In this document: positions 1-39,501 of the stretch, piece by piece
Position numbering within the stretch: position 1 is the stretch's first letter
How the letters are laid out: each line of letters starts with the position of its first letter
From: Phycisphaerae bacterium
GTDB taxonomy: Bacteria > Planctomycetota > Phycisphaerae > Phycisphaerales > Phycisphaeraceae
NCBI GenBank assembly: GCA_030432595.1
Contig: JAUIGU010000036.1
Coordinates: 1-39,501 of the forward strand
Reading direction: 5' to 3'
Length of the DNA: 39,501 nucleotides
Notes under the pieces: generated by a model
The model's database searches: none
Seen by the model: the letters and a program-made list of their open reading frames with translations, nothing else
What the model was told of the DNA's origin: nothing
Position numbers and translations under genes: made by a program

Positions 1-1578
1 CAGGCCGTCGAAGGCGTCGCTTTCGTAGCCGGTGGCGTTGTTGGGGTCGTCGCCGCGCAGCAGGTCGAGCCAGGTGGTGGGGTCCTGGTAGTCGCCGTAC
101 CAGCCGGAACGGGCGACGTGGAACTCCCCCTTGCGGCGTTTGTCCAGGTAAGTGCGCCACTCGTAGTTCTCGGTGGCGACCTCGATGCTCAGGTTTTCGC
201 GCCACTGGTTGGCGATGCGGACGGCGAGGCGCTGGCGGGAACCGGACGTGTTGAAAAGCAGCCGCAGCGTGGGGAAGCCTTGCCCGTCGGGGTAGCCTGC
301 CTCGGCGAGCAGGTCGCGGGCGGCCTGCGGGTCGTAACCCGGGTCGGCCTCGGCGGGCGGGTCGTAGCCGCGCACGGCGCCCTGGGGCACGAACGTGTGC
401 GCGACCGGCTCGCCCAGGCGCGTGACGTGCTCGACCAGCCCCTGCTTATCGACCGACATCGCCAGCGCCCGGCGGACGCGCACGTCGGCGAGCGGGTTCT
501 TCTTGCCGTCCACCTCGTCGCGGACGTTGAACGCGTAGTACTCCAACCCGGCGCGGGGCACGCCGACGGTGTCTTCGCGCCCGGCGGCCATGAGGCGCAG
601 CGCGAGGTCGGCGTCGAGGTTGGGCACCCAGTCAAAGTCGCCGTCGAGGTAGCGCACGACGCGGAGCGGGTCGTTGTCGCCGATGACGGTCTGGACGATG
701 CGGGTGGTCTGCAGCGCATCCCGATCCCAGTAGTGCGGGTTGGCGTCGAGCACGAGGCGCCGTCGGGATTGCCACTGCGTAAGCTGGAAAGGGCCGTTGC
801 TGATGAGCCGGTCGGCCTCGGTGAAGTACGTGCCGTCGAAGTTCGCCCGGCCGGTGCGCGGGTCGAGGGTGATGAGCTTTTCGACGGTCGCGGTGTGGTT
901 GGGCGCGAGGGTGCCGAAGGTGGTGAGCGACGCGAAGTAGGCCGTGGGGTTGATGAGGGTGACGCGGAGGGTGTGGTCGTCGAGGGCTTGAATGCCGACG
1001 GTGTCGTCGAAGCGCTGCATGGCCTCGTCCCAGAGCAGTTGGGGCGAGTGTTGGTCGGGGTCGTAGTTTTCGAGCTGTTCTTCACGGAAGGTGTAGAAGT
1101 CTTGTGCGCCCTCGATCACATAAAACAGGCCGGAGTAGACCGCGGCGAAGTCCGGCATGACCGCGCGGCGCCACGAGAAGACGAAGTCGTGCGCGGTGAC
1201 GGGGTCGCCGTTGGACCAGCGGGCGTCTGGTCGCAGGTGGAAGGTGTAGACGCGGCCGTCTTCCGACACGTTCGGCATGGACTTGGCGACGCCGGGCGTG
1301 AGCGACAGGTCGCGGGCGTCGGTGTTGAGCAGGCCCTCGAAGAGGCAGGTGATGACGCGGAAGTCGGTGAGGGAGGACGTGCCCTGGGGGTTGAGGGTGA
1401 TGCAGTCCTCGGGGACGACATAGCGCAGGGGGCGCGGGCCGTGAGCCTCAGATGGGTCGGCGGAAGCGGTGCTGTTCGCGTACGCCGGCGGCGGGGGCGG
1501 GGCCTCGAAGCCGGCGAACCCGACGACCAGGCCGGCCAGCACAAGAACGCCCGCGATGACGACGAGGATGCGCGTCAT
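1..1578 (-). CDS. ABC transporter peptide-binding protein, SBP_bac_5 (OppA/DppA) family, 3' end missing
   Basis: The extracytoplasmic solute-binding subunit of a peptide or oligopeptide ABC importer. 526 codons are visible, then the frame runs off the left edge, so the C-terminus is missing. The ATG start gives a hydrophobic helix at residues about 4-22, followed by a proline-rich stretch (APPPPP). I see no lipobox cysteine, so the protein is membrane-anchored or secreted. Family-type segments include TLNPQGTSSLTDFRVI near residue 60, WSNGDPVTAHDFVFSWRR near 122, an SNGPFQL block, and RRALAMSVDKQGLVEHV, the usual segment before the second lobe. No strong Shine-Dalgarno precedes the start. The permease and ATPase genes, if linked, would lie to the left. 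The family is clear; the substrate is unknown. Confidence 0.9.
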   Translation of the reverse strand, partial: MTRILVVIAGVLVLAGLVVGFAGFEAPPPPPAYANSTASADPSEAHGPRPLRYVVPEDCITLNPQGTSSLTDFRVITCLFEGLLNTDARDLSLTPGVAKSMPNVSEDGRVYTFHLRPDARWSNGDPVTAHDFVFSWRRAVMPDFAAVYSGLFYVIEGAQDFYTFREEQLENYDPDQHSPQLLWDEAMQRFDDTVGIQALDDHTLRVTLINPTAYFASLTTFGTLAPNHTATVEKLITLDPRTGRANFDGTYFTEADRLISNGPFQLTQWQSRRRLVLDANPHYWDRDALQTTRIVQTVIGDNDPLRVVRYLDGDFDWVPNLDADLALRLMAAGREDTVGVPRAGLEYYAFNVRDEVDGKKNPLADVRVRRALAMSVDKQGLVEHVTRLGEPVAHTFVPQGAVRGYDPPAEADPGYDPQAARDLLAEAGYPDGQGFPTLRLLFNTSGSRQRLAVRIANQWRENLSIEVATENYEWRTYLDKRRKGEFHVARSGWYGDYQDPTTWLDLLRGDDPNNATGYESDAFDGL

Positions 1579-1627
1579 GGGGGGAGTTTAAGTGGTTTTC
1601 CCGGGCGGGTGAGGTGGATGGGTGACG

Positions 1628-1650
1628 GCCCACGTTCGGAGAACGTGGGC
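1628..1650 (-). terminator. Palindromic hairpin downstream of the FKBP gene (GCCCACG family, copy 1)
   Basis: A perfect 10-bp stem (GCCCACGTTC / GAACGTGGGC) with a 3-nt loop lies 36 bp past the FKBP stop codon, between two minus-strand genes. No U-tract follows the stem on either strand, so intrinsic termination is uncertain. The same stem core recurs at 16957-16985 and 34361-34389, again just after minus-strand genes. Confidence 0.5.
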
Positions 1651-1685
1651 TTCAACAGAAGAGGAAAAGAAAAAGTCGTGGGGTT

Positions 1686-3143
1686 TTACCGCTCCACCAC
1701 GTCGAGCAGTTCGACGCGGCAGCGCACCGCGGCGTGGGGCGGGACCAGGCCGCCGGCGGCGCCTTCTTTGCCGTAGGCGAGGTAGGGCGGGATGTAGAGG
1801 TCGGCGGTCTCGCCCTCGGCCATGCCCGCGACGCCCAGCTCGATGCCGGGGATAACGTCGCCGGCGCCCAACACGAGGGTGACGGGCCCGCCGAAGCGTC
1901 GGCTGTCGATGACCGCGTCAGCGGCGCTGTGGCCCTGGCTGGCGTAGAGCGACCAGTGCAGGCGGACGGTGTCGCCCGGGCCGGCGAAGTTGCCGGTGCC
2001 CGGGGTGAGGACGCGCTTGCGCACGCCGGGCAGGACGTTGAGCAGTTCGAGGTCGACCTTGAGCGTGACCGGCGGCAGGGCGTCGTCGCCGGGCACGTCA
2101 CCGACTGCGTCCTGAGGCGGCGCGAGCTGGTCGGGCGCGATCGCCAGGTCGGCCGGGACGATCAGCGTCCGCCGTTCGCCGACGCGCATGCCCGCGACGC
2201 CCTCGTCCAGCCCGCGGAACACGGCGCCGGACCAGACGACAAAGCCCAGCGGCTCGCCGGGCGGGGTGGCGTCGAGTTCGACGCCGGTGTAGGCGTGCGT
2301 GACGGTGTAGCGGACGACGACGTAGTCGCGGACCTGGGCCTTGGGGCCGAAGGCCTTGCGTTCGACGCGGTAGCGCAGGCCCGAGGCGGTGGTGGTGAAG
2401 TCGAAGAAGGGGTCCAGAGCCGGGAGTTGGTTGGGGCCAGGCGCGGTCGCGTGGGCGGCGTGCTGCGCCTCGGCGCGGGTGATGGCGTTGAGCTCAGCCC
2501 AGTCGAGGGTGCGCTGGGTGGACTCGGTGGTGAGGCGCGGGGTCTCGGCGGCGGCGTCGATGGAAGGGTTGGGGTTGGGCGCGCGGCCGGTCGTGGGCGC
2601 GAGGCGCTCGGCCGGGGGGCGGAGCGAGACCGGGTCGATCGTCGGCGGGGTCGAAGGCTCGGTGGGGCTGGGCGTGACGTCGGGCAGCTCGGGCGTGGGC
2701 AGGTCCGGCACCTCGGGCACGCCGCGCGGCAGGACCTCGTCGACCCACTCCGCCCACGGCGGGGCCGGCAGCACGTCGCGGTGGTGCAGCACGTCCCAAA
2801 CCATCGCCGCGCCCACGAGCAGCGCGAGGATCACCAGCACGATCACGATCGGGCGCAGGCCACGCCGCCGTTTGCCGGTCGCGTCGTGGACCGCTTCGGG
2901 CCGGGCGGGCGCGGTCTCGGCGCGGTGTTCTTCGAGCACGGCCCCCTTTTCTTCGAGGTCGCGGTAGCGCTGCTCGTCCTTCTCGGACCCGTGGCGCGTC
3001 AGCGAGCTGTAGAAGCCTTCGCCTTGCGAGCGGGGCACGACGTAGAAGATGCGGTTCTCTTCGTCGCGGACGGCGCGGCCGACGTCCTGGTCCCGGATCT
3101 TGACGGGCCGGCCGGAGTACGGGCTGAGGACGGTGAGGGGCAG
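1686..3143 (-). CDS. Membrane-anchored tandem FKBP-type peptidyl-prolyl isomerase
   Basis: Likely catalyses prolyl cis-trans isomerisation outside the cytoplasm. 485 residues from the proposed start. An N-terminal block (LSPYSGRPVKIRDQDVGRAV, residues about 5-24) is followed by one transmembrane helix at about 97-117 and a long Pro/Thr-rich linker. Two FKBP domains follow, at about 250-360 (GAVFRGLDEGVAGMRVGERR) and 370-485 (LGAGDVIPGIELGVAGMAEG, then YIPPYLAYG). No ATG exists in this frame before 3590, and that longer reading translates repeat DNA. I therefore chose a CTG at 3143 with GGGAG six bases upstream. The first FKBP copy has diverged (IVPADLAIA in place of IPPYLAYG) and may be inactive. 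Function of the N-terminal block is unknown to me. Confidence 0.82.
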   Translation of the reverse strand: MPLTVLSPYSGRPVKIRDQDVGRAVRDEENRIFYVVPRSQGEGFYSSLTRHGSEKDEQRYRDLEEKGAVLEEHRAETAPARPEAVHDATGKRRRGLRPIVIVLVILALLVGAAMVWDVLHHRDVLPAPPWAEWVDEVLPRGVPEVPDLPTPELPDVTPSPTEPSTPPTIDPVSLRPPAERLAPTTGRAPNPNPSIDAAAETPRLTTESTQRTLDWAELNAITRAEAQHAAHATAPGPNQLPALDPFFDFTTTASGLRYRVERKAFGPKAQVRDYVVVRYTVTHAYTGVELDATPPGEPLGFVVWSGAVFRGLDEGVAGMRVGERRTLIVPADLAIAPDQLAPPQDAVGDVPGDDALPPVTLKVDLELLNVLPGVRKRVLTPGTGNFAGPGDTVRLHWSLYASQGHSAADAVIDSRRFGGPVTLVLGAGDVIPGIELGVAGMAEGETADLYIPPYLAYGKEGAAGGLVPPHAAVRCRVELLDVVER

Positions 3144-3240
3144 GCGTTTCTCCCGGTGTGGTGCGGCGGGTGCGGCATATGGCGGGCCGCGGGCGGATTC
3201 GCGGAGCGGGGCGCGAGCCGGGCATTGTAAGCGTTGAAGT

Positions 3241-3402
3241 AAAACACACGAAACACAGGAAAACCAGGAAACACAGGAAATCGGACCTAAGGAAAACGCA
3301 GGAAACGCAGGAACATCAAGTGACGCAACACACCCACGGTGTCCGTACGCTTGTGCTGTTTTCCTGCGTTTCTTGCGTTTCTTGGTTTTCCTGCGTTTTC
3401 CT
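3241..3402. repeat. Foldback with short-period arms, element A (CGCAGGAAA type)
   Basis: This fills most of the 449-bp gap between the FKBP start and the next ORF. The left arm (3241-3313) repeats GGAAA/CGCAGGAA-like units about every 9 nt. The right arm (3357-3402) carries the complement (TTTCCTGCG, TTTCTTGCG). The two arms can pair imperfectly around a 43-nt loop. The arms closely resemble those of element B at 3986-4091. Apart from this element I see no feature in the gap. Confidence 0.75.
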
Positions 3403-3592
3403 CCGGCCGACAGTCCGCCCCGGTTACACACAGTCGATTCCCAGCGCCCCACTGCCCGATAGTTTTTCGGCACAGAGGCACGTTGCGTCGCGCACGGAAG
3501 CGATCCGCCACCCACCCCCGCCCCCGGAAGTCTGGCCGCGGCATCGACCGCGACCCCACTGGACCGGCGGGGCCGACCGCAGAAGTCCACGC

Positions 3593-3841
3593 ATGAGCAG
3601 TAAGCCGGAGATGATTGCGCAGATCCGTGAGTTGAACCGCACGGCGAGCGAGCCGTTCCTGTCGGCGTTCAACGAGCCGGCGTTGGCGGCGTACCTGGGC
3701 CGGCTGCAGCGGCTGGCCGGGCACCGCGGTGCGACGAGTGTGTGGGTCCGCCGGGCCCCGCGTTACGCGGTCGGGTCGGCGGCGACCACCGCGATCGTGC
3801 CGGCCGCGCCCGCAACGGCCGAGACGCGCCGCGCGGCGTGA
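3593..3841 (+). CDS. Small hypothetical protein, 82 aa
   Basis: An ATG-initiated ORF of 82 residues. The first half (MIAQIRELNRTASEPFLSAF, then NEPALAAYLGRLQRLAGHRG) looks like a compact helical protein and resembles my recollection of short planctomycete proteins of unknown function with an LNR(S/T)A...FL...F...L..YL pattern. The C-terminal third is Ala/Thr-rich and probably disordered. There is no signal peptide and no membrane helix. It is transcribed away from the FKBP gene and ends 10 bp before a REP-like palindrome. I cannot assign a function. Confidence 0.55.
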   Translation: MSSKPEMIAQIRELNRTASEPFLSAFNEPALAAYLGRLQRLAGHRGATSVWVRRAPRYAVGSAATTAIVPAAPATAETRRAA

Positions 3842-3851
3842 GCGTGGCCAG

Positions 3852-3877
3852 GCGCGCAGCCCGTTGCGCTGCGGCTG
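3852..3877. repeat. REP-like palindrome (GCGCGCAG...CTGCGGCTG), single unit
   Basis: GCGCGCAGCCCGTTGCGC followed by TGCGGCTG. The unit matches the one at 33765-33790 in its outer 8-9 bases on both sides and differs in the centre, the usual pattern of REP/BIME units. It lies 10 bp after the stop codon of the small ORF. Confidence 0.5.
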
Positions 3878-3985
3878 GCGGCGCGGGTTTTTCGCGACGA
3901 CTGAACATCCACGTTGAATCCGGTCTGGTGGGCCGGCCGCGGGGCAAGCGCCCGCATCCGCACGCCCCGCGGCCGCCTGACCGGA

Positions 3986-4091
3986 GGCCAAAACGCAGGA
4001 AAACAGGAAACACAAGAAAACGAGCACACGAACTTACGCTCGTGCAGATTTCCTGCGTTTCTTGCGTTTCCTGTTTTCCTGCGTTTTGGCC
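3986..4091. repeat. Foldback with short-period arms, element B (near-perfect 35-bp arms)
   Basis: The left arm (3986-4022) begins GGCCAAAACGCAGGAAAAC. The right arm (4050-4091) is its reverse complement with one substitution and one indel, so about 35 bp can pair. The arms contain GCAGGAAA/ACAGGAAA units every 8-9 nt. Inside the loop a short CACGA/TCGTG stem can form. The element lies between the 3' ends of two convergent transcription units, just past the spmB stop codon. Confidence 0.85.
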
Positions 4092-4109
4092 CCGGCGTTC
4101 CGCGCTGCG

Positions 4110-4643
4110 TCAACCCAGCAACCAAGCGCACACGTACACCGCCAGCAGCAGCGCCGCGAGGTCGGCGATCAGCCCGGCGGCGACCGCGTGCCGGGTCTTC
4201 TTGATCCCCACCGCCCCGAAGTACACGGCCAGGACGTAGAAGGTCGTCTCCGTGCTGCCGAACATCACCGCGGCGGTCTTGGTAATGAGCGAGCCGATGC
4301 CGTGCTCCTCGGCCATCTCGGCGAGCACGCCCAGCGACCCCGAGCCCGTCAGCGGGCGGGCGATCATCATCGGCAGAAGCTCCGCGTTGATGCCCACCGC
4401 GCCGAACACCGGGTTGAGCAGGTCGATCAAGGCTTCCATCGCGCCCGACGCCCGGAACATCGCGATGGCGAACAGGATCGCCACCAGGTACGGGATGATC
4501 GTCACCGCGATGCCGAAGCCTTCTTTGGCCCCGGTCACGAACGACTCGTACACCGGCACCCGGCGGATCAGGCCGTACAAAGGCACCGCGACGATCAGCA
4601 CGGGCAGCACCAGCAGCGAGAAGTATTCGATGACTTCACGCAT
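4110..4643 (-). CDS. spmB: SpmB-like membrane protein (Gate/nucleoside-recognition domain)
   Basis: 177 residues from the ATG that overlaps the end of spmA by 8 bp. An upstream in-frame ATG (4703) would add a basic, non-hydrophobic stretch and is unlikely. Five or so hydrophobic segments carry spore-maturation-protein-B signatures: FVTGAKEGFGIAVTIIPYLV, ARPLTGSGSLGVLAEM and VMFGSTETTFYVLAVYFGAV. The family is named from Bacillus sporulation, but spmA/spmB pairs occur widely in non-sporulating bacteria, where their transport role is unresolved. The overlap with spmA implies translational coupling and a two-protein membrane complex. Confidence 0.9.
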   Translation of the reverse strand: MREVIEYFSLLVLPVLIVAVPLYGLIRRVPVYESFVTGAKEGFGIAVTIIPYLVAILFAIAMFRASGAMEALIDLLNPVFGAVGINAELLPMMIARPLTGSGSLGVLAEMAEEHGIGSLITKTAAVMFGSTETTFYVLAVYFGAVGIKKTRHAVAAGLIADLAALLLAVYVCAWLLG

Positions 4644-5697
4644 CGGGCGTGCCTCCGTTCGTCGCGGCCGGCGGCGGGTGGTTGCCTTGCCGCATCGGGT
4701 CACTGCCGCGGAACACCGGTGCCAGCGACAACGCCTTGGCCGTGAAGATCGCGATCATCAGCGACAAGCCGGTGACGATGATGATCGGCAGCCACAGCGC
4801 CCCAGTCCCCACGCCCATGATCGCGACCAGCGTCGCGGGCGGCACGAGCTGGACCGACGCGGTGTTGATCGCCAGGAACATGCACATCGAGTTGGTGGCC
4901 GTGTCTTCGCTGGGGTTGAGTTCCTGCAGTTCTTCCATGGCTTTGAGGCCCATGGGCGTCGCGGCGTTGCCCAGGCCGAGCATGTTGGCCGCGAGGTTCA
5001 GCGCGATCATGCCCAGCGCCGGGTGGTCCTTGGGGATCTCGGGGAACACCAGGCCCAGCAGCGGCCGCACCACCTTGACCAGCGCGTAGACCAGGCCCGC
5101 GTCCTCGGCGATCTTCACCAGACCCAACCAAAGGCAGAGGATGCCGACCAGCCCCAACGCGATGTTGAACGCCGTGTCCGCCATATCGAACGCGGCCTGG
5201 GCGATGTCAGTCAGCTTGCGCAGGCGGACCGGCTGAAACGTCAAGCCGACTGACGCGGCGTCGGCGTCCGGCACGGAAGCGTCCGAACCTCCGAGCGTCA
5301 CCTCGGCGAGCAGTTCACCCTTCTTGGTTTCCGAGAACGGCAGGATCGTCGCCAGCGGATCAGGCCAACCCACGACGGCCGGCTCGTCGAGCCGGGCCTG
5401 CACGCCGTCGCGCGAGACATCGACGTGCCCGGTGAGTTCGAGGTCCGCGTCGCCCGGCAGCGTCACGCCGTAAAACGATTCGTACGCTTCACGCTCAACG
5501 ACAAACGACGCGTCAAACGAACGCGTCTCGTCGCCCTCAAGTTCGGTTTGGGTGACGGCGTCCAGCCCCGGCTCTGCGAGCCTTACGGGCAGCGCCGCGC
5601 CGTTGCGGAAACGGTCCGAAGAAGCCTCGCGGACGTCCGCCCACAGCGCGAACCCGAAGCTGAACACGATCAGGCCGGCCCAGATGTAGTTCAGCAT
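4636..5697 (-). CDS. spmA: SpmA-like membrane protein with a large insertion after TM1
   Basis: 353 residues. Residues 1-20 form TM1 (MLNYIWAGLIVFSFGFAL). About 140 mostly hydrophilic residues (about 25-165) follow. Then comes the conserved Gate-domain core: ALGMIALNLAANMLGLGNAA, ATNSMCMFLAINTASVQLVP and three or more further helices. Typical SpmA proteins are near 190-200 residues, so the extra segment almost doubles the length; it sits directly after TM1, where a loop outside the membrane is plausible. GAGGGAAG lies 9 bp before the start. The gene overlaps spmB downstream (GATGCGTGA). Confidence 0.9.
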   Translation of the reverse strand: MLNYIWAGLIVFSFGFALWADVREASSDRFRNGAALPVRLAEPGLDAVTQTELEGDETRSFDASFVVEREAYESFYGVTLPGDADLELTGHVDVSRDGVQARLDEPAVVGWPDPLATILPFSETKKGELLAEVTLGGSDASVPDADAASVGLTFQPVRLRKLTDIAQAAFDMADTAFNIALGLVGILCLWLGLVKIAEDAGLVYALVKVVRPLLGLVFPEIPKDHPALGMIALNLAANMLGLGNAATPMGLKAMEELQELNPSEDTATNSMCMFLAINTASVQLVPPATLVAIMGVGTGALWLPIIIVTGLSLMIAIFTAKALSLAPVFRGSDPMRQGNHPPPAATNGGTPDA

Positions 5698-5769
5698 GGC
5701 CGGCGCTTCCCTCGATCCGTCCCCTCACCGGGTTGTTGTCTCACCTGCACAAGGACGCGGTGAAATGCG

Positions 5770-6723
5770 TTACTTGAGGTCCCAGTGGTTGTCGTAGCCC
5801 GGGCTGCCGCCGCCGCGCCCGCCGCTACTGGACTGCGAGCGTTCCCAGTCGGTGAGTTCGTCTTCCTGATACGGGTCGTTGTACTTGTTGATCCGCATGG
5901 TGTTGACGTGGCCGTCGACGTACCCGACGTTGAGGCTGGACCCGCCGACGGTGTCGCCGGCCTGGGTGGCGTCCATGGAGTTGAAGGACTGCTGGTGCCG
6001 GGCGTCGGCGAACCCGCGCTGGATGAACGGGTCGTCGTACTCAGGGTAGAGGTAGGGCACGCCGGTGTAGGTCTCGCCGTTGGTGGCGACGAGGAGGGCG
6101 AAGTCCATCGAGTCGGCGAAGGTGATGGTGGTGCTCGGCGATTTAACCTGGCCCGCTCGGGGGAGCGTCGAGTCGGGCGGCGGGGCACCGTAGGGCTTGG
6201 AGACGGAGTCGTTGCTCGCGGACGACGAGCCCAGGAAGGTGTGGTTGTAGCCGTAGTCGGACCGCGCCCAGAGGTCGCTGCGTTCGGCGTCGCCGCCGCC
6301 GCGGCCGGAGGTGATGTCGTCCGGGGCTTCGAGGATGGCGTTGTCGTCCTCGAACGAAGGGCAGTTGAAGATCTGCACCGTGCCCAGGTAGTTGTCGTAG
6401 AAGAAGTTGGAGGTCCAGTAGGTGCGGGTGTTGCCGCCGGCATCGACCATGCCGAAGGCGGTGGGGTCGGACGGGCCCCAGCCCTGGACGAACGGCACGA
6501 ACTCCTGGTTGTTGTCCGCGACGAAGGCGGCCAGGGCGATGTTGAGTTGGCGGAGGTTGCTGGCGTCGGCGGCCGTGCGACCGGCCTCGCGGGCGGCGCC
6601 CAGGGCCGGCAAGAGGATGCCGATCAGCAGGGCGATGATCGAGATGACCACGAGCAGTTCGATGAGGGTGAACGCGGCGTGGCGGGCCGCGCGAGGGGCG
6701 CGGGAGGCGGGGACGGTGTTCAT
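5770..6723 (-). CDS. Type II secretion/pilin-like protein with DGHV motif (copy 1)
   Basis: 317 residues from the ATG at 6723, which has GGAG at good spacing; an ATG four codons upstream is the alternative. The N-terminus is a prepilin class III signal: a basic stretch, then [20 protein letters not shown], with Glu at position 5 after the predicted cleavage point. The rest resembles the large planctomycete DUF1559/H-X9-DG group, ending with [12 protein letters not shown]. Here the His that normally precedes DG is not obvious. The tail is Ser/Gly-rich. Expected location is the envelope, as a pseudopilin or surface fibre subunit. Function unknown. Confidence 0.85.
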
Positions 6724-6898
6724 TCGGGGCTCCAAATCGACAGGACGCGGGCCGCAGGGTCGCCCGCACGGAACAATTCTATAAAAAACCCGGGCCGAGA
6801 CAACACCTTAATGCATCCCGGACGCATCAGGGCGGCGGAAACGCGGTCGGCGGGGGGTGGAGGGTCCGTTGCCGGGAGGTTTTGTGGGGTTTTGACTC

Positions 6899-6926
6899 TT
6901 GACCCCGGCGGCCGGACGCCGATAAT
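6899..6926 (+). promoter_or_regulatory. Sigma70-type promoter for the structured leader / Cys-rich ORF
   Basis: TTGACC at 6899-6904, a 16-bp spacer and GATAAT at 6921-6926, reading right. A second TTGACT lies 7 bp upstream. This is among the best -35/-10 pairs in the window. Transcription would start near 6933 and could run to the terminator at 7346-7377. Confidence 0.6.
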
Positions 6927-6932
6927 TCACAT

Positions 6933-7189
6933 GTCGGCTGAGGGCCGGGTCGGCGGCGGGCAGCCCCCGTCGCGGGTCGGGTCTCCGAGTCGACCGAGCG
7001 GGAATGGCGAGACGGCATGTGTTTGTCTTCTCGTCCCCGCGCGATGGAGCCCCGCGAGACGTTGCGGGGCCGGAAACCCCCGGCGGCGGACGCCGGCGAC
7101 GCGTCGTGGACCGTGAGAGGTCCGGCCACGACCGCGAGACCGGAGGCCGTGACGGCTGGGAACACCCTTCCCGAAAGGAGCGTGATCCA
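6933..7189 (+). ncRNA. Predicted structured 5' leader (possible ncRNA or riboregulator)
   Basis: About 257 nt between the predicted start site and the Cys-rich ORF, with no long ORF of its own. By eye it folds into successive hairpins: GCCCCGC/GCGGGGC at 7049-7070, CCGGCG/CGCCGG at 7080-7096, a two-part stem GTCGTGG...CCACGAC enclosing GGACC/GGTCC at 7103-7132, and GGGAA/TTCCC at 7158-7172, directly before the AAAGGAG ribosome binding site. High GC makes some pairing expected by chance. I do not recognise a known riboswitch, RNase P, tmRNA, SRP or 6S signature. Confidence 0.4.
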
Positions 7190-7291
7190 GTGATTGAACT
7201 CTGTACCCCTCGTCCCGGTGGCAAGTGCTGCTGCGGTGATAGCTGCGACGGAAACTGCTGCTGCGGACGAAAGAGGATCGGGCTGCGCTGA
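7190..7291 (+). CDS. 33-residue cysteine-rich small protein
   Basis: GTG start preceded nine bases upstream by AAAGGAG, the best Shine-Dalgarno in the window. The product holds 8 cysteines in 33 residues, arranged almost symmetrically: KCCCGDSCDGNCCCGRK. There is no signal peptide and no membrane helix. After the stop come an 8-bp hairpin (7301-7322) and a strong terminator, so the unit stands alone. Possible roles are a metal-binding (metallothionein-like) peptide, a modified-peptide precursor or a regulatory peptide. It is not an obvious attenuator leader, because no gene follows on this strand for 2.5 kb. I do not recognise a family. Confidence 0.5.
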   Translation: MIELCTPRPGGKCCCGDSCDGNCCCGRKRIGLR

Positions 7292-7345
7292 ACGAGGCAG
7301 CTCGACGGAGACTGCCGTCGAGTGCAGCCCGAGCAAAGACCCTAC

Positions 7346-7377
7346 GGCTCGTCCCGGAAACGGGGCGAGTCTTTTTT
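7346..7377 (+). terminator. Strong intrinsic terminator ending the Cys-rich transcript
   Basis: The stem CTCGTCCCG / CGGGGCGAG has one G-T pair, a GAAA tetraloop at 7357-7360 and a run of six T immediately after. It is preceded by a second perfect hairpin, CTCGACGG/CCGTCGAG, at 7301-7322. Confidence 0.9.
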
Positions 7378-7408
7378 GCGCGGTGGAACGGGTTTAACGA
7401 ACGGGTCT

Positions 7409-7560
7409 GGACGGGTCGCTTAGAGCATTTTGCAACCCTTCTGTCTCTTAGCTGCGCCGCGGCGCGTCGCAGGTGTCACCGATAAGACACGAGAAAACAG
7501 CGACGCGATGTGTCGCAGCTATAAGCATCAATCTCGCAATGCGCTCTAAGCGACCCGTCC
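7409..7560. mobile_element. MITE-like foldback, 152 bp
   Basis: The terminal inverted repeats are 25 bp (7409-7433 and 7536-7560). They share GGACGGGTCGCTTAGAGC exactly and differ by three or four bases in the inner seven (ATTTTGC against GCATTGC). Pairing resumes further in, between CTTAGCTGCG...CGCGTCGCAG and its partner around 7500-7525, so the element folds almost end to end. It encodes nothing. It fills most of the gap between the terminator and the fliN-like stop codon. I see no clear target-site duplication. Confidence 0.7.
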
Positions 7561-7585
7561 GGGGGGCGTGTTGGGCGGGAAGGGT

Positions 7586-7852
7586 TTATTTCCCCAGCGC
7601 TTTCACGCGGTCGGTGACGGAGCTGACTTCGTCGATGCGGATGCCGAAGTTCTCGCCGACCTTCACGGCGTGCCCGGTGCCGATCGCTTTGTTGTTGACG
7701 TGGACGGTGAGCTCGTCGTCGGCCGCTTTGGGAAGCTCGATGATCGCACCGGCGGACCAATTCATGACCTCCGTGAGACGGACCCGACGCCGGCCGATCT
7801 CGACGATCACCGGCACGTCCAGGGCGAGGATGGTCTTGAAGTCGGCGGGCAT
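7586..7852 (-). CDS. fliN: FliN-type flagellar motor switch protein (single SpoA domain)
   Basis: 88 residues, almost entirely one SpoA/FliMN-C domain: LDVPVIVEIGRRRVRLTEVM, then AGAIIELPKAADDELTVHV, NNKAIGTGHAVKVGENFGIR. FliN forms the C-ring of the flagellar motor with FliM and FliG and helps bind the export apparatus. The N-terminal extension usual in enterobacterial FliN is absent. No other flagellar gene is visible nearby. The gene lies 72 bp after trpE on the same strand. A SpoA protein of a type III secretion system is the alternative, but none of its genes is here. Confidence 0.85.
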   Translation of the reverse strand: MPADFKTILALDVPVIVEIGRRRVRLTEVMNWSAGAIIELPKAADDELTVHVNNKAIGTGHAVKVGENFGIRIDEVSSVTDRVKALGK

Positions 7853-7924
7853 GCCGGATGGTCATCGGCAAAGACGCGGCGGTGGCGTAAATCGGCGGCC
7901 ACGCGGGGCCCTGCGGGCCGCCCG

Positions 7925-9595
7925 CTAAACCGCAAACAACTGCTCCGCGAGCGCGACCGCCTTGGCCATCGCGGCGGCCTTGTTCACCGTCTCCTGGTGC
8001 TCGGCGTCCGGGTCGGAGTCGGCGACGATGCCGGCACCGGCCTGGATGTCGACCAGCCACGTGTGGGGTTCGGGGTGCGGGGTACGGGGTTCGGGCTGTG
8101 CATCACCCGCCGCGGCATCGGGTTTGCAGCCTTGTTTTTCCTGAACCCCGGCCCCCGAACCCTGCACCCCGGCCGAAGGCCGAATCACCATCGTCCGCAG
8201 CCCGATGCACATGTCCAGGTTGCCCGACAGGTCGGCGTAGCCCACCGCGCCGCCGTACGGGCCTCGCCGGCTGGGCTCGAGTTCGTCGATGATCTGCATC
8301 GCACGGACCTTGGGCGCGCCGCTGACCGTGCCCACCGGCAGCGATACTCGGAGCGCCTCCCACGCGTCCACGTCGTCGCGCAGCGTGCCGCGGACCTCGC
8401 TGCTCAGATGCATCACGTGGCTGTAGCGCTCGACGACGAACTGCTCGGCGATGTGCACCGTGCCGGGCCGGGCGACGCGCCCGATGTCGTTGCGGTGCAG
8501 GTCCACGAGCATCGCGTGCTCGGCGTTGTCCTTGGGGTCGGCGCGGAGCTCTTCCTCTAGCGCCCGGTCTTCTTCTTCGGTCGCGCCGCGCTTGCGCGTG
8601 CCGGCCAGCGGGCGCGACGCGGCGACGCCGTCCTGCACCTTCACCAAAATCTCTGGGCTCGAACCCACCAGCATCGCGCCGTCGATCTGCAGGTAGAACA
8701 TGTACGGCGAGGGGTTCACCGCCCGCAGCGCCCGGTACACGTCGAACGGGTCGGCCAGCGTCGGCACGGTGAACCGCTGGGCGGGCACGATCTGGAACGC
8801 GTCGCCCGCGCCGATGTACTCCTTGCAGATGCGCACCGCGTCCTGGTAGCCGCCTTCGCCCATGTTGGACGTCGGTAGCGTCGGCGGCGGGGCCGCGAGG
8901 TCCAGGTGCGTCGGCGGCGTGTGGATCGGCTCGACCTCGCCGCCGAGCAGGCGCTCTTCGAGCGCGTCGAGCTGCGCGACGCCAGCGCCGTAGGCTTCTT
9001 TGGCAGAGGCGAAACTTCCGGGGGCGATGTGCGTGATGACCAGGACCGTCTTGCTCACGTGGTCGAACGCGACGGTGTCGCGGTAGAACTGCATGTGCAG
9101 GTCGGGCAGCTTGCGGTCGTCCGGCGGGGGCGAGGGCAGCGCTTCGCCTTCGAGGTAGCGCACGGTGTCGTAGCCCGCGACGCCGACCCACCCGCCGGTG
9201 AATTCGGGCAGCCCGACGACGCCCGCCTCGGGCATCGGTCCCAGCGACACGTCGCCGCGCAGGCGGCGCATCTCTGCGAGCGGGTCGTCACACGAATACG
9301 CCTCGGTTGTGCCGGCCGTGTGGTCGCGCAGCTCCACGTCATGCCCGCGCGCGATGACCTCCAACTCGGGGCGCGAGCCGAGGTAGCTGTACCGCCCGAC
9401 GCGGTCCCCGCCCACCACGGACTCGAGCAGGAAGCTCGGCGACATCCGCTCGTCCCCGCGCACCAGCCGGCGGTACGCGAGCACTGGCGTGAGCGCATCG
9501 CCCAGCAGCCGACGCGCCATCGGCAGCCACACGCCGGCCTTGGCCTGGGCGGCGTGCTGCTCGAAGGCCGGGAAGTCGGGGAGGCACAAGGTCAT
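7925..9595 (-). CDS. trpE: Anthranilate synthase component I, with an in-frame insertion
   Basis: 556 residues. Uses chorismate with glutamine or ammonia to form anthranilate, the first step of tryptophan synthesis. The N-terminal TrpE domain is followed by the chorismate-binding domain: GDAFQIVPAQRF, SPYMFYLQIDG, RPLAGTRKRGATEEED, LVDLHRNDIGRVARPGTV, LPVGTVSGAPKVRAMQIIDE and VDIQAGAGIVADSDP. Between RTMVIRP and the last block, where other TrpE proteins have only a few residues, about 40 extra residues (473-512) are encoded by a low-complexity inverted repeat pair. The aminobenzoate synthase PabB is a close relative, but the length and N-terminal domain favour TrpE. trpG/trpD are not adjacent. 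Confidence 0.92.
   Translation of the reverse strand: MTLCLPDFPAFEQHAAQAKAGVWLPMARRLLGDALTPVLAYRRLVRGDERMSPSFLLESVVGGDRVGRYSYLGSRPELEVIARGHDVELRDHTAGTTEAYSCDDPLAEMRRLRGDVSLGPMPEAGVVGLPEFTGGWVGVAGYDTVRYLEGEALPSPPPDDRKLPDLHMQFYRDTVAFDHVSKTVLVITHIAPGSFASAKEAYGAGVAQLDALEERLLGGEVEPIHTPPTHLDLAAPPPTLPTSNMGEGGYQDAVRICKEYIGAGDAFQIVPAQRFTVPTLADPFDVYRALRAVNPSPYMFYLQIDGAMLVGSSPEILVKVQDGVAASRPLAGTRKRGATEEEDRALEEELRADPKDNAEHAMLVDLHRNDIGRVARPGTVHIAEQFVVERYSHVMHLSSEVRGTLRDDVDAWEALRVSLPVGTVSGAPKVRAMQIIDELEPSRRGPYGGAVGYADLSGNLDMCIGLRTMVIRPSAGVQGSGAGVQEKQGCKPDAAAGDAQPEPRTPHPEPHTWLVDIQAGAGIVADSDPDAEHQETVNKAAAMAKAVALAEQLFAV
8061..8172. repeat. Short-period foldback inside trpE, element C (GGGGTTC type)
   Basis: The left arm (8061-8095) repeats TGGGGTTCGGGGTGCGGGGT. 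The right arm (8140-8172) is the complementary CCCCGAACCCTGCACCCC type. The length keeps the trpE frame open and encodes a Pro/Gly/Gln-rich segment. Architecture is the same as the spacer elements D (9604-9754) and E (17354-17680). Confidence 0.75.
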
Positions 9596-9603
9596 GGTGC
9601 GTC

Positions 9604-9754
9604 GGGTCTGGGGCTTGGGGTTCGGGGGTTTGGATTACGGGGTCAAGCTTGGTCAGACACCCGGCCTTCATTTCTTCTGCCACATCAAATTTCAGCCCGC
9701 CAGACATACAACATGGGCCGCCATCCCCAACCCCAAGCCCCAAACCCCAGCCCC
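9604..9754. repeat. Short-period foldback, element D (GGGGCTTGGGGTT type)
   Basis: It lies in the 279-bp divergent gap between trpE and the ATPase gene. The left arm (9604-9633) reads GGGTCTGGGGCTTGGGGTTC. The right arm (9725-9754) reads CCCCAACCCCAAGCCCCAAA. Both arms have a 6-7 nt period and a shared perfect 13-mer. About 90 nt separate them. Promoters for both genes must lie in or beside this element; I could not pick convincing ones. Confidence 0.7.
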
Positions 9755-9874
9755 GCGCTCGGACGACCCTACGCTCACGCGTATCAAACCCGCGACAGCC
9801 TATCGTCACCCGCCCCGTCCCGTTACCATCCAAAACCTGCACAACCTCCTCGATCCCGACGGTGGGGACACGCC

Positions 9875-11401
9875 ATGAACGTCCAATCCTTCCTCCAGCA
9901 CCACCAGCTCACCGAGAACCCGTTCACCGCCGAGGAAGCCCGCCTCGACCCGGTGTTTGCCAAGCTCGGCGACGCCAACCCGCAGCACCCGGACTTCGGC
10001 AAGATCCTCGGGCGCATCGACAGCCCCGCCACCGCCGTCGTCTTCGGCGAAAAAGGCTCGGGCAAGACCGCTATCCGCATCGACATCGAAGAACACGTCG
10101 CGGCCCACAACCAGCAACACCCCGACCGCCGCGTGCTCACCGTCGCTTACGACGACCTCAACCCCGTGCTCGATCAGTTGCAGCGCTCCAAGCGGATGGA
10201 CGCGACCAAGATGCTCGACAACCTCCGGCTGGAGGACCACCAGGACGCGATCCTCTCGCTGGCGGTGACCAAACTCGTGGACGCGGTGCTCGCGCCCGAC
10301 GGCTCGCCGAACGTCCCGCTGCCGCCCAAGCCGCACAAAGCGTTGCGCAAGCTGCCCAAGGAGAAACGCCGCGACCTCGCGGTGCTGGCGATGCTCTACG
10401 ACCACCCGGCGTCGGGCAACCCGGTCGAGCGGCACGCGGCGCTACGCAAGAAGCTGCACCTGTTCAGCGGGCTGCCGCTGGGGTTCTGGTTGTGGACGGG
10501 CGTGGTGTGCGCCGTCGCGGCCGTCGCCCTGGCGACGGTGTACTGGGTGACGCGCGAGGACCCGCCGGCGTGGGTACTGCCGTTCCTGATCCTTTCGGGC
10601 GCGGGGGTGATCGCCGGGTTCACGATGTGGGCGGGCAAGCAGCTCTCGCTGTGGGGCAAGGCGCGGGGCATCCTCAAGGAGATGCCCGCGGTCGGCCGCA
10701 CCAGCGCACAGCTCAAGCCGATGCTCGCCGCGACCTCGTCGTCCACGCTCAACGGCCAGCCGCTGCCCGAACCGCACACCGAGTCCGACGGCCCGCGCGA
10801 CAACCGCTACCAGCTCACCCGCCGGCTGGTCGGCGTGCTCAACGGGCTGGGCTACGCCGGCGTGATCGTCCTGGTCGACCGCATGGACGAGCCCACCATC
10901 GTTTCGGGCGACCCGCAGCGCATGCGGCAGATCGTCTGGCCGATGTTCGACAACAAGTTCCTCAAGCAGGAGAACGTCGGCATCAAGATGCTTCTGCCGA
11001 TCGAGCTGTCGTACCTGCTCGCCAAGGAATCCGGGCAGTTTTTCCAGGAAGCGCGACTGGACAAACAGAACATGATCGAGCGCCTGACCTGGTCGGGCTC
11101 GACGCTGTACGACCTGTGCAACAGCCGGCTCAACGTCGTCCGGCCGGACAACACCGAGAAGATCTCGCTCACGAACCTGTTCACCGACGAGGTGGACCGG
11201 GCCATGCTCATTGATTCACTGGACCAGATGCACCAGCCGCGCGACGCGTTCAAGTTCATGTACGCGGTGATCCAGGAGCACTGCCGGCTGATGCCCGACG
11301 AGTCGGCCGAGTACCGGATCGCGCGGCTGACGCTCGACGCGGTCCGCCGCAACCAGAGCCAGCGCGTGCAGGAGCTGTACCGCGGGTTGACGCCGGCGTG
11401 A
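9875..11401 (+). CDS. KAP-like membrane P-loop ATPase
   Basis: 508 residues from the ATG after the divergent gap. The N-terminus contains ENPFTAEEARLDPVF, then Walker A (GEKGSGKTA, residues 58-66). Two transmembrane helices lie at about 200-222 and 228-250. A Walker B-like strand, VIVLVDRMDEP, is at about 331-341. Membrane helices inserted between Walker A and Walker B within one ATPase domain are the hallmark of KAP-family NTPases, which are often linked to membrane signalling or phage defence. Sequence similarity to known KAP proteins could not be tested. An AAA/ORC-like regulator is the alternative. The methyltransferase gene starts 35 bp downstream and may be co-transcribed. Confidence 0.65.
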   Translation: MNVQSFLQHHQLTENPFTAEEARLDPVFAKLGDANPQHPDFGKILGRIDSPATAVVFGEKGSGKTAIRIDIEEHVAAHNQQHPDRRVLTVAYDDLNPVLDQLQRSKRMDATKMLDNLRLEDHQDAILSLAVTKLVDAVLAPDGSPNVPLPPKPHKALRKLPKEKRRDLAVLAMLYDHPASGNPVERHAALRKKLHLFSGLPLGFWLWTGVVCAVAAVALATVYWVTREDPPAWVLPFLILSGAGVIAGFTMWAGKQLSLWGKARGILKEMPAVGRTSAQLKPMLAATSSSTLNGQPLPEPHTESDGPRDNRYQLTRRLVGVLNGLGYAGVIVLVDRMDEPTIVSGDPQRMRQIVWPMFDNKFLKQENVGIKMLLPIELSYLLAKESGQFFQEARLDKQNMIERLTWSGSTLYDLCNSRLNVVRPDNTEKISLTNLFTDEVDRAMLIDSLDQMHQPRDAFKFMYAVIQEHCRLMPDESAEYRIARLTLDAVRRNQSQRVQELYRGLTPA

Positions 11402-11435
11402 TGATCCGGCCCCGTTCGCGTACGACGGAGGCCGC

Positions 11436-12380
11436 ATGGGCTGCCACGTGATGTTCCTCGACGAGCTGGTCGACCGCGGACTGTGGCCGAGGCGGGCGCG
11501 GGTGCTGGACTTCGGCAATCAGCTCTGCATCGGCACCGTGGAGGATGTCGAGGCGTTCGTGCGCCGCGTCGCCGATCCGGACTTGGGCGAGGATGCGCTT
11601 TCGCAACACATTTCCAACATCGCGCCGCGCTGCAACCACCCCGACCAGACCAAGCACCTCGACCTGGCCGACGCGCTCATCCCGGTCGGCGTGGACTACA
11701 CCGCGCTGGACGTCTGCCCCGGCACGGCCACCCGTGAATTCGACCTCAACCACGACGCGTTGCACGAAGAAGAACGCGGCACCTACGACCTGGTCCTGAA
11801 CTTCGGCACCACCGAGCACCTGCTCGGGCAGGACCACGCGTTCTTCACCGCCCACGATGCGCTCAAGGTCGGCGGGGCCGCGTACCACCAACTGCCGTGC
11901 GTGGGATACCTCGGGCACGGGTATTTCTCGTACCACCCGCTGCTGTTCAGCGACCTCGCGGAGGCCAACGGCTACGAGCTGCTGAGCATGTGGCTCACCG
12001 GGCCCCAGGGCCGGCCGGATTGCCCGCTGCTCGGGCACTTCGAGGACTACCCCGGCATCACGCGGGAGGACCGCGCCGACTGCGACGCCTCGGCGTGGGC
12101 GGCGCTGACGCAGCGCGACGGCGTGCTCAACGTCCTGCTCCGCAAGACCCGCGACGCGCCCTTCCGCCGGCCGCTCGAAGTCCGCACCGCCACCCAGCAC
12201 GGGTTCGAGCCCGCGCCTCGGCCCCGCGGGAAACAAACGGGTGCCGACACCGACACCGCCGCGTCCGTGCCGATCTACCTGACCGCCCGGCGGGACCTGA
12301 CCAAGGCGCCGTTCCGCGAGTTGATCCGGGAGGTCGGCGTCCGGCTCCGGCGCCGCGCCGCCAAGACCTTCAAGCGGTAA
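11436..12380 (+). CDS. Class I SAM-dependent methyltransferase-like protein
   Basis: 314 residues. An N-terminal motif I-like strand, RVLDFGNQLCIG (22-33), is followed by a lid-like region. A motif IV-like segment, YDLVLNFGTTEHLLGQ (about 117-132), has the FGTTEH form seen in FkbM/methyltransferase_11-like proteins and is followed by HDALKVGGAAYHQLP, which resembles the post-motif strand of class I enzymes. The C-terminal 60 residues are basic and probably disordered. The substrate is unknown. The short gap to the upstream ATPase suggests an operon; the downstream pilin-like gene begins 68 bp later. Confidence 0.65.
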   Translation: MGCHVMFLDELVDRGLWPRRARVLDFGNQLCIGTVEDVEAFVRRVADPDLGEDALSQHISNIAPRCNHPDQTKHLDLADALIPVGVDYTALDVCPGTATREFDLNHDALHEEERGTYDLVLNFGTTEHLLGQDHAFFTAHDALKVGGAAYHQLPCVGYLGHGYFSYHPLLFSDLAEANGYELLSMWLTGPQGRPDCPLLGHFEDYPGITREDRADCDASAWAALTQRDGVLNVLLRKTRDAPFRRPLEVRTATQHGFEPAPRPRGKQTGADTDTAASVPIYLTARRDLTKAPFRELIREVGVRLRRRAAKTFKR

Positions 12381-12448
12381 ACCCTTGGCGGCGTCCGCCG
12401 CCGCGGTTACGATGCGGCGGGCCGACGCCTCTTTTCCCGGGAATCATC

Positions 12449-13270
12449 ATGCGTTTCGAACGACCGACGCCGCGTGGGTTCACCCTCATCGAACTGCTCG
12501 TGGTCATCAGCATCATCAGCCTGCTGATGGGCATCCTGTTGCCCGCCTTGTCCAACGCCCGGGGGGTGGCGCGGACGGTGGTGTGTTCGAGCAACGTCCG
12601 GCAGCTTGGCATCGGGTTCGAGATCGCCATCGAAGAACGCGAGGGCAAGCGGTACCCCGACGACAACCTGCCCGGCACGCCGATCGAAGCGGCGGGACGC
12701 ATCCCCGAGATCGCGTTCCTGGGCTCGTGGATCTCGCGGACCAAGCGGTACTTCACCGCCGAGCCCGAGCGCTTCGCGCGCTGCCCCAGCGACGACAGCC
12801 CGTTCTGGACCCAGTCCCCGCCGGGCATGTCGGGCTGGCACCGCCGCGCCAGCTACGGCGTGAACCGCTACCTCTCCCGGCCGGAGATCGAAGAGCTCTT
12901 CGAGCCGCAGCACAACTTCATGTCCAATGTGCAGTTGATCCGCAACGCGTCGTCGATGATCGGCGTGGGCGAGCTGCCGCAGTTCTCCGGCGGGTACTCG
13001 GTCGCGGACTACATCAACGCCCCGGGCCTGACCGCCGGCATCATCGACGACCCCGATGCGCGGCAGCAGGAGGCGCTCTACGACTTCTACTCCGGCGTGC
13101 TGCTGCACAACAACAAGGCGTCCAACTGGCTGTTCCTCGACGGGCACGTCGAGACGCTGGGGCAGATGGACGTGATCTTCCTGAACACGCCCGTGGGCGG
13201 GACCGACGACGACCCGTACGACGACCTGAACTGGGAGTCGAACAAGCTGCACCCGTACGTCGCCCGGTGA
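12449..13270 (+). CDS. Type II secretion/pilin-like protein with DGHV motif (copy 2)
   Basis: 273 residues. The prepilin signal [19 protein letters not shown] has the Gly-Phe cleavage site and Glu5. The hydrophobic helix is followed by a globular part ending in LLHNNKASNWLFLDGHVETL, where His and Asp-Gly are ten residues apart. Probably cleaved by a prepilin peptidase and inserted in the inner membrane or assembled in a surface fibre. It is one of three such genes in this window; the three differ strongly after the signal, so they are paralogues, not recent duplicates. Confidence 0.85.
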   Translation: MRFERPTPRGFTLIELLVVISIISLLMGILLPALSNARGVARTVVCSSNVRQLGIGFEIAIEEREGKRYPDDNLPGTPIEAAGRIPEIAFLGSWISRTKRYFTAEPERFARCPSDDSPFWTQSPPGMSGWHRRASYGVNRYLSRPEIEELFEPQHNFMSNVQLIRNASSMIGVGELPQFSGGYSVADYINAPGLTAGIIDDPDARQQEALYDFYSGVLLHNNKASNWLFLDGHVETLGQMDVIFLNTPVGGTDDDPYDDLNWESNKLHPYVAR

Positions 13271-13333
13271 GGCCGCGCCGTTTCGCGTAGTTTGTGGCTT
13301 GGCAACGATGACCGCACGCGCGAGGGCCCGGCC

Positions 13334-14062
13334 TTGAACGACGAACTGGTGTACGGGAGCGAGCCGACCTACCGCCGCAGCGCCGTGGGCTGGGCCGTGC
13401 TGATCGCGCTGGGCGCGGGGATGGTGTGGGGCCTGGCGTCGGTGTGGCTGAATATGAAACTCGCGTGGCTGGCGCTGGGGGTGGCGGTGGTGGTCGCGAT
13501 GGCCTGGCGGGGTGCGGCGTACGAGCCGTCGCGCAAGACCGCGGTGGGGTCGGCCGCACTGCTGCTGCTGGCCGCGGCCGCGGCGTGGGGCACCGGGGCG
13601 ATGGTCGGCCGTCAACACATTTCCGGCAGCGAACTGAAGTACGACCCGGGCCTACTGACCTCGGCCGTGCGCGACTGGATGTTCACCCAGGGCGAGATCG
13701 AAGACCCGCTCGCCGAAGTCGAGACCGACCACGACGCGGATGACACGGATACGGACGACCCCGACGGACCGCCGGCCCTCGACGAAGCGACGGAAGATGA
13801 AGCCGAACAAGTTCAGCCCGAGGACGCCCCGCCGCCAATCCGGCCCGAGGCGCAGGTCCGCCGGCGCATCGCCGAGATGACCGACGCGCAGAAACGCGAG
13901 GTCATGGCGTGGTACGTCAACCAGCCCGGCGGCCAGGCAGCACGGCGGAAAGTCGCGCAACGCGCCTGGGGCCTGCTCGACTACGCCTGGATCGCGGCGG
14001 GCGCGTTCCTGGCGTTCCGCCTGAGCTGCCCGCCGCGTGACGACGAGGACGAGGACGAGTGA
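13334..14062 (+). CDS. Hypothetical membrane protein, four predicted TM helices
   Basis: 242 residues from a TTG start (13334); a GTG at 13292 is an alternative that adds 14 residues. Three hydrophobic helices occupy about 17-90 (AVLIALGAGMVWGLASVWL; LALGVAVVVAMAW; SAALLLLAAAAAWGTGAMVG). A very acidic linker follows (about 115-165, many Asp/Glu), then a basic segment (RRRIAEMTDAQKREVMAWYV) and a last helix near 225-240. The extreme C-terminus is acidic (DDEDEDE). I do not recognise a family. It follows the pilin-like gene by 63 bp and may be in the same transcript. Confidence 0.6.
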   Translation: MNDELVYGSEPTYRRSAVGWAVLIALGAGMVWGLASVWLNMKLAWLALGVAVVVAMAWRGAAYEPSRKTAVGSAALLLLAAAAAWGTGAMVGRQHISGSELKYDPGLLTSAVRDWMFTQGEIEDPLAEVETDHDADDTDTDDPDGPPALDEATEDEAEQVQPEDAPPPIRPEAQVRRRIAEMTDAQKREVMAWYVNQPGGQAARRKVAQRAWGLLDYAWIAAGAFLAFRLSCPPRDDEDEDE

Positions 14063-14072
14063 TATTCCATTA

Positions 14073-14095
14073 GCTGCGTTGCCACGCAACGCAGC
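14073..14095. repeat. REP hairpin left of the RAYT gene
   Basis: GCTGCGTTGC, loop CAC, GCAACGCAGC: a perfect 10-bp stem. Exact reverse complement of the copy at 14619-14641. Confidence 0.9.
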
Positions 14096-14121
14096 CCGAG
14101 CCCTTTTTCCGGAGGGTACTG

Positions 14122-14610
14122 ATGCCGGTCGTGCTCTTTACGATCCACACCTACGGCTCCTGGCTGCCCGACCGCTCCGAAGGATTCGTCCTGCGCGGGA
14201 AAGGCGTGCAAGCCACGGATCAGGACCTCGCTGATCGATACCGCCGACGCATGTCCGGGGACGCTGTGGCTTGGGATTCATCACAACAGCACAAGGTCAT
14301 CGCAACCCTGGTCGAGTGGTCGGCAAAGACTGGTTGCCGGCTCTTCGCGGCGTCCGCGGTCTCGACGCACGTCCACGCCGTGGTGGGATGGAAGGAAGAG
14401 CGTTCCGCCGATTCGATCCGACGATCCATCAAGCACAACCTGTCTCGCGAGCTCAACCGCGCGTTCGGGAACCGGCGGTGGTTGTCACGCAAAGGCAGCA
14501 ACCAACGCGTGAAAGACGCAGAACACTTGCAACACCTGCGCGGTGCTTACCTTCCCGCACATCAAGGGTGGCGGTATGACGACGACACAGGCATCATCGC
14601 GCCGGAATGA
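14122..14610 (+). CDS. REP-associated tyrosine transposase (Y1/HUH, RAYT)
   Basis: 162 residues. The N-terminal VLFTIHTYGSWLPD resembles the start of Y1 transposases of planctomycetes. The HUH motif is THVHAVVGW, about residue 88. The candidate catalytic tyrosine is in LRGAYLPAHQGW near residue 140. Such single-strand transposases nick and join at hairpin ends and are thought to spread REP sequences. FFCGGAGGG-like purine-rich DNA (CCGGAGGGTA) lies just before the ATG. The frame is intact and full-length for the family. GC is visibly lower than in its neighbours. Confidence 0.85.
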   Translation: MPVVLFTIHTYGSWLPDRSEGFVLRGKGVQATDQDLADRYRRRMSGDAVAWDSSQQHKVIATLVEWSAKTGCRLFAASAVSTHVHAVVGWKEERSADSIRRSIKHNLSRELNRAFGNRRWLSRKGSNQRVKDAEHLQHLRGAYLPAHQGWRYDDDTGIIAPE

Positions 14611-14618
14611 AACGACAA

Positions 14619-14641
14619 GCTGCGTTGCGTGGCAACGCAGC
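14619..14641. repeat. REP hairpin right of the RAYT gene
   Basis: GCTGCGTTGC, loop GTG, GCAACGCAGC. It begins 8 bp after the transposase stop codon and is the exact reverse complement of the left copy. Confidence 0.9.
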
Positions 14642-14678
14642 TAACGCGTTACACAGTTTTGGTCCTTCATTTTGCCGA

Positions 14679-15374
14679 TCACCCCACCACGCCGTCGCGC
14701 AGCAGCAGCCACGCGACCACGCCCACGGCGGCGGCGGTCATCAGCGCGCCCATGAACAGCATCACCGCGTTGAGCCGGGCGCCCTTGCGGTAGAGCTCCG
14801 CCATGCGCTCCTCGCTGCGGCGGGCCTGCTCCTGCGCGGCGCCCAGCGCCTCCTTGGCGGCGAGGTTGCTGGCCTCCACGCTCGCGAGCGTGCTATTAAG
14901 CGCGAGCACTCCGCTGTGCAGTTCGCGCCGCGTGCCGGACTCCTCGGTGAGGTGGTCGCGGATCTGCCCGAGCGTCTCGTCCTGGCGGTCGGCGGACTTG
15001 CCCAGGCCCTGGATCGCCTCGGTGAGGTGGCCGTTGGTCGTGTTCTGGCTTTCGAGATGCGCGCCGATGGCCTTGATGAGTTGCGTCTGCGTGCGCGTCG
15101 CCTCGGGCAACGAGCGCAGCACCTCGGGCAGGCCTTCCATCATCCGGGCCATCTGCGCCTGGCGCTGCTGGGTGTCGTCCAGGTGCGTACGCAGCGCCTG
15201 CATGGTCTCGACGATCTCGCCGTAGCCCTGCTTGATCTGCGCGAGCGTGGCCTCCTTGCGCTGGGCGGGGTCGTCTTCGCTTCCGGGGCGCCGCGCGACA
15301 TCGACCGTCGTCGGGCCGTGCCCGGTGCGCATCCGTCCCAGCAGGCGCCCCATTTTTTCCTTGAGTGTCGCCAT
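14679..15374 (-). CDS. Coiled-coil protein with C-terminal membrane anchor
   Basis: 231 residues from the ATG at 15374, which has AGGAGA at optimal spacing; the longer frame upstream is unsupported. After a basic amphipathic start (MATLKEKMGRLLGRM), residues about 45-205 are helical and rich in Gln/Glu/Leu heptads, with no enzyme motif. A single hydrophobic helix ends the protein (AVMLFMGALMTAAAVGVVAW). A C-terminal tail anchor with a long cytoplasmic coiled coil suggests a scaffold or chemoreceptor-like structural role. No methyl-accepting or HAMP signature is visible. Function unknown. Confidence 0.7.
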   Translation of the reverse strand: MATLKEKMGRLLGRMRTGHGPTTVDVARRPGSEDDPAQRKEATLAQIKQGYGEIVETMQALRTHLDDTQQRQAQMARMMEGLPEVLRSLPEATRTQTQLIKAIGAHLESQNTTNGHLTEAIQGLGKSADRQDETLGQIRDHLTEESGTRRELHSGVLALNSTLASVEASNLAAKEALGAAQEQARRSEERMAELYRKGARLNAVMLFMGALMTAAAVGVVAWLLLRDGVVG

Positions 15375-15562
15375 CCCGGTTCTCCTGCCCTGTGTCGGTT
15401 GAGAGGTGCGTGCCGTGACCGATCCCGCGCGGGGCGGGGTCACGTTTCGCAGGCGATGCGATTGTAACGGTCGGCCAAGTTCGTCCAAATCACAGAGACC
15501 GACGGCCCGTGTTCATGCTCGACGATCAACACGCCATGCCCCACGCCACCGGCCGCGCAAAA

Positions 15563-15594
15563 CACAGCCCGACGGCGTGAACCGTCGGGCTGTG
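15563..15594 (-). terminator. Strong bidirectional terminator after the small lipoprotein gene
   Basis: A perfect 13-bp stem CACAGCCCGACGG / CCGTCGGGCTGTG with a 6-nt loop. T-runs follow on both strands (TTTT on minus, GTGTTTTT on plus), 33 bp past the lipoprotein stop codon. Confidence 0.9.
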
Positions 15595-15626
15595 GTGTTT
15601 TTCGGTTGCAAGACGGTGGGCCTTGC

Positions 15627-15836
15627 TTACTCCATGGCATCCTTGACGGCGTCGGCGGCGTCGTCGGCCGCGTCCTCGACAGCATCGGCGCCGTCTTCCA
15701 TGGCGTCCTTGGCGTCATCGGCGGCGCTTTCGATCGCGTCACCGGCGCCCGCGGCGGTGTCCTCCGCCTTTTCGCAGGCCACTACCGACAGCGTGAACAC
15801 GCCCATCGCCAGCATCAGGAGCATCTTCTTCAGCAT
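15627..15836 (-). CDS. Small Ala/Asp-rich lipoprotein, 69 aa
   Basis: Starts MLKKMLLMLAMGVFTLSVVA followed by Cys: a short lipoprotein signal with lipobox VVAC. The mature part (about 47 residues) is an amphipathic, acidic helix of repeated ADDA/EDAADDAADAVKDA units and ends DAME. It resembles entericidin-size lipoproteins and LEA-like helices in composition only. The expected location is the periplasmic face of a membrane. A TTG two codons upstream could also initiate. The gene is monocistronic with its own strong terminator, which suggests high expression. The 270 bp upstream hold no other gene I can support. Confidence 0.75.
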   Translation of the reverse strand: MLKKMLLMLAMGVFTLSVVACEKAEDTAAGAGDAIESAADDAKDAMEDGADAVEDAADDAADAVKDAME

Positions 15837-16107
15837 GATCAACCAACCTTTCCTTCAAACGCGGCCTGTCGGCCGGAAACACGCAATATCCCGCAGGGGG
15901 ATCGGTTACACCCCGACAGCCCGCTGCACAACGGGCCCCAGCATATCAGCGTCCCGCCCCCGTGACAGCAAAAGGTAAACCGGGCAAGCCCGATTCTGCG
16001 AAAAAAACGCCCGCAGCCACCCCAAACCCGCCAATTCTACATCTCGCAGACATTCCGACCCGATCGACCAGACCCACCGTGGCGTGCGGGACGCGTTCCA
16101 TCAGGAC

Positions 16108-16917
16108 TCACGCATCATCCAACGCCGGCGGCCCGTACCGCCACGCCCACTCCGTCCGGCGGATCCACGGGTTCCACCACTGCGCCGGCTTGCCCCAGTC
16201 CTGCCAGTGCAACGCCAGGTCACACACCGGCTCGACCGTCGCCCGGCTCGGGGTCTTCACCGCCGCGTTCACGGCCTCCAAAAACCCGTCCGGTTTCTGC
16301 TGGCACGACGCCACGCTGCGCAACATCCACTTGTGGTACGGGAACAGCACTCGGTTGTGCGCCAGCACCAGCCGTGACGCCAGCGCGACCGCGCGCTGCG
16401 TGGTCCACAGCATCAGGTACGCGTCGCCGCGCTTCTCCGCCTCGCCGGCGTACCAGCGGATGCCTTCGAGGTGACACGCGAGTTGCATCACCTTCTCCGC
16501 GTGACCGGCCTCGGGGTACGCGGTGATGCGCTCGATCAACGCATCGAGTTTTTCTTGGTCGTCGTTGTGTTTCGTCCACGGCACGATCGCATTCGAGAAC
16601 GACGCCCGATACGCTTCGCCGGCGTGGTCCGCCGCCTCTTCCAGCAGCCCCCACGTCACGCACTTGAGGTCGAAGTACCCGCCGTCCCAGTCGCAATGCT
16701 CGCCGACGGGTTTAAAAACAAGGTCGTCGCGTTTGAGCCGGGCCGCCATCGCGTCGTCGTTGATGAGCAGGTGCCCGTCGAGGTCGCTCTCGGGCCGGCC
16801 CCACCCCTTGGTCAGCGACCCGGCGATGACCAACGCGACCGCTTCGTCGGTTTGTTCCAACTCCGGGATCAGCGACGCGATCGCGGCTTCGTGGTGGGGC
16901 CAGAGTTTTGCGAACAT
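16108..16917 (-). CDS. Nucleotidyltransferase-fold protein
   Basis: 269 residues from ATG 16917. The N-terminal VIAGSLTKGWGRPESDLDGH (about residues 31-50) carries the GS...D-x-D signature of the polymerase-beta/MNT nucleotidyltransferase fold. A helical C-terminal domain (LACHLEGIRWYAGEAEKRGD, LVLAHNRVLFPYHKWMLRSV) resembles substrate-binding bundles of kanamycin/lincosamide-type nucleotidyltransferases and DUF4037-like proteins. It may transfer a nucleotide to a small molecule or protein. I see no antitoxin partner: the upstream neighbour is the Fe-S carrier beyond a terminator. The substrate cannot be named. Confidence 0.7.
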   Translation of the reverse strand: MFAKLWPHHEAAIASLIPELEQTDEAVALVIAGSLTKGWGRPESDLDGHLLINDDAMAARLKRDDLVFKPVGEHCDWDGGYFDLKCVTWGLLEEAADHAGEAYRASFSNAIVPWTKHNDDQEKLDALIERITAYPEAGHAEKVMQLACHLEGIRWYAGEAEKRGDAYLMLWTTQRAVALASRLVLAHNRVLFPYHKWMLRSVASCQQKPDGFLEAVNAAVKTPSRATVEPVCDLALHWQDWGKPAQWWNPWIRRTEWAWRYGPPALDDA

Positions 16918-16956
16918 GGATGTGTGAACTCCTGAGTCGACGGGCACCTTACGAAA

Positions 16957-16985
16957 GAAGCCCACGCCGTGACGGCGTGGGCTTC
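16957..16985 (-). terminator. Terminator hairpin after the A-type Fe-S carrier gene (GCCCACG family, copy 2)
   Basis: A perfect 14-bp inverted repeat GAAGCCCACGCCGT / ACGGCGTGGGCTTC with a single central base. It starts 27 bp past the stop codon and is followed on the minus strand by TTTCG. Confidence 0.7.
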
Positions 16986-17011
16986 GGGAGTGACCGGGTT
17001 TGGTGAAAGCC

Positions 17012-17344
17012 TCACGCGCTGAACGACGACCCACAGCCGCAGGTGCTCGTGGCGTTGGGGTTGTTGAACACGAAGCCGCGGCCCATGATCTCGTCTTTGA
17101 AGTCGATGTTCGTGCCGTTGAGGTAGAGGTACGACTTCGGATCGCAGACGATGCGGATGCCGTGCTGCTCGAACTCTTCGTCGTTGTCACGGAACGTCTC
17201 GGTCAGGTCGAGCAGGTACGAAAAGCCCGAGCACCCGCCGCCCTTGACGCCGACGCGCAGGCGGACATTCTCGGCGTCCAACTCCTGCTGGGTGATGATC
17301 TGCTGGATTTCCTTGGCGGCGGTCTCAGAAAGCGCGATGCCCAT
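17012..17344 (-). CDS. A-type iron-sulfur carrier protein (ErpA/SufA/IscA family)
   Basis: 110 residues. Accepts Fe-S clusters from the SUF scaffold and passes them to apoproteins. All three conserved cysteines are present: Cys38 in GGGCSGF, and Cys102 and Cys104 in STCGCGSS. Other family blocks are LRVGVKGGGCSGFSYLLDLT and DFKDEIMGRGFVFNNPNA. Length is normal. It is divergent from sufB across 339 bp, so one regulatory region could serve both. SufA is the natural name by context, but sequence alone does not separate SufA from ErpA. Confidence 0.93.
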   Translation of the reverse strand: MGIALSETAAKEIQQIITQQELDAENVRLRVGVKGGGCSGFSYLLDLTETFRDNDEEFEQHGIRIVCDPKSYLYLNGTNIDFKDEIMGRGFVFNNPNATSTCGCGSSFSA

Positions 17345-17353
17345 GGCAAGCCT

Positions 17354-17680
17354 CAGGGTTCGGGGAACAGGGAAAAGGGAACAGGGCTAGCCGCACCCGC
17401 ACGGGTGCGGCCCCCGCCAGACACTCAACCCCACGGAGGCGGTTGAGATTCCCTCGCAACAATGGTAGTCGGCCCAGGCCGCGGAAGCTACACTGTCCCG
17501 CTGGCCATCTGTGCGGGCGGCCAACTTTGCGGGATGCGATGACGCGATCGTGGCCGGTGATACGCCGCCCCGGGTGTACCTGACCGCCCGCCGCCGATCG
17601 CCACGCCCCCGGGCACCCGTCCGCGAAGGCCCGCCGCCAACCCCGCCCCCTGTTCCCGTTCCCCCGATCCCCGGACCCCG
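17354..17680. repeat. Short-period inverted arms flanking the suf divergent promoter region, element E
   Basis: The left arm (17354-17386) holds GGGGAACAGGGAAAAGGGAA. The right arm (17641-17680) holds CCCCCTGTTCCCGTTCCCCC and ends three bases before sufB. The arms are separated by 254 bp that must contain the divergent promoters. The right arm lies where the sufB ribosome binding site would be, and no purine-rich SD is visible there. Confidence 0.6.
17390..17411. repeat. Perfect 10-bp palindrome GCCGCACCCG-CA-CGGGTGCGGC
   Basis: It lies just inside the left arm of element E, upstream of the A-type carrier gene. It could be a protein-binding site or an isolated REP-like unit. No U-tract follows. 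Confidence 0.5.
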
Positions 17681-17683
17681 ACG

Positions 17684-19213
17684 ATGACCACCACCGCCGA
17701 AGTCGCCGCCATCACCGAAGAGCGCCGCGAATACAAGTACGGCTGGACCACCGACATCGAGCAGGAGTTCGCCCCGCCCGGGCTCAACGAAGACACCGTC
17801 CGCTTCATCTCCGCCAAGAAGGGCGAGCCCGCCTGGATGACCGACTGGCGGCTCAAGGCCCTCAAGCACTTCGAAAAGATGGACGAGCCTGACTGGGTCT
17901 TCCTGCCCTACGTCTACCCGCCGCCGGACCTGCAGGGCATCTCGTACTACGCCGCGCCCAAGAAAGCCCCCGAATCCCTCGACGAGGTCGACCCGGCCCT
18001 GCTCGAAACCTACGAGAAGCTCGGCATCTCGCTGAGCGAAACCAAGGCCCTGCTCGGCATCACCGACGCCGCACCCGCGCAAGCCGTGGCTGAGGAGCAA
18101 AGCGGCGAAGGCTCGGATGCACCTTCCGGGAGCCGGCAGGTCGCGGTCGATGCCGTCTTCGACTCCGTCTCCGTCGCCACGACCTTCCAGAAAGAGCTCG
18201 CCGACGCCGGCGTGATCTTCTGCTCGATCTCCGAAGCCATCCGCAACCACCCCGAGCTGGTCAAGAAGTACCTCGGCAGCGTCGTGCCCTACGCCGACAA
18301 CTACTACGCCTGCCTCAACTCGGCCGTGTTCTCCGACGGCTCGTTCGTGTACGTCCCGAAGAACACCCGCTGCCCCATGGAGCTGTCCACCTACTTCCGT
18401 ATCAACGCACGCAACACCGGCCAGTTCGAGCGCACGCTCATCATCGCCGACGAAGGCGCGGAGGTCTCGTACTTAGAAGGCTGCACCGCCCCGCAGCGCG
18501 ACGAGAACCAGCTGCACGCGGCGGTGGTCGAACTCGTTGCCGAGAAGGACGCAAAGATCAAGTACTCGACCATCCAGAACTGGTACCCCGGCGACGAAGA
18601 CGGCAAGGGCGGCATCTACAACTTCGTCACCAAGCGCGGCATCTGCAACGGCGACCGCGCCCACATCTCCTGGACCCAGGTCGAGACCGGCAGCGCCATC
18701 ACGTGGAAGTACCCCAGCGTGGTCATGAAGGGCGACGACAGCAAGGGCGAGTTCTACTCCGTCGCGCTCACCACGCTCAAGCAGCAGGCCGACACCGGCA
18801 CGAAGATGATCCACATCGGCAAGAACACGACCAGCACCATCGTGTCCAAGGGGATCTCCGCCGGCCGTGGCCACAACACCTACCGCGGCCTGGTCGAGAT
18901 GCGCAAGACCGCGAAAGACGCCCACAACTTCACCCAGTGCGACTCGATCCTCATCGGCGACCAGTGCGGCGCCCACACCTTCCCCTACGTCGACGTCCGC
19001 AACACCACCGCCACCGCCGAGCACGAAGCGTCCACCACCAAGATCGCCGAGGACCAGCTCTTCTACTGCACCGCCCGCGGCATCAGCGAGGAAGACGCGA
19101 TGAGCCTGCTGGTCAATGGCTTCTGCAAAGAAGTCTTCAGCGAGTTGCCCATGGAGTTCGCGGTCGAAGCGAACAAACTCCTGGCCGTGTCGCTGGAAGG
19201 CAGCGTGGGATAA
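17684..19213 (+). CDS. sufB: Fe-S cluster assembly scaffold SufB
   Basis: 509 residues. Scaffold subunit of the SufBC2D complex in the cytoplasm, where clusters form from SufS-derived sulfur. Conserved blocks: EEFAP-like [100 protein letters not shown] and [20 protein letters not shown]. The segment between ALLG and [16 protein letters not shown] carries about 25 extra polar residues ([20 protein letters not shown]...), probably a flexible loop. The ATG start follows the right arm of element E directly. It heads sufB-sufC-sufD. Confidence 0.97.
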
Positions 19214-19221
19214 CCGGGAAG

Positions 19222-19354
19222 TATCCGCAGATTTCACAGATGGACGCAGATTCAAAATCGAAACGGCCATCCGTGACAACTGAGATCAGACTTTCCAGCA
19301 CTCAAAGTTGACATAACACGAAATAATCTGCGTACATCTGCGAAATCTGCGGCT
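19222..19354. repeat. Short-period foldback between sufB and sufC, element F (CGCAGATTT type)
   Basis: The left arm (19222-19252) reads TATCCGCAGATTTCACAGAT. The right arm (19324-19354) pairs with it at 28 of 31 positions. Units are about 10 nt apart. A 71-nt AT-richer loop separates them. The element fills almost the whole 152-bp intergenic gap. Confidence 0.9.
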
Positions 19355-19365
19355 AAACAAACACC

Positions 19366-20145
19366 ATGACCACACCCCTCCTCGACATCAAGAACCTCCA
19401 CGTCCGCCTCGAAGACGACCCCGCCGTCGAGATCCTCCACGGCGTCGACCTGCGCATCATGCCTGGCGAGGTCCACTCCATCATGGGGCCCAACGGCTCG
19501 GGCAAGTCCACCCTCGCCCAGGTCCTGGCCGGCAAGGAAGACTACGAGATCACCGAAGGCACCATCGCCTTCCAGGGCGAAGACATCACCGAGCTCGGCC
19601 CAGACGAACGCGCCAACGCCGGTTTATTTTTGGCGTTTCAGTACCCGGTGGAAATCCCGGGCGTCAGCGCGATGCAGTTCCTCAAGGCCGCCGTCAACGC
19701 GAAGCGCGTCGCCGAGGGCAAGGACGAGCTCGACGCCGCGCAGCTGCTCAAGCACTTCCGCGAGAAGGCCACGCAGATCAACGTGCCCTACGAAATGCTC
19801 AAGCGCAACGTCAACGAAGGCTTCTCCGGCGGCGAGAAGAAGCGCTTCGAGATCTTCCAGATGGCCGTGCTCGGTTCGGTGCTGGGCATCCTCGACGAAA
19901 CCGACTCGGGGCTGGACATCGACGCCCTTCGCATCGTCTCCGAAGGCGTCAACTCCATGCGCTCCGCCGACCACGGCTTCCTGCTCATCACCCACTACAA
20001 CCGCCTGCTCGAATACATCGTGCCCGACCACGTCCACATCCTCGTCAAGGGCAAGATCGTCAAGTCCGGCGGCAAAGAAGTCGCCCACGAACTCGAACAG
20101 ACCGGCTACGCCCCCTTCGGCGTCCACGAACCCGTCGGAGCTTAA
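19366..20145 (+). CDS. sufC: Fe-S assembly ATPase SufC
   Basis: 259 residues. ABC-type ATPase that drives conformational change in SufBC2D. Walker A GPNGSGKST is at 41-49. A Q-loop segment LFLAFQYPVEIPGVSAMQFL follows, then the signature FSGGEKKR and Walker B LGILDETDSGLDIDALR, followed by the H-loop LLITHYNRLLEYI. Length and all motifs are typical. It lies between sufB and sufD, separated from each by a foldback element (F and G), so co-transcription would pass through two strong hairpins. Confidence 0.98.
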   Translation: MTTPLLDIKNLHVRLEDDPAVEILHGVDLRIMPGEVHSIMGPNGSGKSTLAQVLAGKEDYEITEGTIAFQGEDITELGPDERANAGLFLAFQYPVEIPGVSAMQFLKAAVNAKRVAEGKDELDAAQLLKHFREKATQINVPYEMLKRNVNEGFSGGEKKRFEIFQMAVLGSVLGILDETDSGLDIDALRIVSEGVNSMRSADHGFLLITHYNRLLEYIVPDHVHILVKGKIVKSGGKEVAHELEQTGYAPFGVHEPVGA

Positions 20146-20165
20146 GTCCGAAACAACATGAGATT

Positions 20166-20246
20166 CACCGCGGAGATCGCAGAGGACCGCAGAGAATCAA
20201 GCCTGGATTCAAACCTCTGCGGCCCTCTGCGTCCTCTGCGGTGAGA
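20166..20246. repeat. Short-period foldback between sufC and sufD, element G (CGCAGAGGA type)
   Basis: The left arm (20166-20194) reads CACCGCGGAGATCGCAGAGG. The right arm (20215-20246) pairs at 25 of 29 positions. The period is 9-10 nt and the loop 20 nt. It ends 16 bp before the sufD start. Confidence 0.9.
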
Positions 20247-20262
20247 TGCCTTCTCTCGGACC

Positions 20263-21618
20263 ATGACCATGACCCTCGCCACCGAACCGCATAAACTCGA
20301 CGCCGTGATCGACACGTCGCGCGACATCCCCGAGTGCCAGAGCTGGCTCAACCCCTTCCGCGATGCCGGGCGGGAGGCCTTCAACCGCCTCGGCTGGCCG
20401 GACCGCCGCAACGAGTCCTGGCGCTTCACCAACCTCGACGCGCTCAAGGCCACCAACTTCGTCTCCGCCGTCGACGACGCGGACATCTCCGCGAACACGG
20501 TCGGTGGGTTCGCCATCCCCGAACTCGACGATGTCACCCTCGTCTTCGTCAACGGCCGGTTCCGCGAAGACCTGTCCGACGCCCCCGACAAGCTCGCGAA
20601 TAAGCTCGGCACCAACGTCACCTGCTGCCGGCTCACCGAGGCCATCTGCCAGCACCGCGAGTCCATTGAGCCCTTCATCGGCAAGCTCACCGCCGACCCC
20701 GACGACGTCTTCACCGCGCTCTCCAACGCCTCCGTCGAAGACGGCGTGTTCATCCGCGTGCCCCGCGGCGTCACCGTCGACACGCCCGTCCACATCCTCA
20801 GCATCGCCACGGAAACGGATGAGCCGGTCGCAACGCACCCGCGCAACGTCATCGTCGCCGAGGAGGGCGCCCACGTCACGGTGCTCGAGCACTACGTCAC
20901 CACCAGCGACGACGCGGTCTACCTCAACAACGCCGTCACCGAGGTCTTCGCCGACGCCGAGGCCGTGGTGCACCACTACCTGCTCGAAAAAGAGTCCGAG
21001 TCGGCGTTCAACGTCTCGTCGCTCTTCGCGCACTTGGCCGAGCACGCGGACGTGCACAGTCACACTGTGCTCCTAGGCGGCAAGCTCGTCCGCAACAACG
21101 TGCTGCCCACCCTCGCCGGCCCCCGCGCCCACTGCCTCATCAACGGCCTGTACGTCGGGCACGGCGACCAACACCTCGACAACGCCATGCGCGTCAACCA
21201 CGCCGCCCCCGACTGCGACTCCCGCCAGTTCTACAAGGGCATCCTCAACGACCAATCCCGCGGCGTGTTCACCGGGCGCATCATCGTCGACCAGGTCGCC
21301 CAGCGCACCGACGCCGTGCAGAGCAACCGCAACATGCTGCTCAGCGACGACGCCCGCGTCAACGCCCGGCCGCAACTCGAGATCTACGCCGACGACGTCA
21401 AGTGCACCCACGGCTGCACCACCGGCGCCGTCGATCCCGAAAACGTCTTCTACTTCATGTCGCGCGGGCTGAGCGAAGACGTGGCGAGGGCTATGCTCAT
21501 CTACGCCTTCGCCGCCGAGGGCTTCGGCCGAATGGAACTCGCCCCCGTCCGCCAACTCCTCGCCGCCGAGATGATCGCGAAGCTGCCCAAGGCGCAGGGG
21601 TTGAGCATTGAGGTGTGA
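20263..21618 (+). CDS. sufD: Fe-S assembly protein SufD
   Basis: 451 residues. SufB paralogue and partner in SufBC2D, needed for iron entry. Blocks: GWPDRRNESWRFTNLDALKA near the N-terminus, then the beta-helix core with VFIRVPRGVTVDTPVHIL, ADVHSHTVLLGGKLVRNN, GDQHLDNAMRVNHAAPDCDS, QFYKGILNDQSRGVFTGRII and DDVKCTHGCTTGAVDPENVF, and the C-terminal helices (YFMSRGLSEDVARAMLIYAF). The first ATG (20263) is followed two codons later by another ATG; either may be used. Typical length. The stop codon overlaps a GTG (GTGA) that could couple the next small gene. Confidence 0.97.
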   Translation: MTMTLATEPHKLDAVIDTSRDIPECQSWLNPFRDAGREAFNRLGWPDRRNESWRFTNLDALKATNFVSAVDDADISANTVGGFAIPELDDVTLVFVNGRFREDLSDAPDKLANKLGTNVTCCRLTEAICQHRESIEPFIGKLTADPDDVFTALSNASVEDGVFIRVPRGVTVDTPVHILSIATETDEPVATHPRNVIVAEEGAHVTVLEHYVTTSDDAVYLNNAVTEVFADAEAVVHHYLLEKESESAFNVSSLFAHLAEHADVHSHTVLLGGKLVRNNVLPTLAGPRAHCLINGLYVGHGDQHLDNAMRVNHAAPDCDSRQFYKGILNDQSRGVFTGRIIVDQVAQRTDAVQSNRNMLLSDDARVNARPQLEIYADDVKCTHGCTTGAVDPENVFYFMSRGLSEDVARAMLIYAFAAEGFGRMELAPVRQLLAAEMIAKLPKAQGLSIEV

Positions 21619-21635
21619 CCGGGCGAGTACTTGTC

Positions 21636-21884
21636 ATGACGAAAGCCGGCACCATAAAGATCGCCGATTGGGCTTTCTGGACAATCGTGCTCGCGGGCAT
21701 CGCCGTCTTTGGGCTTTTGGTTTTCTGCCACTTTCGTGATGACGTGGCCAGCGATTACCCGCTCATTGACACAATCGGAGCAGTTGCCATTGTCGGCTGG
21801 CTCATGATGTCGCTTTTGATTCTTGTAATTCAGGACCGGGCAGACTCGAAGGACCAAAAGCAACCGCACTCGACGACAAAGTGA
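21636..21884 (+). CDS. Small hypothetical protein with two TM helices
   Basis: 82 residues from ATG 21636; a GTG at 21615 overlapping the sufD stop would add seven. Two hydrophobic helices (FWTIVLAGIAVFGLLVF and IGAVAIVGWLMMSLLILVIQ) are separated by an acidic loop, with a short polar C-terminus. No family recognised. The base composition is visibly less GC-rich than sufD and sufS. It converges tail to tail with the next minus-strand gene (2 bp apart). The pair interrupts the suf cluster and looks like an insertion. Confidence 0.55.
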   Translation: MTKAGTIKIADWAFWTIVLAGIAVFGLLVFCHFRDDVASDYPLIDTIGAVAIVGWLMMSLLILVIQDRADSKDQKQPHSTTK

Positions 21885-21886
21885 CC

Positions 21887-22351
21887 TCATTTCACCCGGA
21901 TCGGCTTGGACCGATCTTTGCGAGGTGAATCGTCAATGTAATCCCATCGAGGATCATCGCTAGTCATTTCTTCCCAGCTCCCATCGTCGGAATAACCCGT
22001 CTTGGGAACGCTGGTTGAATACCTTTCGAGCCTCAGATCACAGGCTCCACACTTGACGTACTCCGACCCGCCGAAAGCGTGGTTCCCGTCGGCATCCTCG
22101 CCGTCCCAAATCCCGCCACCGAGCGATCGGATCGCGAACTGGTGGCATCGCGGGCACTGTTGAAGAACCGGCAACGGCACATGCGTCTTTCGCTTCTCCC
22201 GGATCCAACCATTGTCTTGGAACCACCAATGAAGCCTAAATGCTATTGCGATGAACGCAACCAGTACGAAAAAGACCGCCAGCGACACGACAACTAGCCC
22301 CGCCATGATCCAGAAAAACCATTGAATCATATTTTCCAGGTTTTCCAACAT
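21887..22351 (-). CDS. Membrane protein with zinc-ribbon-like CxxC pairs
   Basis: 154 residues. One or two hydrophobic helices at about 9-37 (FFWIMAGLVVVSLAVFFVLV). A cytoplasmic or periplasmic domain follows with CPRC (about 67-70) and CGAC (about 103-106), the spacing of a zinc ribbon. The C-terminus is acidic (DDGSWEEMTSDDPRWDYIDD). Lower GC than the flanking suf genes. No family recognised. It lies antisense to the operon direction between sufD and sufS, so sufS needs its own promoter or a read-through transcript. Confidence 0.6.
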   Translation of the reverse strand: MLENLENMIQWFFWIMAGLVVVSLAVFFVLVAFIAIAFRLHWWFQDNGWIREKRKTHVPLPVLQQCPRCHQFAIRSLGGGIWDGEDADGNHAFGGSEYVKCGACDLRLERYSTSVPKTGYSDDGSWEEMTSDDPRWDYIDDSPRKDRSKPIRVK

Positions 22352-22396
22352 AAACGCCTGCGCCTTGTCGGTTTCCTGCCCTACTAGGATACCGCC

Positions 22397-23689
22397 ATGT
22401 CCCGAATCCCCAATCCTGCCGCATCACCACCGTCGCTGGATGTCGACGCCCTCCGCGCCCAATTCCCCGCCCTGCACCAACAGGTGCACGGCCACCCGCT
22501 CGCGTACCTCGACAACGCGGCGACGTCGCAGAAGCCGCAGGCCGTCCTCGACAAACTCGACGACTACTACCGGCGGTACAACGCCAACGTCCACCGCGGG
22601 CTGCACGCGATGGCCGAGGAGGCGACCCGCGCGTTCGAGGACACCCGGTTCAAGGTGTCGCGCTTTATCGGTGCGCCGTCGCCCGAGTCGTGCATCTACG
22701 TCCGCGGCGCGACCGAGGGCATCAACCTCGTCGCCAACGCCTGTCGACAACCCGGCAACCCGTTGTCGCTGAACGCCGGGGACACCGTGATCGTCTCGCA
22801 CATGGAGCACCACTCCAACCTCGTGCCCTGGCAGATGGCGTGCGAGGCGACCGGCGCGACGTTGGCCGTGATCCCGATCAACGACGCGGGCGAACTCGAC
22901 ATGGACGCCTTTGCGTCGATGCTCGATGAATCCGTGAAGCTCATCTCCGTCGTCTGGGTCAGCAACGCGCTGGGCACGATCAACCCGGTGCGCGAGATCA
23001 TTCGCGCGGGCCATGCCGTGGGCGCGAAAGTCATGCTCGACGCCTGCCAGGCCGCGCCGCACCCCACCCACCCCGAGCATGAGAGCTTCTATCCCAAACT
23101 GAACGTCGCCGACCTGGGATGCGACTTCCTCGCGTTTTCCGGGCACAAGATGTTCGGGCCCACGGGCATCGGCGTGCTGTACGGCAAGCCCGAGCTGCTC
23201 GCCGAGATGCCGCCGTACATGGGCGGCGGGGAGATGATCAAACGCGTCACGCTTGAGAAGACGACCTACGCCGACCCGCCCCACCGCTTCGAGGCCGGCA
23301 CCCCGCACATCGCCGGCGTCGTCGGGCTCGGCGCCGCCATCGATTTCATGAATTCGCTCAACACTGCGGCGGTCGCGCAGCACGAGGCCGACCTGCTCGC
23401 TTACGGCACGCAACGCCTTCTCGACATCGACGGCCTGCGCTTGATCGGCACCGCCAAACACAAGGCGTCCATCCTGTCCTTCGTCGTCGACGGCGTCCAC
23501 GCCTACGACCTGGGCCCCGTGCTCGACCGGCACGGCGTCGCCGTCCGCACCGGGCACCACTGCGCCGAGCCCGTCATGGACCGCTTCGGCGTGCCCGCGA
23601 CCGTCCGCGCGTCGCTGAGCTTCTACAACACGCGCGCCGAGATCGACCAGCTCGCCGATGCGCTCATCGCGGCGAAGAAGTTTTTCTGA
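22397..23689 (+). CDS. sufS: Cysteine desulfurase SufS
   Basis: 430 residues. PLP enzyme that takes sulfur from cysteine as a persulfide for SufB. The PLP lysine is Lys251 in SGHKMFGPTG. The active cysteine is Cys389 in RTGHHCAEPVMDRFG, the class II (SufS) form. Other blocks: YLDNAATSQKPQAVLDKLDD, NVHRGLHAMAEEATRAFEDT, MEHHSNLVPWQ and FEAGTPHIAGVVGLGAAIDF. An N-terminal extension of about 20 residues is Pro/Ser-rich. No sufE or sufU follows; a REP doublet lies in the convergent gap with xylA. The 45-bp gap upstream holds no clear promoter. Confidence 0.96.
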   Translation: MSRIPNPAASPPSLDVDALRAQFPALHQQVHGHPLAYLDNAATSQKPQAVLDKLDDYYRRYNANVHRGLHAMAEEATRAFEDTRFKVSRFIGAPSPESCIYVRGATEGINLVANACRQPGNPLSLNAGDTVIVSHMEHHSNLVPWQMACEATGATLAVIPINDAGELDMDAFASMLDESVKLISVVWVSNALGTINPVREIIRAGHAVGAKVMLDACQAAPHPTHPEHESFYPKLNVADLGCDFLAFSGHKMFGPTGIGVLYGKPELLAEMPPYMGGGEMIKRVTLEKTTYADPPHRFEAGTPHIAGVVGLGAAIDFMNSLNTAAVAQHEADLLAYGTQRLLDIDGLRLIGTAKHKASILSFVVDGVHAYDLGPVLDRHGVAVRTGHHCAEPVMDRFGVPATVRASLSFYNTRAEIDQLADALIAAKKFF

Positions 23690-23717
23690 CCCCCGGAAGT
23701 TGGACTGACCCAAAATC

Positions 23718-23805
23718 GGGTGCCACGGTCGCTTGCGACCGTGTTTCTATTGGGCAATGTCGTGATTTCGCTTGGACGGCACGGTCGCAAGCGACCGTGG
23801 CACCC
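23718..23805. repeat. REP doublet (BIME-like) between sufS and xylA
   Basis: Two palindromic units, CACGGTCGC-TT-GCGACCGTG (23724-23743) and CACGGTCGC-AA-GCGACCGTG (23780-23799), face each other. Their outer flanks GGGTGCCACGGTCGC and GCGACCGTGGCACCC are perfect complements (15 bp). It sits exactly between two convergent genes. The first unit is followed by GTTTCTATT and may terminate sufS transcription. Confidence 0.85.
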
Positions 23806-23821
23806 CCGGCCCGAATCCTGC

Positions 23822-25168
23822 TCAAATCACCCGGTTGATCAGCGACTCGTACAACTCCTGCTTGCCGCTGATCTGTTTCGGCTCTCCGCCCTTGGCACCG
23901 AGCGCCGCGAGGTCTTCCAGCGAAAGGTCGCCCTTCTCGAAGCGTTGCCCGTCGCCGGCGTCGAACGACGCGTAGCGCTCCTGCCGCAGCTTGCGATACG
24001 GCGTCTCGTTTAGCACGCGCTCGGCGGTGATGAGCGCCCGGGCGAACGTGTCCATGCCCGCGATGTGGGCGATGAACAGGTCTTCCGGGTCGGTCGAGTT
24101 GCGGCGGACCTTGGCGTCGAAGTTGATGCCGCCGCCGTTGAGCCCGCCGGCCTCGAGCAGCACGAGCATGCACTCGGTCAGCTCGTACAGATCGACGGGG
24201 AACTGGTCGGTGTCCCAGCCGTTCTGATAATCCCCGCGGTTGGCGTCGAGGCTGCCGAGCAGGTGCCCGCCGGACGAATCCTTCGCGCCGGCGGCGACGG
24301 CCATCTCGTGTTGCATCGTGTGGCCAGCCAACGTCGCGTGGTTGAACTCCAGGTTGAGCTTGAAGTCGTTCAGCAAATCAAACTGCCGCAGGAACCCGAT
24401 CACCGTGGCCGCGTCGAAGTCGTACTGGTGCTTGGTCGGCTCGCAGGGCTTGGGCTCGATGAAGAACGTGCCCTTGAACCCCTGCGAACGTGCGTAGTCC
24501 TTCGCCATGTGCAGGAACCGCGCGAGGTGTTCCTGCTCGCGGGGCAAGTCCGTGTTGAGCAGCGACATGTAGCCCTCACGGCCGCCCCAGAACACGTAGT
24601 TCTCACCGCCCAGCGCGATCGTCGCGTCCAGGGCGCCCTTGAGCTGGGCCCCGGCGTAAGCCACCACGTTGAAGTCGGGGTTGGTCGACGCGCCGTTCAT
24701 GTAGCGCGGATTCGAGAACAGGTTCGCGGTGCCCCACAAGAGTTTGACGCCCGCCGCCTCCTGCTTCTCTTTCGCGTACGCCACCATCGTTTCCAGCCGG
24801 CGCTGCGACTCGGCAAAATCGTCGGCCTCGGCGACCAGGTCGAAGTCGTGGAAGCAGTAGAACTCCACCCCCAGCTTGGTGATGAACTCGAACGCGGCGT
24901 CCATCTTCTGCCGACCCGCGGTAATGGGGTCGTCGGCTTCGTCCCAGGGGTAGACGCGCGTCCCGGGCCCGAACGGGTCGGCGCCCGTGCCGCAGAAGCT
25001 GTGCCAGTACGCGACGGCGAAGCGGGTCCAGTCCCGGATCGGTTTACCCATCACCGCGCGGTCGGGGTCGTACCAGCGGAACGCCAGCGCGTTATCCGAG
25101 CCCGGCCCTTCGAACGGGATCGCGCCGATGCCGGGGAAGTAGGAACGGTCGCCTTCGAGGATACTCAT
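23822..25168 (-). CDS. xylA: Xylose isomerase
   Basis: 448 residues from ATG 25168; a longer frame begins upstream but lacks family similarity. Converts D-xylose to D-xylulose in the cytoplasm. Active-site blocks: FCFHDFDLV-type [11 protein letters not shown] (His107, Asp110), [53 protein letters not shown] (metal-binding Glu/Lys), [18 protein letters not shown] and [20 protein letters not shown]. Length fits class II enzymes with the N-terminal extension. It lies in the same locus as GH52 and GH10 genes, which makes xylan the likely source of substrate. No xylulokinase is visible here. Confidence 0.97.
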
Positions 25169-25309
25169 CAAGAATCGCTCCGGCCGCACGGGGCGGCGAG
25201 TCAAAACGGTCGAACCCACGGGTCGCTAATCCTAAAGGAAACCGCTCCGCCCGTCGGCGCGGTCATCGTGCCTGAACATTGGTTTTGCGTGGTAACGACG
25301 CCCGGCCAA

Positions 25310-26236
25310 TCAATAATCGACGTAGATGTTTTCCGCTTCGACGTCGTGCGAGAGCGGGCCCTTGTACCCCAGCGACCCGGCGTGGCCATCGAGGAACAAG
25401 AAGTTAGCGGTCGTGTTGTTGTGGCGGAAGCGGACCCAGCCCCAGTTGTTCGACGCGTCTTCGTTCGAGCCCATGTGATCGACCTGGGTGTAGTCGTAGT
25501 CGGAGTTGCCGGCGACCAGCCACGGCTCGTCGCCCAACCCGCCGGAGCCCTGCGCTGGCCCACCGAAGTTGCTGCTAAGCACGGCCAGGCCGTTGCCGTC
25601 AGTTGGAAGTTGGGTGGTGTCGGTGATCGCGAAGACCGTGGACTCGTTCTTGACCTGTTCGATGTTGGAGGGGGACAGGAAACGCCGCACCCCGGTCTTG
25701 TCTCGGAAGTAGCGGTCTTGCTGACCGACGCCGTACTGCGACGTGCTCAACCCGTTCAAGCCGTCGAGCTCTTCACCCGAGGGCATCAGGCGCGGGTGCG
25801 TGGCGTACTGGCGGATGTGGTTGTTGGCGCCGGCGGTTTCCTGGGAGATCGCTTCGGGGCAGGAGAAGATGCGGATGAGGCCCTCTTCCTGGGCCGAGTC
25901 GCCGATCCGGCCGAGTTCGCCCCAGCTCTCGAAGCTCGCGCCCATGGCGTTCATGAGGAACAGCGAGAAGTCTGTCGTGTCGTTGGAGCCTTTCAAGCCG
26001 TACACGCCCCAAGGGAGGAAGCCCTGGTTGTCGGTGGCGTAGGTGTGCATGGCGATGCCCTGCTGCCGGAGGTTGGACAGGCAGGCGACGGCGCGGCTGG
26101 TGCGGCGGGCGGCGCCCAGGGCCGGCAGGAGGATGCCGATAAGCAAAGCGATGATGGAGATGACGACCAGCAGTTCGATGAGGGTGAAGCCGCGGCGGGC
26201 GGGTCGGCGCGGGGCGTCGGGGGAGGTGGCGGTCAT
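25310..26236 (-). CDS. Type II secretion/pilin-like protein with DGHA motif (copy 3)
   Basis: 308 residues from ATG 26236, with AGGGA about 8 bp upstream; a start 13 codons earlier is less likely. Prepilin signal [19 protein letters not shown], then a mostly polar globular region ending [20 protein letters not shown]. It lies between the xylose isomerase and the PEP-CTERM protein on the same strand, so this paralogue may be a surface component expressed with xylan use. The terminator at 26279-26308 separates it from the PEP-CTERM gene, so it may have weak read-through or its own promoter. Confidence 0.85.
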
Positions 26237-26272
26237 GATGAATCCCTGAGAAGGTGGCGAGGGGGATGTCGG

Positions 26273-26308
26273 CAAAAACCGCGGGCCGGCGGTGGGCCGG
26301 CCGCGCGG
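26273..26308 (-). terminator. Intrinsic terminator after the PEP-CTERM/dockerin gene
   Basis: Read on the minus strand, CCGCG and GGCCGGC pair with GCCGGCC and CGCGG around CCACC with a one-base bulge, and TTTTTG follows. It starts 15 bp after the stop codon. Confidence 0.8.
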
Positions 26309-26323
26309 ATGGAGGATTCGGAA

Positions 26324-27754
26324 TCAGGCACGGCGGCGCCGCAACGCGATCACGCCCAGGCCGGCCAGCACCGCGAGGGACGCGGGCTCGGGGACGCTGC
26401 TGCCGGCGAAGTCCGGGGCGCTGGTGCTGCCCCAGTTGAGCAGGACGCCGTCGAGCTCGTTCTGGTCCACGAGGCCATCGAACGCGCCGCCGCCGGGGAA
26501 GTTGACCCAGTTGGTCACGTCCGACACGTCGGTGTCGCCCCAATTGGAGAGGACGAAGTCCAGGTCGGTCTGCTCGACCTGGCCGCCGTTGTCGTAGTCG
26601 CCCTCGATGCCGGCGAGGATGGACTCGACGATGGTGGCGCTGATGATCTCGATGGCGAGGGTGGCGTCTTCCTGGAGCGACTGGATCTGCATGCCCGCCA
26701 GGTCGAAGTTCTGGAGGCCGTCGCCGCCGTTGGTGAAGCCGAAGGTGTTGCGGAAGCCTTCTTCACTGCCGGTGCCGAGTTGGATCTCGACGGTGGCGAA
26801 GTCGGTCTCGTTGAAGTCGGCGGTGTCGAAGCGGAAGAAGTACTCGTCGGAGCCCAGGCCCGGGCCCGAATCGTCGCCGTCGAGGTCGTTCATGATGATG
26901 TCGAAGCCGGTGGCGGTGTTGCCGGGCAGGAGCTTGGCCTCGACGATGAGCTTGGCGTTCTCGGCGTCGAAGTCGAGGTTGGTGCCGTTGAACCCGATGC
27001 CGCCGTTGGCGGGGCTGGGGTCGCCGGTGTTGACGGCGTTGATGACGAAGTTGCCGTTGGTGGTGTCGACGGCGCCGGCGAAGGTGCCGAAGTCGAACGA
27101 GTTGCCGACGCCCTGCTGGGTCTCGGGGGTGAAGCTGAAGATGGTCGGGTCTTCGGGGTCGACGATCTTGACGCTGTCGACCATGATCTTGAGGCGGTCG
27201 GTGCCGCCGAAGACGGACTGGATCTGGATCTGCTGGAGGCCGGCGTCGGGCCCGGGGTCGTAGTTCTGGATGCCGTCGCCGGGGTCTTTGTCGAACTGGG
27301 CCTGGGTGAAGATCGGGCCGGGGATGAGCAGCTGCTGGGTCAGCACGGTCGGCACGCCGGGCGTGACGCCGGAGATGTCGAAGCCGAACTGGAACTCGTC
27401 GCCTTCGAAGGCGTTGTCCGACTCGGAGAGGATGACGTTGAAGCTGCTCGCAGCGTTGAGGGGGTCGACCGTGAGCGACACCTCGAGCTGAGCGATCGAG
27501 GCGTCGAAGGCGGCGGTGACGTCCTGCCCCAAGCCGCCGAAGAGGCCGTTGCTCCCGTCGTCATCGACCATGATGTCGATGTCGAAGACGCCGCCGGTCT
27601 GGACCAAGGCACCCTCGACGCCGAAGTCACCGAACGTAAACGCGCCTCCGGGCGCCAGGGTGGCGATGTCCAGGGCACGGGCCGAGGTCGCCGTCAAACC
27701 AACAGCCGCCAGGCCGCAGACCAGAGACGAGGTGGAAGGGGTGAGCAGACGCAT
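26324..27754 (-). CDS. Secreted PEP-CTERM protein with dockerin-like repeats and a duplicated domain
   Basis: 476 residues from ATG 27754, supported by GGAGGAA about 9 bp upstream. A Sec signal ends near ATSARALD. Two similar beta-rich domains of about 180 residues follow; each ends in a related block (GIQNYDPGPDAGLQQIQIQS and GLQNFDLAGMQIQSLQEDAT). Next come two dockerin type I-like, Ca-binding-like repeats (GDYDNGGQVEQTDLDFVLSN and DGLVDQNELDGVLLNWG). The C-terminus is a PEP-CTERM tail (VPEPASLAVLAGLG, hydrophobic helix, RRRRA), normally processed by an exosortase. The duplicated domains may bind carbohydrate. It is divergent from the xylanase operon and has a LacI-type operator over its promoter. 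Confidence 0.88.
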   Translation of the reverse strand: MRLLTPSTSSLVCGLAAVGLTATSARALDIATLAPGGAFTFGDFGVEGALVQTGGVFDIDIMVDDDGSNGLFGGLGQDVTAAFDASIAQLEVSLTVDPLNAASSFNVILSESDNAFEGDEFQFGFDISGVTPGVPTVLTQQLLIPGPIFTQAQFDKDPGDGIQNYDPGPDAGLQQIQIQSVFGGTDRLKIMVDSVKIVDPEDPTIFSFTPETQQGVGNSFDFGTFAGAVDTTNGNFVINAVNTGDPSPANGGIGFNGTNLDFDAENAKLIVEAKLLPGNTATGFDIIMNDLDGDDSGPGLGSDEYFFRFDTADFNETDFATVEIQLGTGSEEGFRNTFGFTNGGDGLQNFDLAGMQIQSLQEDATLAIEIISATIVESILAGIEGDYDNGGQVEQTDLDFVLSNWGDTDVSDVTNWVNFPGGGAFDGLVDQNELDGVLLNWGSTSAPDFAGSSVPEPASLAVLAGLGVIALRRRRA

Positions 27755-28026
27755 GGGCAGATTCCTCCAAGGGGTGGTCAGACAGAGAAAGTCAGACAAT
27801 CAGACGGGACAAGGGGCAGAACATCAGAAGCGAAAGCCAGCGGAGTCGGGTCAGGCTGGGCGCGGGAGCCGGGGCGAACGACCGCGGAGTTGCCAAACGG
27901 GACGGGCGCGGCGAAGTCAGGTGGAGGGGTTCGGGTCGCCGGGAGACCCAGGACACGGCAGAGATCAACAGGAAAACGGGACACCAACACACGAATGAAA
28001 AAGCTACGAAACCTCCAACCCCGGCA

Positions 28027-28055
28027 AGCATAACACGGCATCGAGTTCTTGGCAA
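28027..28055 (-). promoter_or_regulatory. Promoter for the PEP-CTERM/dockerin gene
   Basis: On the minus strand: TTGCCA (28050-28055), 17-bp spacer, TATGCT (28027-28032). Transcription would start near 28020, giving a leader of about 265 nt before the ATG at 27754. I see no gene in that leader. Confidence 0.65.
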
Positions 28056-28064
28056 TCGTTTACC
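28051..28064. promoter_or_regulatory. LacI-type operator 1, over the -35 of the PEP-CTERM promoter
   Basis: GGCAATCGTTTACC fits a symmetric GGnAAnCGnTTnCC pattern with the central CG typical of LacI/GalR-family sites. It overlaps the -35 hexamer at 28050-28055. Confidence 0.6.
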
Positions 28065-28224
28065 TAGCGGATAATCACGTTTTTTTGTGGCCGGGGGCCG
28101 GGGCGTGTCCTCGACGAACGGCCCGTCATCGTGGCGCGTCGCCCAAACGCAAGGGCAGGACCGGCCAATCCTGAATCGCCACGCCGCATTGGCCAGCGGA
28201 TTTCGGGGGTGAACCCCAAAACAC

Positions 28225-28253
28225 TTGCCGCCGCCGGTCCCCCGGGGTAGGCT
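28225..28253 (+). promoter_or_regulatory. Promoter for the GH52-GH10 operon
   Basis: TTGCCG (28225-28230), 17-bp spacer, TAGGCT (28248-28253). The start site would fall near 28260, inside operator 2, with a leader of about 150 nt. The rest of the 656-bp divergent gap holds only the operators and GC-rich DNA in which I see nothing else. Confidence 0.55.
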
Positions 28254-28267
28254 GGTAAGCGATTTAC
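28254..28267. promoter_or_regulatory. LacI-type operator 2, over the start site of the GH52 promoter
   Basis: GGTAAGCGATTTAC matches nine of ten fixed positions of the GGnAAnCGnTTnCC pattern derived from operator 1. It abuts the -10 hexamer, a classical repressor position. Confidence 0.6.
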
Positions 28268-28410
28268 TAAACGTCTTTACCGGCTCCGGATGGATTCTTC
28301 GGCCAGAGGGTTCGGTGGGAACCCAGCGCGATCCGGGCTCGCCGCCCGACGAAGCCGCCGAACCCGGGGGATCGCCCCTTGATCCGTCCGAGAGGACCGT
28401 GATCCGCCCC

Positions 28411-30750
28411 ATGGAATCGCCCCCCGCCCACAACCCGACCGACCTCGGCCCGCTCGGCATCCCGGCCGGGTTCAACGCCCAGCACGCCCCCCTCGGCGCG
28501 TTCTTCAGCTTCACCTGCGGCCACCCCGGCACGCCCGGCGGCCTGGGCCTGGAGATCGGCCAGCCCGCGGACCAGAACGTCTTCGTCGGCGTCAAGCACG
28601 GCCGCCGGACCGACGACGCCCCCACCACGGCGTTGCCCTTCTACGCCGACCGCGCGGGCCTGGGTGCCGGCGCAGCCGACTTCCTCGGCGAGCAGGCCGT
28701 CGAACAAGCCGGGCCCGGCGAGCAGCACGCGCCCCAAAAACTCACGCCCTACGCGCTCAACCAGATCACCCGGCACTACGGCTGGGCCACCGACCTCTGG
28801 GCCACCGGCGACTTCACCTTCGCGATCCACACGCCCTTCGCCCCCCTGCCCGACCCGGCGACCGCCGCGCCGTCGGCGCTGCGCGACGCGCTGCTCCCGG
28901 CCGTCACCGCCGAACTCACCGTGGACAACCGCGCCGGACGCGAGACCAAGACCGCGTTCTTCGCGCTGGGCTTCGCCAAGCCCGGCGCGCGGACGCTGCC
29001 GACCTGGACCGCGGGGCATAATCGGCTGCGACGACATCGACTGGGCTTCGCGTGGCGGCGCGAACTCGGCGTCGCCGGCGAACTGCACGACGTGACCGAC
29101 CCGCAGCGCCCCGCCGCGCTCGACGCCGCCTTTGCCTTCCAACGCTGGACCGTCGACGACGGGCTCACCGACACCGTGAACCCGGTGCACCAGCTCGGTT
29201 CGTGCCCGGGCATCGCGTTCGAGGTCCCGCCCGGCAAGGCGTACACCCTGCGGCTCGCGCTCGGGGTCTACCGCGAGGGCGTCGCCACCACCGGGCTCGA
29301 AGGGCGCTACCTCTACACCCGGCACTACGGCGGCCTGAACGACGTGCTCGACGCGGCGCTCGAGCGCGCCGCGACGTTCGCCCAGCACGCGAAACAACTC
29401 GACGAAGACCTCGCGCAGTCCGCCCTGTCCGCGCACCAGCAGTTCATGGTCGCCCACGCCACGCGCAGCTACCACGGCAGCACGCAACTGCTCGACATCG
29501 CCGGCGATCCGTTCTGGATCGTCAACGAGGGCGAGTACTGCATGATGAACACGCTCGACCTGTCCATCGACCAGGCCTTCTGGGAGCTGGACCGAAACCC
29601 GTGGGTCGTGCGCAACCTGCTGGATAGTTTCACCAAACGCCATGCGTACCACGACATGACGCGCGACGCCGAAGGCGACGAACACCCCGGCGGCGTGAGC
29701 TTCTGCCACGACATGGGCGCGCACAACCAGTTCTCACCGCCGGGCGACAGCAGCTACGAGATGGCCGGCCTCACCGGGTGTTTCAGCTTCATGACGATGG
29801 AGCAGCTGTGCAACTGGGTGTTGCTCGCGTCGTGCTACGTCGCCAAGACCAACGACACCGCGTGGCTGACGCAACAAGCGCCGCTGCTGAGCGCGTGTGC
29901 CGAAAGCCTACGCCACCGCTGCGACGAGCACGGCGTCATGCGCCGCGACAGCGCCCGCTGCGCCGGCGGCGCAGAGATCACCACCTACGACTCGCTCGAC
30001 GAGTCGCTCGGGCAGGCCCGCGCCAACACCTACATCCTCGTCAAGACCTGGGCGGCCTGGCTCGGGCTCGACCTGCTGCACCGCACGCGCACCGGCGGCA
30101 CGCTGCCCGACCACCACGCCGACGCGATCGCCGCGTTCGTGCCCACGTGCATCGACGAGCACGGCCTGCTGCCCGCCGTGCTCGAACCCGACAATCCGGG
30201 CTTCACCTCACGCATCCTGCCGGTAGTCGAAGCGCTGGTCTACCCGGCGTGGTGGCTCCGGCAACTCAACCCCGACGACCCGCGACGCGCGCCGCTCAAA
30301 CACGCGCTCGCTTCGCCGATGACCGACACGCTCAAACACCACACGCGTGTTCTTCTGACCCAACCCGAGACGCGCAATCTTTTTGCCGACGGCGGGATCA
30401 AGCTCTCGTCCACCAGCAACAACTCCTGGATGAGCAAGATCGCCCTCTTCTTACACGTCGTCCGCGACGTGCTCCACCTCGACGAAGACCCCGCGATCGC
30501 GGAAACCCTGGAAAACGCGGATCAAACGCATGTGCAGTGGCAAGCCGTGGGAAGCGCGTACTGGGCGTGCAGCGACCAGATCATCTCCGGCGTCGCCAAG
30601 GCCAGCCGGTACTACCCGCGCATCGTGACCGCCGCGCTGTGGATGGACGAGCACGTTCTCGCCCCGCCGATGCAAGCAAGTGATGCGCAATCCGCCGCCG
30701 ACCTCACGCCGAAGATCCGCATCACTCAACCCGTGCCCCAACCCAAATAG
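28411..30750 (+). CDS. Beta-xylosidase, glycoside hydrolase family 52
   Basis: 779 residues from ATG 28411. Retaining exo-enzyme releasing xylose from xylo-oligosaccharides. Without a signal peptide it should act in the cytoplasm. Family blocks agree with my memory of the Geobacillus GH52 enzymes: FNAQHAPLGAFFSFTCGHPG at the N-terminus, DPFWIVNEGEYCMMNTLDLS, NPWVVRNLLDSF, SFCHDMGAHNQFSPPGDSSY, AEITTYDSLDESLGQARANT and GGIKLSSTSNNSWMSKIALF. The catalytic pair is expected in NEGEY (Glu373/Glu375) and TYDSLD (Asp527/Asp530). Longer than the usual ~700 residues. GH10 starts 18 bp after its stop, so the two are one operon. Confidence 0.93.
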   Translation: MESPPAHNPTDLGPLGIPAGFNAQHAPLGAFFSFTCGHPGTPGGLGLEIGQPADQNVFVGVKHGRRTDDAPTTALPFYADRAGLGAGAADFLGEQAVEQAGPGEQHAPQKLTPYALNQITRHYGWATDLWATGDFTFAIHTPFAPLPDPATAAPSALRDALLPAVTAELTVDNRAGRETKTAFFALGFAKPGARTLPTWTAGHNRLRRHRLGFAWRRELGVAGELHDVTDPQRPAALDAAFAFQRWTVDDGLTDTVNPVHQLGSCPGIAFEVPPGKAYTLRLALGVYREGVATTGLEGRYLYTRHYGGLNDVLDAALERAATFAQHAKQLDEDLAQSALSAHQQFMVAHATRSYHGSTQLLDIAGDPFWIVNEGEYCMMNTLDLSIDQAFWELDRNPWVVRNLLDSFTKRHAYHDMTRDAEGDEHPGGVSFCHDMGAHNQFSPPGDSSYEMAGLTGCFSFMTMEQLCNWVLLASCYVAKTNDTAWLTQQAPLLSACAESLRHRCDEHGVMRRDSARCAGGAEITTYDSLDESLGQARANTYILVKTWAAWLGLDLLHRTRTGGTLPDHHADAIAAFVPTCIDEHGLLPAVLEPDNPGFTSRILPVVEALVYPAWWLRQLNPDDPRRAPLKHALASPMTDTLKHHTRVLLTQPETRNLFADGGIKLSSTSNNSWMSKIALFLHVVRDVLHLDEDPAIAETLENADQTHVQWQAVGSAYWACSDQIISGVAKASRYYPRIVTAALWMDEHVLAPPMQASDAQSAADLTPKIRITQPVPQPK

Positions 30751-30768
30751 GCGCCGCCGGGAGTCTCC

Positions 30769-32472
30769 ATGTCCATTGCATCTCTGCGTGCGATCACGTT
30801 TGCACACCTCGCGTTGCTGCAGGCGCTGCTCTTTTGGCCCGGCGCGGCCGCGGCCGAAGGAAACACGCTCGTCGGGCGCGACCTGGCCGTGCGTTCCAAC
30901 GGCAACGCAGAGGGCAACGCGTGGGTCCTCGACGGCAACGGCTACGTCGGCACCTACCTGCGCGTCGATGAACCCGCCGAAATCTCCATCACCGTCCGCA
31001 CCGCGGGGCAGACCGACGGTGACGTCACGCCGCAACTCTCCGCCGTCGTCGCGGACCACGCCCGCTCGTTCGCCGCCACCGACAAACCCGCCGACCACAC
31101 CGCGGCCTTCACCCTGCCGCCCGGCACGCACTTTGTCCGCCTTCAACTCGACAACGACACACCCGCCACCGACCTGCGACTCGCGATCCATCACCTCGCA
31201 GTCGAAGGCGCGGAGGTCGTCAACGAACACACCGATGCGCTCGCGCTCGCCGCCGCCGACACCTACCTCGAGCACTACCGCCAGGGCCCGATCACGCTCG
31301 CCCTCCCGCCCGAGACCGCCGGCCAGGAAGCGCACATCACGCTCGTGCGCAACGAGATGCTCTTCGGCGCGATCGCGCCCGGCGCGTCCAACGTTCTGCT
31401 CGACCCCGACGCCGCGCCCGGCTCGGAGCCCGCGCTTTACCAGGAAGCGCTGAGGACGCACTTCAACGTGACCGTCCCCTCCAACGCCGGCAAGTGGGCC
31501 TACAACGAGCCCGCGCCCGGCATGGTCACCATGGACTACCCCGACACGATCCTCAAGTTCGCCCGCGACCACGACATGGCCGCGCGGATGCACGCGCTGG
31601 TCTGGGACACCGAGCAGCAGCCCGGCTGGGTCCACGAACTGCTCGACCGCGCGAAGGCCGGTGACGCGGACGCGAAACAACAACTCCGCGACGCCATCTC
31701 CCGCCGCATCGACTACTACGTCGCCGACCGCGCGCAAGGCTACCAGGCCCTCGACGTGCTCAACGAGTCCTTCCACCAGCCCGGGTACCTCGACGTCTTC
31801 GGTGTCGAGGGCATCGCCGACATCTTCCGTGAGACCGCCGACGCTGTGCAGCGCGCGAACGCCGACACCCGGCTCTACGTCAACGAATACAACATCCTGC
31901 AGTGGTCGCGCAAGCCACCTTATGACGAAGAACAAACCGAGGCCGACCCGTTCGCCAACTGGTTCCGTGAGCACGTCGAAACGCTCCGCCACCACGGCGG
32001 CCCCGTCACCGGCATCGGCGTGCAGTACTACGCCAACGCCGACCCCGACGCCGACGACCCGCACTCCCCGGCGCAGATCGCGCAGGTGTTGCACAACCTC
32101 GCGGTCACGGGCCTACCGATCTCGCTGACCGAGTTCGGCGTCAGCCGCGGCGCGACGCCCGACCAGGCCGCCGCCGTCCTCACCGACACCATGCGCCTCG
32201 TGCTCGGGCACCCCGACGGCGAGTTGTTCCTCATGTTCGGCTTCTACCGCGGCGCGACCTGGGCCCGCGCCGCCGAGGCCTGCCTCTTCGACGAAAGCTG
32301 GAACCTCACCGAGCCCGGCCGGCGCTTCAAGCAACTGACCGACGCCTGGCACACCGAATTGATCGCCCCCGTCGGGCCCGACGGCACGGTGCGATTCGAC
32401 GGGTTTTACGGCCTCTACGACGTCGCCGTGAACGGTCAGACGTACCGTTTCGACGCCCGCCGGCGACGCTGA
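30769..32472 (+). CDS. Secreted endo-1,4-beta-xylanase, glycoside hydrolase family 10
   Basis: 567 residues. Cuts the xylan backbone outside the cytoplasm. A Sec signal peptide covers residues 1-29 (ending PGAAAAEG). An N-terminal beta-rich domain at about 30-160 looks like a carbohydrate-binding module. The GH10 barrel follows, with NVTVPSNAGKWAYNEP, MHALVWDTEQQPGWV, acid/base Glu333 in LDVLNESFH, YVNEYNILQ, GVQYYAN, and nucleophile Glu455 in SLTEFGVS. HALVWDTEQQ replaces the common HTLVWHSQ. It is the second gene of the GH52-GH10 pair, followed by a terminator-like hairpin. Confidence 0.93.
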   Translation: MSIASLRAITFAHLALLQALLFWPGAAAAEGNTLVGRDLAVRSNGNAEGNAWVLDGNGYVGTYLRVDEPAEISITVRTAGQTDGDVTPQLSAVVADHARSFAATDKPADHTAAFTLPPGTHFVRLQLDNDTPATDLRLAIHHLAVEGAEVVNEHTDALALAAADTYLEHYRQGPITLALPPETAGQEAHITLVRNEMLFGAIAPGASNVLLDPDAAPGSEPALYQEALRTHFNVTVPSNAGKWAYNEPAPGMVTMDYPDTILKFARDHDMAARMHALVWDTEQQPGWVHELLDRAKAGDADAKQQLRDAISRRIDYYVADRAQGYQALDVLNESFHQPGYLDVFGVEGIADIFRETADAVQRANADTRLYVNEYNILQWSRKPPYDEEQTEADPFANWFREHVETLRHHGGPVTGIGVQYYANADPDADDPHSPAQIAQVLHNLAVTGLPISLTEFGVSRGATPDQAAAVLTDTMRLVLGHPDGELFLMFGFYRGATWARAAEACLFDESWNLTEPGRRFKQLTDAWHTELIAPVGPDGTVRFDGFYGLYDVAVNGQTYRFDARRRR

Positions 32473-32500
32473 GCCGCCCAACCTCCAACTTTCCGTCGCG

Positions 32501-32525
32501 CCGCGGTGGACCCGGCCGCGGTTTT
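32501..32525 (+). terminator. Terminator-like hairpin after the GH10 gene
   Basis: CCGCGG ... CCGCGG with a 9-nt loop, followed by TTTT. It starts 29 bp past the GH10 stop. A TTATATT sequence a few bases on could be a -10 box for the LacI gene, though no good -35 is seen. Confidence 0.5.
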
Positions 32526-32605
32526 GCGCGATCCTTATATTGCATCCCCCCCGGCACCCGGTCCCACGGCCGCCGGGCCGACTGTCGATCCCGCGGAGTC
32601 CGATC

Positions 32606-33652
32606 TTGGCGCGCCCGTCCCACCCCCCCAACGCCGACTCGCCACCCAAGCGCCCGCGCCTCGCCGACGTCGCCAAGATGTGCGGCGTCTCCGCCGCCAC
32701 CGTCAGCCGCGTGCTCAACCAGGACGCCAAGTTCTCCGCCAGGCCCGAAGTCCGCCAACGCATCCTCGAGGCCGCCGCGACGCTCGGCTACGCGCCCGAC
32801 CTCACCGCCCGCAACCTCATCCGCGGCAAGACCCAGATCATCGGCGTGTTCGGCTCGCCCGAGATGCAGGTCGGCGAGGGCATCAACAACGACGCCTTCG
32901 CCGGCATCGCCGACGCCGTCCGCGACCACGACTACGACGTCTTCTTCGAACTCACCTCTCACCACGCCACCGACAGCTCCCTGCCCAGTTGGCGCTTCGA
33001 CGGTGCCATCCTCGTCCAGGCGCCGCCCGCCACCCTCATCGACGACCTCGACCACCGACGCATCCCCTACGTCACCATCAACGAGCCCGTCGGCCAACCT
33101 GTCGCCAGCATCCTCACCGACGACGTCGGCGGCACGCTGCTCGCAATGAATCACCTCGCCGACCTGGGCCACCGACGCATCGCCTACGCCAACGCCTACC
33201 CGGGATACTTCCGGCACTACTCCATCACCGAACGCCACGGCACCATCGTCTCGTTCTGTCAGGAACACGGCCTTACCCTCGTCCCCGGGCACGACGCCGA
33301 TTTCCAGGACGGCGAAGCCTTCCTCAAGAACGCCGTCGAGCAACACCACGCCACCGCGGTGATCTGTTACGACCACCGCATCGCCATCTCCGTGTTGGGC
33401 GCGTCCTACCGCCTGGGCATCCCGGTCCCCGGAACGATGAGCCTGCTGTGCTACAACGACCTGTTTCCGGTCGATCGCGTCTACCCCGCGATCACGACCG
33501 TCGCCGTCAACGCCCGCGAAATGGGCCGACGCGCCGCCCGCGTTCTGATCGAAATCATGGACGGCCAAACCCAACCCGACGACGTCACGCCCGTCCGCCT
33601 CGACGAGAACTTGATCGTCCGCGACTCGACCGCGCCGCCCCCGGCAAACTGA
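32606..33652 (+). CDS. LacI/GalR-family transcriptional regulator (xylan locus)
   Basis: 348 residues from TTG 32606, which has GGAG 7 bp upstream; the frame opens further upstream at another TTG but adds only Pro/Arg-rich sequence. The N-terminal helix-turn-helix is at about 18-40 (RLADVAKMCGVSAATVSRVL), followed by the hinge helix region LGYAPDLTARNLIRGKTQ. A periplasmic-binding-protein-like sensor domain follows (IIGVFGSPEMQVGEGINNDA through LCYNDLFPVDRVYPAITTVA). It probably binds the two GGnAAnCGnTTnCC palindromes at 28051 and 28254 and is released by a xylan-derived sugar. The target assignment is inferred from proximity. Confidence 0.93.
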   Translation: MARPSHPPNADSPPKRPRLADVAKMCGVSAATVSRVLNQDAKFSARPEVRQRILEAAATLGYAPDLTARNLIRGKTQIIGVFGSPEMQVGEGINNDAFAGIADAVRDHDYDVFFELTSHHATDSSLPSWRFDGAILVQAPPATLIDDLDHRRIPYVTINEPVGQPVASILTDDVGGTLLAMNHLADLGHRRIAYANAYPGYFRHYSITERHGTIVSFCQEHGLTLVPGHDADFQDGEAFLKNAVEQHHATAVICYDHRIAISVLGASYRLGIPVPGTMSLLCYNDLFPVDRVYPAITTVAVNAREMGRRAARVLIEIMDGQTQPDDVTPVRLDENLIVRDSTAPPPAN

Positions 33653-33717
33653 CACGCTGAGGCAACCACCTCCATCGAAACGCACCGCGCCTCCCCCACG
33701 CGATGCCTGCTCCGAAC

Positions 33718-33790
33718 GCCGCAGCCCCACGGGCTGCGCGCTCTGCGCAGGTTTCTGACGCTTGGCGCGCAGTCCGTTGGACTGCGGCTG
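33718..33790. repeat. REP-like inverted pair (GCCGCAG...CTGCGCGC family)
   Basis: Unit a, 33718-33741 (GCCGCAGCCCCACGGGCTGC + GCGC), and unit b, 33765-33790 (GCGCGCAGTCCGTTGGACTG + CGGCTG), are each palindromic and inverted relative to each other. Unit b matches the single unit at 3852-3877. Confidence 0.75.
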
Positions 33791-33801
33791 AAAACATAAA
33801 G

Positions 33802-33849
33802 CTTTGTGTCTCAGTGGTCTCTGCGCCCTCCGCGCCTCCGTGGTTTCTC
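33802..33849. repeat. Single short-period arm, element H (CTCTGCG/CCTCCGCG type)
   Basis: TCTCAGTGGTCTCTGCGCCC continuing TCCGCGCCTCCGTGG, with a period near 8-10 nt, like the right arm of element G. I find no facing partner arm nearby, so this may be a half element. Confidence 0.5.
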
Positions 33850-33879
33850 TTGCTGCGCAACAACGTGCGTCCCCGCCCC

Positions 33880-34300
33880 GACGTAAGCCCTCGGGAGTCA
33901 ACACTTCCGGGGGGCCCGCAGGTTGTCGCGGGGTTCCAGGTCGGTGAGGCCGTGTTCTGGTGAAACGAGGGGTCCGCTGCGTCGATGGGATTGGGTGGTG
34001 CGCCCGGCGAGTGGATGCTCGCAACAGGCGTAAGAGACGGAGAATGAGCGCCACCCCACGCTTCGCAAGACCCCCGACGGGACATGAGCCGAGCGAGTCC
34101 GATCCGAACGCGATGGCTCGCCGGGGTCGATGCTGAGTGTGCATCAGCGTGGTGCTGCGTGAAGTGGGAGCCGCCGCCGCGTGGGACGAAGGTCCGGCCT
34201 TGGTGAAGGTGGTGATATAAAGCGGCCGACGGTGTCGGCCGTTCGGGGCGCGTGTTTGCGAGCGCTCGACGGCGGCCACCGGCCGCCGCTTTATAGCTGC
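33880..34300. other. Gene-free, strongly structured region; candidate ncRNA
   Basis: No convincing ORF on either strand in the 767-bp gap 33653-34419. By eye it can form many helices: CCCGC/GCGGG near 33920, GGGTGGTGC/GCGCCACCC enclosing GCGAG/CTCGC near 33993-34060, GACCCC/GGGGTC enclosing GAGCC/GGCTC near 34068-34130, and GCTGA/TCAGC near 34132-34150. An 11-bp perfect outer stem TATAAAGCGGC (34216-34226) pairs with 34285-34295 and encloses or competes with two 7-bp hairpins, GGCCGAC/GTCGGCC and GGCGGCC/GGCCGCC. No known RNA family recognised. Confidence 0.35.
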
Positions 34301-34301
34301 C

Positions 34302-34313
34302 GGCTCTTTGACA
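34302..34313 (+). promoter_or_regulatory. boxA-like antitermination motif
   Basis: GGCTCTTTGACA differs from the rRNA-leader boxA TGCTCTTTAACA at two of twelve positions. It lies immediately after the structured region and 47 bp before a terminator-like hairpin. No 16S rRNA gene follows. Confidence 0.35.
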
Positions 34314-34360
34314 AGTGAAGCAGGGGCGTTGTCGCTCCACGAAAGCACGAGAGAAGAGAA

Positions 34361-34389
34361 GAAGCCCACGTTCACTGAACGTGGGCTTC
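34361..34389 (-). terminator. Terminator hairpin (GCCCACG family, copy 3)
   Basis: GAAGCCCACGTTCA / TGAACGTGGGCTTC: a perfect 14-bp stem with one central base, 30 bp past the stop codon of the PEP-CTERM-like gene. A pyrimidine-rich tail (TTCTCTTCTCTC) follows on the minus strand. Confidence 0.75.
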
Positions 34390-34419
34390 GGGGCTGGCTT
34401 GTGATTTGTGTTACGCCGG

Positions 34420-35208
34420 TTATTTCTGTTTGCGACGCAGCGCCACGAGCGCGAGCATCGAGACGCCGCCCAGCAGTGCCGTCGGTGTGGGGATGGCTTC
34501 GTATCGGACCTCGCCCAGCACGGCCGAGCCGCCGAACGACACGGTGACGTGGTCGAACGCCCACGTGCCGATATCGTCCGCCGAGATCATCTGCACACGG
34601 TTGGCAGAGTGGTCGCCGAACTCGAGGGTGGGGTCGAAGTACGGCGAGGAGTCGGTGACGAAGTCGGCGAAGTCGATCTGCTGGAGGACCCGGCCGTCGC
34701 GGGCGAACTCGACGAAGTAGCCGGTGTCGGTGGTGAACTCGTCGGGCCCTTCGACGTCAACGACGGTGAAGCCGAACGACATGATGTCTTCGTCGAAGTC
34801 GAAGACCAGGTCGCCGGCGGGCCGGCGGGGCTCGAGCATCTTGGCCGGGTCGGGCCCGGCGACGACGACGCCCTTGCCTTGAGTGTTGAAGTCGGCGAGG
34901 TTGCCCGTGGCCCAGCCGCCGGCGAACTGTTGTCCGCCGTACGCCAGCTCGGGGTGGGCGGTGAAGTCGTAGACCAGCGCCGCGTCGGGCGCGTCTTCGT
35001 GCAGGTTGATTGCCGAGACGGACACCCCGGGCACCTGTTTGGTGAGGACGACGCCGTCGGGCAGGTCGTCGAAGGTGACGACGCTCATCGCGGCGACCGA
35101 CGCGGACCACGCGAGGCAGACGACCAGCGCCACGGCGCTGGGGATGAACACCGCGAAATCGACGACACGGGTCGTGGCGAGACAGGACGATCGGGGGCGG
35201 GTACGCAT
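34420..35208 (-). CDS. Secreted protein with PEP-CTERM-like sorting tail (IPTPTA variant)
   Basis: 262 residues. A long n-region and a signal helix at about 18-40 (FIPSAVALVVCLAWSASVAA) are followed by a beta-rich domain: VVTFDDLPDGVVLTKQVPGV, DLVFDFDEDIMSFGFTVVDV, FAFDHVTVSF-like TWAFDHVTVSFGG. The C-terminal tail IPTPTALLGGVSMLALVALR plus RKQK has the layout of an exosortase sorting signal with PTPTA in place of PEP. The domain resembles jelly-roll modules common in PEP-CTERM proteins. Likely anchored at or exported to the cell surface. Ligand unknown. An ATG 40 codons later (MSVVTFDD) would remove the signal and is less likely. Confidence 0.78.
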   Translation of the reverse strand: MRTRPRSSCLATTRVVDFAVFIPSAVALVVCLAWSASVAAMSVVTFDDLPDGVVLTKQVPGVSVSAINLHEDAPDAALVYDFTAHPELAYGGQQFAGGWATGNLADFNTQGKGVVVAGPDPAKMLEPRRPAGDLVFDFDEDIMSFGFTVVDVEGPDEFTTDTGYFVEFARDGRVLQQIDFADFVTDSSPYFDPTLEFGDHSANRVQMISADDIGTWAFDHVTVSFGGSAVLGEVRYEAIPTPTALLGGVSMLALVALRRKQK

Positions 35209-35399
35209 GGCCGGCTCGCTTGCGCCGCAGCGGCGCGGGGGCGGATCACCGACCGCCGGACTACAACGCCCGAGACGCGATCGGCTCGGTTCACCCTATC
35301 GCCCACATGCCCGCCCGGACATGCAAGAGCAACCAACGGGTTTTCGGACCCGCTTTCTCGGACGCGCTTTCGTCGCAAGACCCACCGCGTGGTTGGTTA

Positions 35400-36863
35400 T
35401 CAGGACGGCGCGATCACGCACAGCCGCGGCTCGGTCATGTCGTCCACCGCGTATCGCGCACCCTCCCGGCCAAAGCCCGACGCCTTCACGCCGCCGTACG
35501 GCATCGGGTCGGCCCGCCAGGTCGGGGCCTCGTTGATCAACACGCCGCCAACCTCCAACGCGTCCCACGCCCGCAACGCACGATCCAGCGACGGGGTGAA
35601 CACGCCCGCCTGCAAACCCCAGGCGCTGTCGTTCACCAGACGCATCGCGTCTTCGAAGTCTTCATAGGTTTCGAGCGCGACCACCGGGCCGAACACCTCG
35701 TCGGTCCAGAGTTTCGCGTCGTGCGGAACATGTCGCAGCACGGTCGGACGGAGGAGGCGAGTGTTCGTTGGGTCGTTTCGGTCCGGTGTGCAGTTTTCGC
35801 CGGCCAACACCTCGGCACCGGCGTCCACCGCCTCGTTGATCCAGACCCGGATGCGTTGCGCCGCGTCGTCCTTGATCACAGGCCCGGCGACCGTGTACTC
35901 CGCCGCCGGATCGCCGACCACGACGGCCTCGACATCGCGCAGGAAACGTTCAAGAAATGCATCGATCAGCGAAGCGTGCACCAGCAACCGCTGCACGCTG
36001 ATGCACGACTGCCCGGCGAACCCGAATGCGCCGGCGACGATCTTCGGCAAAGCGCGTTCGAGGTCGGCGCCTTCGTCCACCACGCACGCGGCGTTGCCGC
36101 CGAGTTCGAGCACGACCTTCTTCTTGCCGGCGCGGGCCTTGAGGTCCCAGCCGACCTTCGCCGAGCCGGTGAACGACAGCAGCTTGAAGCGTTCGTCTTC
36201 CACGAGGGGGGCAACCCACTCGAGCGGCATCGGCAAGACTGAGACCGCAGCCACCGGGGCATTGCACTCCACGAACGACTCCAGCACGATCCGACCCAGC
36301 GCCAACGCGCAGCCGGGCGTCGTGTCGGCCGGCTTGACCACGAACGGGCAGCCCGCCGCGATCGCTGGTGCGACCTTGTGAGCCACCAGGTTCAACGGGA
36401 AGTTGAACGGCGTGATCAGTGAGCAAGGCCCAACCGGCACGCGCTTGACCATGCCGCGGTAGCCCGCGCCCGACGCGGTCACGCCCAGGTCCAGCACTTC
36501 GCCGCTCGCCAGCCCGCCCGCGACCTCGGCGGCGTCACGGAACGTGTCCATCATCCGCGCCACCTCGCCCCGCGCCGCGGTGATCGGCTTGCCGGCCTCG
36601 GCGCGACACAACTGCGCGAGCGCTTCGGCCTGCTGTTCAATGCGACGCAGGCAACCGAGCAGAACCTCTCGTCGAACGTGCGCGGGCAACGCCGACATCG
36701 CGCCCCGCGCTTCGTCCGCGGCGGCGATGGCGCGTTCGACCCACGCGGCGTCGGCCTGGCAGACCTCGTGTACCACGCCGCCGGTGTACGGGTCCCGCAC
36801 CGGCACCACGTCCGGCGTCGTGACCTGCTCGCCGGCGACGATGATCGGGATCGGGTCGGTCAC
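35400..36863 (-). CDS. NAD(P)-dependent aldehyde dehydrogenase
   Basis: 487 residues. Oxidises an aldehyde to an acid in the cytoplasm. Catalytic Cys287 is in GQSCISVQR. The general-base Glu (about 253) is in KVVLELGGNAACV. The cofactor-binding segment is LITPFNFPLNLVAHKVAPAI, and FTGSAKVGWDLKARAG covers the glycine-rich turn. The C-terminal EVFGPVVALETYEDFEDAMR and MPYGGVKASGFGREGARYAV are typical. It resembles the GapN/lactaldehyde dehydrogenase branch rather than betaine aldehyde dehydrogenases, but the substrate is uncertain. Its ATG overlaps the stop of the upstream lipoprotein gene (ATGA), so the two are coupled. Confidence 0.93.
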   Translation of the reverse strand: MTDPIPIIVAGEQVTTPDVVPVRDPYTGGVVHEVCQADAAWVERAIAAADEARGAMSALPAHVRREVLLGCLRRIEQQAEALAQLCRAEAGKPITAARGEVARMMDTFRDAAEVAGGLASGEVLDLGVTASGAGYRGMVKRVPVGPCSLITPFNFPLNLVAHKVAPAIAAGCPFVVKPADTTPGCALALGRIVLESFVECNAPVAAVSVLPMPLEWVAPLVEDERFKLLSFTGSAKVGWDLKARAGKKKVVLELGGNAACVVDEGADLERALPKIVAGAFGFAGQSCISVQRLLVHASLIDAFLERFLRDVEAVVVGDPAAEYTVAGPVIKDDAAQRIRVWINEAVDAGAEVLAGENCTPDRNDPTNTRLLRPTVLRHVPHDAKLWTDEVFGPVVALETYEDFEDAMRLVNDSAWGLQAGVFTPSLDRALRAWDALEVGGVLINEAPTWRADPMPYGGVKASGFGREGARYAVDDMTEPRLCVIAPS

Positions 36864-37699
36864 TGAGGCATCGTCGCCTCGACCGCGCCGTCAGGTTTCT
36901 CGAACGCGCCCTTGGGTGGGGTGACGAAGGCGATGTTGGAGAGCGTCGCGTCGCCGATCGGTTCGCCGGTCACGCCCACATCTTCCCGCCACGCGTGGAA
37001 CTTCCACTTCGTCGCGAACACCACGCCGTCCACGGCCACCGGGTCGGTGTAGAAAATGATGTGCGGGTCTTCCTCAGCCTTCTCGGCGGACTTGTTGTAG
37101 GTCACGATGTACGCCAGCGCGGCAAGCGAATCGTCTTGCGGGTTCTTGAACACGAGGTACCAGTCGTCGGGGGCATCGCCGACGCCAGCGTCGAACGTGA
37201 GCTTCGCAGCATTCTGTGAGGTCTTCGACGACAGTGCGACGCCGGTCTTGAGTTCGTGGTGCGTGCCGGGGTCGCTGAGCTTGAACGGCGCGGCCATGAA
37301 GTACGGCCAGGTCAGCACATGGAAGCGGAAGCCCGGCCCGGTGTCGGGCACGTCGGGCGACACCCAGCAGGCCTGCCCGTCCCAGACCACGGTCGTCCCG
37401 TTGTCGAGTTCCATCCGGACCTTGCCGGTGTCGGGCGTGAACCACATCGTGCCGTCGAGCACATCGTTGCCGCCGAAGTTGACGTCGAGGTCGGCCTTCA
37501 CCGCGTCGTTCGCGTAATACGCCTCCTTGTTGTGCGCGGCCTCGATCGGCTTGACGATCTCGCACTTCGGGCACGGCTCGCCGGCGGCGCAGACCGCGCA
37601 CGCCTGATCCCCCCCGCCGTCGGCCGTGTCCTGCGACCGGCACGCCGACACGCCCAATGCCAGCGCCGCCATCAAGAACAGCCCCGAAAACTTTTTCAT
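36860..37699 (-). CDS. Envelope lipoprotein, hypothetical
   Basis: 279 residues from ATG 37699; an ATG at 37735 has a better upstream AGGGG and adds 12 residues. The lipoprotein signal is MKKFSGLFLMAALALGVSA + Cys. A Cys-rich segment follows directly (ACAVCAAGEPCPKCE), possibly a metal or redox site. Then a beta-rich domain (LDGTMWFTPDTGKVRMELDN, VVWDGQACWVSPD, FHVLTWPYFMAAPFKLSDPG, DDWYLVFKNPQDDSLAALAY) resembles LolA/outer-membrane lipoprotein-sorting-like folds that read a modified substrate. It lies between the aldehyde dehydrogenase (4-bp overlap) and the membrane Fe-S protein (88 bp), on the same strand. Confidence 0.75.
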   Translation of the reverse strand: MKKFSGLFLMAALALGVSACRSQDTADGGGDQACAVCAAGEPCPKCEIVKPIEAAHNKEAYYANDAVKADLDVNFGGNDVLDGTMWFTPDTGKVRMELDNGTTVVWDGQACWVSPDVPDTGPGFRFHVLTWPYFMAAPFKLSDPGTHHELKTGVALSSKTSQNAAKLTFDAGVGDAPDDWYLVFKNPQDDSLAALAYIVTYNKSAEKAEEDPHIIFYTDPVAVDGVVFATKWKFHAWREDVGVTGEPIGDATLSNIAFVTPPKGAFEKPDGAVEATMPQ

Positions 37700-37786
37700 T
37701 TCACGCCGCACGACACACATCAACTTACGCTTCATCTCGGTGCCCCTGATCAGGAAAGAGGAGTGAACAAGCGGTGCCATCATAGG

Positions 37787-39501
37787 TCACCGCAGCTTTT
37801 TGCCATTCACGGTCACTTCGCCCTCGGCGATGTTGACCGGCGACGCCGCGAGCCACGCGGGGTCAACCTTCATCACCTCGCCGGTCTTCGGATCGATCTG
37901 CCCGAAGCTGAGCACGCCGGTCGGGCACATCTGCACGCACGCCGAGCAGCGGACGCACTCGGGGTCCTCCATCGGCTTGCCCTTGTTGGCGAAGCTCATG
38001 ATGTCGATGCCCTGGTGGCACACCGACGTGCAGACGTTGCACGAGATGCATTTCTTCTTGTCCGCGAGGATGCGGAAGCGCGAGAAGCGGGCGTAGATGT
38101 GCATGAGCGCCGCCAGCGGGCACGCGAACCGGCACCACACCCGGCCGGAGAAGTGGAAGTACAGCGCGACACCCAGAATCCCCGCCCAGATCAGATCGAC
38201 CATGTATGCGTAGCTGAACAGCGGGATGCCGCCGGACGCAATATCGAAAAACCTTCGTGAGGTGTCGCCGAGTGAAGAGGCAAACGTCTTCACCACAACT
38301 TGATCACCCACTTGCACGTTGGATGGACCGTTAAGACGTATACCGAGTTTGTCCCAACCGGCGGAACCGGAATAATCACTGACAGATACACTCCATATTT
38401 CGTCGATCTCCCAATCAACGCCAGGGGGCCGTGAAAACGTGATGACGGTTTCGTTTTCTGACCGAAACGACACGCCATTGACTTCGGAGTGAACTGATTC
38501 GGGCAGCACCCAGCCCGCGATGCGCAGCAGCATGATGAGCACGACAAAGGCGAGGAAGACCTGCCCGACCATGTTGAACCGGTTCCAGAACGGGCCGTGC
38601 GGCATCTTGTGGCGTTGCGTGTCGCCGAGCGTCTCGGCCAGCGCGCCGCATGAACAAACCCAGCCGCAGTACGCGCCTTTTCCCCAGAAACGGATCATCA
38701 GCGGGATCGCGACGAAGGTCTGGAGGAAGCCGAGCACGAGCCAACCCCACAGCGGCTCGTGCGTAAACCAGTTCCACGCCATGAGCGGCCAGGCGAGGAT
38801 GAAGCCGTACGCCCGCCAGTACTCCCGGCCGTGCCCGTAGTCGACGACGGGGAAAAACGTGTCGGCGAACCACTTACCGATCCCCGTATCGAACACGCCG
38901 TTGTGCCCCAACCACGGCAGGATGATCTCGGGCAGCAGGAAGAGCGGCACGACTTGAATTGCCATCAACGTAAGCGTCTGCCACTTCACGTACGGTGTCT
39001 TGCGTCGAAGGATGCGGCGGACGCCGAAGACCACGACGATGCTTGCGTAGGCGAGGGTGTAGTAGAAGCTGCGCCCCGAGGCGGAGAGCGCAAGCGTTCC
39101 GCCGAAGGTGGAGAGGTCGGAGAAATACGCGCCGATGCCCGACGCCTTGATCGCGTCCCACAGCACCGCGGGGTTAAGGTCGAGAAAAGCCGGCAGCTTG
39201 AGCGCGTTGAGGCCGAGCAAGCCCTTGCCCGACTTCCAGTGGTAAAGCCAGACGCAGAAGACGAGCATAATCGTCAGGGTTGACCACCACTTCGCGTTGC
39301 GCTCGCCGAGGATATGCACGCCCGACCGACGGAAGAAGTCCAGCGGGGGTTCGCGGCCGATGAGGGCGAAGACGGCGTCGTTGTTGAGCGTTTTCTTCTC
39401 GCCGTCCTTGTTGTCGAGATCGACTTCGGTGTCGCGGATCTCGGAGACGTTGGAAGACATGACCAATCCGAGTTTTCCGTCACGCTCCGTGAGTTGTTGA
39501 A
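37787..39501 (-). CDS. Membrane 4Fe-4S protein (FixG/NapH/NosR-like) fused to a pyridine-nucleotide oxidoreductase, 5' end missing
   Basis: The frame is open to the right edge. The visible N-terminal part (LTERDGKLGLVMSSNVSEIR, then LNNDAVFALIGREPPLDFFR and SGVHILGE) is the end of a thioredoxin-reductase-type FAD/NAD(P) domain. A start at TTG 39466 would cut that domain and is therefore wrong. Then come about six membrane helices with CGWVCSCG and CRFACPLAALMH, and two ferredoxin motifs, CISCNVCTSVCHQG and CVRCSACVQMCPTG. A non-membrane loop between helices (coding DNA about 38250-38510) is visibly AT-richer. It probably moves electrons from NAD(P)H through FAD to Fe-S clusters and across or along the membrane; the partner is unknown. 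Confidence 0.88.
   Translation of the reverse strand, partial: QQLTERDGKLGLVMSSNVSEIRDTEVDLDNKDGEKKTLNNDAVFALIGREPPLDFFRRSGVHILGERNAKWWSTLTIMLVFCVWLYHWKSGKGLLGLNALKLPAFLDLNPAVLWDAIKASGIGAYFSDLSTFGGTLALSASGRSFYYTLAYASIVVVFGVRRILRRKTPYVKWQTLTLMAIQVVPLFLLPEIILPWLGHNGVFDTGIGKWFADTFFPVVDYGHGREYWRAYGFILAWPLMAWNWFTHEPLWGWLVLGFLQTFVAIPLMIRFWGKGAYCGWVCSCGALAETLGDTQRHKMPHGPFWNRFNMVGQVFLAFVVLIMLLRIAGWVLPESVHSEVNGVSFRSENETVITFSRPPGVDWEIDEIWSVSVSDYSGSAGWDKLGIRLNGPSNVQVGDQVVVKTFASSLGDTSRRFFDIASGGIPLFSYAYMVDLIWAGILGVALYFHFSGRVWCRFACPLAALMHIYARFSRFRILADKKKCISCNVCTSVCHQGIDIMSFANKGKPMEDPECVRCSACVQMCPTGVLSFGQIDPKTGEVMKVDPAWLAASPVNIAEGEVTVNGKKLR

Follow-up and report, generated by a model that had tools for sequence, protein, structure and literature searches.

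The region 6899–7377 of contig JAUIGU010000036.1, from a Phycisphaerae bacterium, raises the question of whether a very small, cysteine-rich reading frame behind a long, structured leader is a peptide gene or one part of a structured RNA. The window, by which is meant the whole stretch of 39,501 nucleotides that was analysed, had initially been annotated from its letters alone; this first-pass annotation described a complete transcription unit for a peptide of 33 residues with eight cysteines, plausibly regulated by metal or thiol status. By sequence comparison, the region is a member of a structured RNA of Planctomycetota that is found in most sampled Phycisphaerales genomes and is scattered in the phylum. 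Its cysteine-rich peptide is most readily explained as an extension that a particular lineage has added to an older RNA gene.

A transcription unit in the window

All the parts of a transcription unit were present (Table 1): a promoter, a long structured leader, a Shine-Dalgarno (SD) sequence, an open reading frame (ORF) beginning with GTG, a hairpin and a terminator. Two promoter-like sites were observed in a 2.5 kb region where 0.1 was expected (both strands), and TTGAC...ATAAT-like boxes were also recognized by eye upstream of L002, L003, L010 and L011. The leader measured approximately 257 nt, as had been claimed, when counted from about 7 nt past the -10 box up to the GTG, and the transcript folded better than 100 shuffled sequences (z = -5.57). 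The SD core AAAGGAG was found at 7174–7180, though one base interrupts the extended SD block. Three terminator-like sites occurred in the 2.5 kb region, compared with 1.5 expected in shuffles, and therefore the terminator call is weak when taken alone. The hairpin that had been placed after the ORF does exist, but its position required correction, because its 5' strand (P4) consists of the last three codons and so starts within the ORF. The nearest gene downstream of the unit encodes a FliMN_C protein on the minus strand (7586–7852) and is convergent. With these corrections the earlier description was borne out: the unit is coherent and stands alone, would readily escape gene callers, and has a long structured leader under selection.

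Two features were observed beyond the terminator. Directly after it lies a palindromic, MITE-like repeat (7405–7570), which has 16 further, diverged counterparts in the same genome (77–84% identity) and, in addition, some matches that are weak or reversed. In trpE (7925–9595, minus strand), a low-complexity stretch, QGSGAGVQEKQGCKPDAAAGDAQPEPRTPHPEPHTW, near the C-terminus of TrpE (window 8060–8180) resembles an in-frame repeat insertion; the Pfam chorismate-binding domain was matched in two stretches.

Table 1. Coordinates of the features of the RNA element in the window
Feature	Position	Strand	Basis or remark
Promoter TTGACC-16-GATAAT	6899..6926	+	10 of 12 consensus positions matched
5' leader segment upstream of HP1, rich in hairpins	6933..7048	+	
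HP1 hairpin, 9 bp, GACG tetraloop 7058-7061	7049..7070	+	Window minimum free energy (MFE) fold; covariation
P2 5' strand, CCCGGC	7079..7084	+	Covariation; absent from single-sequence MFE
Variable P3 domain; pairing of 7086-7089 to 7147-7150 conserved	7086..7150	+	Covariation
GACG linker and P2 3' strand GCUGGG (7155-7160)	7151..7160	+	Alignments
Extended Shine-Dalgarno block, AAAGGAG-C-GTGATCCA	7174..7189	+	Own 16S tail located
Mini-ORF, 33 codons, 8 Cys, GTG start, TGA stop	7190..7291	+	Extension of an ORF usually of 10-14 codons
P4 5' strand, formed by the three final codons (GGG CTG CGC)	7280..7288	+	Covariation; MFE
P5 hairpin, GACG tetraloop 7304-7307	7296..7316	+	Covariation (tip pairs); MFE
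P4 3' strand, GTGCAGCCC	7322..7330	+	Covariation; MFE
Intrinsic terminator	7346..7377	+	Stem 7346-7371 of 11 pairs, then T6

Homologs and distribution

A DNA search over 51 genomes of the host family produced matches in eight, own genome counted, such that a real homolog was identified in seven other family genomes; a second place in one of these (L005 in G001) was judged to be spurious. The eight loci were used to build a covariance model (R1), which matched 34 of the 51 family genomes at E <= 1, and 32 at E < 3e-8. A second model (R2), built from 30 loci, matched 125 of 201 genomes of the order and 22 of 246 genomes in a sample of the phylum. A third (R3) drew on 43 loci, of which the family supplied four, and matched 138 of the 201 order genomes at E <= 0.01, with 135 of these below 1e-5, and nominally 63 of the 246 phylum genomes. 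The last figure is an upper bound, because the E-values are rough and one locus considered to be a false positive, L063, reaches 5e-8 without a convincing SD or mini-ORF; furthermore, R3 includes some members from outside the order that it then finds again. Relatedness among genomes was left in all of these counts.

Copy number was normally one, second matches elsewhere being weak or at contig ends, and G037 was the sole genome searched with two strong copies (G037:C85 and G037:C53). Two loci, L044 and L102, reach contig ends. In 12 well-assembled genomes without a match, the laxer R2 search gave only E > 0.4, so the RNA is probably dispensable or diverged there. A pattern scan of a named genome collection provided a set of 80 loci among the matches listed (at least 118 stretches). 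R2 recognized 19 of these 80 at E < 2e-8, comprising 18 named as Phycisphaerae, Phycisphaerales, Phycisphaeraceae or Phycisphaera, and one uncultured bacterium. The remaining 61 loci come from many phyla, four of them being named as other Planctomycetota (L189, L219, L227 and L236); they served as a negative control and matched R2 no better than E 0.018.

When 4227 Rfam models were compared with the window (6500–7700) and with the loci of 20 relatives, none scored above its gathering threshold at the element, and the only match above gathering was a tRNA in L056, outside the element. The RNA is therefore unlisted in Rfam; the 2017 list of 224 motifs lies outside this comparison, as does the Rhodopirellula-1 motif, which the part of Weinberg 2010 consulted places in Proteobacteria and Planctomycetes, without an Rfam accession. 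Among the open-access titles and abstract openings listed, none described this RNA.

Conserved secondary structure

Covariation was evaluated separately for HP1–P3 and for P4/P5. For HP1, P2 and P3, an alignment of 30 sequences had 96.5% of cells paired, and both partners had changed in 13 of 18 pairs, with a covariation score of 0.518 against 0.209 when shuffled; with 43 sequences, these values were 96.9%, 17 of 18, and 0.535 against 0.174, both alignments having been fitted to the model structure, which favours that structure. When partners were slid by 1–3 columns the score fell to 0.13 or less in both alignments. P4 and P5 form a conserved hairpin around the stop codon. The tip of P5 was assessed together with P4 on 59 sequences aligned with MAFFT: 92.2% of cells were paired, both partners had changed in 11 of 12 pairs, and the score was 0.398 (shuffled 0.239; 0.17 or less when partners were slid). 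This result is favoured by the choice of rows by eye after a first alignment, since 21 of 80 parsed elements were excluded for 3' ends that were different, cut or unplaceable. In each of the three tests, none of 500 shuffles reached the observed score.

In the MFE fold of the window, HP1, P4 and P5 formed exactly and P2 did not; forcing P2 cost 6.5 kcal/mol. That fold instead contained a helix between GCUGG and the start codon (7155–7160 with 7186–7191). A switch between P2 and this helix was considered and found to be unsupported, as CTGG and CCAG co-occurred in 28 of 78 relatives where approximately 30 were expected. The hairpin loops follow a GNCG pattern, with GACG capping both HP1 and P5 in the window; loops read by eye elsewhere include GUCG in HP1 of L003, L053 and L055, GCCG in HP1 of L051 and L052, GUCG in P5 of L026, and GGCG in P5 of L059 and L066.

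Two further elements were noted at the ends of the RNA. An extra hairpin upstream of HP1, flanked by GACGA...GGCGAU, was present in 19 of 80 relatives (L083–L110), and the window contains just a similar sequence, GCGCGATG. A possible 16S antisense stretch, CCCTACGG, precedes the terminator in several close relatives, and was rejected as a feature of the RNA, being missing from most other order members shown.

Extended complementarity to 16S rRNA

The 16S tail, GGCTGGATCACCTCCTTT, occurred once in the genome of the window. The contiguous complement between the SD and this tail had a median length of 16 nt and a maximum of 19 across the relatives; 69 of the 78 elements had more than 10 nt. As a control, 215 long ORFs from the neighbourhood were called mechanically and represented by their best in-frame start within the first 40 codons, which gave a median of 6 nt and no value above 10 nt; when only the first start was considered (195 ORFs), the median was 5 and the maximum 10. 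Part of this excess is selected, because the homolog models R1–R3 contain the SD columns. The sequence GGAGGTGATC was found inside 23 of 34 elements and only once elsewhere in 541 kb, both strands counted. In the window, the contiguous match to the 16S tail was 10 nt, compared with the median of 16; a single base interrupts it, as it does in the nearest relatives. In Staphylococcus aureus, extended SD pairing is reported to govern initiation in a 2026 paper (PMC13009471).

An SD of this length would also be expected if the RNA were a ribosome decoy, or a sensor of 16S 3' ends, in which the SD holds 30S subunits or checks for mature 16S ends and the tiny ORF cycles the ribosome off. While the length of the complement and the near-restriction of GGAGGTGATC to these elements favour such a role, a strong SD also fits plain high initiation, and the match is interrupted in the window and its close relatives. 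A decoy needs no conserved ORF frame, no hairpin straddling the stop codon and no pairing between loop and ORF, and this explanation is considered rather doubtful.

The reading frame and its peptide

Mini-ORFs were parsed automatically at 80 of 86 loci, and 78 were retained after removing L063 and the cut L102. Their length was 10–14 codons in 65 of 78 cases, with all three stop codons in use. The P4 block lay in frame with the start codon in 52 of the 55 relatives where a simple pattern could place it (25 of 80 being unplaced), while by a second pattern start and P4 were 18, 21, 24, 27 or 33 nt apart in 51 of the 56 elements placed (14 of 70 unplaced). Among 28 loci that were read separately, 26 had ORFs of 8–16 codons and the two others had 17 and 18; all but L290 came from outside the order, and three repeat one place. 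The first-pass annotation had pointed out that frame-breaking changes in the ORF, with the RNA itself conserved, would indicate an sRNA; the frame was in fact kept.

Conservation of the amino acids was another matter. The window encodes MIELCTPRPGGKCCCGDSCDGNCCCGRKRIGLR (33 aa, 8 Cys). A peptide core, ...DC[TI][KR]GL[RH], recurred within the order, and peptides outside the order, such as MMIVRGSTRRWVR, MIDLRKRWLEI and MTLNRRWLSL, were unrelated in sequence. Four or more cysteines were found in only five of 78 ORFs (the window, G001, G010, G022 and G043), and cysteine was absent altogether from 9 of 69 distinct ORFs of 9–19 codons (10 of 70 if the doubtful L063 is counted). Comparison thus points to an ORF of which the frame and length are kept and the amino acids are not. 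The original reading amounts to a metal- or thiol-binding peptide under leader control, to be judged by conservation of its Cys pattern in relatives; because that pattern was not conserved, the idea fails for the RNA family. The eight cysteines of the window, and the four other ORFs with at least four, still speak for it locally, and a metal/thiol peptide may at most have been added recently, in a small number of lineages. The window peptide had no match in Pfam, NCBIfam, PADLOC (searched with two relatives) or PDB sequences, for which a query of 33 residues has little power. As an account of this locus, the leader-controlled cysteine peptide appears improbable.

Alternatively, the locus could be a micropeptide gene throughout, with a peptide of 10–14 residues as product and the RNA as its regulatory leader. 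The maintenance of frame and length, and the core that recurs within the order, would be explained in this way. However, the core overlaps segments that are involved in pairing (the partner of the P3 loop, and P4), and other lineages encode entirely different peptides. In ORFs of 16 aa or less, the last Cys codon was UGU in 50 cases and UGC in 10, whereas neighbouring ORFs contained 676 UGC and 294 UGU; this excess of UGU suggests a constraint at the RNA level. A micropeptide product is accordingly judged to be quite unlikely. An SD-like purine block was also observed near the stop codon (mean match 5.36 against 4.21 shuffled), which is inseparable as a signal because it overlaps P4.

Pairing between the P3 loop and the reading frame

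Relatives whose P3 is short have an apical P3 loop complementary to early codons of the ORF, approximately codons 4–7. The mean helix score for 72 relatives was 11.97, compared with 10.81 ± 0.28 when ORFs were swapped between species. Among the 37 relatives with a short P3, the mean was 13.12 against 11.59 ± 0.32, and the maximum of 500 swaps was 12.62; a helix of at least 5 bp with a score of at least 11 was found in 28 of the 37, against 19.5 ± 2.6 after swapping (maximum 27). The pairing partners vary, and include GUACAG/CUGUAC, AAUCACG/CGUGGUU, AGUCAC/GUGACU and UCACAU/AUGUGA. In the window, the best helix between P3 and the ORF was no better than shuffles (p = 0.98), and therefore a pairing switch is not claimed there.

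Genomic context

Contexts of 8 kb were placed for 34 of 40 loci, six being unplaceable. The nearest downstream ORF was on the same strand in 18 of the 34 and convergent in 16, and no protein cluster was common to more than five; these contexts revealed no conserved same-strand gene downstream that the RNA could regulate. Since neighbours differ and the downstream ORF is often convergent, the RNA was interpreted as its own gene. The first-pass annotation had likewise argued against a simple attenuator, and both the convergent FliMN_C gene and the variation of neighbours among relatives agree with it.

A leader acting in cis on a downstream gene could be proposed for dprA, for example, since a dprA cluster (one member checked and identified as Pfam DNA_processg_A) follows the RNA at 12 of the 30 family loci. 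Even so, a terminator intervenes, the neighbour differs in the window and in other families, and almost half of the contexts are convergent. Regulation of dprA was rejected, the association being one of local synteny only, and a cis-acting leader or attenuator is very improbable. In 17 of the 30 family loci, the upstream gene was without a Pfam match (one member checked); this upstream family has approximately 160 aa (PWEDRW...LIKRRHK), for example at L027. By eye, a start codon was seen only 6–8 bases after a TACACT/TATACT box at L018, L027, L029, L030, L038 and L039, belonging to dprA where the cluster includes the locus, which suggests that dprA mRNA is leaderless in the host family.

Proposed function

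Comparison among relatives showed the fold, the extended SD, the frame and length of the ORF, independence from neighbouring genes and, where P3 is short, pairing between its loop and the ORF. The reading preferred here is a ribosome-engaging regulatory RNA that would act in trans, with its output through RNA and not through the peptide, the cysteine peptide of the window being an extension in one lineage; its probability is put at about one half. The long SD would capture 30S subunits, presumably at a high rate of ribosome loading. A captured subunit would have to break the pairing between P3 loop and ORF, and a ribosome that reached the stop codon would have to open P4, in which case the fold would report both initiation and termination on the RNA. 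The ribosome exit tunnel holds about 30 residues. Because the peptide is usually too short to emerge from the tunnel and its sequence is unconserved, the output was assigned to the RNA, with partner RNAs or proteins perhaps recognising the GNCG-capped hairpins. In the lineage of the window, 33 codons with eight cysteines could add a dependence on charged tRNA-Cys, or metal or thiol binding.

More tentatively, the element might represent an ancient class of Planctomycetota RNA that probes the translation machinery. Ribosomes would be caught by an SD as long as the 16S tail, on a minigene of almost constant length and unconstrained sequence, and their passage would flip pseudoknot and stop-hairpin states that a partner reads in trans, so coupling the capacity for initiation and termination to gene regulation.

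Such a structured RNA, normally in one copy, present in the majority of the genomes sampled from an order, scattered through the phylum, unmatched in Rfam and readily overlooked by gene callers, qualifies as a strong candidate core regulator. The combination of an extreme SD, a minigene of conserved length, a stop codon in a hairpin and GNCG-capped stems would allow a direct test of whether bacteria read ribosome activity by means of a structured RNA. The window itself offers a case of how a Cys-rich peptide can arise within an older RNA gene.

Comparison with known systems

Regulatory RNAs that contain a small ORF are familiar from dual-function sRNAs such as SgrS/SgrT and RNAIII. To our knowledge, no dual-function sRNA combines a phylum-wide distribution and conserved ORF length with an unconserved peptide. 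In tmRNA, the stop codon sits within a helix. Like the present RNA, tmRNA (RF00023) has a short ORF in a structured RNA, but the element described here lacks a tRNA-like domain and possesses its own SD and start codon. The structured RNA around an ORF of some ten codons, with its stop in a hairpin, could be taken for a divergent tmRNA. Membership was excluded, given that the same genome has a canonical tmRNA elsewhere (G000:C13, 137 bits), that ARAGORN found none in the window, that no Rfam tmRNA model matched at the element, and that the SD and start codon are its own; the probability of a divergent tmRNA is negligible.

The rnTrpL/peTrpL RNA derives from the trp attenuator. In Sinorhizobium it is described as a leader-peptide RNA that acts in trans (PMC7298713). 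Like the present RNA in the reading preferred here, it is a small RNA that contains a short ORF and works independently of a gene downstream. Unlike rnTrpL, the present RNA is not followed by an operon, nor do its codons share a conserved theme. The Downstream-peptide motif (RF01704) of cyanobacteria is, according to PMC2864571, a structured RNA upstream of short ORFs of unknown function (17–100 aa), in which indels are multiples of three and conservation was suggested for the 5' UTR only; the present RNA had no Rfam match to RF01704.

A further parallel was CC2171 (RF01867), a small RNA of Caulobacter, to which weak matches recurred in the window (16.9 bits) and at 8 of the 20 relatives' loci (best 34.9 bits), all below its gathering score, which is 75. 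Judged by eye, the SD block and the final hairpin carry most of the match in the six alignments shown. The Caulobacter passages of PMC4117421 that were consulted contained nothing on CC2171. Translation of the CC2171 consensus gives an ORF of 22 codons, VSHCHQPRPPAWAWPPPKALSA*, preceded by a long and perfect SD, and this small RNA may itself be coding. Because the model begins at the SD, it has no counterpart of HP1, P2 or P3, unlike the present RNA. Nonetheless, CC2171 starts with GAAAGGAGGUGAUCCAGUGUCU, which is an equally long SD followed by GUG, and its model ends in a strong hairpin, both as in the present RNA; by the present data this likeness is not homology but an interesting parallel.
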